This document shows, piece by piece, positions 1-64,000 of a stretch of 64,000 bases of DNA. Numbering within the stretch: position 1 is the first letter of the stretch; each line of letters starts with the position of its first letter. Source of the stretch: Branchiostoma floridae (Eukaryota; Chordata; Leptocardii; Amphioxiformes; Branchiostomatidae); NCBI RefSeq assembly GCF_000003815.2, contig NC_049979.1, positions 19,585,686 through 19,649,685 of the forward strand, in the 5' to 3' direction. The notes beneath the pieces were generated by a model. The model searched no databases. It saw only the letters and a program-made list of their open reading frames with translations, and had not been told where the DNA came from. A program made the translations under genes and the position numbers.

Positions 1-157
1 AATGTTAAGTAAAATAGTCAGCTCAGTTTTCTTACAACAGATCAGTGGAAAAAGCAGCAGGAGCAACTTCAAGGTCACTGGAATCTGTGTCTGACTCTGT
101 AATCTGGGAGGAGAACTGCAGGTATTAGAGAGGAGCAATTAAGCTATTAAGCGTTAC

Positions 158-486
158 CTTTCGCTTCACTACTGTGATGCCCGGGTGTGAGGCGGCATCA
201 TGATAAACACGCATGATGTCTTTGAAGTCCTCCTGAATCATAACAAGTTTACCATTCTTGTGGAGCTTCCCCTCCACATTGGAGTAGCTCCTGGCCTTGC
301 GCTGGAAGTTCAGGGTCTGGCGTTTGGACTCCACACTTGAATCCTTGAGGCCAAATGGAACATTGTTATGTTCCTGGGCTGACAGTGTCCTGAAAACCTC
401 ATGCCCCCAGTCGGTGCCACCGGGCCTTTGTTTATCCCTGTCCAGGTAGTATTGCAGGGCAGCAGCCTCTTCTTTACTGATTGGCA
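158..486 (-). CDS. Partial gene: exon with integrase-type H2C2 zinc-binding domain
   Basis: A single open exon of about 110 codons. A pyrimidine tract and AG acceptor lie just above 486 and a GTAACG donor just below 158. The C-terminal part has the spacing of an integrase H2C2 zinc-binding domain (a LHKNGKLV-like strand, then Y-H-D-A-A-S-H-P-G-I). In retroelement integrases and domesticated integrase-like genes this domain precedes the catalytic core. The CxxC half would lie in the next exon, outside the window. It could be a domesticated integrase-like host gene or a decayed retroelement. The clean splice sites favour a host exon, but no RNase-H-like core is visible here. Confidence 0.55.
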
Positions 487-924
487 CTTGAAAATAAAAA
501 AACAAAACTTGTAGTTGGATGTAGAGTAGTGTTTAAGATTGCCTCCGCCCCCCTCCCCCTATTCAAAACATGAATATCGATCGTCTAAGAGAAACACTCA
601 AATTTCCAAGCTCCATTTTGACTTCTGCGAGAGGCAGTCATAAGCATCATACACAAATGGTTCACAGGAAATGTACAAAAGTTAAAACAACAAGACCACA
701 AAAAAGGACCTTACTTGCGTTGGTGCACGTGGAATTCGCAGTCAACATCAGCCAGCATTCAGCGCAAGAGAAGTTTTGTCGAACTTTTTAAACTCTCGCA
801 AGTAGACTCTCGCGACGTCTCGCGATCGCGAGGTGGAACCAAATTTGGAATACTGGGCGTAAATAATCGCCGCTTGTGGTCCTGTCAATCAACATGATTG
901 ACGGCGACAAAGAAGCGAGTCTGA

Positions 925-1049
925 GATATCCTGAATGCGCTCTGGTTTAGAGCGCTTTTAGAATAGAAGCGCATTTAGGATGCAGGCCTATCCCAGAAGT
1001 GCTTCTATCCTAAAAGCGCTTTTAGGATAGAGCACATTTGGGATATATC
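925..1049. repeat. Imperfect 125-bp inverted repeat (hairpin/MITE-like)
   Basis: Two arms of about 60 bp pair with each other with a few mismatches. The outer ends are GATATC-type and the arms contain repeated AGCGCTTTTAG and its complement. It codes for nothing and looks like a small foldback element. I could not define a target duplication. Confidence 0.55.
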
Positions 1050-1123
1050 ATGCCCCTACATGGATCATCTTTAAACACGTGATTAGTGGCCCGCACTGAG
1101 CAGTTTCCTCTACCATTGCAGTT

Positions 1124-1314
1124 CTAGTCGGTGACCACTTTCAGACTCTTGGTGCTGTTACAGTTGATAGTGAGCACAGGGCCACCACATACACTGCTGG
1201 GGAGTGTCCGGCCGTACAAGGCAGAGATGATGTTGATGTATTGCCCAGTGGAGCACCTCAGTGACAGGATCTTATTTTCGCAAACTCGAGTAGTAGTGTT
1301 AACTCCACACCGTT
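1124..1314 (-). CDS. SUEL/galactose-lectin-type domain exon (partial gene)
   Basis: An acceptor (TTTCTAG) at 1315-1316 opens a frame reading R-C-G-V-N, then V-C-E-N-K-I-L-S-L-R-C, then G-Q-Y-I-N-I-I-S-A-L-Y-G-R-T, and later N-C-N-S. This is the first half of a SUEL/rhamnose-binding-lectin domain: the paired cysteines, the I.I..A.YGRT signature and the mid-domain NC are all visible. The frame stops at 1124-1126, before the second half of the domain (usual full domain about 90 residues). Either a weak donor near 1130 is used to reach another exon, or this copy is truncated. Such domains bind rhamnose or galactose in secreted lectins and in adhesion receptors such as latrophilin. Confidence 0.55.
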
Positions 1315-1922
1315 CTAGAAAGGTTTAATGATTTTTAACACTTTGAATAACATTATATCCAATGAGGAAACCTATAAGACAGATGTAAATATACATATAC
1401 TACTACTACTACTATACATATATAGATATTTATATGAATGTAATGTTTATGTTATGCCCATGAACCTAACCGGTGCGCTACTTGAGTAAAATATTTGCAC
1501 CTATATCTAAGTAACGCTGCAATCATTTTCACTTACATGCTGTTTTGTGTTTCTTTTACGAGCTGTGAGAAGATATTTCTGCTGGTTTTCATTACGCGAT
1601 AGAAATAAAGTCGTTTTCATTGTTCGATATTTGTACACTTACCAAAATCAGAGCTTGTCTCTCCATTATGTACTGCATACAGCAGTAGCAACATGGACGT
1701 CAACATGGTGGTCATGGTCTTCTGTACATAAAAATGGCCTAGTATCTGACGTGTTGCTCTGCTCACAAGAAGACGGAGACTTGCGACAGAATATGACCAG
1801 CCCTGAAAAGAGGAGCCGCGTACTATATTATGCTTAGTAATTCCATTTTCTCCTCAAAACGCATCCCACCAAAAAAGAGTATTTGTTTCTAAAATCGACA
1901 AGGAAGTGAAGTTCTTCCCTAC

Positions 1923-2224
1923 CTGCACGAGTCGTCAGTGTGCCCATGACCTCTGACATGAATATTTGCATGTCCTGAAAGAACCTTTACTTGTGGTGGT
2001 TTGTCTTTTGGTTTGGGTTTTTGGTGTGTTTTAGTGGCGCGTCGACATGAACCAACAATATCGCTGACTTTGCTGTCAGAGAGGGCAAATTCCTCGTTTA
2101 TTTGCAGCAGCAACATTCGAGGCTTTTCTGGGCAAAAATCATTTTGAAAATGAGCATTGTGATCTTTGTCGTTTCTGAGGCTGCCAGGTATGTTGATAAC
2201 AACAAAGAAACATCCCTTAGGCAC
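1923..2224 (-). CDS. Possible exon, unrecognised
   Basis: An open frame of about 100 codons ends at a usable donor (TGCAG followed by GTAGGG). It encodes a Lys/Pro-rich segment (T-H-Q-K-P-K-P-K-D-K-P-P) followed by a His-rich stretch. It lies between the two lectin-like exons on the same strand and could belong to the same gene. No family was recognised and the acceptor is unclear, so this call is weak. Confidence 0.25.
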
Positions 2225-3107
2225 ATTTTTGAAGTGTGCTCACCGCTTAATAACAAGTGATGAATTTCGCCATGCCACCTGCCGATAACTGTACAAAGTG
2301 CATAAACTCTACTTAGCCGCAAAATGTAAATAGAAGTGCATTTCTATTTTCGGGGAGATCCTGTGTTCTTAAATTTCAATTCAATTTCAATACCATGACG
2401 CAGAAGGCAAACTATGCATGGCTGTCCATTTATAAGCAACGATGATATGCTCCACAATTGTTGAACCTTGTTTCTTATGACCTCCAATCTGTCCCTCAGC
2501 TGCCATAAGATAAAAAAAAGATACTGCATTATTGGATTCAAAACCCTCAGCCTTACAGCTGTACTTGCACTATACAGAACGAAACAAGACAATGAAAACG
2601 ATTATCTGTATCGTAGAATATCAAAGAAATGTCGAAGCTGCCAAGAATAACATCTAAATTTTATTTAGCACTACTATGATCGGCTTGTATACATGTATAT
2701 GGCCATAACGTTGTACAAAGTTAACGTTTATTTGTCACAAGAGACAACAAAAGTTTAACATGTATTTACGTGCATATTGTAAAAACAAAATGCACTATTG
2801 TGCACATGAAGGTTGATTTAGACACACTGTTGAGTAAATTAATATTTTAGCAGAAATCGCTTGTAATTACGCATTGTATGCCTTACTGTTAATGTCCATG
2901 GTTTCGCTGTCCTAGTAGACATTCTTCATTTTTCTTGTACGTAAAATGACTCTAGTGCACTCTGCAGAGATGTATGATAGAGTAAGAGTAACGAGGCGAG
3001 TGACGTTTTAAGTAAATGCAATAATCAGACTTTAATGATAAAGAATAAAAATGATAAGGATTTGGCATTAGAATATCCTTCTTTCGCGGAAACCAATGCA
3101 CAGTTAC

Positions 3108-3278
3108 CTTTTGATATACAGTGTTCACCTTGACATATGACGTTGTCCACGGTCCAATTGCCGCCGTTGTTGTCAATGACATTAATTGCCCGCGATCTCC
3201 GTACCATCCGGTTGTAGATGGCATTGACCACGAAAACTTCATTTTCAGTGTCGCAGATAATGTTTACGGGCAATAGGT
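3108..3278 (-). CDS. Probable exon of a lectin-like extracellular protein
   Basis: The exon is bounded by an acceptor (TTTCTTAG) and a GTAACT donor, with phase 2 in and phase 1 out, 171 nt. The frame reads V-N-I-I-C-D...V-F-V-V-N-A-I-Y-N-R and ends V-I-C-Q-G-E-H-C-I-S. This resembles a diverged SUEL domain: a strand, then A.Y.R, then a C..G..C.. pair as in the second half of the domain, but the central glycine of YGR is missing. It is on the same strand as the better SUEL exon at 1124-1314, so one multi-domain gene is plausible but not shown. Confidence 0.45.
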
Positions 3279-3495
3279 CTAAGAAAGTAATGTAAGATAA
3301 TGTTATTGACCGACCTGTCAGTAGTTGTGTGATAATGCCGCTCTGAATGAATGCCGCTCCGGGACCAGGTTTTTCCAAATCTGTCTTCTCGTTGGAAAAT
3401 GTAGATTGTAAGGTTCAGATGCTGCATGTAGCTCAGGAAGCTAATAATTGAGCTTGTACGATACAAGACACGGTGAAATGATTTCAAGAACTTAC

Positions 3496-3631
3496 TGTTT
3501 TTGTAGTCCATCCCGCACCAAATGGTGCATCGAGTGGCGCCCATCTCCGTTTCTATATAGGTCCACACAGCTCTGCGCAGTCCACTGGCAGTTTTCTGTG
3601 TGTTCCACTATTATATACTCTTTCCCAGATG
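3496..3631 (-). CDS. Possible upstream exon of the lectin-like gene
   Basis: An open frame of about 45 codons lies between an AG at 3632-3633 and a good GTAAGT donor just below 3496. It reads Y-I-I-V-E-H-T-E-N-C-Q-W and then S-C-V-D-L-Y, which looks extracellular. No family was recognised. It is assigned to the lectin-like gene only by strand and proximity. Confidence 0.3.
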
Positions 3632-4842
3632 CTTAGTGCTAACAAGGAGGTTAACTTCCTTGCATTGACATCAGTATCTTTTCCAAAGCTTCCTGTACTT
3701 CACTCGTGTTCCGCATGGCGTATTTTTAACATGCATTGTGTCGCATTGACAGCAAAAAATCCTCTAATACGTCACATCTAATTTCTTAAAGATGAAAATC
3801 TGTTCAGCTTCTGAATAGCAATGACAAAGACATAGCGTGAGGCAAGTAGTCTTGTTGAAATTAGGCAATCCAGTGATAAATTCAAGATCGATTTAAGTCC
3901 ATTTGTTGTTGATAACCAAACGGTTATCTAAAGAAACATCACAAGCCGCTATACACAGTACGTAATCTTAAAGTTAAAATCGCCAATACTTACACCCTCT
4001 TGAATAATGCACGCTATGGAAGGTTCGTAACATCTGCATGTTGCAATTCTTTATGCAATTAGAAATATTTCAATCATTTCTTGGTTCTTCATATTACAAA
4101 ATTTGATATGAGACTGAAATGGTGACTTATAATAAATAACATGTTTATTGCATAAAATATATAATTCAATTCTCCCCAAAGCTATTGATGTTCATTGCAA
4201 TGCGGGATCACATGCCGGAATGGGAGGCGTATTTGATAACACTCATCACGGTCGGATAACGAAGAGTCACATGACTAACGCCGTGTGCGAAATCACTTCC
4301 TGGTCGAGAGTACAGGCAGCCGACGACGGTTCGGACGTGACGGAAACTACGCTCTGTCGGTATGTTGAAGTGCAAGTTGGAAGCGAAGACGTTATACAAT
4401 ACTTCCGTCATCAAGCAGTTAAACTGGCAATGAATCGTGGCTCCACATGCAAAAAAATGTCTGGCCAAAGGGTGGGTCCCTTCGGAACACTGCTACAGTA
4501 AACAACGCACTACAGAACTCTGAGCTTGCAGCTGCGTTCGTCTTGGATCGCCTCAGCTTGCGGACACACTAGACGATCGAGGATACGAGTTTGAACAACA
4601 TTTAACTTAACTCGCCCAGTGGAAAGTGATTGAGCCCAGCCCAATAGGGAACACTTCAGCGGAATGCGCCCAGTGCTTCACTGTCTGTGATTTTAATCCG
4701 AGTCGATTTTTTTTCTTCGAGAACTTCCGTGTTCGAAGTTTGGAATATACGTGTACATCATATCAAGGGAGAGCTGTCAGTGTACGTTTCATAAAGGCCT
4801 AATTATCGTGTGAGCATTCCAGAAAGCTGATTTTTACGTTCA

Positions 4843-7800
4843 ATGGTAAATTCACTGGAGGATACACACTTCGCCATGGGCGGCAGAAAGGCGTGTGTTG
4901 GTTTAAGCATGCAGGCATGGATCATGCTATCCATGATCACCTGCTTCACTGCGACTGTTCTCTCCATGGGGCAATGTGTTGGAAACGAACGTTGTTATGT
5001 CGAAAGGATTTCAGACCCAAATGGACAAGAGGAAGCTGGAGACCGTTTTACAACTGGTAGAACGGACAGCGGTACATGTAACAGCTGTGAGGGACATTTA
5101 AGCACTGACGCAAACAACAACAGTGACAGTGACGATAGATGTTGGTGTCAGTGTTCGTGGCAACATACATTTTGGTCGGATATAAATAAATGCAGTAAAG
5201 AACGGGAAATGCTCGGTAAGTACTGGTGCCAAACTACCGATTGTTAGACACGCGTACGTCTTTCAAGCAAATTCAATCATCATAAAGCATATATGACAGT
5301 AACAGCGGTAGGTAACACAAGACTTCGGAGACCTCATACTTCCATGAAATATTCTTATTATGCAATTGCACATCTGCATAATATGCCTGGTTATGTACAC
5401 CCCATACCAAATATCATTACAATCTATCCAGAGGTTCTAGAGTTATGGTGACAACAAATATCCAGACACACAAACAGACAGACACATAAAAAATGATACC
5501 TCCATTTTATGTAGGTAATAAAGCATGGTATTGCTATCTATACCAGATTGCTATTGGGACTGAGTAAATACAAATTTTGGTAACTGTTATATTGTATTAT
5601 ACTAGTAAGTTGGCCAGAAAACAGTGAATAATTTGCCCAGGGATGTCAAATACAGTGAATAATTTGCCCAGGGATGTCAAATACATTTTTACACATAGTT
5701 GGACTGAGCTATTTACAATAAGTGAACAGTCACCTCGGTCCTGTAACAGTACACTGGTTCCTGACATGCATGGCTACTCTAATGTTAGATTCTCTGTTAA
5801 ACAAATTCATACACACAAGAAAACCTCATTTAATACACTCTTATCATTCCAATTTAAATAAGAAAAAGTGTTTCGGATACTTATGAAATTTATGGCATGA
5901 AATCATGAGCATTCCCAGGGTAATGAGATATGTATGCATGTAATGTTGAATGATGTCCATAGAAAGTATTTGCACACTCTCTTCCTGTAAATTGTAAATT
6001 AGAGCTTAATTTCCATCAATAGTCAATAATTACATACCTGAGGGAATCTGATTCTTTGATTTTATTTCCAATTGCTGTCCTTACATCCTTTTGCATAATT
6101 TAACATACATACATTTTCCTCCCTGATACATGTATCATATAGATGTATGCATTTTTCTTGTGCCACCTCACCTATTAATTACCAAATGATCATACTACAA
6201 AAAGTTTACACCATTCACTTTTTCAACCTTGCAGGCTGCAGAGTCAGAGTAGGGAATTCTGGACTACCCAAAGCTACAACAGTGGGCAATCTAAGAACCA
6301 GGGTGCTGAAGTATATGAAGAATAGAAATGAATGGGTTGATTTGAACAAAAACTGGGGTTGTACAGTTACAAAGCAAGAGTACCTTGAAAATGATGGTCA
6401 TTGGAGGAACCTAACATGTGTCACAGAACATACTTTCAATATAGCTGATCCGTCGGATCAAATATCTGTTGCATCAAACAACCAGATTGCTTTGCAGGTA
6501 AGTTGCATAGCCCTTTCTGCTCCTAATTAAGTCATTCTTGAACTAGACTTTGGCGACCTCATACCTCCATGAAATATTTAGAGCTTTTGTAAATTTTATG
6601 CAAATGACTTGCACATTTACATGATCTTGTTGACACACAGACTGACACACAAATGCTAGTGAAAATATAACTTCTATGACATTTCATGGAGGTAAAAATA
6701 AGTACAGTAACTATATTGTGACTTGCAATAAACATTGATCGATTGACTCTATGAAAGGCTGTATTTCTTTGAGCATGTTAAGGTCACACCAATCTAACTT
6801 CTTTGCTGTCATATTTGCTTTATTTTCATCTGATTTGGAAAAAAAAGATCCCATGTACCATCAACCCTAAATGTATTGTTTTTGACAATATATTTGTTCC
6901 GCTGGCTCCGGCTATTCTTTTCACACAACCAAGATATTAGATTTGTATGGCCTCTTATGGCACCAACAAATGTAAATGTACTTCCTTTTTGCCTTTGTTT
7001 TGCTATTTGGAAATCAGTGGTCTGGATTAGACAATGACAATGAAGATCTTCACGGCTTACTGGTGAAGCTGTCAATATCATGCAGCCGTGATGCAACAAT
7101 GGGGAGCCAATGCCTGCTCTTTAAGCTTGTAGGCACCCACACTTGTGAGTAAACTTCTTTTCTCTGCTTTGCATGTGCTTCATTTGACATTTTGCTATAG
7201 TGTCAAGAAACTTAGGACATAAGAGTTTTCTTTTACACAACCATTGTTTTTCTCACCTGCTGACGTTTCGATGTCTGTCAGACATCTTCCTCAGAGCTCC
7301 TTAATGGAGTTCTGCTTCTTGCCGCTATATGTAGCCGATGTAGGTGGCACTTTTGCGGAGAGAACGCTATCCCAAACGTGGCTGAGTTTGTATCCACCTT
7401 TGTCCTGGTTCATCACTGGGGTGGACTTCCTTACACGTTTGGGATAGTGTTCTCGCCGCGAAAGCGCCACCTACATCAGCTACATATAGCAATGAGAAGC
7501 AGAATTTCAGTTAGAAGCTCTGTCTGACAGACATCGAAATGTCAGCAGGTGGGAAAAAAAAACTGGTTGTGTAAAAGAAAATGGCCTATGATCTACCAAC
7601 CTGATGAAATTATTTACGGAAGTCAAGGAACTTGTCTTAAAATTATTTCTTTCTTGAATACAATGTATCTATTTATTTCAGATGATCCAACAAATTCAGA
7701 ATGTGAAGATGAAGACACAACTACAGAGGAAAGTAAGTTTAGCACAACTTCCTCAACCACTGTGTTTGACTCGGGTGACCAATACACTACATCCAGGAGA

Positions 7801-10800
7801 AATCATTCAACTTTGTTAACATCAAGTCAACCTCTATCGTAGCAGATGCAACATNNNNNNNNNNNNNNNNNNNNNNNNNNNNNNNNNNNNNNNNNNNNNN
7901 NNNNNNNNNNNNNNNNNNNNNNNNNNNNNNNNNNNNNNNNNNNNNNNNNNNNNNTCTAGATCTAGCTTAGCCATGCTGACACCTGGCTCTCCAGGTATGG
8001 TACAATACTGTTTCTCATTTACTCTGACTTTTATCATTACAGATCTAATTTACTAGAAATAATGTGAAAACGTATACATTGGAATTACTAATTAGCCGAG
8101 TAACAATATAATTGTATCTTTCACATCTCTAACTTTTTTTGTACATACAATGATATGGAGTACAGTCACTGTACTCCATATCATTTTTCAGTGGTAAATG
8201 ATTTACCACCCGTTGTAGCAGCTCTATTTGTGTCAGACTGTTTTCCTTCCCTTCAGTCATACGTGCCCTATTCTCAGCATGTAACGTCTTTACTTTAGTT
8301 ACAATGTATATATTGGTATTTATGTTTTCAACCAGTCCTAATGCCATGGTTATGCTCAGAGCAACAACATTATATTTGCTCAGAGTAAAAATGTGCACTG
8401 ACTCATCAATGCACTGACTCATCAATGCACTTTCTTTTGTCCACTTTAAATCTGCCAATTTGTGATTGATAATTTTACTTTTAAAAGTTGTATGATTATT
8501 TTCTGTAAACTCATCATCGTATTAATTCTTCTCACCTCAGACAGCTTACCTATGAGTAGGTACCCAACAGCTGCCATTGCAGGTGGAACATCTGCAGCTG
8601 TTATCATCTTCATTGTGGCAGGTGTGGTACTCTTCATCATATGGCGCAGGAAGTTCAAACCAAGGTAAGAACAACATTTGCACTGTTGGCAGGTTTTGTT
8701 ACTAAAAACACAACATGTGTAACTATTCAAAATTGACAGGGAAGTTATCTTGTAGTGTAATCTTACCATTTAGCAGTTACCTAGCAGTTTTATATCTAAA
8801 ATTTTAATGTAAATACAAATTTCTCTTTTCTTTTGCATAGGAATATGGGAAAGCACAAGACCCAAAGGGTAAGTTACAAAGTGAATCTTCAACAATGTTT
8901 TTCAATAGCTATGGAAGACTTAAGCTTTTATATCGCATCAATACAGTCTTCAATGTCCATTTACCAGTATGTAATGTGTACTGTATTTTTTCTGGCCATT
9001 AACATTGGTGTGATGGTCTGTTGCCATTTAGATTAAGATTCAAGTATATTACAATTGTCAACTTTTTAAAAGGTTAAAATTACAAATGACAAAACATTTA
9101 TTTGCCATAGGTGACCATGAGTAGTTTACAGAATGGACACCCCCACCCTACAGAAGAAGGTACAGTGGATAATGAAATATATGCTGGCGATGACGCGGGA
9201 ATCGTGGACAATGTCATCTACGAGGGAGGGGTGGGAGCGGATGGGGTGTTCTCTAACCCTGGATACGCTGACAAGACACCGCAGTTCAAACCACGCATGG
9301 TGAGGAAGTCAAACTTTTGTTTTTTTTGGCATTATTTTTACATACTCTACAGTGCAGAGTACATAATACATAACCATTTGTTAGATGCCAAATGCATGTC
9401 AGGGAAGTTTGCTGTTCAGTCTTGTTTTTTATTCCTTATAACTTGATGTGCAAGTGTGCATACATTGGTCGAATATGTCAAGCAGCAATATCTTGATGTT
9501 CAGGTTAGTTGTCGATAAATAATGTTAGGGAACTGTCCTATGGCATGCCAAGGGAGTAATGTATGACCTACAAGTTATCCTGAGCATGTAAGTTGAATCA
9601 TATAAAACTGAAAACATTCACCATTACTGTTCTCTTTACTGATATTTCTCCCAGTTCTGAAGTGGCACAGTCAGACCCCCAATCTAACTGTACCACCTCT
9701 ATTTGCCCTGTTTTTGTACCCACAGGAACCCACATTCCCCTATAGGACCACATAGCAAGGACTTTGAACTCAGTTGGTAAACATTCCCAGACAACTACAT
9801 GGTGTAGAATAGATCAGGATAGCTCGATCAATTAACTCATCTTAGCACAACAGCTAGCTATTAATGTATTGTAAATACGTTTTAGACTTTTGAGTGGGAT
9901 GTGCATGGTGATAGCACTACTAAAATGCCTGTTACAGTAGCAAGACCGCATACTCGTTTTTGTTTTCTTTACATCTGTGACTTTGATTACATAGCAAAGG
10001 CCAGCTGTCTTGGCATAGCAAATATGTAACTCAAAGCTCACTCTCAGTCATCAGTGTCAACTTTTCATTTACCAAAATATCCCAGTCCCCAACATCCAGT
10101 ATAACTTTCTCAAACAAAGCATGATATTATAATCTCCAAGCAGATGTAAGAATCCTAGGGGGAAGTGAGTTGTTTAAGAAATACAATACCAGAAGAGTAA
10201 CAACATGTACATGATGTACGTTAAGAAAACTACTTCTGTACAGCGTTAACCAGGTTTACAGTAACCGTTACAACATTCCTTATTTCTCATACATCTCAAA
10301 GTAAAACATTTAACAAAATGCACAGATGAAAACAGAACACTAGGACAAAATGAAAAAATATCACTACAAAAATCCATTCCCTAAAACTGTGTTCAATTTA
10401 AGCTATAAACTTTAACTCCATTTACTTCATCCAATTCGGCATTGTTTCTCTTAAATCCAACAACCAACAAATGAAAATGGTGTGTCCGTGTCCTAGTAAT
10501 AGGACCTAATAAAAATTCTGCCATTTATGATAGTAAATACTTTGTTTTTGCTTCTTTCCCAAGGATGCCCCTGGAGCATTTGTACAGCCCAACCCAGGAG
10601 CAACTGACAAGACCCCCCAACCCCAGCGGAACATTATCATCGATGAGCCTCAGTATGCACAGATAGTTGACGACCAGTACGCGGATCCTCAGAAAGTACG
10701 GGAACGCAAGGACAAGAAAAACAAAAAGAAAGCTGCCAAGGATGAAAACTATTCCAACCTAAAAGGGCCACACGAAAGACAGCCGGGTGCAAACAACTCA

Positions 10801-11139
10801 AACAGCAATCACATATACCAGGGACTGAATAAAGGTGCAGATTATCAAAGTTTACGGGGGCCGAGAGAGCATCACGAAGTGAGACCATCTGAGAATCCCC
10901 AAACTCCGCAAGACGGACACGACTATACTTCTCTTCAACCTGGAAGTTCAAAGCCAAGTGCGGGCACATTGTCGAAGGAAGCAGACTATACAGTGTTGGA
11001 AGGCCCAGACTCCCCTGGGGAGGAGACTGCAGCAGGGCCAGATTACACCACCTTAGATGGACCAGACTCCCCCGGGGATGAGAGTACCTCAGGACCAGAC
11101 TACACAGTTCTGGATGGGCCAGATTCACCAGGGGATTAG
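4843..11139 (+). CDS. Single-pass receptor-like protein with multi-YxxL cytoplasmic tail
   Basis: Exons: 4843-5215, 6235-6497, 7018-7144, 7682-7732, 8541-8664, 8841-8868, 9111-9299, 10564-11139. All introns are GT-AG, phases match, and the total is 1,731 nt (576 aa). The M at 4843, or the in-frame M at 4876, precedes a hydrophobic signal segment (about residues 20-42). The ectodomain (about 43-282) is Cys-rich, with a CWCQC cluster near 100-104, and ends in an acidic, Thr-rich stalk. One membrane segment spans about 283-306, followed by W-R-R-K. The 270-aa tail has YAQI416, YSNL448, YQGL470, YQSL479, YTSL506, YTVL527, YTTL546 and YTVL565, plus EIYAG and VIYEG earlier. The last three sit in 19-residue repeats (GPDYT-L-GPDSPG). 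By analogy these would be SH2-docking or ITIM/ITAM-like sites; YSNL is also a YxN Grb2-type site. The ectodomain family was not recognised. An N gap lies in intron 4, but the phases across it match. Confidence 0.8.
5318..5520. repeat. Dispersed repeat, copy 1 (intron 1 of the receptor gene)
   Basis: A segment beginning GACCTCATAC-TTCCATGAAAT and ending with CAGACACATAAAAAATGATACC shares its start, its ACACACA-GACAGAC core and a CCTCCAT-type terminus with 6545-6705. The ends are partly inverted copies of one another (ACCTCCATGAAAT). It is probably an old non-autonomous element. Confidence 0.4.
5621..5684. repeat. 31-bp tandem duplication
   Basis: Two adjacent, nearly identical copies of a 31-bp unit (ACAGTGAATAATTTGCCCAG and following bases). 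It lies in intron 1 of the receptor gene and codes for nothing. Confidence 0.7.
6545..6705. repeat. Dispersed repeat, copy 2 (intron 2 of the receptor gene)
   Basis: Shares the GACCTCATACCTCCATGAAA head and the ACACACAGACTGACACAC core with 5318-5520. The right end is an inverted copy of the head (TTTCATGGAGGTAA). Non-coding. Confidence 0.4.
7225..7582. mobile_element. Foldback element with long terminal inverted repeats
   Basis: Nearly the whole 358 bp is an inverted repeat. The left arm starts TTTTCTTTTACACAACCA and runs on through CACCTGCTGACGTTTCGATG. The right arm is its complement with scattered differences. There is no coding capacity. It sits in intron 3 of the receptor gene, 80 bp after exon 3. 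Target duplication unclear. Confidence 0.65.
7855..7954. other. Assembly gap (100 N)
   Basis: Exactly 100 undetermined bases, the usual placeholder for a gap of unknown size. It lies in intron 4 of the receptor gene. Exon phases on both sides are compatible (1 and 1), so no coding exon is required inside it, although an optional one could be missing. Confidence 0.95.
8149..8185. repeat. Perfect 37-bp palindrome
   Basis: Two 18-bp arms (AATGATATGGAGTACAGT and its exact complement) are separated by one base. Located in intron 4 of the receptor gene. About 215 bp downstream (8397-8430) a short ACTGACTCATCAATGC unit is repeated twice in tandem. Confidence 0.85.
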
Positions 11140-14100
11140 ATAGATAACAGCTTCAAATACAAAAAAATGTACCTCTTCAAAGTCAAGCAATTGACTATGC
11201 TTCCAGAGACAGATATAATACAAATCAAAAGACATTGTATTCAAGCCAGTGCCACTATGTACATTGTATGTTTTGGAGGGAAACAGATTGTAATATCTGA
11301 AAATCGAAAATGTTGATGGGACCATATAGCATAATGATGTGTTAAGTGAAAGATCCTTCTTTAGACTGTAATGTTATATTGTAACATTTTACTTGTTGAA
11401 ATAACTTTGATTCCTGAAAAATTGAATTCGGTGTAGCTTACTTGTTATTTGCTTATGAACCTATGTTATACAAAACCATTCAATTTGAAAGCCAAGGACA
11501 GACACTATAATGTACATGTTTTTATGCAATTTAGATTTACTTTCTTAAACTTGTCAGCAGATTGAACATGATATCAGTTAGTTCAACTGAATCTTGTAAG
11601 AAATTCTTCCATATCTCTTATCCAAGTTACCCCAGACTGAATCAATATGTGCATTTAATCAAGAAGGACAAACTGTATTTTTAGCCAATCTCTCCAGTGA
11701 CATATTTGGAAGCCTGGAGGAGATAATTGTTAACTATTAATAACTCAGTAAGCAGAGAACAAGGTTAGCATGTCTGTGTGGAATGTGAGTCTGGCTGGGC
11801 GAGTGCAAATGTTTGTGGATCAGATCTCATGTCAAGTGCAAAGGTTCATGTTCATGGTGGTGGATCAAGGGTGTCGTTACCATGTGATATAGGGGATATG
11901 TCCTTATTCTGACTTTTATCGTTTCGGACTTACATGTATAGACTAAATCTAAAAGTGTACCACATAGGACTATAAGAAATTCCTCAATTGATGATTAGAT
12001 TTCTGTTACAGTAATGATGGTCAGTACATACTAGTTTACAAAAATGGTGTCTGGTAAAATATGAAAAGGCTACCAAAGCTTGGCAAAGGCAACTTCTAAT
12101 TGCATTTGTGTAATACAATTAGTAATATTTGCAATAAATAGTACAAGATTACAACATTTTGCCATGTGATAAGTTACTGATAACCCCAACAAAATCTACA
12201 TGTAAAAACTGTGACAGTATAACTTCGTTATATCAAAGTTGAGTACATTGGCAATTGCTAAATAAGCTTTGGCAACTGTTAAATTTCATGCTACCAAACT
12301 AATATCTTATCTACTTTTACTAAAGTTTTAGGGATGGTTTAGGAATGATTATAAATGGATATGTTCTAATACAGGGAAATATGACCCTAGAAGTGAAGTA
12401 TGTCAGTGTTTGTGCATGTGTACTCATCTATTTAGTAAGGCCCTGGCAGCTGTAGTGTGTGGTGTCAAAGTGCCATTAATTCTCCTGGATAATATTTACT
12501 TACTGGGACATTTTGTTGATGTAGTTTCAGTGCTGACTATCCTCCAATTTCAACCATGTTCACTATGCATACCTGTGTCTGTGAGGGAAGGCTCCATGGC
12601 CTGGTTTAGATTCAGAGGGATTTGTGCATCAGTCCAGGAAAGTCCAGAGTGTGGGGGGAGGAGCTGTTAGTGTGTCCAATATCTTGTTAATTCTTAAGGT
12701 AGCTATCTATTCATAATGGAAAATGAAAATAGACGTGTCTCATAGAACTGAAAATCTGGTACGTCAGATGCTGTATTGGAAGGAGGAAATTTACCGAAAA
12801 TGAACCATAAAATACCTCTTCATTTTGTACAGGGAAATCAAGTTGAAAAATTAATGTACCTCTCTGTATCCATACACTCACTATCTACCAATACTGACGT
12901 CATACGAATAACCTTCTCCCTGCTAACCTACTTCTTAAACTAATACAAATCCTGTACCAAAAGGCTATCTCAGTTGGGAGAAGGTTAAAAACTGTCTTCA
13001 ATGTAGGTGTCAGGTCCAACAGACTGTGTTAGAGACACTGCAATCTTGACTGCATCAGTTTCATGCTGCAAACTAGGCTTAATTGGTGATAATTTCTCCT
13101 AGAGAAGAAACTACTGAGTGTCTTTGCCTGTTTTGGAGGTGAATAAAAGAAGGGGATATAAAACTATCAAATGATTACCTGTACAAGTGTTCAATAACGG
13201 GAACTTGTCCTTGTAAGTATGATTCACTGTTTTGAGAGAAGATAAATAGGACAGACAAAGATTTTAGTTCTTGTTTTCATAAAATGGTTCCTTTTGTACC
13301 TAGAACAGTGGAATGCAGAAGTTCCCATTTAATCTCATAATCACCAGCATGGGGGTGACTCACTGCCTTCTTCCCTTCAGGCATCTCCTTTATTTGTTTT
13401 ACAGCACTTCAGGAAGTGGAACTCGATATCAGCATTCATGCAAAGATTACTCACTTTGCAACAAGCACCTTTTTAAGGATTTATCGTAATAGATTTATGT
13501 ACATTTTCTACACATTATCACATAACTACCCTTTGTGCATTTCAATCCTATTAGGAACTGGAACTTCCAAAAGATACAGGTGTTTTCATAGGTCACTTCC
13601 TCTTTACACGAGTCATGTGTTTCACATCAAGGTTCTGACAGACTGGCATTTAGAGTTCTCATGCTTATTTAGGTATTGCATGTCCTGGACAACTCTTTCT
13701 CTCTCAACTCTACTTAAAATACAAGCACTGTTACCTTTATTTGGACTGAAAACAAAAATTCCTTAACCCAACATTGATGCTATCCTTAGCCTTAATGTGG
13801 CCTATTAATTATATTTTAACCTAGCTTAATAAGCTAAATAATATTAAGTATTTCAACAAAATTTGATGATTTGAAAATTTTATCCTAAAATATATGACTT
13901 TATACTAAATGGTAATGATTAAATGTTCCAAATATCTTTATTGTTTTTTGACCCAAACATTTCTAGATCATCTTAAATATTCAACATGTCACCACTCTTA
14001 AAAGTTCACTTCTAACTTAAAGCACAAAACTGTTTGGTCATACAGACTCATACTATAATTCATATAATAATATGTATTGCACAAATAGTTAATACTTGCA

Positions 14101-14630
14101 CCAAAACTGCCCAAGTTAACAAGCCCTTTTGCTTTGTTTAATGCAATTCTGATATTTTCCAAACAATAGTTCTATAATGAAACACTATACTAGTCAGTGT
14201 AACTATAATAATATTACTTTTTCTTTGGTATATGTGTATTCTGGGTCGGAGCTTGTCCAACGAAGTATGCTTTGAAGTCTAATCAAATCTTTTGCACCGA
14301 ATCATAATACACTACATACATGTAAATCAGCACAAGTATGCTCACCAGAACATCCATATGTATGTATATTGAGCTCCATGTTGCACAATATGCTTCCTCT
14401 TGTCTTATGTGGCAACATAGACACCAAAATATCAACTTCAATGGTATACGGATGAAAACATGATTTTACACCCCCTGACTTAACATTGATAGGTGTTAAC
14501 CTACTAATAAGGTCTACTAGAGAAAAGTTTTTCTTGTGCTGTATCATTTCATTCCATCCGTAATTTCAACATAACAAGCAAAGAGAACCTTAACAGCAAT
14601 AGCAAGATTGCCACTGATAGTTGCATGTCC
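11140..14630. other. Receptor 3' UTR and AT-rich intergenic DNA
   Basis: Low-GC sequence without a supported exon on either strand. An AATAAA at 12133-12138 could end the receptor transcript, giving a UTR of about 1 kb. The short open frames here (for example at 12410 and 13416) have no splice context or recognisable domain. The genes on either side converge towards this interval. Confidence 0.5.
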
Positions 14631-17600
14631 CTACTGTGCCTGTGTAGCGCTGGTCTGTGCTGACTCCACCAGTTCTAACAGCTGTCTGTAAGTGGAGATG
14701 GCATCCAGGGGGACGGACAGGGCCTGGATCTGCCAAAAACACATGACATAAATGACACGAGATACACAATCTAACAGCTACCCTCCCATGTAAGGTAGCT
14801 CTGAATATTCTGAGCCAATATCATAGATACAGAGGATTAGGATAGATTACTAAATACTCATTGCAAAGGATTCACTTTAAGCCCATACAACTGTAATTCT
14901 GGTGCTGATATTTCATATTAGGTATGTCTAACTCTAATTAGGACAGTTGTTACTAAATAATAGTTCAAAGAAGAACTGCATGTACCACACAGTAGACTCA
15001 CAGTGACTCCTTATAATAAGGAAGGTCATATATTTACATGTACCTTAAGTTTGTTTTTAATCAGAGAATTGAGGGAATATGCCCTGTAGCTTCCGCATGC
15101 ACTTCAGGGAGCAGATTCTGCCAAAAGCGGAATATCTAGGTTGACCAAGTTACTGACCATGGCATAGTCTTCATAACCATTATAGTCAAATCATCTCCAC
15201 TAAGCCATAGAATGCTGCCTTTTTACACGAAATTGTCTGAAATAACACTGCCCCCCTCCCCTCAGTTCATCCGCTCCCTTGTGTTGCTGAACAGGTTTTT
15301 GTGGCGATGGTGGTGTCAGCTCTCAGAAGATGAACTGAACTGAACTTAATGTGTTGCCTTTACACTAGCCTTTCTGAGAAAAACCTTCCCAAATGGTACT
15401 ATTTACTGAATAAAACTCACTATTTACTTAGAAGTGAACCACTCATGCATGCGTAGGACTGGTGTTAAGGAATTTTACACATCATCACACAACAATGATA
15501 ACACAGGCCTGACACAAACTGGTACAGTATAGTCAGACTTCTTATCTGCATAAAGGTTCATGGAGGCCAAAGTTGTATGATACAGATACATAGACTATAA
15601 CTTCTAATATTATCACTACAGCCTATAAATCTAAAACAGTATCTGACTACCTTTAGTTTACCTTACATTCCATACCTGTAATATGTTTTTAAGCAGTTAT
15701 TTGTGCATACCTCTTCCCCAAACTGCTTGACGTCTAGGACCAATTGAAGTCTGATCTTGTCGTCATCGCTCATCCCCCCAGAAGACGATGAGTTCCCACT
15801 GTCGCCTTTGCGAAGCTTCTTCAGCCTCTTCAGACTGTCTTCCATTTTCCTCACCGCTGTTAGTATATCATCCGTGACTGAGTAGTATCTGAAAGTAGAG
15901 TACAGCATATTGTTTGTTTGTTTGTTTATTTGTCATCTCATACAGTTTTCTTTAATTTTGTAGTGATACAGAAATCAAAAGGATAAGGAATGTACCTTTA
16001 CCTTTCTGTAACCACCTTCAGAATGCTGACAACCCACTGGCTCCTCCTAGTGGCAGAGATGATAACTGCATGTTCCTCCAGGAACATTTGTAAGGGTTTG
16101 ACTGTGGCAGACACATAAGAGGAAGCCTTGGAGGGTACCTACAAGTATAGAAGACACAAAAGCAGAACAAAAGCCATTACCAATGTGCAACAGACTGTTG
16201 ATTTAAGGGGAAATAACATACTATTAATCAGATATAACGGTTGACCCCCCCCCCCTTGCCCATACAATACTTCCAGTCCCACAGACACAACAGCACTGAA
16301 TTTGTATGTTGGCAATTGCAGAAACACAGACCAGCCAGCAATAATCATAGCGGAAAGTAAACATAAATGAAATCTACATCATGTACGTAAAGTCAATAAC
16401 ATTTTCCAATGATACTGTTATCATACATTTTGTATACTGCTGAACTAAGTGGTAAGTGACCATACCTCTCTGTTTGTTCTCCTGTACAGTCTGGGGATGT
16501 CATTAGCAGGTTTGAGGTTGACCACACAGTGTTCAGCTATCTGCTGTACTATGAAATCACCAAACCCTGGCAGCTCCTGGGATATCAGTTCTTTAGACTC
16601 CCCTAATGCATCTACATTACAAAACAGAGAAGATTATGTATAAGTATCAAGAACCAAGGGGGTGCAGTATTACATGTACATGTATTGCAAAGCTCTTGTT
16701 TATGAATGGACCTTTTTTCTGCAAAAAAGACACTAGAATTGTTCATTGAATATTTTGACAACTTGATCAAGTGCATGTATATTATGTGAAACAAGTTAAC
16801 ACTGTCACTATGATTCTGGATTTAATTATTAGCTCCGCCTGACTTTAACAACTTATAGCTAAAACTTCAAAGATTTCAATTTACCTGTAAGCACATCTGT
16901 GTTCTTCACACCAATGGCCGCAACCTTGGGTTGGACCACAGTGGAAAAGAATTCATCAACCTGTGTTGCAATACAAGAAGGAATAACAACCTGATGATTA
17001 AGACATTATTATTCCCTCAAGATATTCACCAATTCAAATACATGAAGCTATCATCAAGACCAAGTTGAAGAATACTGTTATTTACCTTGTTGATGATGGT
17101 ATCTGAGTCGGTGACCAGACAAACCATTTGAGTCATTGTGACCAGTGGAGTGCTGGGGGCAGTGCCTTGTGAGGGGGGTCCTGGTGTGGATGCCAGAGAA
17201 GCAGGGGTTGTGGTCACTGTTGTCATAGTAGGTGTGTATATCATAAGAGCATTGGTAGTGGATGGTGTCCCTGTTGATGATTCGCCAGTCTGGTCAGTCT
17301 CCTTCCTAGGAATTTCTTTCTCGCGAATTTCTTTCACCCAGGTGCTATATCTCGCCAGCAGTTGTAGCGTGAGTTTCCAGAAGCGATGACAGAGCGGTGA
17401 TAGGTAGATGTCCTGCGCCCAACATTTCGCCATGCACTGCCACAATGTGTAAGGTGCGTTCAGTTGGAAGAGAGTCTTATCTGAGGCATTGTTGAAGGGG
17501 GACATCAGGGATGTCTCAAGAGCACCACCTATCTCCTGAAACCTGCAGTGCAGGTTTTTAAAAAAAATTATGGTCAGCTTTTTTATCATTTGGAATCATG

Positions 17601-20600
17601 TATGTGGTCAGAAGAACATTGGTAAGTAAAACAGCAACTTTTCTATGTCATAAAATCTTAATTACATAGAATCAATGAGTATTGGTTTCAACCATGACAA
17701 GAAATTTTACTTTTCCTATACCTTATTTGGTAGTATACAGGAAGACTCCATTTTGTCATGAAGGTGTTGTAGCTGGGATGGGACCTCAGTCTCTTGACAC
17801 TGGCCTGGGAACCACACTCCAACTCAAAGGCATCCAGGAAGTTCATACTCGTCAAGTATTTCTACAACAAATACAAAAAATGCCATTTACTAGCTTTAAA
17901 TTAAAAAAACTTTAAGCAAAAAAAATATCAATACATGTATTAAAGACTATTTCTGAGTAAGGGGAATTTCAAAGCTAAACCCATCTAACATCTTAACATG
18001 AAACCGTAGGTTAGAAGAAGAGTGAAAATATCCATGTCAGTATTAGCACTGAGATCAATTCAAATCTTCTGTTAGGTGGTAAAGTTTAAGATCAGACAAA
18101 ATACAGATAATGCCCATTTAAACTTAAAAGAAGCAACAGTACTACATTTCAAATATACTAAAACTTTCAAATGACAATATTCTACTACAAGCTACAGTCT
18201 ACTTTTTCAGTTTCTTTCTACAAAGTCCCTTCTTGCAATTGCTACTGAATTACATGTCTGGGGAGCACAAGCTGTATGGAACATTAGTTCACAGGCACAC
18301 AAACACATGTAATACTAACTACAAATCTACCACATCTTACCTGGTGAAACATGCTGGGGTTGCCAGGTGCAAAGATGGAGGGTGTTCTCTTCTCTAACCC
18401 TGCTATGACTTCTGGCCACACTGCATTTACTAGGAAATCATACCCTCGCACCACCTCACCCTGGGCAGAGCTACACACAACAAGAAAACAATAGAACACT
18501 GAAGAAGAGAATGTATATCATGAGTTAAAACATAAACACTAGCTCCTCTTTTTAGAATACGTCAATAACAATTCTTTCTTTTCCAAGAGCTACATTTTGA
18601 TTATACATGTATGTACGTATAATACAGTCAGAGCTGTTCAACAATATCTGAAACATACAAGCTTCTAAAAACTGTTCACACTAATGACCCCATTTTGCCA
18701 AATTATTTCACAAGACTAATTTCATCATCACCTGTATGTACATGTGTGTAAAAAGTTCAACAAAACATTGACTTTTCTAGAGTATTGCATAAACAATGTT
18801 TATGTGATACATACACATATATATATATACATGTACAAACAACTTGCACAGAATATTACAGCAAAAATTAGGCAGAAAACAACATCATATTTTAGTGTAG
18901 TTCATAACCTATAATCAGTTGGAACATAAAACCCTGTACCTAGGCACCAGGCCAGTAGTAACCTCCCTAAGAGGTTTACAGTGTGCAGGGATGAAGTCTA
19001 ACACCCTGCTGTACAGACCCCTCAAACCCTGGGGATGGGACATCAGCACTGCTTCTGTAATCACCTGTACACACACAGAAAAACCTGTATGATTATGTGT
19101 ACAGTACAAATGATATTCATCAAAATACAAAGTACTTATTATATTCCAATTACTGATACATTGAACCCAAGTGTATGTATCAAGAGAATATATCATTCTT
19201 CTTATCAATTTTCTTCCAATCTATATAAAAAGGGAATCATCTGACTACATCCAAAAAAACAAACAGTTAGACATTGCCTGCATTTCTTACCTCTTCCATA
19301 TATGGTCTAACAATGGTCTGTCTGAAGAGAGCCTCTGCATCCTTGATCTTGTCTATGGTGGCATATGTCCTGAGACACTGCCTGAGGATGTCCCTGTTAC
19401 TGGTCCTCAGACCCTCCAGGAATGACGTCTCCAAACTGTGCTGTAAGGTGGTCGTTATGGCTGCTATTCTCTGTGGAAAATAGTCATGCTATAGTCAAAC
19501 GTGTTCAACTTAAGGGGCTTGGAGAAAATGGTCACTATGGACTAGGAGTCCACCTAGACAGGTGGCTACTATGGACAGGATTCTTAGTGCTTGTAGCGAA
19601 CCAACAAAAAAAATACACTGGCCGATCAGCGGATAAATCTTTAATCCTTACACAGAAGTGGTCATTAGTTGGACTGTAATATGTGTCTTAAACTGTAAAT
19701 CTTGAAATGTTTGCAGTGCTCTTATCTTTGCATTTTTTGTGACATCCTTTCCCTCCTAATACAAAACCTCCTTTCCCCTTCTAATGCAAAATTTAGGTTT
19801 CCACAAAAATTAAGGAATTTACAGTACAATGGAACTGAAAAGTTTTTGAAGACTCACAGGTCTAATTTTCTCCACCAATGGCAGCCCTTTACTCTGTGTG
19901 ACGTAGAACTGCAGCTGGTTGAACTCAGTGGCCACTCTTTCAATCAGCTGGCCTGTCAACTCCCTAAACACAGGCAGCAAATTGTAGCAAATTAGCATAA
20001 AGGCACGAATACATTTAGATCGTAATTACATGTTGAAAAACAACAATGTACAGGCTTTGCTACATATTATTTCAAGTCCTTAATATATGTGTAATGTTGA
20101 GGTGATGATGTTTACCTTTCCCCATCTCCCTGCCCTTGGTCCTGGATGTCCAGTATCTTTTCAATCTTCTCCACAGAATGGGTGATGTTCATCAGCCTCT
20201 GTAAACAGGCCTGGACAATATAGAAAAATCATCCATTAGCAATTGAGAAAGATAGCTAAAAGACAAAGGTTTCATATGTTGAATTTCAATGAGAATGGTA
20301 TATGAGATTAATTCTGAAGCCTAGAGTAGGAAACAATAAGAGATGTGACCTTCTTGTCCCTTATAGCAGCCCTGGTAGCCAGTCTGTTTTCTATCTCCTG
20401 TACTGCTGTGTCCATTGCTGTTCTCACTGTCTGCTGGCAACACAAGTACATGTCAGTGTCTGTTTGACTGTTCAAGTCATATACATAGTCATAGCAGTAT
20501 ATCAGAACCGCAATACATATACTACGGGGAATGTATTTCTGATATAAGTAACTATACAATCAGACTGTACAACAAATCAATGACTGGTGCCTAAGTATTT

Positions 20601-23585
20601 TTATTTGTCTATGTACTGTGTATGTCATGCGTACTGTTGTCTAGTCGTTGTAAGAATTTACTCTGAGTCACATTGTAAGATCAACGGCATTCAGAGGTGC
20701 TTCTGCTAAGAATTAATCTCTGTAAGGTTGATTTTGATGAATAAAGAAGAAGAACTACAAAACAGGAAAATAAAAAACCAAACTTGTGTACAGTATATAT
20801 AGTACTTGCCAAATGTACCTTCCTTGTCACTGGTAAAGCTCAGATTCAGTTTTTGTTGTTTTGACTACTGTGCGAATTCATGTATCAAAAGGTACTCTAA
20901 CATTGCTGTTGCAATACTAGATAATAAAGACCTTACCATGACTTCTTCCCTGAGTTGCCCCAGTGGCACAGACAAATTGTTTATGGCCTTGTCCATTCCA
21001 ACCTGTGAATGCAAAATTATTTATTAATTCTACATAACCATGAATAAAATGCAGCAATACACAAAGATAGCTCTGTCCAACAATCACTTAGAAATAAAAG
21101 GTAAATCATCCTCAAATACAGAATAATACATTTTCATGTTCTGTAGACTAGTAAGTGAACTAAAATATGAGAATTTAGATGAGAATTTTTCTACCTTGAT
21201 AATATTATGGCAAATTACAAGGTACTAATAGTAGTTTCCTAGAAGAAAAGTCTTCCATTAACTAAGTGTCTGATGAATTATCTTACAAGGTTTGTGGACA
21301 GGTTAACGAAGTCTGCATAGTCTTTGTTGATGAGTTCTATCATGGCGCTGCGTAGGAGTTTGTAGTACACCTCCAGGTCTTCCCGCAGGGTTTCCAGTGA
21401 CACTCGCCGCCGACATTCCGCAACAAACTGGTCCACGTCAAAATTTTCCTACAGTACAAATAAAACAAGTTCATAACTCATAGCCAGTGAACAGGTAGTA
21501 AACCAGGGTTGTATATTACCATTAGACAAGACAGATAGGGTTGATCTACTCATGCCAGGTAATGTAACGCGAGTTAACCTTTATTCGTTCAGTTACCTTA
21601 ATTCGTTTTTTCAAAAACAGGGAATCTACGGAGACACGGTAAATGCAACATCAGTAATAACCACAGGAATGCATAACCAAGAGACTTAAGTGTTCAGAAT
21701 ATTCATGAAAAGGCTCCGATGACCACGCATTTGAAAACAGCGAGGTCAAAAACGTACCGTCCTTCATTGTAATAGCCTACCGCTCCGTGGGAGGATTGCG
21801 TCACCGTGTTGTTTGCCGGAATGGCAGAGATCTATCACATTCGCTTCCAGTTCACAATTATCATGCACAAGACAACTAAATAAAGTTTGTGTTGCTAACC
21901 AGTAACTAGACTCAAAGTGTGATCAATTGTCGAAAACCGTCTCTTTGTTGCCACAACCTCCCGCACTTGTGGCGCACGATCGAACGACGCCATGTTTTTT
22001 CCAAGAAACCTACGGTCGCAACCGCGGGAAAAAGATTGGATGACGACATTACAAGGTATTTGTATTTATTAAACTTACCTTTAACCTTTAATAACTCACT
22101 AACTCGCCTTTTTCTCTTAGATCATTAAGCAGCCATCTATTAAACAATTTATGCACCACCAAGAATGGAAATGATATTGAACATCGACAAATTAATTTTT
22201 ACTCTGGTCCCCTTTTTTTAAAATGTGAAAGTCCCAAGCCAGATCATGTAAACTGTTGCAAATACGGCCTTGAAGACGATACCAACTGTCTCAGTACGGG
22301 TATGGTACACCGATAACAAGATTTGCACTGCATATTTGTCGACCACAAGTCTGACAGCAATGTTTTATATCATTTATTGTGGAATCTTTCGTTCTTTGAT
22401 CCAGGGCATTGACAACAGCGGCATATCAGACTTCACACCCCTTCATCTTTAGTGTTGTTGGCCGCCGGAATAGACCTTTGACACAAATATATCGGGTTAC
22501 ATTTTGCCGTGTGGAGGGTGCAAAACACTGTACAGATGGTTGTACTGCAAACTGATGATTACCCGCTTGGAAGTAGCCACAGCACGCCGTTCAAGTTGCA
22601 ACGAAAGGTGCATAAGTTTCATGGAACGACCATGGCGCCAGGATCGATTTTACGTCACGGTCTACTGACCGAAAAACCTCATTTTTTTTACCAACGCGCT
22701 ACTGCGTGCGACGGTAAATACTCAGCGGTAGTTGTCGGGATTTTTTTGTTGCCTGAATAAGTTTGTAATCTAGAGCACTCCATTCATGTCAAGAAAGGAA
22801 CAATAGCTTCAGCATAAAGTAAGTAGCAGCGGACAAACATAACGAGTCTCGTCAGAACGAATAAAGGTCACGCCCTCCGGGAGCGCCGTCGTTCTCAACG
22901 CAACGCGACGGTGTTTTCAAATTGAGACATTTTCATATTAGCATGGTAGGAGAGAAAATATATCGTGGATGGGATGAATGGCAAAGGTAAACAACAATAC
23001 CACCATGTTGAATACAGAAATTATGCTTTGTTCTTCTGCCAGATTGGAATAAGCTGACTCTTGGTAAAAAACGCAACGAATAAAGGTTAACTAGCGTTAC
23101 CCGTCTTATCAATTAGATGACTCTTGTGCTTGGGGTAACAACACACATTTATTTACAATATTTCCTAGGCTTGCTACAATACCTTACCCCAAGAGTGACC
23201 ATGGCCAATCAATATGTCAAACGGGATCTTAGCCCTTTTCTTTCACCCAAATAGTTAAACGATGAAATTTGTTTGTAATGTTATCTGATTATAAGGAATT
23301 ACTCCTGATCCTGGACCTCAAATTTATCAAGATCTGCCACCACCCCCACCCCTCTATTAGAAAATATCATAACATAAGATCATGGCATCATGTAACGTTA
23401 TATAATCTGATAATACAATATGTAATGTTCAATGCAATGGCAAGTTATTATAACGTCATATACCCTGCTAAACATCGTCTACCCTGCGCCCCTCCCCCTC
23501 TCACACACACACAACCAACCTTCATAAACACGTCCTTATCGAAACACAGGGACCTGGGGCTGATCGGTAACGTGGTTAACGCCAT
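14631..23585 (-). CDS. COG2: Conserved oligomeric Golgi complex subunit 2 (COG2)
   Basis: Sixteen exons in transcript order: 23585-23520, 21448-21287, 21002-20937, 20430-20350, 20210-20116, 19963-19858, 19470-19291, 19064-18940, 18470-18341, 17861-17722, 17542-17086, 16960-16885, 16611-16466, 16138-16002, 15888-15711, 14729-14631. Total 2,244 nt, 747 aa; the human protein is about 738. The first exon reads S-L-C-F-D-K-D and exon 2 continues E-N-F-D-V-D-Q-F, with Y-Y-K-L-L and I-N-K-D-Y-A-D-F-V-N-L-S. Later landmarks are GYDFLVNAVWP, ECGSQASVKRLR, DIPRLYRR and GGMSDDDKIRLQL, all characteristic of COG2. COG2 belongs to lobe A of the COG tether, a CATCHR-type coiled-coil and helical-rod complex that captures retrograde vesicles at the Golgi. 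The 457-nt exon adds a Thr/Pro/Ser-rich insert in the middle of the protein. Intron 1 is mostly transposon-derived. Confidence 0.96.
21558..23103. mobile_element. Probable non-autonomous DNA transposon filling COG2 intron 1
   Basis: The segment is bounded by inverted copies of TTAACCTTTATTCGTT: the left end reads GGTAA...GAGTTAACC and the right end is the complement of GGTAACGCTAGTTAACC. A further internal copy of the CGAATAAAGGT motif lies near 22860. No transposase frame is evident in the roughly 1.5 kb between. Exact termini and target duplication are uncertain. Confidence 0.45.
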
Positions 23586-25295
23586 CCTGGTCGCGTAAGG
23601 ACAGGTGGATACCTTTAAGCCGTAAAGAAAGATGTGTTTCAGGTGTTAATACGACTGTAACACCTGTCTGCAACTTGAATCTTCCTCCACGTAGCACTGG
23701 TCATACAGTACCCTGGGATCAAGACCTGCCCGGCTGGACGAGTCTACTATAAGGAGGATGTTACTAAATTATCATAAAAGTTTGAGGCTAAAAAGATTTT
23801 TTCATAATGTCTATAACTTGACGAAATTATCTATTTAGTTAAAATAGCAAATTTGACAAATACGTTAAATCTTTATCATTATAAAACAATATGACGCTAC
23901 ACCCCTTCTGATATTATGAAATCGTCACCGCCTCGTTGCCGGGGCACTCTCCACTTGTTGCAGTTCTGATTCATTCCGCTCTATGATAGTGGCGTCCTTG
24001 TACCGCAACGAGTTGGAGACTGAGAAGCTTGAATGAATAAATGAATGGTAGCTATTGGTTGAACTTTCGTATCACCTACGGACAGATGCTCGTATAGACT
24101 CACAAAGGTAACTTATCATAGTTGACGGTGCTTACAGGTGCTTCGCCGAAGCCGTTTAGGTCGATATCCAAGTTGCTTGTGTCTGTTTATACAATGAGCT
24201 TTTAAAGCGCCTTGGTTTATATGGGTTTGTTATTGCTCCTCCTTGAAGGATTTTTTAACAGCCATCTTATCATAGAGATTGACTTAATCCTAGCATTGTG
24301 TTGTCGAATTTGTGAGTGAGTTTAATGATAAACTGGAAAGGGTAGCGTTACAACTTACAACCAAGCTGCCAGAATGAGATTTTGTACAAACAACTATGAG
24401 CAGGGATGCTAGTGTTAACGTTACCAAAATGAAAACAGAATTGCAGTAGAAAATGTCCAGACTTTGCATGATGTACAAAATGACCAATAAACTGGTGGAC
24501 GGTACCAACTAATAAGTATCTGATACCAGCTCAAAAAAGAACAAGAAACAGTCATACCTTCAAATACCAGAGTTACCAACCTAGGATTGATGTGTTCGTA
24601 CTTTCCCAGAACTATTGTAGAGTGGAATTTGTTATCACCAAGTACAGTAGGGGCATCTTCTCTGGGTGGTTTTAAAGAAAGCTTACAGATAGATGTGCAA
24701 AAGTAAGGTGTGACGGGTCGTTCAGTGTAATATAACGAGCGGCTACCGCGCCGCGTGCCTGCGAAGCCGATGTGTTACGCCGAAGGGCGGTTTATATACC
24801 GGCTATATAAAATTTAGATACAGATACGGTCTCTGACAATCTAAACCATCCGTAACAAAATATTTTACAAAACTTTCATATCGCATAGTGAGCGAAATAT
24901 CTCCTGTTGTTCGTTTCAAAGGCTAAAGGATCTAAACTATGTTAGATTTGGGCATGTCACGTGTTGCTTCAGGATGTAACATACTACTAGTAGTAGTGGC
25001 GCTGTGCGAGTTGTGCGACACTGACTCAAAACATTATGGACTCACTGACGCCAGGCGAAGACGGGCCAAATTTCGCCGGCAAAATATTTTTTAAAAAATG
25101 TTTCTTGTATCTTTTGAGTTTAATACTTTCACTACAAAATCAGCACTTAACGTTATAAGTTAACGGCACGCAAAACATAACCGTCCTGTCAGCGCCGCAA
25201 TATCGGTTATTCACATAATACCGCTACGTTATGTGGGTAATTAAATTACGCATGCGGTTCCCACTGATGGGTACAGCACCTTCATCATCATCAAC
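23586..25295. promoter_or_regulatory. Intergenic region between divergent COG2 and kelch-like genes
   Basis: About 1.7 kb separates the COG2 start (leftward) from the kelch-like start (rightward), so both core promoters should lie here. A GC-rich patch with TATATAA lies at about 24720-24815 and a CACGTG E-box at about 24959. No exon is supported. Promoter assignment is inference from gene arrangement only. Confidence 0.35.
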
Positions 25296-28200
25296 ATGGC
25301 AGCCGCAGACCAAAAACCTCACGCCAGCGCAGTTCGTCCTCGTTCCTACCAAGACGAGAGCTATCTGCGCGGTTTTTTTGGAAGTGTGGGTGACTTACAG
25401 AAGGCTGAGGAACTGCAGGATGTCGTCCTTGAAGTCGAGGGTTGGCAGTTTCCCTGCCATCGGCTCGTTCTGTCCGCGGCCAGCCCCTACTTCAGGGCCA
25501 TGTTTACATGTGGCATGGCGGAAAGTCGACAGAAGACAGTCGTTTTACAGGTAAGGTTATGATTGGAATGAAAGAGGAAACTTTTAAAGAATGTTACATA
25601 TCTGTATCTTACGTTTTATCAAGGACGTTATGTGATTTATAACAGTTATAGTCAAAACGCATTGTTTATACCGAAACCAACACGTGTGTTTCTCGCCATG
25701 CCCCCCTCCCCACTTACTCAGTTACTGAGTGCTTTTGCTGTCTTAAAGAGGTAGGATCAACTTAACCAACTACACTGAGAATTATTCACTGAAAATAATA
25801 TTCTCACTTGTAACAAACAGGTTCGTAAGTGTGCAAGTAGAATTTTAGATATAATAATACATGTACTATTAATAGAATATGATGAAAAATTTATTTGTGA
25901 TATCTTTTCCTGCTATTTACTATCACACTGGTTACCCCTACTCTTTTCGATAAGTGTGTTAGGTTCTTTGACATGCGGAAGTTTGAGGAAAACGCCGGAA
26001 ACTCCCTTATATTATACATGTCACTAAATTACTGCATTATCCAAAATGATGAATGCTGCTGTTAATGACAATGTGAAAGTTCAAAAGATCTATTGCCCTG
26101 CAGGGTTTGGATCCAGCCATGTTTGGGGAGATCCTGAGTTACATGTACTCTGGAACCGTCCATGTGTCCCTGGACACAGTGCAGCCCCTGTACCAGGCAG
26201 CCGACCTCCTTCAACTGGACTATCTACGAAACACCTGCAGCAGCTACATGGCCAAGAATGTGGAGGACTCCACCTGTGTGGACCTGTACAAATTTGCCGA
26301 TGTATTTTCTGTGAACATGGTCCTGAAACAGTGTCTGCAATATATCTGTAGTCACTTTGTGAAGGTTGGTCATCTTTTATGTGATTACAGGCTCTAACAT
26401 TGCTCTATATATAAGACACTTAATGGCTCTCAGGAGACTTGATGATATGAATTCAGCACAGTTGAAACAGATACTCAAAAATCACTGACAAAACACTGAC
26501 TTGACTCAGAAAAGCTTTTGTAAACAAGATGAAAACTTTGGTATTAGCTACCATATTAGCATACTAGTACTTACATGTATATGTAAATTGCCAAACCAAC
26601 AGGTTGCCTCCAGTGAAGAGTTCTGCAGCCTGAGTGTGAATCAGCTGACTGGGATCATCAGCCAAGATGAGCTGGATGTTAAAAAGGAGACAACAGTGTG
26701 GGAGGCTGTGGTGAGATGGGTGCAGCACAGCAGGGAGGACAGGTGGGTATCACTATTATGATTATAGGTGTCTGATATTTATTTAATCAGTCAGCATATG
26801 CAGGGTTCAAAATGCCACCTGCATATGCAGATTAGTGCAGGTAAAATTAAAGCTGTGCAGGTGTTTTGAAGGTCTACTTGCACCTATCCTGCGCTGGTCC
26901 ATGTACTGGGTTTTATACATAAATGTCCTATGATGTAGGTGTATGCGCTGAAGTGACTGTTACCACCTATAAAGTATAAAAGAAAAAAATAGCAATGGTT
27001 CCTGAACAATGTAAGTATGATCCATACTTTCAAAATTCAGAGTGATGCAGGTAAAATTTGTCTGGTGCAGGTAATTTTCAATGTTACGCAGAAAGTATTT
27101 CGAGCCCTGATATGTACACAATATATGACTGCAAAAACTTAATTGTAATGATGACATTCACATGGATATTAGTTTGGTCAATTCGGCTTCTAGTTACATG
27201 TTCCAGAATTTTCATCACTAAATTACTCTACCCTACCCTGTACCTTACAGACTGCACCACCTACCCAGCATCCTCCCTCACATCCGCTTCAACCTGCTGA
27301 CCCCATACAACATGCAGATGGAGGCCATCTTGGCTCACCCCTTGGTTAGGGAGGATCCTGGGAGTTCTGCCATTAGGAATGTGGTAAAGGAGACTTCCAA
27401 CCTGAAGAGGAGAGTTGGAATGGACACACGGGAAATGGCTCTGCTTTTTGGTGATTCAGAGTATGGGTAAGAAAAAACAGGATTATGCCTTCTTCGCCAA
27501 ATCAGCAATCCTCAAGCAGATCTACCAGTGGCAAGACAGTATTCATGGCAACCAGTGGATACTATTTCAGTCCATGGGTACTTTCTTTTTCCCTGGGTAG
27601 ATCTGGTTGGAGATTATTTTTCCCAAAAGAACCAGTGTCAGTTATAAGTATATAATCATTGATCTTATCGATGACACCTGCAATTTTGGTCTTCAATGCC
27701 AAAGAAAATATGATTCCCATTTACAGTTGAACAATGATGACTGCATTTTTTCTGTCTTACTTTCAGATTTCTTCAAATCTTTTTTAAAAAGCAGGCTTAA
27801 GTTATTGCATCTTATTTTTGCTCTTTGTGTTAACTTACAATTTACAAGATTTGCAGCACTTTGCAAATGAGACAGAAAATTTTAGTTGCAATCATTCTTC
27901 TCCCTGCATAAATGTGTAATAAAGTTTGAAGCCACACAAATTTAGTATCTTGGTTTGTGTAGAGATTTCTTAGATGACTGCAACAAGAGGGTCAGACAAA
28001 AGAGGGCCTTCTAGTTCTCTAAAACTATCAGACTTTCCTTCCAGACGTTTTATGTTGATATTTGTCTTCACAATCAGCATTGTTGTGATGTACCCATATA
28101 CATACATGCATCCATCCATACATACATACATACATAGATACATATACATACATGCATACTTACATACACACATTCATATATATGTTATATCATAAGTCCA

Positions 28201-29171
28201 AGAAAAGAATTGTTGTGGCCTGATTATTGTATGCCCTTCACAGAGCACGTATCGAAATGATGTGGATGAACCCCCGAGAAGAGGAGTACATCACGTGTGA
28301 GTACAACATAACTTCTCGTACAGCAACAGTTACTAGTGATAATGACATCTACATCCTGGCTGAAGAGTCCGACGATTTTAGAACATACGCCCTGCTGAAG
28401 TACAACCATGTGGAGAACAAATGGGAGAAGAAGTCTTCAGTACAAGGGGTCCCACCAGAAGACCCAGATGATGACATGCGGTATGAGTACTATGACTACC
28501 TTATGGAAGTCAATGGACATCTTTTCTACCTTGTGGTGAAGACATCAGATTCAGAAAATGATGAGGTGGTGTTGAAGAAATACAACAAGGACACCAACAC
28601 GTGGCACTGCTGTTCACAACCTCAACACGTTGGGGGTTTGGACATCAATGTGGCAGTGTCCTGCAATCAGCACATTTATCTCTTCACAAGGACAGAAGCA
28701 CATTGTTATGACCCCAAAGAGGACCACTGGTGTATGAAAACCAATTCAGACTACATTCCTGACATCCTTTATACCTATAAAGCTGTTGCCATGGGAACAG
28801 AGATCATCTTTCCGAATACTAACTTCAGCAAGACAATGGTGTATGACACAGAGAAAGACAGATGGTTGGAGCGTCCTGTCAAGCTGATGATGAATTCAAA
28901 CAGAGATCATCGAGGTGTTCATGAAGTCACTCTCTTTGTACTTGAAAACAAGCTGCATGCAGTGACAGACAACTTCACTTACTTATCAAGTTCAGAGGAG
29001 TTCATACATCTCTGGCTGGTGTTTGTGTATGACAGCTGTGAGGATGTTTGGAGGGAGCTAACTGTCCTGCCTTATTGGGTGTGGTATGCAATCATGGCAA
29101 ACCCTATGTTCCCTGTGGCTCGTATGTACCTACCCTATCTGGATGCCAGCCGTGGCAACAAACATCTATAG
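25296..29171 (+). CDS. Kelch-like protein (BTB-BACK-Kelch), probable CUL3 adaptor
   Basis: Five exons: 25296-25550, 26104-26364, 26603-26742, 27251-27466, 28244-29171. Total 1,800 nt, 599 aa, consistent phases and GT-AG introns. The BTB domain (about 30-145) shows L-Q-D-V-V-L-E-V, F-P-C-H-R-L-V-L-S-A-A-S-P-Y-F-R-A-M-F and Y-M-Y-S-G. BACK (about 150-255) shows F-C-S-L-S...L-I...W-E-A-V-V-R-W-V and R-L-H-H-L-P-S-I-L-P-H-I-R-F-N-L-L. The C-terminal propeller, about 310 aa, is encoded by one exon. Its repeats keep the Y-N...N-x-W blade endings (NKWE, NTWH, DHWC, DRWL, DVWR) but lack most of the Gly-Gly doublets. In this family BTB and BACK bind CUL3 and the propeller recruits substrates for ubiquitination. 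Which KLHL orthologue this is, or whether it is lineage-specific, cannot be settled by eye. AATAAA lies 32 bp after the stop. Confidence 0.9.
26801..27109. mobile_element. Short non-autonomous element with ATATG duplication
   Basis: The left end CAGGGTTCAAAAT and the complement of the right end, CAGGGCTCGAAAT, form terminal inverted repeats, flanked on both sides by ATATG (26796-26800 and 27110-27114). Inside, a TGCAGGTAAAATT motif recurs at least three times. It lies in intron 3 of the kelch-like gene. The CAGGG termini are hAT-like, but the duplication is 5 bp rather than 8, so the superfamily is open. Confidence 0.55.
28094..28175. repeat. (CATA)n-type microsatellite
   Basis: Interrupted CATA/CATC tetranucleotide run about 70 bp upstream of the last exon of the kelch-like gene. 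Confidence 0.85.
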
Positions 29172-29202
29172 GGTGCAGCAATCCTCAAGATCAGGCTTGG
29201 TG

Positions 29203-29208
29203 AATAAA
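29203..29208 (+). other. Poly(A) signal of the kelch-like gene
   Basis: AATAAA 32 bp after the stop codon, in a position to give a very short 3' UTR. Confidence 0.5.
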
Positions 29209-29237
29209 CAGTTGCCCATGTTTTATTGCAACCAGTA

Positions 29238-29690
29238 ATGCTAGAATGTAATCAACAGGTATGTGTTCCTCAGGGATTACATTTAGATTCAGCAAACTTT
29301 GAAGAATTCCTTGTTGAAGTTGGTCTGGCTTTATATTACATTTCCATTGAATTGACACTAGGTTCTATGTTGATGTGGACCATTGACCAGAAAGTTCAAC
29401 CGGCAAAAAGGCCAGTGGAGGTAGACATAATGCATTTTGACCTTGAGGGAACAGTACAACAGTGCCATACAGTTGATAACCTAATGAAGTCAGCATTTTT
29501 CTATTGCAATCAATCAGAGAATGTATGGGAACATGCTAGAATGTAGTCCTCAAGGGTGTGTTCCTCAGGAGTTAGATTTAGATTCAGCCAACATTGAAGA
29601 CTTCCTTGTCGAATGGAGAGGAGTTTCTTTGTTGGTGTAGACCATGGACCAGAAAGCACAACCAGCACAAAGACCAATGTTGTTAGTGTT
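29238..29690. repeat. Diverged tandem duplication, period 295 bp
   Basis: Copy 1 begins ATGCTAGAATGTAATCAACA at 29238 and copy 2 begins ATGCTAGAATGTAGTCCTCA at 29533. Both continue through GTGTTCCTCAGG, AGATTCAGC and GACCAGAAAG. Copy 2 has lost internal sequence. The open frame seen in copy 1 is not maintained in copy 2, so the block is probably non-coding, just 3' of the kelch-like gene. Confidence 0.65.
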
Positions 29691-30798
29691 ATATTAGCCT
29701 TGACAGAACAGCATTGGGCATTTCCATTATGAACTCAGCAATACATCGCTAATACCCAAGCCCAGGGGACCAATCTTTCACACTGCAAAGCTAGTTCACT
29801 GGGAACAGACCTCTTTTGTATGGATAATGCATTTATTGAGACTATGGTTTAGGATATACAGAGTCAACCTGAGAATACCAATCATGCATGGTTACAAAGA
29901 GGTCTAAAATATTTAAAACTTTCTTTATGGTTAGTAGTGATCCCTGACTCTTTGTACTGGAGGTCATCTACAAGTACTGTTACTATAACATAGCAATAAG
30001 GATATCGTTTTGACAGATACATGTAGCATAGACATCAGCTATAATAAAAAGTGTCATTAAGCTAAATGTTGAAGAATTTTATAGATACTTGTAGATTTAT
30101 AAAGTTTAGTAGTATTATATTACCTAAGGTTAGCTAATGGTTGTAGCTTAACTACATCAATACAGTGGTATTTAGATATATACTGATTATGTTTTGATGA
30201 TGATAATGATAGTACTATATATTAGTAAATGCGATTTACAGTGTTATCATCATATTCCATACAAGTGCAGGTGCATGTATGTTGTTCAGAACTTATTAAA
30301 ATGTTTTAACAGCTAAACCCTTACCAATATGTTATTGCGTGTCATGCATGGGGAGATCCTGGGAAATACAGTGTTAGCATCAGTGTTTGTCTCAAAATGT
30401 CTATTTTGATTTTCATTTTGTCTGGTCACTCTACTAATGTTCTGCCAAAATCCCAGAATCACAAAACATAAATCTCTGTGACCCAATAGTTTGTCTTGCG
30501 ATGGGTTGATTGAAGTAGACATCAGATGAATTCCTCATACACTACAAACTTTAAGATAACTAATGATGAACAAAGAATAGAACATGATCTCACTGAGCCA
30601 CTCGTAGACTGTGTCACACATGTAAATTGTGTAAATTACATAAGATGCATTACAGAACTAAGTATTGTAATACGTACATTTATAAAGGTTAACTTACGAT
30701 TAGTAGTGTTATCTTACTATAAACGTATTTACTGTTGTTGACTTATTGAGCCTTGTACATCTATGGACCAATAAAGTCCATCCGTTTGCAGAGTTTGT
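29691..30798. other. Intergenic, no gene seen
   Basis: AT-rich DNA between the kelch-like gene and the kinase gene, which converge towards it. I see no supported exon, RNA gene or element. Confidence 0.5.
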
Positions 30799-33700
30799 TT
30801 AGAGAACCCCCCACTCCTGGATCTCCTGCAGCATCTTCAGCAGGTCCTGGTCGGCAGGCAGGATCACCAGGCCCATGACGCGGCAGAACACCCCGTAACG
30901 GCAGTCGGCTCGGAAGTCTGCCTTCAGCTGCTCCAGTGTGTAGCTCCGTAAGCCTGAGGATTCTAGAGGAAGGTACCATGGCCATGTGTGTTTGTTTAAT
31001 TGAAGTGTTAGAATGCAATTCTTTAGTGTGTAAGTTAATTAAAAGTCTCCAAGGCCTCACCAATTGGATACATTGGTCATTTGATACATTGGTCATTTCT
31101 GAAGCGAAATGAAGAAGCAAGATGGGCAAATGATGATAGAAAAACGTTTAACAATCCGCATGCTCTATACCCAAGTGGTACCGTACATGGGTCTCAGAGC
31201 CAACATACCCGCTGATTAACAACAATATCGAACATTGAATTTCAAAGCATTTGACAAAGACGAAAAATAACCAATTAGGAAAACGACTACCTTTCTTCAG
31301 CTGCTGCTGGCAAAATGTAATAATCATTACCCTACATTGTACATGTGAGTTTTGTTTGAGATACCGCAAAATGAAATGGAGAATCCCAGAACCAAGAAAT
31401 GGGACTGGTGTAACCTAATTAATATGTAGGTTTTGGAAATGTATGCAGTGTCCATAATCATGGATAATGTATTCTTTTAGATGGGAATTCCGGAAAAGTA
31501 GTCCCACAATAATGAAAAATTGTACTTAAGTTTCAGTTACGTTAGTTTCCATACCGACGAATACAGATTCTTACCTCCAGGACCCAGAGTCTTCTGCAGT
31601 TGCTGATGATAGTGTTCAAGGATGGCGTCCCTGTGGTTGTGGAAGACATCCCAACCCATACAGCACAGGAACAGCTGGGCCAGGTCATAGGTCGGCGGGG
31701 AGAGCTTGATCGCCTGCCAGTCCACCAGCTTCACAGCAACCGGGACGTCACCTTCGTACTTTTCAGTTGGGAAACGAAAAGACGACGTTGAATATTCACG
31801 GAATGTGAAAGACAGCAAAAGTTAAGGCCCAACAAAGACGAAGGTCAATACAGGCTTTCTGACATGCTTTCTGATCTGGTCTACTATTGAAGTCACTTGT
31901 CTGTGCGTTTCCCTGTCGTTTCAATGCGTTACTCTTCCTAATAAATGAAAGCCTGAGCTACACAGCTGAGATTTCTGCTTGCACGAAAGTCATTAGTGAC
32001 AATAGTTTTTAATTTTACCTCTCCCCGGCAAACATTAAGGCCCAACAAAGACGGCGGTCGATACAACTTTGACCTATTAACTGAGTCCTGAAAGCCTGAA
32101 TTACAGTTGAGATTTCTGCTTGCACGACATAAGTGACAATAATTTTGAATTTGAACTCCACTACAATGTATATCCGAATTTGAAAAAAAATCTATACATG
32201 CATCATTCACCTTAATCATGATGTTGTTGACCCAGCAGTCTCCGTGGCTGAGCACCTTGATTCTCGGGCTCTTTGAGACATCGAGAAACTTCATGGAGTT
32301 TTCCTGAAGCTTTTCAAGGCGAGCTACAAGGTCAACCTGATCAGGAAACGCTGTTGCGAATTTCTTCAAGCACTTTTCATACTCGTTCATGAAAGCCTTT
32401 AGCCCTGCCTCATTTAAAACGGCATCTAACGGCTGGATCCAGTCGTACTTCTCGGGAAGGGGTTTTCCCAAACGGAGCTCCAGTCGGTGCGACAGGCCGT
32501 GCGCCTGAGCGAAAGCTCCGACTGTCAGGAGCATCTCATCTCGGCTCAGCGTTTGGCGGTTGGGTTTGATGGAGAAACCCTGGCTTTTTAGATTCTCCAT
32601 AACCCTGACGGACACCATGGAACTTGGGTCGGTGGCGGCGAAGTAGCATTTAGGGAGGAACAAGGACTCAGCATGGGCCTGATCTCCGTCATTTGTGGCT
32701 TTTGGCTGCGATTTCGGCTCGCTTTGGACCGACACATTTAGAAGGTCGGGGGCCAAAATGGAGTAAAACTTCACCTCCATCTTTTCCATCTGGATGTGAA
32801 ATTCCTTCGGAAAGTCAGGGATTAAAGGGGGCCCCAAAGCCCTTTTCCGTAGAGCGTAATCGGCGGTTTTAATTCTACGTACTCCGTAGCGGGACCGTTC
32901 GAATTCAACGTAGAGCGTAATCGGTGCATTTTGCGTCGAGCGATATTGGCCCCTTTAATTTAACGTATTACGTAGAAGCTAACCGGATTTTACCGCAAAA
33001 CGTAATTCATATTAAATTTTCCGTCAAGCGTAATCAAAGTTTCATTAAACTTAACTAGTCTACCGGCAAATTTTACCCGCGAAAATGCTGGAAATTGCGT
33101 TTCAAAGGGTCCAGATTTCAAAATTTCGCCGGACATTCCTTGCTATGGCTCAACACTTCGGCACTGGACATGGTGAAAATATGTTGCGGGAGCGTCGTCC
33201 CCCAACTAGTAGAAATCTTTTTACCGACCCTAGCTTAGTTAACAAGCAAAATTTGCCCCTTAAATGCAGGAAATGGCATTTCAGAGGGTCGAGATTTCAA
33301 TTTTTCTCCGGGCGCCGGGCGGCCCTTGCCAAGGCTTGCGACGGCTTGGGCCTCCGGCGCTCACGACTCTCCGGCGCTCGTCGCCCTCAAAGACGTTTCT
33401 CTGACAGAAATGTCATTACATTGAGCATATGCCTGCCAGCAAAATTTGCCCCTCAAAATGCAGGAAATGGTGTTTTAGAGGGTAAAAATTTCCAAATTTT
33501 CCTGCACCTACCTTGCGACAGTTCGACTGTTCGTGCTTTCGGCACTCGAAATCTGAAAATGATGTTTGGGGGCGTTGCCCAGCTTAAAGCTAAAACCATG
33601 TGAATTTCTAATTGGATGCTATTTAACTTAGCTTAGTCTGTGAGCAAAATTTGCCCTTCAAAATGCATAAAATGGCGTTTCAGAGGGTCAGGATTTCACA

Positions 33701-34318
33701 ATATTCCCGGGGGAGCATGCCCCCGGACGGCCGAGGATTGTCGCGCCTCCGCTTTCGGTGCTATAAGTGCTGAAAATTACGTCACATGAGAAATTTGCTG
33801 TCGCCGCCTTTGTCCAGCAAGACGTCTTTAGAAGTTAAGTTTTAATCTTATTGATGGAATTATCAGTTTTGTTTAGATCTCATCTTCACGTGTTCTGCCG
33901 TCGGCGGAGTTCAGCCAAAAGACAATAAAAATTTGCATAATGCATTATGAAATTTCGTAATTTAGCGTAGAGCGTAATAAAGTGTCCATAATTTAGCGTA
34001 TTACGTAGCCGGCCCTCCCGAATTTAGCGTAGAGCGTTGTCGGTACCCCCCCTTGGGGGCCCTCATTAAAGTCTGCGGCCGATTGAAATCCGTCAGTTTG
34101 GCTACGCGACTATAGCGCTGACCCGCACCCTTTCTGGTCCCCACGGCATCAAAAGGGATGATGTCGCTCAAGTATCCATCACCTTCACTGATGGATCCCT
34201 TCACATCGACATCCGTGATGGTGACGTCAGGGAGGTCTGTCTGCAGTACTTGCTGCACCCAGAAGGGGGCGATGTCTTCAGTAGATTGAGGGACAGTGAT
34301 CTTCTCTGGTGTTGCCAT
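30799..34318 (-). pseudogene. EcKL/CHK-type kinase gene disrupted by a transposon in exon 1
   Basis: Exons in transcript order: 34318-32211 (interrupted by an element at 34064-32828), 31758-31575, 30962-30799. Subtracting the element and one 7-bp target copy gives 864+184+164 = 1,212 nt, 403 aa in one frame, the usual size of the ecdysteroid-kinase-like family (PF02958, also called CHK or DUF1679). Diagnostic residues are the catalytic loop S-H-G-D-C-W-V-N-N (about 276-284) and L-V-D-W-Q (about 299-303), with D-L-A-Q-L-F downstream, as in aminoglycoside-phosphotransferase-fold small-molecule kinases. Everything else looks intact, so the insertion is recent. Through the element the frame meets stops, and I found no splice pair that removes it in frame. 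In this haplotype the gene is therefore probably null; other alleles may be functional. The M at 34354 is an alternative start. Confidence 0.8.
32828..34064. mobile_element. 1,237-bp DNA transposon inserted in the kinase exon
   Basis: The element is flanked by a direct 7-bp repeat ATTAAAG (32821-32827 and 34065-34071). Its ends are short inverted repeats: left GGGGCCCCAAAG, right complement GAGGGCCCCCAAGG. Next to both ends are clusters of GTAGAGCGTAAT and TTTAGCGTATTACG motifs, a likely transposase-binding array. The core contains four diverged copies of a unit holding AATGCAGGAAATGGCGTTTC. The 172-aa frame at 33085-33603 overlaps these repeats and resembles no transposase, so the element looks non-autonomous. 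If the true target were TTAA, a piggyBac or Kolobok relative would be possible; a 7-bp duplication would argue otherwise. Confidence 0.8.
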
Positions 34319-34561
34319 ATTCTTTTGAATAATGAGGGAAGGTAATTCCAACAAAAGGCCAAAACTGGAAATGCATATGACATATGTTTAATTGACGAGC
34401 ACATGTTAAATGAGTTAACAGGAAGGGGCAGGCTGGGGCCGCGCTCGAAATTGCTGAAAACAGCCCAAAAACTATATACTTAGCGGGGCCCTGTTTGCAG
34501 TTTGACCTACTGTCACCAATGCATTTAGCATATGACTAGCATAGTCGAGATCAGTCTTGGC

Positions 34562-34993
34562 TAGGGCTGGGTATCGGTACAGCGTACCGGTACAAAAACG
34601 GTTTTTCTTATTGGACCGGTCCAGAAAAACCGGACCTGAAAAAATTAGGTGACCGGATGTTGGACCGATTAGAAAATCAACAGATTATTTTATCAGGCAT
34701 TCACACGTTTTGGCGCTTGCAGATGGAAGAAAATAACAAGAGTGAAGTAGAGTAGAGTTTATAGGAATTTCTACCAAGTTTTACAGCCAATCGTACAGGT
34801 GCAGTTAGCGTTGAAGGATTTTAAAACGCCAGTGTAAGTCTAATACTCCTCCAAAGAGATCTCTTTGTAGTGAAATGGACCATTGGTATGAGTCATACTG
34901 CATCAGTTCCAGGTTCAGGTCCGGACCTGGACCTGATCCTTTGGACCTGAACCGGACCTGGACTTGAATTTTCTGTACCGGTACCCAGCCCTA
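34562..34993. mobile_element. hAT-type non-autonomous element, 432 bp
   Basis: Perfect 8-bp target duplication GTCTTGGC (34554-34561 and 34994-35001), the size hallmark of hAT. The terminal inverted repeats TAGGGCTGGGTA and TACCCAGCCCTA extend inward through CGGTAC. The interior is rich in CCGGACCTG repeats and has no transposase. A truncated relative lies at about 41901-41965. Confidence 0.85.
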
Positions 34994-35001
34994 GTCTTGG
35001 C

Positions 35002-36400
35002 CATTGAGAAGTTTGATCGAGTACTTCGATTTTCTAATCTCTGTTCCTACCCCGTTGTATTTTTGCCGAGGAGCCAAAATGCTCACTATGCAGCAACAAC
35101 TTTTGTTTGCAAAAGTACCATAATACAACAGAAGGACTTTTTAGACTTCGCAATATGTCTAATCTAATCATATAACAGTAAGCGGTTGCCGATGACAAGG
35201 GTTACCAAGGCAGTACAGCCTATACGGGTTGCATACTTGGTACACATCGACGTTGTCCGAGGTTACATGCGCCAGGGGGATGGAGCTTCGATTGAGATGA
35301 ATGCCCCAAACATTTGCTATATTGTGTACAATCATTCCCAGAAACCTTGATCTTGTAGTTAATAATAAAGATGTATATCTCTGTACTTACGCGAGCTGTT
35401 TCCCTTTCAGTGTTCCTCGCCGTCTGCAAGTAGTGCTGGTCGGTGCTGGTAGGTAAACGACTTCAATGGACTGTGACAGTTCCGGTTATTACAGATTGAG
35501 TATGGGGTGCACGTTCAGAGATGGAAATGAGATTCAGATGGCAGCATGACTTCATGCTGAATGTGACATAATGAATGCATATTAAAGATTTCTAACTTGT
35601 GTGTACCTTTTAAGAAATATAACATCAAATTATGGAAAGAATTGCACCATTTGTATAATCCTCTTGCTTATGCTATTCTTAAGAGGAACTTTATACTTGA
35701 CGTATCAAACGTGGGTGAAGGTAAACAGCATTGGATGTATGAACTGTGTAAATAATACCCTGATTATATGATGAATATGGATGTACCAAGAAAAAGCGTT
35801 TGAGCTTTATTCATGACATCATGTCGCATACTAAAAGCCTGAATTTAATTGGCGTATACGCAAGGAAGCAGTTTACAATTTGATGTCAGTAAAAAGTGTT
35901 GACCATCAAATCGACACGCTATTGCACGCAATCTTATAATGATTTACGACTACATGTAATGACTACATCACCTAAAATACTCGGGTATGAGTCAGTATAG
36001 TCAATAATGTGTTTAAACAATTATTCTATTACTTCATGATCGCTCTATGGATGAAAACGGAGATACTGTGATGAGTTGGTCACCGTGCTTGTTAATTTGA
36101 ATCGCTGTGTGTCCACCGCTATCATGGTGTTGCAAAATGGCAACCTGACAAAATTTAGGTTTGATTCTCTTGTGGATGTGTTTCCCAAGAACTAAGATGT
36201 CGTAAAAATATAATGAAATGTTTTCGGTCAGCCAACCCATTTGTCTGGAACAACCACTCCTACTTGATGACCACTTTTCCTTGGTCCGCTGAGTGGTTGC
36301 TGATGTTTGACTGCATCATTCTTGGCACGTTATTTTATACAGATTGTAGATCTATGTATCGACGTGTTTTTTTTTATCTTTCTTGAATCCCGGTGCTCAA
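35002..36400. other. Intergenic, no gene seen
   Basis: No supported exon, RNA or element in this stretch upstream of the P450 remnant. The short open frames are random in appearance. Confidence 0.45.
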
Positions 36401-36424
36401 GTATTTCCTGTACCCCTCTATACT

Positions 36425-36690
36425 GGATCCTGCCTACTCAGCCGGATAAGAACCGGTTTGACCTGCCATTTTTAAGGTGCAATTGTCGGGCTACTATAGG
36501 ACGTATCTGACCAGAGTAATGAGTACACCATTTCCATGCAACGGTTCACTGATCTTACTGTTATTTCCAGGCCGACGTGTGTGTCTTGGCGAGTTGACCA
36601 GGATGGAACTTTTCCTGTTCTTCTCCACCCTTTGGCTGTCCTTCACATTCAAGACGCCAGAGGGCACGCATACTTTACAACAATTTTAGA
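36425..36690 (+). pseudogene. Cytochrome P450 last-two-exon remnant
   Basis: At 36425-36476 a decayed copy of P450 exon 6 (ATCCTGCCTACT...ACCGGTTTGACC) lacks intact borders. At 36571, after a good acceptor (TTATTTCCAG), follows a copy of exon 7. It reads G-R-R-V-C-L-G-E, then [10 protein letters not shown], then F-K-T-P-E-G, and then diverges to a stop at 36687-36689. It lies 0.8 kb upstream of the complete P450 gene on the same strand and matches that gene closely, so it is the remnant of a tandem duplicate, or a partial duplication, of it. Confidence 0.8.
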
Positions 36691-36852
36691 AGACAAATCT
36701 TTTATTCCATATACTACAATGTATAACGCAAATATCTCATGCAGAAACCTTTGTCATGACAACAAGTACCACAATGTATTATAATATATATACGCACAGG
36801 TAAAGTCTAGTTTTTGGAATCGGCTCTGCATTATATCTTTATAAGAATAATC

Positions 36853-36868
36853 GTATATATATATATAT

Positions 36869-36906
<38 letters not shown>

Positions 36907-36920
36907 TCCCGTGTGTGTGT
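36853..36920. repeat. (AT)n(GT)n microsatellite
   Basis: An AT run followed by a pure GT run and an interrupted GT tail, about 600 bp upstream of the P450 start. Confidence 0.9.
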
Positions 36921-36980
36921 TCAATTTTCATAAATTCATGTATAGTAGTCCACTATACCAGAATTTATGAAAATTGAACA
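36918..36980. repeat. 63-bp near-perfect palindrome
   Basis: Arms beginning TGTTCAATTTTCATAAATTC pair perfectly over 20 bp and continue with TATAGT/ACTATA towards the centre. It directly abuts the GT microsatellite. Confidence 0.8.
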
Positions 36981-37523
36981 GTAGAAAAATATGGCCACAT
37001 GAAATTAACAAGTACGTAATGTGGTATGGCGATGATGCTTCTGTTCACTGGAAGCCAAAGATATCTGTTCACGATCACACTGTGACAGTACTAGTTTGAT
37101 AGAGTTGTTCTACGCTACATTCTTAGTGTTAGTGTGTTACCAAATTAGACTAAGCACTTAATGAAAATTTAGTGTAACCTAGAAATTGGCTACTTCAGTG
37201 GAGTGGTGCTTTATATAGCAAAACTGTACATGTAACTCGACCTTTGGCTGAAAGATTGCTTGCTTGTTTATTACATACATCATTCTTAATCCCGGAAATT
37301 TTCTTCTGTCTTCGAGTGAAAAAAATAACCAGGATGATACCTAGGCAGGCTAAGCAATATGACGCCGGGCCGAAATCGACCTTGTTTCTACCGGTAGTCG
37401 TATGACCTCGTTCATCGCAACAATGGTATTGCGCTGTAGTAAAAATGTTGTCTGTATTCTAATAAGTCGGACAACCTCTCTAGCCACCGACAATAGCAAG
37501 GGTGTTGCGCACGCGCAAAAAAA

Positions 37524-40500
37524 ATGTTGTCTGCATTTTTGGAGAAAAAAATGGCTGTAATTGTCAGCTGGATAGTTGAGTCCGTCCTGGAGATTTTGCA
37601 GATCTCCGGGCTGACTCTGCAAACAATTCTCGTCTTCTGTGTGGCCTTCCTCATTGCGTGCACGTTCTTGTTAAAGCGCCCCAGGAACCTGCCACCTTAC
37701 CCGGCAGGACGCGTGCCTGTTCTCGGGCACCTCCTCGCCTTGGGCCGAGCGCCTCACCTCACGCTGACGGCGTGGAGGCGGCAGTACGGGGACGTCTTCA
37801 CCGTCAGGATGGGGATGGAAGATGTGGTGGTTCTGAACGGCTACACTGCCGTCAAGGATGCGCTCGTGGACATGTCCGAGCTGTTCGCGTCCAGGCCGCC
37901 AAACTACCTGTTCGATTTGACAGTTGGATTCGGAGAAGGTAAAATTTCAGTTCCTTTCACTTTAGTATATCGTCAGATTCGAAACTGCTAGTATTTGAGA
38001 GAGGCATTTGATATATCATACAGTACAATCACCTTCGTCAATAAGTTTATAGTTTGGGCATCGTTTATGGGTATTTTTTGTGACGTATGTAATTGAGAAA
38101 GAGAGGAACATTGACATATATGAATGTGAAAACCTAATTGGAATAGTCAACGAGAAAAGGGTATGATTCCTTGGACGGTAGATGAGGTGAATTTCATATC
38201 TACAGCATGCAATTGGAATTCAAAGATGACCAACATTAGACATAGATTAAGCAAATCACAACCTCATTTGCATAATTGATGGGAAGGAAATGGCTTCTTT
38301 CCTTAAGTATGATTTCCATACGTTAAACAACTTGCGTTCTTCGGTTGGAGAGGATGATTAATTGATGGACATGGACATGAGGACCTTATCTGCAGAATTA
38401 AGGATACTGGGCATTTATAATATGTCACTAGAAAAGAGCAAACATCATTTGACAAAGGTATGAGATCGTGTATCCTATTTATGTCATTTCTTTGTTCCTG
38501 AAGACATTGTTACTGCACGTTGGGGGAGCAAGTTCAGACAGAGACGGAGGTTTGCTACCACGGCGTTAAGGAACCTCGGCATGAAGGTCGGCACTGGCAG
38601 CATTGAAGAGAAAATCCGAGAGGAAGCTATACGTCTCCGCAACAGGGTAAGATCAGAGTAAAGTAGGGATGATTTGGCTTCTCTGTACGATACAGTGTGC
38701 CGAAATATTTCTTTAAAATGAACTGTGCTGCTTGCAAGATTCTGAATTTTTAAGCCCTAGCGTCTGATGGAAAACTCGCTAATTTTTTGACGAAGGAAAT
38801 CTATTTAGGTTGCAGAATACGAGGGAAAACCTATTGATATCGCCCATGGTATCAACGTGGCGGTCGCGAACGTCATCTGCTCCATGACGTTCGGAAAGCG
38901 CTACGACTACGAGGATGAAACGTTCCGGGAGCTCTCTGAGGCGGTTGTGACAATAATGTCTGAGCTTGGAGCGGGGCAGATTATCAGTGTCTTCCCCCTG
39001 TTACGGTTTGTTCCAGGAGGTCAGTACTTTAACTAGCTATAGTAGGCTTCGAATCCTTTGAAGAGCGTTTCATATTGACTATCTTTGGGCCGAATGCACT
39101 ACAACCTTCTTCAAGTTTGGATGACCGATCGCTTAGACGTATGACACGTGGCGTTCAGCAATCAATGAGAAGTGTTCGGAAGTTTATATATACCCGCCTC
39201 TTGTGATTTCTGGTCCGTATGGCCGTATGTAGATGGTCTTTTTACTGACCGAGGTATTGGTCATTAAAATCAGATGAAGACGTTGTAGCATAGAGTGCCG
39301 AATTTTGTTGGTAATCACAACACACACATATACATTTTCATGCTTTAGTTTTCCATAATGTCAGAAAGTATTACTTTGCCGATACATTGTGTACATCAAT
39401 ATATCAAAATCCCCATGTACAGTGAACCGAGCCAGCTACAGTGTATCTGGACAACTGGCGAAGATCCAAAAGGTGTTGAGGGAAGAAATGTCTCGCCATC
39501 GAGAACACCTGGATCACGAGAACCCACGAGACTTCCTCGACTTCTGCCTGCTGGAGCTGGAACTGCAGGAAAAGGTGGCTGGTCTGACGGAAGAGAACGT
39601 CCTGTATATGACACAGAACCTTTTCTTCGGTGGAACAGACACGACCACCAACACATTGCTGTGGAGTCTACTCTACATGATTTTGAACCCAGACATCCAA
39701 AAGAAGGTACTCATCAGCATCAAATGTTATACCCTGTTTTTCCATGTCAAATTCCATTTCCATTCCGTCTGGCAAAAAAGTAAAGATCACAATTTACGTT
39801 AAATCTAGGATACAGTCATTTTTAAACTTCATATTCCCTTCCTCTGTAGCCCTACTGGCTGCCAAATACACATTTTTCTGTATTTTTTTTTTCGACTTCT
39901 ATACGATGATTTTAAGGATGACTTCAATACAATACCAACTTAAAGTAACTTTGCTTCGACAGGCACAAGAGGAGCTTGATGCCGTTGTTGGTGAGAGTCT
40001 GCCCACCCTGTCCCACCGTTCCCAGCTGCACTACGTGAACGCCTGCCTGTTGGAGGTCATGAGGATCCGCCATATCGGGCCTCTTGCCGTTCCCCACGCC
40101 ACCACAGACACGGTCAAAGTGAAGGAGTACGACATCGCTAAGGGAACCCAGGTATTGCTACTGTATAAGATCAAAAGTTCTGTAACGTTTCAAAATGGTC
40201 CATTCACTTTAAACTAGCCACATGGTCATGAGTTAATGGCTTCTTCTGATCAATTCTTGAAACTTTATAGTATACGTATTATATCAACATATTTTTATGA
40301 GACGGGAGAAGCGGTTCTTTCAACCCTTCGTTTGGTTTGCATGGATGCATGCGTGGATGCATGGATCGGTCAATTTAACCAAACCCTTCTAATAGCCCTT
40401 CTATACGCCCAATTGCGCCAGCGTGGCCGAGCGGTCTACAGCACGATATCAATTGGAGCAGTTTGCTTCTCCAACCGTAGATCGTGGGTTCGAACCCCGC

Positions 40501-41660
40501 TTGCAAATTTTTTTTCTTTGTTAGACAAATCTCATGTAGTGTTTTTTTAATAGAAGATAGACCAATTCAGTAATTCGATGTTTAAAAACTCTTTTTTCGT
40601 GTGATTTGTTTAACATCCAGGCTTTTTCCAAAATACGCACCGGCCAGCTTTTTTCAGAAGCTTTCTTGTTCCTCTTGGATCCAGGTACTACCGAACTTGC
40701 ACTCCCTCCACATGGACCCCGCCTACTGGCCTGATCCGGACCGGTTTGACCCCGTAAGATTCCTGGACGCGGAAGGGAACGTCATCAACAAGCCTGAGTC
40801 CTTCATGCCTTTTTCTGGAGGTAATTATCAGATTACTGTTAGGCGTATTTGACCGCAGTATCCCTCTGTCTCGGAAGACAATGGTAGACAGACAGGGTGG
40901 GTTTTTAAGGCGACCCGTCTGCCTGGCCTGCACTTGGTTTTTTTAAGGTGAAGGAGGGGTGTGCACTTCCTTATCCACCCTCTACTCCACTGGCGCACTA
41001 TACATATATAAGTCCTACAGGGGCAACTGTTTGCATTGTATAAGACGGCCCCCGCAGTGGATGAAGGTTTGTTATTTGGAGTTTCCGTCTCCTAGGAGGA
41101 CTTCCGACCAAGCATGCAAGGGGTTCCTCCTACCCCTGACTCATGTGTCATGGCGGGTGCGTCATGCCCGAACATGCCCCTATGACCTGTCACTGCCACA
41201 ATTCCTGTTACTGCCCCTAGCCGCAGCTAGGTACTCATTTTCACCTGAGTTAAGTGAGGAAAGTCGTGTAAAGTGCCTTTCCCAAGGACACAAGATCGGT
41301 GACACAGCAGACGGATTTGAACTCATGATCAGGACCTCTTGGGCCTGAGACCAATGCGCTGCTGATTGCACCACATGATCCCACCGCAGTGATGACTGCA
41401 GTAAGGATTACACCAAAATGTCAACATATTTCTATTCAACGATTTGCTGATCTTACGATTGAGCATTTTTTATACTTCCAGGCCGACGTGTGTGTCTTGG
41501 TGAGCAGCTGGCCAGGATGGAACTTTTCCTGTTCTTCTCGACTCTACTGCAGTCCTTCACCTTCAAGACGCCAGAGGGCGCCCCTCCTCCAAGCACTGAC
41601 GGCATCTTTGGGATAACATTGACACCGCATCCGTTCCAGCTTTGTGCAATACCACGTTAG
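37524..41660 (+). CDS. Cytochrome P450, CYP2-clan, microsomal
   Basis: Seven exons: 37524-37938, 38504-38646, 38809-39019, 39423-39706, 39963-40151, 40685-40820, 41482-41660. Total 1,557 nt, 518 aa. The N-terminus has a hydrophobic membrane anchor (about 25-50) followed by the hinge L-P-P-Y-P-A-G. The C-helix region has W...R-Q-R-R-R-F-A. The I-helix oxygen-binding motif G-G-T-D-T-T is at about 326-331. The K-helix E-V-M-R (ExxR) is in exon 5, the PDPDRFDP region in exon 6, and the heme loop F-S-G-G-R-R-V-C-L-G has its axial Cys near 464. The order and sequence resemble CYP2U/CYP2R/CYP2-like enzymes of the endoplasmic reticulum, which oxidise lipids or xenobiotics with electrons from P450 reductase. 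The substrate cannot be inferred. The M at 37551 is an alternative start. Intron 5 carries a tRNA-like sequence and intron 6 a SINE. Confidence 0.93.
40417..40504 (+). tRNA. tRNA-Leu/Ser-like pseudogene
   Basis: GCCAGCG, TGGCCGAGCGGTC (A box) and GGGTTCGAACCCC (B box) match a class II tRNA with a long variable arm, and a T-run follows at once as a Pol III terminator. However, the 3' acceptor strand pairs with the 5' strand only with a mismatch, and only if two bases are missing from the T-stem. I therefore read it as a pseudogene or the orphan head of a SINE. The anticodon could not be assigned. It lies in intron 5 of the P450 gene. Confidence 0.45.
41205..41385 (-). mobile_element. tRNA-derived SINE, 3'-truncated copy
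   Basis: On the minus strand this copy starts with a decayed tRNA head (B box GAGTTCAAATCC) and continues with CACCGATCTTGTG-CCTTGGGAAAGGCAC and a CTTAACTCAGGTGA segment. It aligns with the complete copy at 53911-54430 for about 180 bp and then stops. Located in intron 6 of the P450 gene. Confidence 0.8.
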
Positions 41661-41900
41661 TTTATTCTCTCATGGGAGTGTATTGTAGCCCCTTGAAAAC
41701 TAATGTTGTTTTTTTTACTATTCAAGAATGAGCCACAAAAATGAGCCACATTCACTGAGCAGCTAAAAATGTTGCATGTTTTATTACAATGTTACCTTTC
41801 TGCATCTTAGCTGCTTGTGCATTGGAAATAATGGTATCATTCCAAAATACAATTTGAACATAATTTCAGTCATATTTCCTGTTATTGTATATTGCTATAA

Positions 41901-41965
41901 TCAGGTCTAGGTCCGGACCTGAACCTGATCCTCTGGTCGTATGTTTTCCGTACTAGTACCTACTA
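41901..41965. mobile_element. Fragment of the hAT-type element
   Basis: The GGTCCGGACCTGAACCTGAT block followed by a decayed GTACTAGTACC end matches the right part of 34562-34993. It lies between the converging P450 and NUP133 genes; the rest of the 650-bp gap shows nothing. Confidence 0.55.
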
Positions 41966-42313
41966 TTAATTAAGATACATGTACATATGTTTGCTTGTAA
42001 GGTAACTGTTTAAGTTCTCTGGACTTATTCACATGAACCAATAGTTTCTTCTTTTTAGACCTCTGGACATTTTTCTCAAATGAAAATAAAACATGATCTA
42101 TCAAATCTACTGGGTTTATAGCTACTGGTTTTGCAACTTTCTGGGGTATCTTTACATACAAAAGCATGTACAAATGTTGTCAATGCCTTGTGCTTTTGAG
42201 GCTGGAAAGAAAAAGAGATGACTGATCCCAATACACAACAAATTACCATGTAATCCTACAGCATACACATATGCATGGAATGGCCAAGTGGAACATATGT
42301 GCAAATGTAGATC

Positions 42314-45300
42314 TTACTCCTGAGCCATGACTCTCTGTATGTGTTCATATCCTGCTCTGACTAGATACTGGAAACTGGAGTTGTCTTTGAGACCTCCTAG
42401 TTCTTCTGAAGACAGGAGCACGTCTACATCAGGCAGGTACTCTTGTAGGTCCACACCTGAGGAAAACCAGTTTGTGTCAGAACATATCGGGTACACTGTA
42501 TACATACGTATAGATCATTCAAAATAACTTTCACATTACTTGCCATTGCATACATCTCTGACAGGCCACACCAGTTCAATTGTTACACATAATACATTTG
42601 TATTCTTTGGTTCAATGTAGAGTACAAGACTTGAACAAGTACAAGGGACTTGCAACTGTTGGTAACAAAGTGTGAACATCTTGAGGTAGATATACAATGT
42701 ATGCACCTATCGTTTTTTAATCAAAGGCAAGCAAATCTGAGAAGTAACACAAGAATTTGTGTAGCCAAAACATTGTTAAACTAGGAAATATAATAGTTTA
42801 AAGCTAATATCGCACTAACAAAGAGAACAAATGAAAAATAGCAACATGTACATGTAAGTACTTTTCGCCAGCCTACCATTTTTGAATGCCAGCTGCACAG
42901 TTTTGAAGAACACTGTGTGACTACTGGCAAACAGGGGCTCATCTGTGGAAATACTGGACCAGCTGAAACAAGAGATTTTTATCAATTATTCACAATTGAA
43001 AATGGCAAAAATACAATATTTGCTACCCATTCAAGCAAAACCATAAGCATATGAATATATTTATCAAGAAATACACACTGAATTATAATATCTAAATGTG
43101 TATTTTAATGCCAGTTTTCCTCATACATTTTGGGATTACAACTTTCTATGCTTGCCAACACAATCAATCTGTGTACAAAATGTGCAGCTATGTTTATATA
43201 TATATCCTCCTTCTGTATGAGAATGTGCTGCTATGTTTACTTACTCATCCCTCAGCAGTGCTCTACCCCATATGTGAAGCTTTAGACCTTCATAAGCTGG
43301 ATCATCCTGGTAGTAAAATAAGGATATTCATAATTCAGCATTTGATACATTTCCACAGAATCAATGCCACAATTTATTGAATATCAAGGCAAGGACAATA
43401 AGGATACATGTATCTCCTTTACGCAATAAATCATAGTCAATGTTTTTGCTTCAGAACCTTTAAACTTGATAATTATTGTGTGCTAACAGAAAGTTTCTAT
43501 GTACGTGCTACAACCTACCTCATCAATATACTGCATTAGATCCAGGGCCTTGTTGAAGTCATATTCATTGGCTCTGTCATTTTCTGGTCCAACATACAAC
43601 TGTAAAAATTGTGCCAACATTCTTAAAGTGGTATTGAACACAGACATCAATGAATGCTGATAACAAAAACATACTAGAAAGATGGCAAAATGAATAAAAC
43701 AAGCTCTCATACCTGTATCAGATCATGTGGAGCTAGTACAGGCATGTTGTCTGGTTCCAAACCTTTGCTCTAGAAATACAAAATAAATGGTTTAGGTCAG
43801 CACTCAGCAATAATAAACCATGCCACTGATCCCTTTGCATGCTAAGAGAAACTGAGAAACCTGGGTAATGCAGGGGGCAAGCAAGTCGTTACCATGATGA
43901 CCTAGATGTAGACCTGACCAGACACAGTGCGCATACATCCCATACACAATGCAAGGGTAATGTGTCATATTTAGCATTTCCCTTATCCATCATCCAAGGC
44001 CTATAGGAACACCTACATGTATATTACAAACTGTATTATCCTAGAATTAAAGAACATCAAGGTAGCATTTTCCTACCACACAAATACAAAACAGCCACCC
44101 TACTACACAGGTCAACAAACTACGGTATATTGAGGGGTACAATGACATGAAGGTTAAACATGCATGTGAAGCAAGTTTACTTCCATCATCAACACATGTC
44201 AGCTGCAGAACACCTGCTCACCTGCAGCACTTCTGCAGGTAGGTTCTCCTGGAAAAACAGCAGCTGCAGCTCATTGTTGATTGCTGTAAAAAAACAAATA
44301 AAGATGCCTTTAGATTCTTACTGGAAGGATATTCCAATGGTAAAACAAGATATACTGAATATTCTTTAGAATGATAACTTGGAGACAGTCATGATACTAA
44401 CAGTTGCATCACAACAATTATTGTTTTTATTTGGTGATATGAACTTGACATAACATAAACAATTGCAAAAATTACGTTGAGTAACAATTCTTATGATAGT
44501 AAGATGTTAAATGAAGTATCAAAAACAGGTATTTACCTCCTACTTGCTGTTGTATCGAGTCCTGTGGTTGGTCAGATGCTAGAGCTGCCAGTTTGCTGAT
44601 ACTCAACAGAGTCTGTAAACAACATGTGACAGACAATATTAGAATGGATAGATAAAACAGAAATGTAAATATGAAATGGTTTGAAAATGTCATCATAAGC
44701 AGTTCATAACCTTAGTACAATGCTTAACTTTCTTCCAACACAAAAGTACATATGGATCAAATTTTCAACAACCACTGTGGCCTTATTCAGGATCAATACT
44801 GATGACCGATCACTTCAGAAGGTAAATTCGCAAGTTCCTAACCTTCTTTTTTGCAGCATATTTGGTCTCCCTCTCTGCCAACTTCCTCAGAGTTGAATGT
44901 GCCTGAAAGTAAAAATGTACAGGCAATTTATCAACATGCAAGGAACAAGACTAACATTTCCATAAACATGACAGCAATATGACTGGAAATCAAAAAACTG
45001 AAGAGTAACAAATTCTATCATGCACAATTTTCACAAGACCTGTCCTTGGTGCTGAACTACTTTCAAATTGTGCATCTAACTCAAACTGAATAACATTTTG
45101 ACAGATACTACCTATTCTTTCCAGTGACAATCAGAATAGCCTAGTACTAGTTGAATGCACTGTCCTTGGTCCTGAATAACATGCACATTGGCTATGCCAC
45201 AGAATATCAACACTGATCCTGTCCAAGGCTTTATGTCAGTACTGCCCAAGCTTTTGATTGTACTGAAATGCAATAACTTTAATATACATAAACTGAAAGA

Positions 45301-48300
45301 TTTGACAATATTGAAATGTATTCAAACTTGTCCTGTCCTTGGTGCTGAACAACATTCATACAATGACTATGCCAAATAAAGTTCACATTGATTGTTTTTA
45401 ATAATATGACATTTTCACTGACACTGCCTCACCTTTTGACACATGAATCTTGATACTTTTATTCTACTGACATAAAATAACTCTGCTGTACACATACTGA
45501 AAAATCTTATATTCACAATATACAAGACTTTATTGCTGGCACAATTGTCATAGATTCACAAGATATGTTTGAAAGACCTTGTCCCATTGGCTGGTGTTGA
45601 TGTCATGCAGCCAGCTCAAGTGCCCATGGGAAGCCAGGAACTGGGCCAGCTCGGCATTCTGGGAGGACGGCTGGGACAACAGCTTCCCTCGCTTTCCTAA
45701 TAAGGCAATTCAAACTAGTACAGTTACAAAATTCTAATAACAAGAAAAAAATATTCCAATAGGGTGAGTTGAACAAATAGACGAATGTTATGAAATGTGT
45801 ATTTTGGTGGATTAGGTGATCTGGCAGTATGTACACACACTACCATATTGTAAATGTAAGGATACTTCAGCTCACCTGTATCCATGTACCACTTGAACAG
45901 GAAGTCAGAGAAACCCTGAAAATGTCGGAAAACACAACATTTTGAGAAATATGTATCCATAGCCTAATAGCACTGCTGTCATTTAACAAATCTAAAAAAA
46001 AAAAATCAGAAAAATTGTTTAACATTGGTTGACAAATCCATCTTTTATACAGGATACACCAACTAAAAACGAATGTTTTGCTGAGATGTGTTTAAGTAGT
46101 TACTGCAAATGCAGAAATGTTCACAGTGGATTAATGTTCGCAGTTTTCGCGGTGACCACTGCACCGCGACTGCAGTCTATGGTGTTATCGCAAACTTAAA
46201 TCCACCGCGAAAAGTCATTTTACCCGCTCACCTCACCGGTCCCATAGCCTCACCGGCCGCGAAATTAAATCCCCTGCGAACTTAAATGCATTTACAGTAT
46301 TTGCTACAAATGAACAAAAACAAGTGTAAAACAACAGCTCACCTTGTCAGCAAACTGCACCATGTACCTCTCCAGCCTCTCCTGGTTGTCAGTGTCCTCA
46401 CACAGCTGGACCAGCACACTGAAGTCACAGTACTTCTCAGCCAGGGAGGCTGCCCGCTCGTGCTGTCCTGCCTCAACTATGCAGCATACAAACATCGTGA
46501 AGCAGTTCCAAAAACATGATTGCTCAGGCACTTAACAGTACATCTCTAACTAAATCCATCTCAACTTATGAAATTCAACAGATAGGCCAAAATGACAAGG
46601 TATCTAAATTTTGAACATTTTAATAGCTCTCGTTACAAGTTGAACTTGTATAACACCTATGCTCACTTAAACCACCATGACATCAAAACCATCTTGTTAT
46701 CAAGTGCTTTTCTGTACTTCATATATATTTTGGCTTAACCTTCTCCAAGTTGAATTGTACTGTTACTTTGTAATCAGTTGGAAATGCATCAGAGAGAGTT
46801 GATCTGCTGGAACCTATCCTAAAGGATGATAAAGGAAATACGAGGGGCGTGCAATAAGTAATGGTCCTGACCCACTTCCAGTTGTCTGATCTAAATGAAA
46901 TTTTGTATGTGTAATAATTCATATCTCTATGGGTTATGTTGCAAAAGACAGCTCTGAACTAATTGTGGTTTCTGATTTACTGGTGTTTGAACTTAGTCAG
47001 GTGCGAAATGGACCAGGTGTGAAATGGAACCAGTTGAGTGTCGCGCAGTGATCCGGTTTTTGTATTTGAAAGGACGCACACCAAAGAAGACTTTTGATGA
47101 AATAAATGAAACTTATGGTGATGATGCCCCATCATATGACCTTGTAAAACGCTGGCATCCTGAATTCAAACGTGGCTGGAAGTCTGTGGAAACAGCTCCC
47201 AGACCTAGTCGTCCCTCTTGTGCCATTGATGAGGCATCAGTTGGAGGACCAACCTGGGGTGTCCTACAAAATCGGTGTCCAGAGCTGCATCAAACGATGG
47301 GAGAAATGCATAACTCTGGGTGATTCCTATGAAGAGAAAGACTAATAACTGTGCCAAGTTTCATTAATCTCCTGCTATGGGAAATGGGTCAGGACCATTA
47401 CTAATTGCACGCCCCTCGTATTTTACAACTATTGGTGGTATACAAATGCACATGTATGATACCCTAATCAGAGTAAAACTATAATAACTATAAATGCTGG
47501 TTCACATTAGCAGTGATAGTACTACTAGACAATGAACATCACAGCAGCGATTCCCCTACGTACCCAGAGGTCTGATGTAAGCTGCCCTGTCTCCCTCGTA
47601 CTTCTCCTTGACATCCATGTAGTGCTGGTCCCCCTCCCCGTCCCCCAGGGACTCTAACTGACAGATGTACCCGTCCAACAACAGGTCTGTCAGCTCCATC
47701 AGCTGCTGGAAGAACGTTCCCCTGGTCTGCACGTCTGTAGCCTCCAGCAAGCCCTGTTCTACTGTCACCTCATGCTAGAACATTAAAAACATACACCATG
47801 TCCAAGCACTGTACACATCCAGCTGTTTTCATATCTAGCACTCTTTGGCGCTATTACAAGTGACTTTACTGGTAACACACCAAACATTGTTGTTTGATGT
47901 TAATGCAAAATCTGAAATTGTGGCAGATGGCAAAAGGTCAAGACGAGTCTGTCTTCCTTGTGATGTGTACTTTATACATTTTTACAGTCAATATGAATGA
48001 CTCATACTGTTGAACATGAGTTTACAAAGCATTATAGCCAATATTAGCCTAGTGGGAAACAGTTGCTGAAAGGAGACCTTTTTGTTGAAAAGTCTTCCAC
48101 ATTGTACCTTTTCATATGATTCTAGTATACAAGATCTGAGGCAAGATGTCACATACAGGCATCAAAGAAATCAAAGATAAACTTCAACTCATGCAAACAT
48201 ACAAATAGATACATCCTTTCCATCTGAAAACTATATTCCAAGAAACAAGCTTGTGCTACCAAGCGATTGTACTATACTAATGGTTTATTTACCTGTTTCT

Positions 48301-51300
48301 TGATGAGGGATCGCAGTCCTCTAGAGCCTGAAGAGGCTGAAGATTTTAGAAATATTACCAAAGGTTTAACAAAGACAATACATTGCAAATAAAATGTCAC
48401 CAACTAAAACTAACAACTGGACCATATATGTTATAACATGAAATGTATAACGTAAAAGATCAGATTATTAGAATTGAATGACAGATGAGTATTCTAAAAG
48501 CAGCTGTAGATATAATTTGAATATTCACCTGTCCATGGAATGTACTCTGGTTCCCTGACACCTGTGTCCACATGGGCCTGGTAAACAAGGTTTTTGGACT
48601 GACGCAGTTTCCTGGCTGCCTGTAACATGGCCTGGAAACAGACAAGAATATCAGTGTACATGTACATATAGTTAACATTTACATTTACATACTAAGTTAG
48701 TACTAACTAGATGCCTACTGCCTATATATGTATGATATACAATGTAGCTCTCTTAAATCATTACTTTTCTCTAATGTGAAAGATGAAAACCTAAAGCTTT
48801 GAAAATAGAAATAAATAGACTAAGAATCAAGCACATGAGAATATGCATAGCTTGTACTAGAGCCTCTATAGTCAGGGTTTGAAATTCATTTTTGGTTATA
48901 GGTGTACTGGGGTGCAACTAGCCTAAAAATATCAGTTTGGCGTTCTGTTCAAACTGTCTTTACCTGCATGATAGTGTTGACATTGGCCATAAGATTGACC
49001 ATATCTCTTGTGGACATGTCTCCAGCCATGGCATCTTCCTCATACTCAACAAGTGCCTCCAGAATGTCCTGGATCCGAGACACCTGTGACAAAAATAGAC
49101 AACAGGCCAAAAACTATGATCATGATACCTAAAGACCACTTCCAATACACAAAATTGCATTTAGTGAAAAAACTGAGGACCGACAGAGCAACAGAACAAT
49201 TTTCATTAATCTGCCAAGTATGGGGCTCAAGATAGATCAATGCTTAGGCCACACCAATTTAATTTCTTGGTTCACGGATTTTTCATAAAAAATATGGAGC
49301 GAGAGGGCGAAATAAAAATAAAAATTGTAAAATGGTTGGGGTAAAGGTCACGGCTAATCCAAAAGATAAAGAAAAAAGTTTTCAGCTTGAAAAAAGTGTA
49401 ACAGCACCTGTACCCACACTTTAAGGAGCTTATAATATAAAGGCCAATTTGCTACACCAGAAAGTTGGTGAATGGTTTCATTAATGGTGAAAATTTGCTG
49501 AGTAGTAATTTTTATTTTTATTTTTTTTTCCCAAAAAATAGGAGCGAGCGAATCCGTGAACCAAGAAATTAAATTGGTGTGGCCTTACTTCTCTGTAGAA
49601 GACATCCTGTGGGGTGAGTCCAGAAGGTGGAACAGCTTGTCCCCTCTGTTGTAAGACTCTCTTGATGGCAGCGTCCACCAGACTCGGATACCTAAGGATC
49701 AAGGATGGTATTCAATTTGCAGCCAACAGGATGTACATTTACGCATATAGCAAGATGATGTAAGACATTTGACCATCAAGCCAGTTGGCAATACATTTGT
49801 ACATGTAACAACTATCAACATACAGCAATACCAAAAAGCATGTCTATGGAGAATACAACACTGTACATTTGTGCATACTATACCAAGGTCCAGTCACATG
49901 GCAGAATTCCTCAAAGAAAATTATAAGGACAATTTCAATGTCTGAATCCAGTATTCGTATTGTTGACAGCACAAATACAAAGCATGTGCAAATTATTCTG
50001 CAGATGCTGTGCAGTATGCCTGTGTATGGGATACTGTAAAAAGGCAGAACCATTTGGAGTGATATTTCCCGGATTCTACAAAAGAATGCCTTACTGGGAG
50101 TGTTGGTTCCTGAGGGTGATGGCAGCCTGGAGTTTCTCAGCGTGTTCACACAGGAGGAGACGTGTAGGCATGAAGGTGTCCCTCACCATCACGGAGGTTA
50201 ACTAGGAGAGCACACAAGATTATGTTCTCTTCTGAAGTTATTTCTCAGGTAACTTTGAAATACAGTTTTTCTTACTAAGAAATATTCCAACATCTTTATT
50301 TTACTTACTGCATATTGACTCTCATTCACTGGCATCAGTAAATTTCTTAGAAAAAAACTGGAGTATTTTGTGTGTACCCTGTCCCAGATGCCCACAGTGT
50401 TGAGGAAGGTGACAAGGTAGTCATGGGCCTTCTGTTTGTCTTCCAGCTGGTGCAGCAGGATCAGAGAGCTGGAGGAGGAGCCAGCATCTGTGCAAACATA
50501 TGTACAACTGTCAATCACACTAGCTGGGGGAGGAGCCATCATCTGTACAAAGATATGAACAACTGTCAATCACACAGACTGGAGGAGCCAGCATCTGTAC
50601 AAACATATGAACAACTGTCAATCAAACTAGCTGGAGGAGGAGCCATCATCTGTACAAAGTTATGAACAACTGTCAATCACACAGTCTGGAGGAGGAGCCA
50701 GCATCTGTGCAAATGTATGAACAACTGTCAATCACACAAGCTGGAGGAGGAGCCAGCATCTGTACAAACACATGAACAACTGTCAATCACACTAGCTGGG
50801 GGAGGAGCCAGCATCTGTACAAAGATATGAACTGTCAATGACACAAACTGGAGGAGGAGCCAATATCTATACAAACATATAACAGGCTCCGCTTTAAGTT
50901 CGGAATTCCACTTTTCCCATTTTGACAAGTGCTAATATTTTCAGTATAAAAGCACCTGGTCCAAAAGTCTTTACATATGATTGACAAGTATGATGAACAG
51001 TTGTAAAATATGACAATAACTTTCATGAATATTCATTTTGAAAATTTTCTTCCTGCAGAACTTTTAAACATCTATCAATCACACAAGGTACAAATACCTG
51101 TCAATCAAACTAGCTTGAGGAGCTACATGTGTAGCAACAATACAGCGGTACAATGACCATCAAGTTAAATACTCCTTTGGCTGTTCAAAAAAGAATTACA
51201 GGCAAATCCAACACCGTAAAATATAAGCTTAATGATCAAAGTGTCAAACAAAATCATTACACATGTTGCGCTCCAAGATTCTCCATTATGGATAGTAAAT

Positions 51301-54300
51301 CTAAGGTAATTTCACAATCATTTCTTTAATAGTAACTAAGACACATGCATGATGTTGTATGATACTGAGATATGTTTCATATTGAAACTACAGAAAATTA
51401 ATAGAAAGAAAAATTATTTAGTACCCCTACCATGAGGAACAGACTCCGCCCATCTAGGATCAGAGGCAGGGTAGTCGTCAATCAACTCCTGACTCAACAG
51501 GGCCACAAGTCTGTCCAGCCTGGAGCCTGGCTCTGTGGGGAGGGCATCCTCTGGTGGGAACAGCTCGTCCACTATGGCCTGGGCTTGGACTTCATTCCTC
51601 CTGCAGTACCAGTTTAAGGCAACAGGTGACACTTAAACTATACAGTCTCTAAAGTACATATAGCTAGGAGGACAGAAAGCACTAGGGGTAGCTAGCTTTA
51701 TAGGGAAACAAAACTTTTTTTGTATAGGAACTCAATGTGAACTTAAACAGACCACTAAAGCCTCTCTATTCGTCTAAAAGTATGTATCAAAGTCTAAATG
51801 GAGTTCAACGATACTGCCAAAACTCTTCTTTAAAGTAACATGAACAATATTGTTACCACAGATAAGATGAAGACAGTGTGTGTTGACTTGCCTGCAGTAG
51901 TGTAAGAAGGCACCCTTAAGTCGTGCTGCCTGGTCCTCACTCATACTCAACTCCTCTACCTTGGACTCCATGTCTCCTCCTAGTACAGACTGGGGGGAAA
52001 GGGAAGCTTCGTTTAATACTCTTTATTGACTTGATATGACAATTAAACATTTATGTTTCTGTTAGGAACTTTGCGTATTATTTGTGTATATGACACATAC
52101 ACATACACATACATCTACAAGGGATATTCAAAAGAATCTGTGTCCAAGATAAACATTGCGGATGTCACAGAAGTCAACAACTGTACAAAACTGTCACTAC
52201 TTGCCTCGGGTCTTGAGGATGGCTCAACTGCCATGGAGTCATCCATACTGAAAAAAAAGGATACACAGATTACACCTTACAGTTACACTTATGGCAAAAT
52301 ATGAAGAGCATCAGGCCCAAACAAACAAATGCATGGCATAACTAGACTCTTTTATTTTATTTTACATAAATTTCAAGCCAACATTTTGCATTGTAGTAGT
52401 TTTTACCTGGGATGTACGTCCACCATGCTGACCATGACAATGCCACTGATGTTAGAGAACAGCAAAGTTTGGCCATCACAGCAACCTATGGAAACATGGA
52501 AAATATAAAATTCCAACACATACATGTGTAGCAATACATATCAGTAATTAGCCAAACTAAAGGGGAAGAAAGAAAAAAATTAACAAGATTTCATTTACAA
52601 GTAAATTCTCTCAGTCCGGGGGAACCGTAACATGAAAATTTAATGTAGAAACCCCTGTATCATCATTGTTCATCAGATAAATCTGGTGAAGTAGAGATAA
52701 AGGCCAGTATGAAGATAAAATACTCCATCATCGTAAGCCACCATGAAAATCAGTAACCTACCTGCTCCCAGAATGCGATCACCAGGAGACTGAAACTCAA
52801 CCTTGTCCTGAGGCTGGGGGAAGCCAGACACTGCAGAAGAAAAAAATGCAGAAAAAAATAATAATTTTTTTATCATGACAAAAATGTGTAACATCTATTA
52901 TCATAATACCGGTACGTTTACGACGATTTCTCTAGCCATACTGAATTGACAAATTGTCAACGCATCATTTTCTCCAGTTGCATGTTGCTGTTATAGGTTA
53001 CCCTTGCCACTTCTTCTGTGTAACTTTTCTGCCACTCTTGTCCTGCTAAAAGCGTAATATTGTAATTGTAACACGCCGCGGAATTACACGGCGAACGGGC
53101 GCGTGGTTGGGAGGGGGTAAAAAATACCGGTAGGAAGAAACACGGCACAATCAACTGCCGCTATGTACATTTATACATCCTCTGATGTTCCTTCCTTTAG
53201 TGTCAGTAAATGCATAAAACATAAACCTGCATGAGCATACAAAATGTCATGAGAAAACGGACGTATACTGTCAAGAATTTTCATTTAACTTTTGTCCGTC
53301 ACAACCGCTATGACGTAACACTTCACTGCTAGCGTAGATATAAAAATGGCGGGAAAATGGCTGCGTACGTTCAATTTTGCCCATTCAGTCGTAGATCCGG
53401 GCTATTAAGCAACGGTTCTTCACACTTTTACATGAGTTGTAGGTCACCAACAGAAATTCAAGATTGTTGTTGAATCATGTTCGTCTTGTGCCGTGAGCAT
53501 GTGTAATTATGATCTATAAATTTGGCAATGAATGTGACAGTGTGTTCGTCCCACGACGAGCTGCCTACCCCGAAAAAGATACTGAAAACTTTTGGCCTTA
53601 TTGTCTTCGAATGCATTGTTATCGATGCTTTGTAAATGGTGTATTGGACACCTAGATGTCTGAAGTGTGCACAGCTCAGAAATACCTATTGTTGCATGTG
53701 TAGATCTCTTTAAGTTCCAGTATTTTTAATCTACCGGTATAAGTCTTACTACCGGTATTATGCCAATGCATGTTACCGTTCATATCACTCATATTTGCTT
53801 TAAATAGTGATTTTTTTTTTCATATGCTGCATACTGTAAATCTACTGCATTACATACTGTAGTATTTGTAATTGTTTCATTTTCACTGTGTTTAATGACC
53901 TCTGATCTCCCAGTGGGACCGCGTGGCGCAGTGGTAGCATGTGCGGCTCTGCGTCGAGAGGTGGCGGGTTCGAATCCGCCTGCCGTGCCACCGATCTTGT
54001 GCCCTTGGGAAAGGTACTTAACACGACTTTCCCCACTTAACTCGGGCGAGAGTGAGTACCTGGCTTCGGCTGGGGCCGTCCCTCGGATAGGACGTTAAAT
54101 GGAGGTCCCGTGTATGGGGAGAGCCACACCCCATGCACGTTAAAGAACCCCCACACGTCCGAAGGTGCGGTGTGGATGGAGCAAACCATTCTGTCTGGAG
54201 TTGGTGATTCACTACAAATAAACCGGATGGAGGCCTGGCGAACCTTCGTGTCGTATCAGCCACACGGTGATTACATCATTCACCATGCCCCGGAGAGGAG

Positions 54301-57300
54301 ACAGGCACCGCCAGGGGACTAAAACGCCTATTGATACAGCACAACATGTTGTGCTGCCCCTACGGCTAATTAAAAGCCTATGGCTGATTAAAAGGCTATG
54401 GGACGACTGAATGAATGAATGATGAATAAATGATCTCCACCTACATGTAGGAATCATCCATGCAATAATAAGTGCTCAAAACATAATCAGACCCTTTCTT
54501 TACAGAGAGGTTTTGTCAATCTGGGGTGTTACTTACCTGTTGCAAAGACTACCAGGTTGTTTGTGTAGATGTAAGCACTTTTGCCACGTGCCCCGGGCAC
54601 CAGGAGATGGTAGTTCAGTGCAGCTGCTTGGTCTTGTGGCTGGGTTGGGACAATGTATACATACATACTAAAAAAATAAAATGTGACAAGAAGAGGAAGA
54701 AGCAAAATGTGTCAATGCTTCAAAACTGTCCAAACATATGCCAAGAATTCTACTGTTACAGTGGTTTACCTTCTCCTCCAGCAAGACTTTAAAACTAGAA
54801 AACCATTACCACAACAAGACACAGCAAATTAGATGTCATGTGTCACTTGTTCCTTGTGTTACTCATGATTTGTTTGCACAAGAGGAAGTTTTACCTGATA
54901 CTTTACAGAGTAGTTGACCAAGGAGAAGCTACTCAGCCTGGATGGAGCTGAATCACCCGACGTTGGCAGGGTAGCTGTGAGATAGAGTAAAACATGTACA
55001 TTTTGTACCTAAAACTTGTGTCCTGACCCTAGATTAATCTACAGTGTTTTCAGCAATATCAAATGAAATAAAAAACAGACAGTAAGAAGATAATTCAACC
55101 TACGCTCTACACTGCACAAAGACCACTTCTTTGCCACTTTTACATATGCAATGCAAGTCATACAAAACAACATAGTCATACCAAGAACAAAGTACATCTG
55201 TGCAGGAGTTGCCCCCGGATCCGACACACTTGCCAAGATCACTGTGCCATCCCTGAGGAAAAAAAGAACATCACAAATTATGGTGATCCAAGAATCTATA
55301 ACTGTGTCGGTGTACATGTATGTTGAAACATGCATAAACATTTAAGGACCATGAAATGTGGCCCCATCCATGAAATGATACTAAAAAAATTTGTTGGCAA
55401 ATTTCTGAGTACATTATGATTTTATACAGGCAGGAAAATCTAAGATCTCATTAGCTTCTCAAAGAAAATAACACCTACCTTGTCTGCTGCATGTCCAGAA
55501 ACCACAGCTGAACACGGTTGGCCACCTCAGCAACATCTGGTGATGAGCCCTGGAAGTATGTGATTGCACATGTGCATAAATTCAGGCAAACTGACTAGTG
55601 GTTACTATACTGGAAACTGGACACAATACTAAAATTTGACAATGTCTGTCCAGTCAGAATATATGCATGTACAGCATTGACAAGGACTTTTTTAAAGGCT
55701 AGTTTTAAAATGTGAGGACAACCTGGGTATTTGAATTGTGCATACATTGGAAACTAATAATACTGCATTAGTAGATCTCTTTATATTTCAAGGTTTTGGG
55801 CAGTACTATGGTTGGTGGCAATATCATAAGAGGACAAAGTGTAAGATTATTGTATGTATTTTCACCTTTGTATAGAGTTGACTTTGAAAACTTAAAATGT
55901 GCACACTTACCCAGATGGCTTGAATAGCATTGCTCCTCAACATCTCCCCAAGATCACATTCAAACAAGATCTGAAATTCAAATCAGGATCAAGAACTGTG
56001 AGAGCCTTTAATGATTGTCTACCAGGTTTGCCAATTGAACTTAACACATTTTCTTTGCAGTGCATACATGGCACCAGCAGATCAAGATAGTAAGTGCATT
56101 ACGAATACTTATATCATTACTTTCAGAGGGGATCTGTGACTTAAGTATTTGGAATACATATTACCTTGTCTGGTCCTGTGTACGATATTTCCCACTTCTG
56201 TAGTGAGTTTTCTGTCAGGATGTACAGTGACCTAAAAAGTATAGAGAAATGATACAACAAAGAAACACTTATTAATCGCCAACCATGCTACAAAATGTTT
56301 GCAATATGAATAACAGAAGGTTTTACATGTATATGTAAGAGCCTGTTGTTGTCAATAGTAGTGTACAACTAGTTTTCTTTACAAATGCAGTATATCAGCT
56401 CACACTAAGAAAAATTTCATATTTCAAACTATCCCTATTACCAAATCAATAACTAGTCATGTTACTAATTATAAGTTACCTCGTATCTTCACTGGACTGT
56501 TGGCCACATAGAACTCTTGAAATCTAAAAACAAAGTAATGTTTTGAAATAATAAGTAACTAAACATTGATAGTCACACATCCATTTCCCCAATACATGTA
56601 CATGTACTAGTCTCATTAAAGTCTCCTAACTGTCTAAATTAGTATTTTCACCTTCCATTACTTTACTGATTGCTGATCATAAAAGTATTTTAAATGTGAT
56701 TTTTTTTTTACCACATGGATGACGTCATCAAGTTTTATCGCCTGACTGGAAGTCCCAATACTTGACAGTTGGGCACGCTTTCGTGCTGTTGAGAGCACCA
56801 CTTATTATTTTTAAGATTAATAATCAATGATTAGAGATTAAATACACTTATTAGAATTTTCATGTCAGATGTTAGTTCTTATTTCCATCCAAAAATGGTG
56901 GATGAGATTTTGAGAACTCTCAACAGAACATATCTTTGCAGTGCATGCATGGCACCTAGCATAATATGGTGGTTCTGCAGTACAGGTGGTGAACTATACC
57001 GTACTTACTGTACTGCCTCCAGTGGCTTCTGTAGGCTGAGCTCCAAAGGCGAACAGTGAGGAAACCCTTCTCCCAATTCCAGCAAACACACCCCGTGGAA
57101 CCTGCAGGATCCTGCTGTTAACTGTTGTCTGTAGGAAGGAAGACAAAGATTAATCATAACATTTCTCAGCATTTTTTGTCAACAGAAAAGATCTAACAGA
57201 CTATATGTAGCTTTACAATTATGTAACTTCTAGTCAAAGTATAAAATCCTAAGCAGAATGCATGTTAGGGAAATACAAGACGCATAAGCAGTCTACTCAT

Positions 57301-59645
57301 ACATGTATGTTATCATATATACTGCAGATTAGTGACATCCAGATTCACTTTGAATAATGTTTTCTAAACTAAAATTAGAAGTAGAGCATGCTGTCTCTGT
57401 GTAATGTGATTCTCACCTGTCCAGCCACTGATGCTGGTGTTAGCAACAGGAGCTGCCCAGACACTGTGGCAAGGACATATCCCTGGGGCTAGGCAAAAAA
57501 ATATAGAGGAAACACTTGTTAATAGGCAAAATCAACTATGGGACCAGAAAAGGTGGTCACCTTTGCCGGGTAGTCATTATGTAGTGGTTGTGACTTGTAC
57601 AGATATGACTTTTATGGTCTGAAGACAGATATTCTTCAAGTTCAAAGAACGGTCTCACCTGACAGGCTGTCAGACAGAGGCACTCCTCCCCGTTCACTTC
57701 AGCACTGATCTCCACACACGAGCCCTCGTGGGCCAGACTGGGCCAGTAACGGACGATCCCCTCGGCTGAGGCGGCCATGACGGACACGACATGGCCGTCA
57801 CCACTAGGCTGGACACTGACCAGGTCTGCACTGTGGACAAGGTCACTTGGTGGGAGGGACAGTTCCTTACACAGTGCAGACTGAAATACAACATCACAAA
57901 TCATTAGGGACAATTCACTAATGATCCTTTCATGACTGATACATGTGTAAAATGGCTATCCTACATTAGCAAAAAAATCCATAATTTTGTAACTGTAAAT
58001 TCAAATGTCATTCAAAAATCAAACATTTTTATTATAATGCTATGATTTTAATTGATTTTTATGATTATTATAATGTTAAATGCCTTAATAAGTATAACCT
58101 TTGTGATCCCTTGTTTGAAACGCCATATGAAGAGTTTCCTGTCACAGACAAGCCAAGCCCAGCCATTCTCACTCAGGTGAACACTCAGGTCTGTATCTCC
58201 TGTTAGGATAGAAATAACAACTAAAAATCCAGGTATCTATAACAATAGAACAGTAAACAAATAACTAAAGAAACAGTAAACACCATTCACTTCTTTAAGA
58301 ACAAGTCTGTATGATCTGTGAGCAGAATTGAAACTGTTTGATTGTTAATGAATACATGTCAAACAGGTTACATGTTGTATGCATCATTATATTCATTCTA
58401 CAAATCATTCATAAAGAATTGTGTGTGTCTCTTATTCTCTACAATTTTTCCTATTACAACAGAAATGTTAACATTTCCTGGTTACATGATGTATATCAAC
58501 AAGGCAAAATAAACAACAAAATGACTAGCAAGTGTGAGAAGCTTTATGGTAGACTAATTGATTGATGAATGATTGATTGATTGATTGACATAAAAAAATT
58601 TGACTAAATACATGTGATATAACTATAAACTGACTGTCAGCCAGTGATTAGTTTATGAAAGACTTGCTGGTTGATGGATTCATTTATATCAATGTATGAC
58701 TAAATGAATATAAAATGACTGACGGCCAGTGTGAGGTCCCTGTGAGTCTGTGATTGACTCTTTAACAATACCAATGGGTTCATAATTACATCACTGTCTG
58801 TCAGTGAGAATGCCTCTATGATTGCTCGATTTATTGCTCAATGGATTGATTGATTGAATTATTGATTGATTGATTGAAGTTGATTGAATGAGTAGGTAAG
58901 TCTAAACTGACTGTCTGCCAGTGTGAGCGCCTCCGTGACGAGGACAGGTAGAGATGACCCATAACTCTGCACCACGTGGCCGGTGGTCTCCTCTAGAATG
59001 GACGAGGTATTCAGGCTCCGGTTCTGGGCTGGGCTTCTGGATAAATGACAACAAAAAATGATGTATGGTTGATGAATGTTCATTGTCAGACATTTGCGAC
59101 ATATCTACCCTTCCAGCACTGAGGGTCATTACACTTGAACACAACTTGCAAAGAACACAAATAACTGTCTTAGTTCACCTTACATTATAAGTACTTGTTA
59201 CATGTACTATCACTAGTAGTAGTTATGATAACAAGCAAGAAAGTGACAACCACAAAATGTGGAAACTGTTATGATCTATCAAACCATAAAACGTCACCCG
59301 ATCTGACAAACTCTTGTCAAGGGTGAAACATAAAACAAAACAGGAAATATTCTGAAGCAAAAAGACGTTTACCGATGCTAGTAGCTTTCAGTCTACTATT
59401 TGATAAAACCTTGAGGCAAAAGTCATATCTTGTGGAAACTTGGGGAGGGAGGGCGAAGAGTACATGTGCTTCATCTGTGGCAAATTATCTCCCACTACAA
59501 CAACTTACCTTCCCACAAAAGGTGACCTCTTGCCCGGAGTAAAGATCCCAACACTCCGTCTGCCCGAAGGGGTGTTTCTGGTCACCCTCCCGGCCGTGAA
59601 GGGTGAGAATTTGGGCCGAGTCGCCTGACTTCTTGGGGTAAACAT
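42314..59645 (-). CDS. NUP133: Nucleoporin NUP133
   Basis: Exons in transcript order: 59645-59509, 59036-58912, 58199-58099, 57880-57659, 57488-57417, 57128-57009, 56523-56480, 56231-56165, 55970-55911, 55549-55479, 55252-55182, 54974-54895, 54639-54537, 52830-52762, 52485-52407, 52247-52205, 51989-51892, 51600-51431, 50487-50378, 50201-50095, 49691-49589, 49083-48964, 48631-48529, 48336-48293, 47774-47564, 46476-46343, 45915-45876, 45696-45578, 44902-44843, 44612-44537, 44283-44222, 43769-43713, 43599-43519, 43306-43245, 42962-42877, 42456-42314. Total 3,450 nt, 1,149 aa; human 1,156. Landmarks: [28 protein letters not shown], the membrane-sensing ALPS loop [60 protein letters not shown]. 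An N-terminal propeller and C-terminal helical stack anchor it in the Y-complex beside NUP107. The introns after exons 52247-52205 and 51989-51892 start with GC. A 30-nt microexon (56741-56712) is possible. Confidence 0.96.
46101..46299. mobile_element. MITE in a NUP133 intron
   Basis: Inverted termini: left TACTGCAAATGCAGAAATGTTC, complement of right TACTGTAAATGCATTTAAGT. The GC-rich interior holds repeated CGCGAACTTAAAT-like motifs. About 200 bp, non-coding, upstream of exon 45915-45876. Confidence 0.6.
46841..47418 (+). mobile_element. Internally deleted mariner-like element
   Basis: TA target duplication (46839-46840, 47419-47420) and terminal inverted repeats of about 34 bp (CGAGGGGCGTGCAATAAGTA and following bases) define a mariner family element of 578 bp. 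The frame at 47024 encodes the N-terminal helix-turn-helix of a mariner-type transposase ([11 protein letters not shown], then V-K-R-W-H). It then jumps, in a shifted frame, to the typical extreme C-terminus (C-I-K-R-W-E-K-C-I...G). The catalytic DD(D/E) domain is missing, so it is non-autonomous. It lies in the NUP133 intron between exons 47774-47564 and 46476-46343. Confidence 0.85.
49247..49584. mobile_element. PIF/Harbinger-type MITE abutting a NUP133 splice donor
   Basis: TTA target duplication (49244-49246 and 49585-49587) and inverted repeats starting GGCCACACCAATTTAATTTC and running about 36 bp. No transposase. Its right end lies 4 bp from exon 49691-49589. On the minus strand, TAA of the donor GTAAGG is the target duplication and GG is the first two bases of the element. 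Confidence 0.85.
50468..50882. repeat. Minisatellite (about 55-bp unit) that repeats a splice acceptor
   Basis: Eight consecutive copies (GGAGGAGCCAGCATCTGTAC, then AACAACTGTCAATCACAC) begin inside NUP133 exon 50487-50378 and run into the preceding intron. On the minus strand each unit holds a pyrimidine-poor tract, CAG, and about 20 nt identical to the start of the exon. The first unit is the real acceptor and the other seven are intronic copies. Confidence 0.85.
53911..54430 (+). mobile_element. Full-length tRNA-derived SINE
   Basis: Direct repeat TGATCTCC on both sides (53903-53910 and 54431-54438). The 5' head is a tRNA-like sequence with A box TGGCGCAGTGGTAGCATG and B box GGGTTCGAATCC. 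A tRNA-unrelated body of about 400 bp (CACCGATCTTGTGCCCTTGG and following) ends in a GAAT/GAATAAA-type tail. It lies in the 1.7-kb NUP133 intron between exons 54639-54537 and 52830-52762, opposite to the gene. Confidence 0.9.
58558..58885. repeat. (GATT)n tracts with degenerate copies of the NUP133 exon 2 end
   Basis: Two GATT/GATTGA runs (about 58558-58590 and 58845-58880) enclose three degenerate copies of CTGACTGTCTGCCAGTGTGA at about 58628, 58714 and 58797. The same sequence spans the exon/donor junction of exon 59036-58912. The tract lies directly downstream of that donor in the intron. Confidence 0.55.
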
Positions 59646-60157
59646 TTTATTTCGCCAGACAGTCAAATTCGGCGGGATGCACCACACTGCATACAAACGC
59701 GACTCTATAGGCTTCAAATTAATTAAACAAAATACAATAATTCAAAAGCACGATTTAAAATAAAACTAATTTGTAAAAAATATTGATGTCTTATTTATGT
59801 ACAAATAAATTTGTTCAGAGAGTTCTAGAAAGAAATGAATAAAAGGGAAATTCTACATTTTGATACCATCTGGGTGATTACAGTAAAATAAAGGGAGCAT
59901 TACATTTACTATAAAAGTGCTAAGAAAATATCATTTATTGTAAATGGACGTATTTGCATCAATATTGATACATATATTATGTCTAATGATATATTTTCAT
60001 TTTTACTGGCTATCTGAGCAATACATGCTTACGTTCTATCATTCAGTCAACCCTTTAATATAATGTATTCTACCAGGTCAAAGGTTACAAAAGCGGTGCG
60101 GAATTTCGCTCACAATTTTTCAGCTGCGTTTTTTAGTTCCTCAAAATCATTTCCACC
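59646..60157. promoter_or_regulatory. Bidirectional promoter region NUP133/ZNRD2
   Basis: Only 512 bp separates the two start codons, which face away from each other. The interval is AT-rich except for a TTCGGCGGGA motif (E2F-like) about 20-30 bp above the NUP133 start. No TATA box stands out. Shared promoter use is inferred from spacing. Confidence 0.45.
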
Positions 60158-63100
60158 ATGAACTCCCATGATATCGGTAAGTACTGTTTTGAAGTTATAA
60201 CATAAGAGCTTCAGCATCAACCTTATAAGTGTTTGGCAAGGTTGTGTGTGATTCTGAACTGATGATATGAAGAAATTTGAAGTTCTCTCCCAGAGGCCAG
60301 ACCATGTGTCCGACAAATAGAATTTCATGTACGCTGTGGCTATTGACACACTCAGTGTGCCAATAGCCAAACAGGCTATTGACACACCGAGATGCCAGCC
60401 AGCCAATCAGAGCTTGTAACATGACTTTCCGACGCAAGTATACAAAAGGAACGGGTTCCGCACTGGTGTTCCAGTGCTAAATCAATGGGTCGAATCGGCC
60501 TCAGCACTGGTTTTCCAGTGCTGAAGAAACGTCAGCACTGGTTTTCCATTGCTGAACGGCCTTGTTCGAGTGCTGAAGCTCCCTCAGCACTGGAATTCCA
60601 GTGCTGAACCCAATGCGAGCACTGGATTTCCAGTGCTGAACTTCTCTGAGCACTGGTTTTCCAGTGCTGAACTGCCGTCAGCACTCGGGTACCAGTGCTG
60701 AACTCGCGGCAGAGGTCATTCAGCACTGGTTACCCAGTGCTGAAACCGCCGTCAGCACTGGAACCGAGTGCTGATATACAAAAGTAACGGGTTCAGCACT
60801 GGATTTACCAGTGCTCGGGAACTTTTCAGCACTGGAAGACCAGTGCTGTAAAAACTTCAGCTCTGGGCTTCCAGTGCTGACGTTTATAAAGCACTGGAAC
60901 GTTCCAGTGCTGAACGTAATATTCGTGTACTAGTAGCATGCGTCCGTACGGCTGTCAGTTATTTCCTTTAGACTTAGGTATATCTATGCGTGTTATTTAA
61001 TCTCCAAGCAGATCTTGCGTGGCACTAGCTTTTACTAGCTTTAGACTAGAGTAGACACTTGTGATATTGTTAATTGTGTATGCAGTTAATGGCACTCAAG
61101 TTTCTTTTCTTTTGGTCAATTGATACAAAAATTTTAAATGAACAAATCACATATTCTATACTTGTGGCAAAGTAGTGTCTTTTTAGTCAGAGGTAGACAA
61201 CTAACAGTTGGTCTATCTGTGTGGTAAAAAGATCGCTTGTTTTTTTTTTTTTTACAAAGAATAGGTAGTTACAGGTGGACGACACATTCTGCTGGGTGTG
61301 CCAATAGCCTCGCTCATCATTAATGTATGTTGTGAAACCATCACCACTGTCACTATCATTCTATCTTTCTGTGTAGACACCAAGTACTAATGTGCTAACA
61401 CCTCTCTTTGGACAATGATTGTAGCACCGCTCTAGGTGATAAATTTCTAAATTCTGACTCATGCTTAGAGGTCAGACTGACACAAACAAAAACACTGTTA
61501 TTCATAATCATACAGTTTACTCTGGCCTGTTACTTTTAGTATAGAATTCCATTGCTTCAAGCAGGTGTTGGGTGGGACCAAACTGTTGTGTATTCCTTTC
61601 AAAATATTTATCCTCCCCAATCTCTGCTTTGAGATAGCATACATGCCCCTCACCTATACATGTTTGATGGGAGCGGGGGTATGAGCCTGTGCGCATCAGG
61701 TCATCCCTACTATTCTCAATATAAAAGTGTGTTGGATTATTTTCGTACAGGTTTGACATTATGAGACTGGCTTCCCCGTACACAGAACCAAATGATCACT
61801 TCTGACATGATGTTTCCTTTTTATTTTTAACTACCAGACCCAGATGATTATGATTGGCAGCCGCCATCAGAGGCTGACTTGAAGGTGATCGAGGCACGTC
61901 GTGAACGTAACGACCAGATCAGTAAGCGGATGGGAGACTATCTCCTGAAGGGGTGGAAGATGCTGGGTACAAACTGTGAGGAGTGTGGGGTGAGTATTCT
62001 GATGTCCTAATGCTACATAATGGTTCAATACATCAGGGGATTTTCTCAAGAGGAAATGAAAGGGGGTGCTGCACACTCATGCTCTAACTACACTACCACC
62101 TTACCCAGAGCAGATTCTCTGAAAAGCTAGTAGGTCACATGTGGCCATATGTGTCCTCAATTATGACCGCTCTTATTGTAAGAAGCCATACAAATTACAA
62201 TACTGGGGAAGGGGCCAAATTTACACCATCCCCCCACTCCCTTGCACTTCCATACAATTCTTTTTTTACAAAAAAAACCTCTAATATACTACCTGGGCAT
62301 AATGTCAGTGATTAATCAAATTTCTTCCTGAATAGTTGAGTTTTGTTTCATAATTACAATCACAGATACCAATGTACATAACTCATCTGTATATTTACCA
62401 TATCTGTTCCCTGTAGTGTATTCTGCTGAGGGACAAGCAGGGAGCTGACTACTGTGTTGCCTGTAATGAACTTGAATCTGATCATGACAAGGATAATCCA
62501 GGTGAGGAGATAATGGCCTTTGTGCTGTACTGTCTGTGTTTGTTTATTTTTGTAGTCACATAGTCTGTGCTAGTGTTAAATTGACATTGTATTGGAGTTT
62601 AGCTTGTCTTAGACTTATAATTTTGCAATTCTCTGGCATTTTGTCAAGTCTCTTGACTTGACAAATTGCCAGAGAAAGGCAAAAGGTCATATGCAAATTT
62701 TGAGTCTCAAACTAAAATATTCAGATTTCCAAAAACTTTGCCCTGAACCTACAGTATTGAATGTATGTTATGCATACATTACTTTTCTGGCAATGCCAGC
62801 ATTTGTAGAGTGGAAAAAAGAGACAAAGGAAAGGGCTTCAGACTTCTCAAGAAGTTTTTATCATGATTTTAAGCAAACTTCTTGGAATTTTTCTTGATCC
62901 AGCGGTGAATGAGGAGGCAGCTAGAGGACTGCATCGAGAGGCCCAGTATGCCACAGCAGCCAAGGACCTGGCTTCCTCTTCACAAGAACATGTCATCAAC
63001 CATGTGGCCTCACCGCCAAGAAACGTCACCCAGCAGGAAGATACCGTGCCAAGGAACAGACTCGTTTCGGCAAATCCAATAGCCGTTGTGTCCAGCGCGC

Positions 63101-63330
63101 CGCAACAGGTCAGCTCGGCCAGTCAGAGCCATGCATACTCACCGACAGAGGCTGCTGGCGAATGGGGAGAGCTGACAGAAGTGGCAGGCATGTCGGTAGA
63201 GGCCGTTCAGAAGAAACTGTCATGGGCAACTGAAGAGTTAGGAAAGACCTCCTCAATAGAGAATAGCATTCAACTCTGCATATTGATAAAGGCTTGTGCA
63301 GAAGCATTGATAGCATTGAAAAAGATGTAG
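60158..63330 (+). CDS. ZNRD2: ZNRD2 (SSSCA1/p27) zinc-ribbon protein
   Basis: Exons 60158-60176, 61838-61989, 62417-62501, 62903-63330; 684 nt, 227 aa. The start has a strong context (CCACCATGA), and the first exon encodes only six complete codons. The N-terminal part reads D-W-Q-P-P-S-E-A-D, A-R-R-E-R-N-D-Q-I-S, M-G-D-Y-L-L-K-G. A zinc ribbon follows (C53xxC56...C70xxC73: CEEC and CVAC), then D-H-D-K-D-N-P-A, all as in vertebrate ZNRD2 (known as SSSCA1/p27, an autoantigen; about 199 aa in human). The C-terminal helix pair (L-S-W-A-T-E-E-L-G, S-I-Q-L-C-I-L-I-K-A-C-A-E-A-L) is also conserved. A Ser/Pro-rich linker makes it somewhat longer. Molecular role poorly defined. AATAAA signals lie at 63609 and 63825. 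Confidence 0.95.
60338..60368. repeat. 31-bp hairpin of GGCTATTG termini
   Basis: GGCTATTGACACAC and its near-complement GTGTGCCAATAGCC meet around CTCA. The same motif forms the ends of the segment that starts five bases later. Confidence 0.7.
60373..61310. mobile_element. Inverted-repeat-bounded segment carrying the palindrome array
   Basis: The left end AGGCTATTGACACACCGAG and the complement of the right end AGGCTATTGGCACACCCAG match at 17 of 19 bases. About 940 bp with no coding capacity; its left half is the palindrome array. The target duplication was not identifiable, so transposon status is inference. Lies in ZNRD2 intron 1. Confidence 0.5.
60459..60914. repeat. Array of 13 palindromes, period about 32 bp
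   Basis: Consensus TCAGCACTGG, 2-6 free bases, CCAGTGCTGA. Units start near 60459, 60501, 60532, 60584, 60617, 60648, 60678, 60720, 60752, 60793, 60826, 60857 and 60889, with a lone half-site at 60568. Spacers of 7-10 bp differ in sequence. Most start-to-start distances are 30-33 bp. The flank TATACAAAAG-AACGGGTTC occurs twice (60439 and 60775), so the array was partly duplicated as a block. No coding capacity; in ZNRD2 intron 1, 280-740 bp after the start codon. Confidence 0.9.
62630..62675. repeat. Inverted repeat in ZNRD2 intron 3
   Basis: Arms TCTCTGGCATTTTGTCAAGT and the complement of the right arm match at 19 of 20 bases around a loop of about 6 bases. Confidence 0.75.
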
Positions 63331-63824
63331 AAAAGATAGGAGCAGTACAGAAGCAGTTATTGTGTAACAATACCACCTTGTTGTAGTCTATAAGGCCAGT
63401 CAATGTTGATTGTTATCTGACAATGACAATCACTCAATTTCAAACCCTTACTTGTAGTACCATGTTTTGGTGCTAGGTGGTGCTGCTGCATCACAATGCA
63501 TGTAAGTGTAATAGTACAACTTGAAGGTGTATGTGTGCTATTCACATTATGTTTTTGTTTACACACCACACCTGGACAGTAGAAAGCCTATAAATTGTTC
63601 ATTACTAGAATAAAATATCTCCAGATAGGTTCAGTTATGGTCCTTGTGTTGCATCTTTTAAGTCAATTAAAGATAAAATTGCAGTGAAAGACCAGCTTAC
63701 ACTCTTGATGCTACCCACAGCTTTAACATTTGCAGTTCAACATCAATGCCTTACCATTCATGCCTTTGTGTCAAATGTACATTGTATGCTGTGTGCAGTA
63801 CTGTAGTTTTCCTGGTTGGTCAAA

Positions 63825-63830
63825 AATAAA
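63825..63830 (+). other. Distal poly(A) signal of ZNRD2
   Basis: AATAAA about 495 bp after the stop. A proximal AATAAA is at 63609-63614. Both are in T-rich surroundings. Confidence 0.45.
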
Positions 63831-63873
63831 ATCTCTTTTTTGATATACTTCTTCATTTCATTCTGCCTGACAG

Positions 63874-63969
63874 ATGGCAAACAAAATTCAAGAGATGCAT
63901 TCTTACCAGGAGGATACTCTTTCTCGATTTAACCAGTTTTACAACAATCCTAAATTTTCAAGCAATGGG
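63874..63969 (+). CDS. Possible coding exon of the next gene
   Basis: A good acceptor (ATTCTGCCTGACAG) opens a frame M-A-N-K-I-Q-E-M-H-S-Y...R-F-N-Q-F-Y-N-N-P-K that ends at GGG followed by GTAATC. The amino-acid composition looks like real helical protein, but the window ends here and no family was recognised. It could also be an alternative last exon of ZNRD2. Confidence 0.3.
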
Positions 63970-64000
63970 GTAATCCAGTATGCCTGACACCTATACAGGC

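Follow-up and report, generated by a model that had tools for sequence, protein, structure and literature searches.

A palindrome array in a presumed ZNRD2 intron of Branchiostoma floridae is one end of a non-autonomous DNA transposon

Results

The palindrome array in the window

The DNA analysed here, referred to as the window, is a stretch of 64,000 nucleotides of the genome of Branchiostoma floridae. A putative start of ZNRD2 is present as an ATG at 60159 followed by gtaagt, and the open reading frame at 62809-63330 presumably corresponds to the C terminus of ZNRD2; with these landmarks, the location of a palindrome array in between fits intron 1 of ZNRD2. The array occupies 60457-60913 of the forward strand, not 60459-60914 as given in a preliminary description of the locus; between the putative first splice donor and its start lie about 280 bp. 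The thirteen near-perfect, periodically arranged palindromes reported there are indeed present: the array consists of 13 two-armed palindromes of the form TCAGCACTGG-N3-6-CCAGTGCTGA, with mismatches, of which the first lies at 60457-60480 and the last at 60888-60913. To these has to be added one half-site at 60567-60576 (forward strand), which has a right arm and no left arm, is in helical phase with the other sites and recurs, with 0 or 1 mismatch in the right arm, at the same place in seven aligned relatives. With at most one mismatch, the arm TCAGCACTGG matches the window 31 times, 24 of them in the array, compared to 4.4 (sd 2.2) matches in shuffled sequences; none of 100 shuffles reached 31.

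Counting the half-site, the centre-to-centre steps are 44, 31, 21, 31, 32, 31, 31, 42, 31.5, 42, 32.5, 31 and 32 bp. Most of them fall into the range of 30-33 bp that had been described, but four (44, 21, 42 and 42) do not; every step, however, is at most 2 bp away from a multiple of 10.5. Likewise, 9 of the 13 spacers (7-8 bp) agree with the 7-10 bp described before, but the others have 11, 18, 18 and 20 bp. Elsewhere in the window, a tandem repeat with a 55-bp/107-bp unit is found at 50460-50884, and the open reading frame at 46997-47323 may, by its appearance, encode the N-terminal portion of a mariner transposase.

The window copy is inserted into another repeat

The array is part of an 860-bp segment (60434-61293, forward strand) that comprises one end, termed end A, and the adjoining interior of a non-autonomous DNA transposon copy without its end B. 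In blastn, this segment is 97% identical to positions 1787-2647 of a related locus (L046) and 95% identical to another (L045). Positions 60434-60456 (forward strand) comprise the terminal inverted repeat (TIR) of end A together with the bases that precede the first palindrome (GCAAGTATACAAAAGGAACGGGT), with one mismatch to the TIR of the family. A second terminal TIR was not found in the whole window with up to four mismatches; the only matches are that at 60434 and an internal copy of the TIR sequence within the array (TATACAAAAGTAACGGGT, 60775-60792, forward strand).

To the left, 60331-60433 (forward strand, left limit approximate) are part of an unrelated high-copy element that ends with GGCTATTGACACAC and was the insertion target of the transposon. 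This left part of about 103 bases is present at at least 40 places at 98-100% identity, that in the window included, and the host element was therefore probably active recently. Six copies were fetched from the 39 other full-length places. In all six, the match to the window stops at 60431-60433 and other sequence follows, where the window has GCAAGTATAC; this sets the left border of the transposon at 60434. None of the six carries the array, and the idea that the array is a part of the neighbouring repeat was dropped. The host element has a length of about 1.1-1.2 kb, with copies of GGCTATTGACACAC at its ends in both orientations (L122-L125). Its inverted end motif is found at 61296-61309 (reverse strand), near the broken right side of the transposon. 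Thus, the window copy is inserted at 60434 into another repeat, and the right part of the transposon, along with the bulk of the host element, was presumably lost in a later deletion.

A family with two different ends and 9-bp target site duplications

In the assembly of 513,431,437 bases, the exact palindrome with a gap of 1-8 nt occurs 824 times and the reversed control not at all. That the palindrome would be found at other loci, as the preliminary description had proposed, was thus borne out, but the different spacers expected there were not: copies of the same subfamily share most of their spacers, since they are copies of one element, and the loop order of the window recurs at several places among the matches listed. 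In the thirteen regions fetched, the palindromes often form a pair of arrays with 0.3-1.2 kb between them, and both ends are present in six of the regions. The two-ended copies are bounded by short TIRs of about 20 bp (GCAARTATACAAAAGTAACGG or relatives). The arrays begin 23 and 30 bp from the element tips and are made of palindromes of about 24 bp, of which array A has 12-14 and array B 4-9. The array in the window is one end, end A, of this interspersed family of non-autonomous transposons of the cut-and-paste type, and of the explanations offered before, that of a sub-terminal transposon array was right.

The element ends open with GCAA and a TAC.AAA-type motif, and two subfamilies are distinguished. 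In subfamily 1, end A carries GCAAGTATACAAAAGTAACGG and end B GCAAATATACAAAAGTAACGG, with a variant at the B end of L046; the TIRs of subfamily 2 are GCAAGTCTACGAAA(GCTTC or ACCTC) and GCAAAACTACGAAA(GCTTC or ACCTC). Genome-wide, 140 matches to the TIRs of subfamily 1 and 164 to those of subfamily 2 were found, and none to the controls. Among the 100 of 140 and 100 of 164 ends listed, 34 and 33 inverted pairs were formed, which leaves 32 and 34 ends unpaired. Each pair among the matches listed is made up of one A and one B end (34/34 and 33/33), and 32 of the 33 pairs of subfamily 2 have the identical TIR variant at both ends. TIR-bounded copies have lengths of 290-11,770 bp; the paired copies measure 290-2374 bp, with four of more than 4 kb set apart. 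Long copies of subfamily 2 were covered as far as contig C12, and others may be missed. On a small contig (C323:160827-160903), an A and a B end are merely 77 bp apart, and four B ends of subfamily 1 are on the same contig; either a minimal element or a clustering of ends at this place might account for this.

An exact 9-bp target site duplication (TSD) flanks 24 of the 31 insertions read in total: 4 of the 6 fetched copies, 15 of 20 further pairs of subfamily 1, which were taken in listing order from the 29 pairs not fetched before, and all 5 long copies, although that of L074 lies within a TCTG-rich stretch and is weak evidence. In mispaired flanks, used as control, an exact 9-bp TSD was seen in 0 of 380 cases. 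Two of the five misses among the 20 pairs have one mismatch and three have a partial repeat of 6-10 bases with an offset of 3-4 bases; the two misses among the fetched copies are L037, in which the repeat is offset, and L044, which lacks one. No open reading frame of more than 138 amino acids was found in five copies examined. Apart from the four long ones, the paired copies are short and, where examined, non-coding, with TIRs and TSDs, as expected for MITEs, and paired inverted TIRs together with a TSD of fixed length are the features of class II elements of the TIR order. Satellite DNA, in which one monomer is repeated head to tail over long stretches, looks different, since the copies are interspersed and bounded by TIRs and TSDs. 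A viral source was considered and rejected: a scan of IMG/VR for AGCACTGGN{3,5}CCAGTGCT gave 29 loci with one exact site each, no array and at most 3 arms (with up to one mismatch) per 200 bp.

Spacing follows helical turns

Fifteen arrays from nine loci were used for the analysis of spacing. The intervals between centres are 31-32.5, 41-44, 50-52, 63-63.5 and 72-74 bp, values that approximate 3-7 helical turns at 10.4-10.5 bp per turn. In all 15 arrays the best-fit phase coherence is 0.91-1.00 with fitted periods of 10.32-10.50 (search range 10-11 bp), periods being fitted array by array, which flatters arrays with few sites. With the period fixed at 10.5 bp, the B ends of L037 and L038 have values of 0.53 and 0.78 and the other 13 arrays at least 0.86. 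For the window alone, redrawing the four irregular intervals reached the observed coherence in 0.5% of simulations. Ten irregular intervals, hand-picked as independent (44, 52, 42, 63, 42, 41, 74, 51.5, 52 and 50), gave a mean cosine V of 0.80 with a Monte Carlo p of about 5e-5. Homologous repeats were omitted from this test, as were 72, a variant of 74, and the regular step of 31 bp, because unit duplication alone can yield the latter. The distance from the tip of end A to the centre of the first palindrome is 3.29 turns, so the tip is out of phase with the array, which argues against a perfectly rigid phasing.

Arms are constrained between subfamilies and probably decay in single copies

The alignment was small, with eight A ends, of which five belong to subfamily 1 and the other three to subfamily 2; two of them, L037 and L041, are nearly identical. 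Between the subfamilies, the arms differ at 8.3% of positions (330/4000), compared to 30% in loops (237/790), 29% in spacers (564/1925) and 36% in the terminal stretch with the TIR (120/330). Since these percentages are summed over pairs of copies that are related, it is their ratio that counts, and a p-value would not be meaningful. Among copies of subfamily 1, arms (2.7%), loops (3.7%), spacers (5.8%) and the terminal stretch (1.8%) show little contrast. Six copies of this subfamily were scored for private changes after gapped columns had been dropped: 17 fell in 262 arm columns and 24 in 175 other columns (Fisher p 0.02). Ten of the 24 non-arm changes belong to L038, which is more distant than the other copies; when it is left out, 16 arm changes face 14 others. 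Inside single copies the contrast between arms and spacers is thus weak at most, and the window copy has none: its 3 private changes in the array are all in arms. The statement that palindromes are conserved and spacers are not therefore applies between subfamilies and hardly within single insertions. We read this as arms being kept by the lineage that multiplies, with single insertions, including that in the window, probably decaying freely.

Nothing in these data suggests a role of the array in ZNRD2, given the weak contrast in single copies and its lack in the window copy. Co-option as a regulatory element of ZNRD2/NUP133 would be in line with the short distance to the putative first splice donor, but the copy in the window is truncated, lies nested within another repeat and has changed in its arms, and we regard such a function as extremely improbable.

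Neighbouring units with identical spacers are seen in L038, at end A (agaaacg twice, acttttc twice) and at end B (ggacgtt three times, gccgccg twice). These repeats show that arrays enlarge through duplication of the 31-bp unit; the spacers are thus not acquired as in CRISPR. The likeness to CRISPR that had been pointed out is superficial, with spacers that are common to copies at other loci and duplicated along with their units. Could the array then be a minisatellite that grew by chance inside a transposon, its arms alike from recent copying of units and without a function in binding? The duplicated whole units in L038 and the weak contrast inside single copies are what such growth would give. 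On the other hand, corresponding units of the two subfamilies share their arms (8% different) and not their spacers or loops (29-30%), the helical phase is kept by irregular spacings, and arrays are present at both ends; chance growth is, in our view, quite unlikely.

Pairing, polarity and the internal TIR copy

A hairpin or cruciform, formed in the ZNRD2 pre-mRNA or in single-stranded DNA of the transposon, was considered as the reason for the palindromes. The RNA of the array does fold far better than shuffled sequences (-283 versus -156 kcal/mol, z -21), but a very stable fold is expected of any palindrome array, as are the 11 weak matches to microRNA families in Rfam, all far under the gathering scores, of hairpins. 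Not a single compensatory change was found in 201 palindromes from 21 arrays, with one cell altered on both sides, and in many units of subfamily 2 a C/C mismatch at arm position 9 (CACTCG versus CCAGTG) breaks the pair. Hairpins in the ZNRD2 pre-mRNA, one of the initial proposals, thus find no support beyond the stable folding, and an action of the palindromes as hairpins or cruciforms is very improbable.

Read from A to B, the loops are rich in T, with 204 T versus 93 A and 94 versus 58 in array A, and 108 versus 43 and 57 versus 4 in array B. The variant at position 9 is in the left arm in all 22 cases in B arrays and in 29 of 47 in A arrays. By both features, the two arrays do not resemble mirror images of each other, and only the TIR of about 20 bp is clearly inverted. 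Foldback-type elements are characterised by long, internally repetitive inverted ends; here the ends are repetitive and self-complementary, with inversion restricted to the TIR and an equal polarity of the loops in both arrays.

The internal TIR copy sits between the ninth and tenth full palindromes of array A. Across eight copies the terminal TIR has three variants, and the variable part of the internal copy changes along with it: GTAACGGG in both, ACCTCGCC in both, and GCTTCGCC in the internal with GCTTCACC in the terminal copy. The adjoining TATACAAAA does not follow and remains as in subfamily 1. This tracking suggests that one protein reads the internal and the terminal copies, or that gene conversion keeps them alike. 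It also bears on the idea that the palindromes are bound by a host factor and make up an enhancer or an array for chromatin recruitment, which serves expression or silencing of the transposon and not its transposition. Arrays of this kind are exemplified by the hr elements of baculoviruses; an enhancer array would also have dimeric, phased sites, and the five copies checked are non-coding. However, arrays at both ends, 23 and 30 bp from the tips, and an internal TIR copy that changes in step with the ends point to the transposition machinery, and we consider a host factor unlikely.

Search for a transposase

The MULE domain PF10551 is encoded at 27 places of the genome (L047-L073); PF03108 gave 0 matches, but the control was equally silent. 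No palindrome array is present within about 1.5 kb of any of the 27 places. When 45 open pieces around the MULE matches were compared to 15 family loci by tblastn, the best E value was 0.046; against L116 and L117 it was 0.009, and against L121 0.059. One of the MULE places, L051, has an open frame of 590 amino acids with a FLYWCH zinc finger and a MULE domain, and a near-copy (L052); the MULE frame of L047/L048 has ZSWIM/FAR1-like matches. A tandem array of about 122 bp near another MULE locus (L063 2745-3306, L064 1-796) recalls the minisatellites of Rehavkus.

In none of the copies examined was a transposase found, including the five longest TIR-bounded ones (4.2, 4.2, 7.8, 9.9 and 11.8 kb, with 9.7 kb of the last read). 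Three of these five, L075, L116 and L121, owe their length to reverse transcriptase genes, identified by Pfam in L075 and by the appearance of the open reading frames in L116 and L121. None of 10 open reading frames of L074 was above the Pfam cut-off. The longest copy (L117 with L118/L119, C5:19152173-19163942, 11.77 kb) has the ends of the family and a perfect 9-bp duplication. It was read as 9,501 bases of L117 and two ends of 101 bases; one of 9 open reading frames gave a Myb/SANT-like match in Pfam, and comparison with a copy of about 90% identity revealed no open reading frame with a clear excess of silent changes. A search with 3,001 bases of it found a second copy at 100% on the same contig and two others at 90-91%. 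Possibly, this copy carries captured host DNA.

Discussion

What looked like a CRISPR array in an animal intron is explained as the remnant of a transposon. A description of this element was not found in the literature searched, Repbase itself lying outside that search; subterminal repeat arrays as such are already known from foldback-like and Mutator-like elements.

The array is a transposon end, and it is likely that its arms are half-sites for dimers of the transposase or of a partner encoded by the element, lined up on one face of the helix. Each 10-bp arm would be a half-site for a dimeric DNA-binding domain, most likely that of the transposase, and arrays of such sites would raise the specificity of binding or give avidity. 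With numerous dimers aligned along the same side of the DNA, ends A and B could then be brought together, and the tip of the TIR would be the site where the element is cut. Spacers and loops would be free to drift, and we propose that the similarity of the arms is maintained because a copy is multiplied only as long as its sites retain binding. Phased sites for a dimeric DNA-binding protein, as had been suggested early on, are thus the best mechanism within the transposon reading, judged from phase and constraint, although binding of the conserved, phased half-sites by a transposase is what we infer from sequence.

Going further, it is tempting to speculate that the transposition protein forms a long one-sided row of dimers on about 20 palindromic sites per element, with array A extending over up to about 47 turns on one face, and that the two unequal ends and the internal end copy tie the recognition of ends to this scaffold. 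We put this forward tentatively, as a possibility that may well turn out otherwise. If true, selection would act on helical phase and not on spacer length and would be readable from sequence alone, and multi-site assembly of transposases in foldback-type elements would become directly testable. On the question of whether subterminal repeat arrays bind transposase, the family offers natural evidence in three respects: between subfamilies the arms are under constraint and the spacers are not, irregular spacings track helical turns, and the internal end tracks the real ends.

From its target duplication the family is Mutator-like, and membership in Mutator is likely: a TSD of 9 bp is within, and often seen in, the range of 8-11 bp of this superfamily, although other superfamilies have similar TSDs and the TSD alone leaves them as candidates. 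In the accessible part of a survey of MULEs, no MULE transposase was found in B. floridae (PMC6446971); contrary to that, the 27 MULE-domain places and the L051 protein show that such transposases are present. Rehavkus, which is described there, resembles this family in its 9-bp TSD and in containing a minisatellite, matched here by internal repeats of about 144 bp in L045 and L046. Rehavkus is reported in that part from arthropods and annelids alone (PMC6446971).

Tetris of Drosophila virilis is likewise non-autonomous and foldback-like with internal tandem repeats and has a TSD of 8-10 bp, but its repeats measure about 220 bp, according to the excerpt of the report at hand (PMC4079207). Galileo of Drosophila, a member of the P superfamily, also has internally repetitive ends. 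Several transposase (THAP) sites were demonstrated in these long ends, which makes them a precedent for transposase sites in arrays; however, Galileo belongs to another superfamily, its ends exceed 1 kb, and palindromic arrays are not described in the sections available (PMC3688188). Binding of the transposase to the subterminal repeats of Foldback and Phantom was untested as of the same source, as far as those sections go (PMC3688188).

The 9-bp duplication, the short tip and the repeated motifs fit Mutator-like elements of the foldback type, with Tm1 and Muta1 as examples. Tm1, a Mutator/Foldback element of root-knot nematodes, has a 9-bp TSD, composite ends and a variable number of short repeats, mostly of 14 bp in 1-9 units, and its unequal end motifs A1/A2 have their parallel in the unequal ends of the lancelet family; the part of the report consulted neither presents its Motif C as a palindrome nor mentions helical phasing (PMC3169594). 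The closest element described, judging from the accessible text of its report, is Muta1, a Mutator-like 'type2 Foldback TE' of Aedes aegypti (PMC5225508). It resembles the lancelet family in its TSD of 8-9 bp and in a short terminal motif behind which numerous short subterminal repeats are separated by short spacers; in Muta1 these are 9 copies of a 12-bp repeat with spacers of 3-4 bp and a period of about 15-16 bp. It also has more than 300 putative non-autonomous derivatives, most of them with a common TIR (PMC5225508). Unlike the family described here, Muta1 has TIRs of 145 bp and a known transposase, and that text does not call the 12-bp repeats palindromes, although its 10-bp terminal motif is an imperfect palindrome (PMC5225508). 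The lancelet family, in contrast, has palindromes of about 24 bp spaced at three to seven helical turns, unequal A and B ends, and arrays of the same polarity on one strand.
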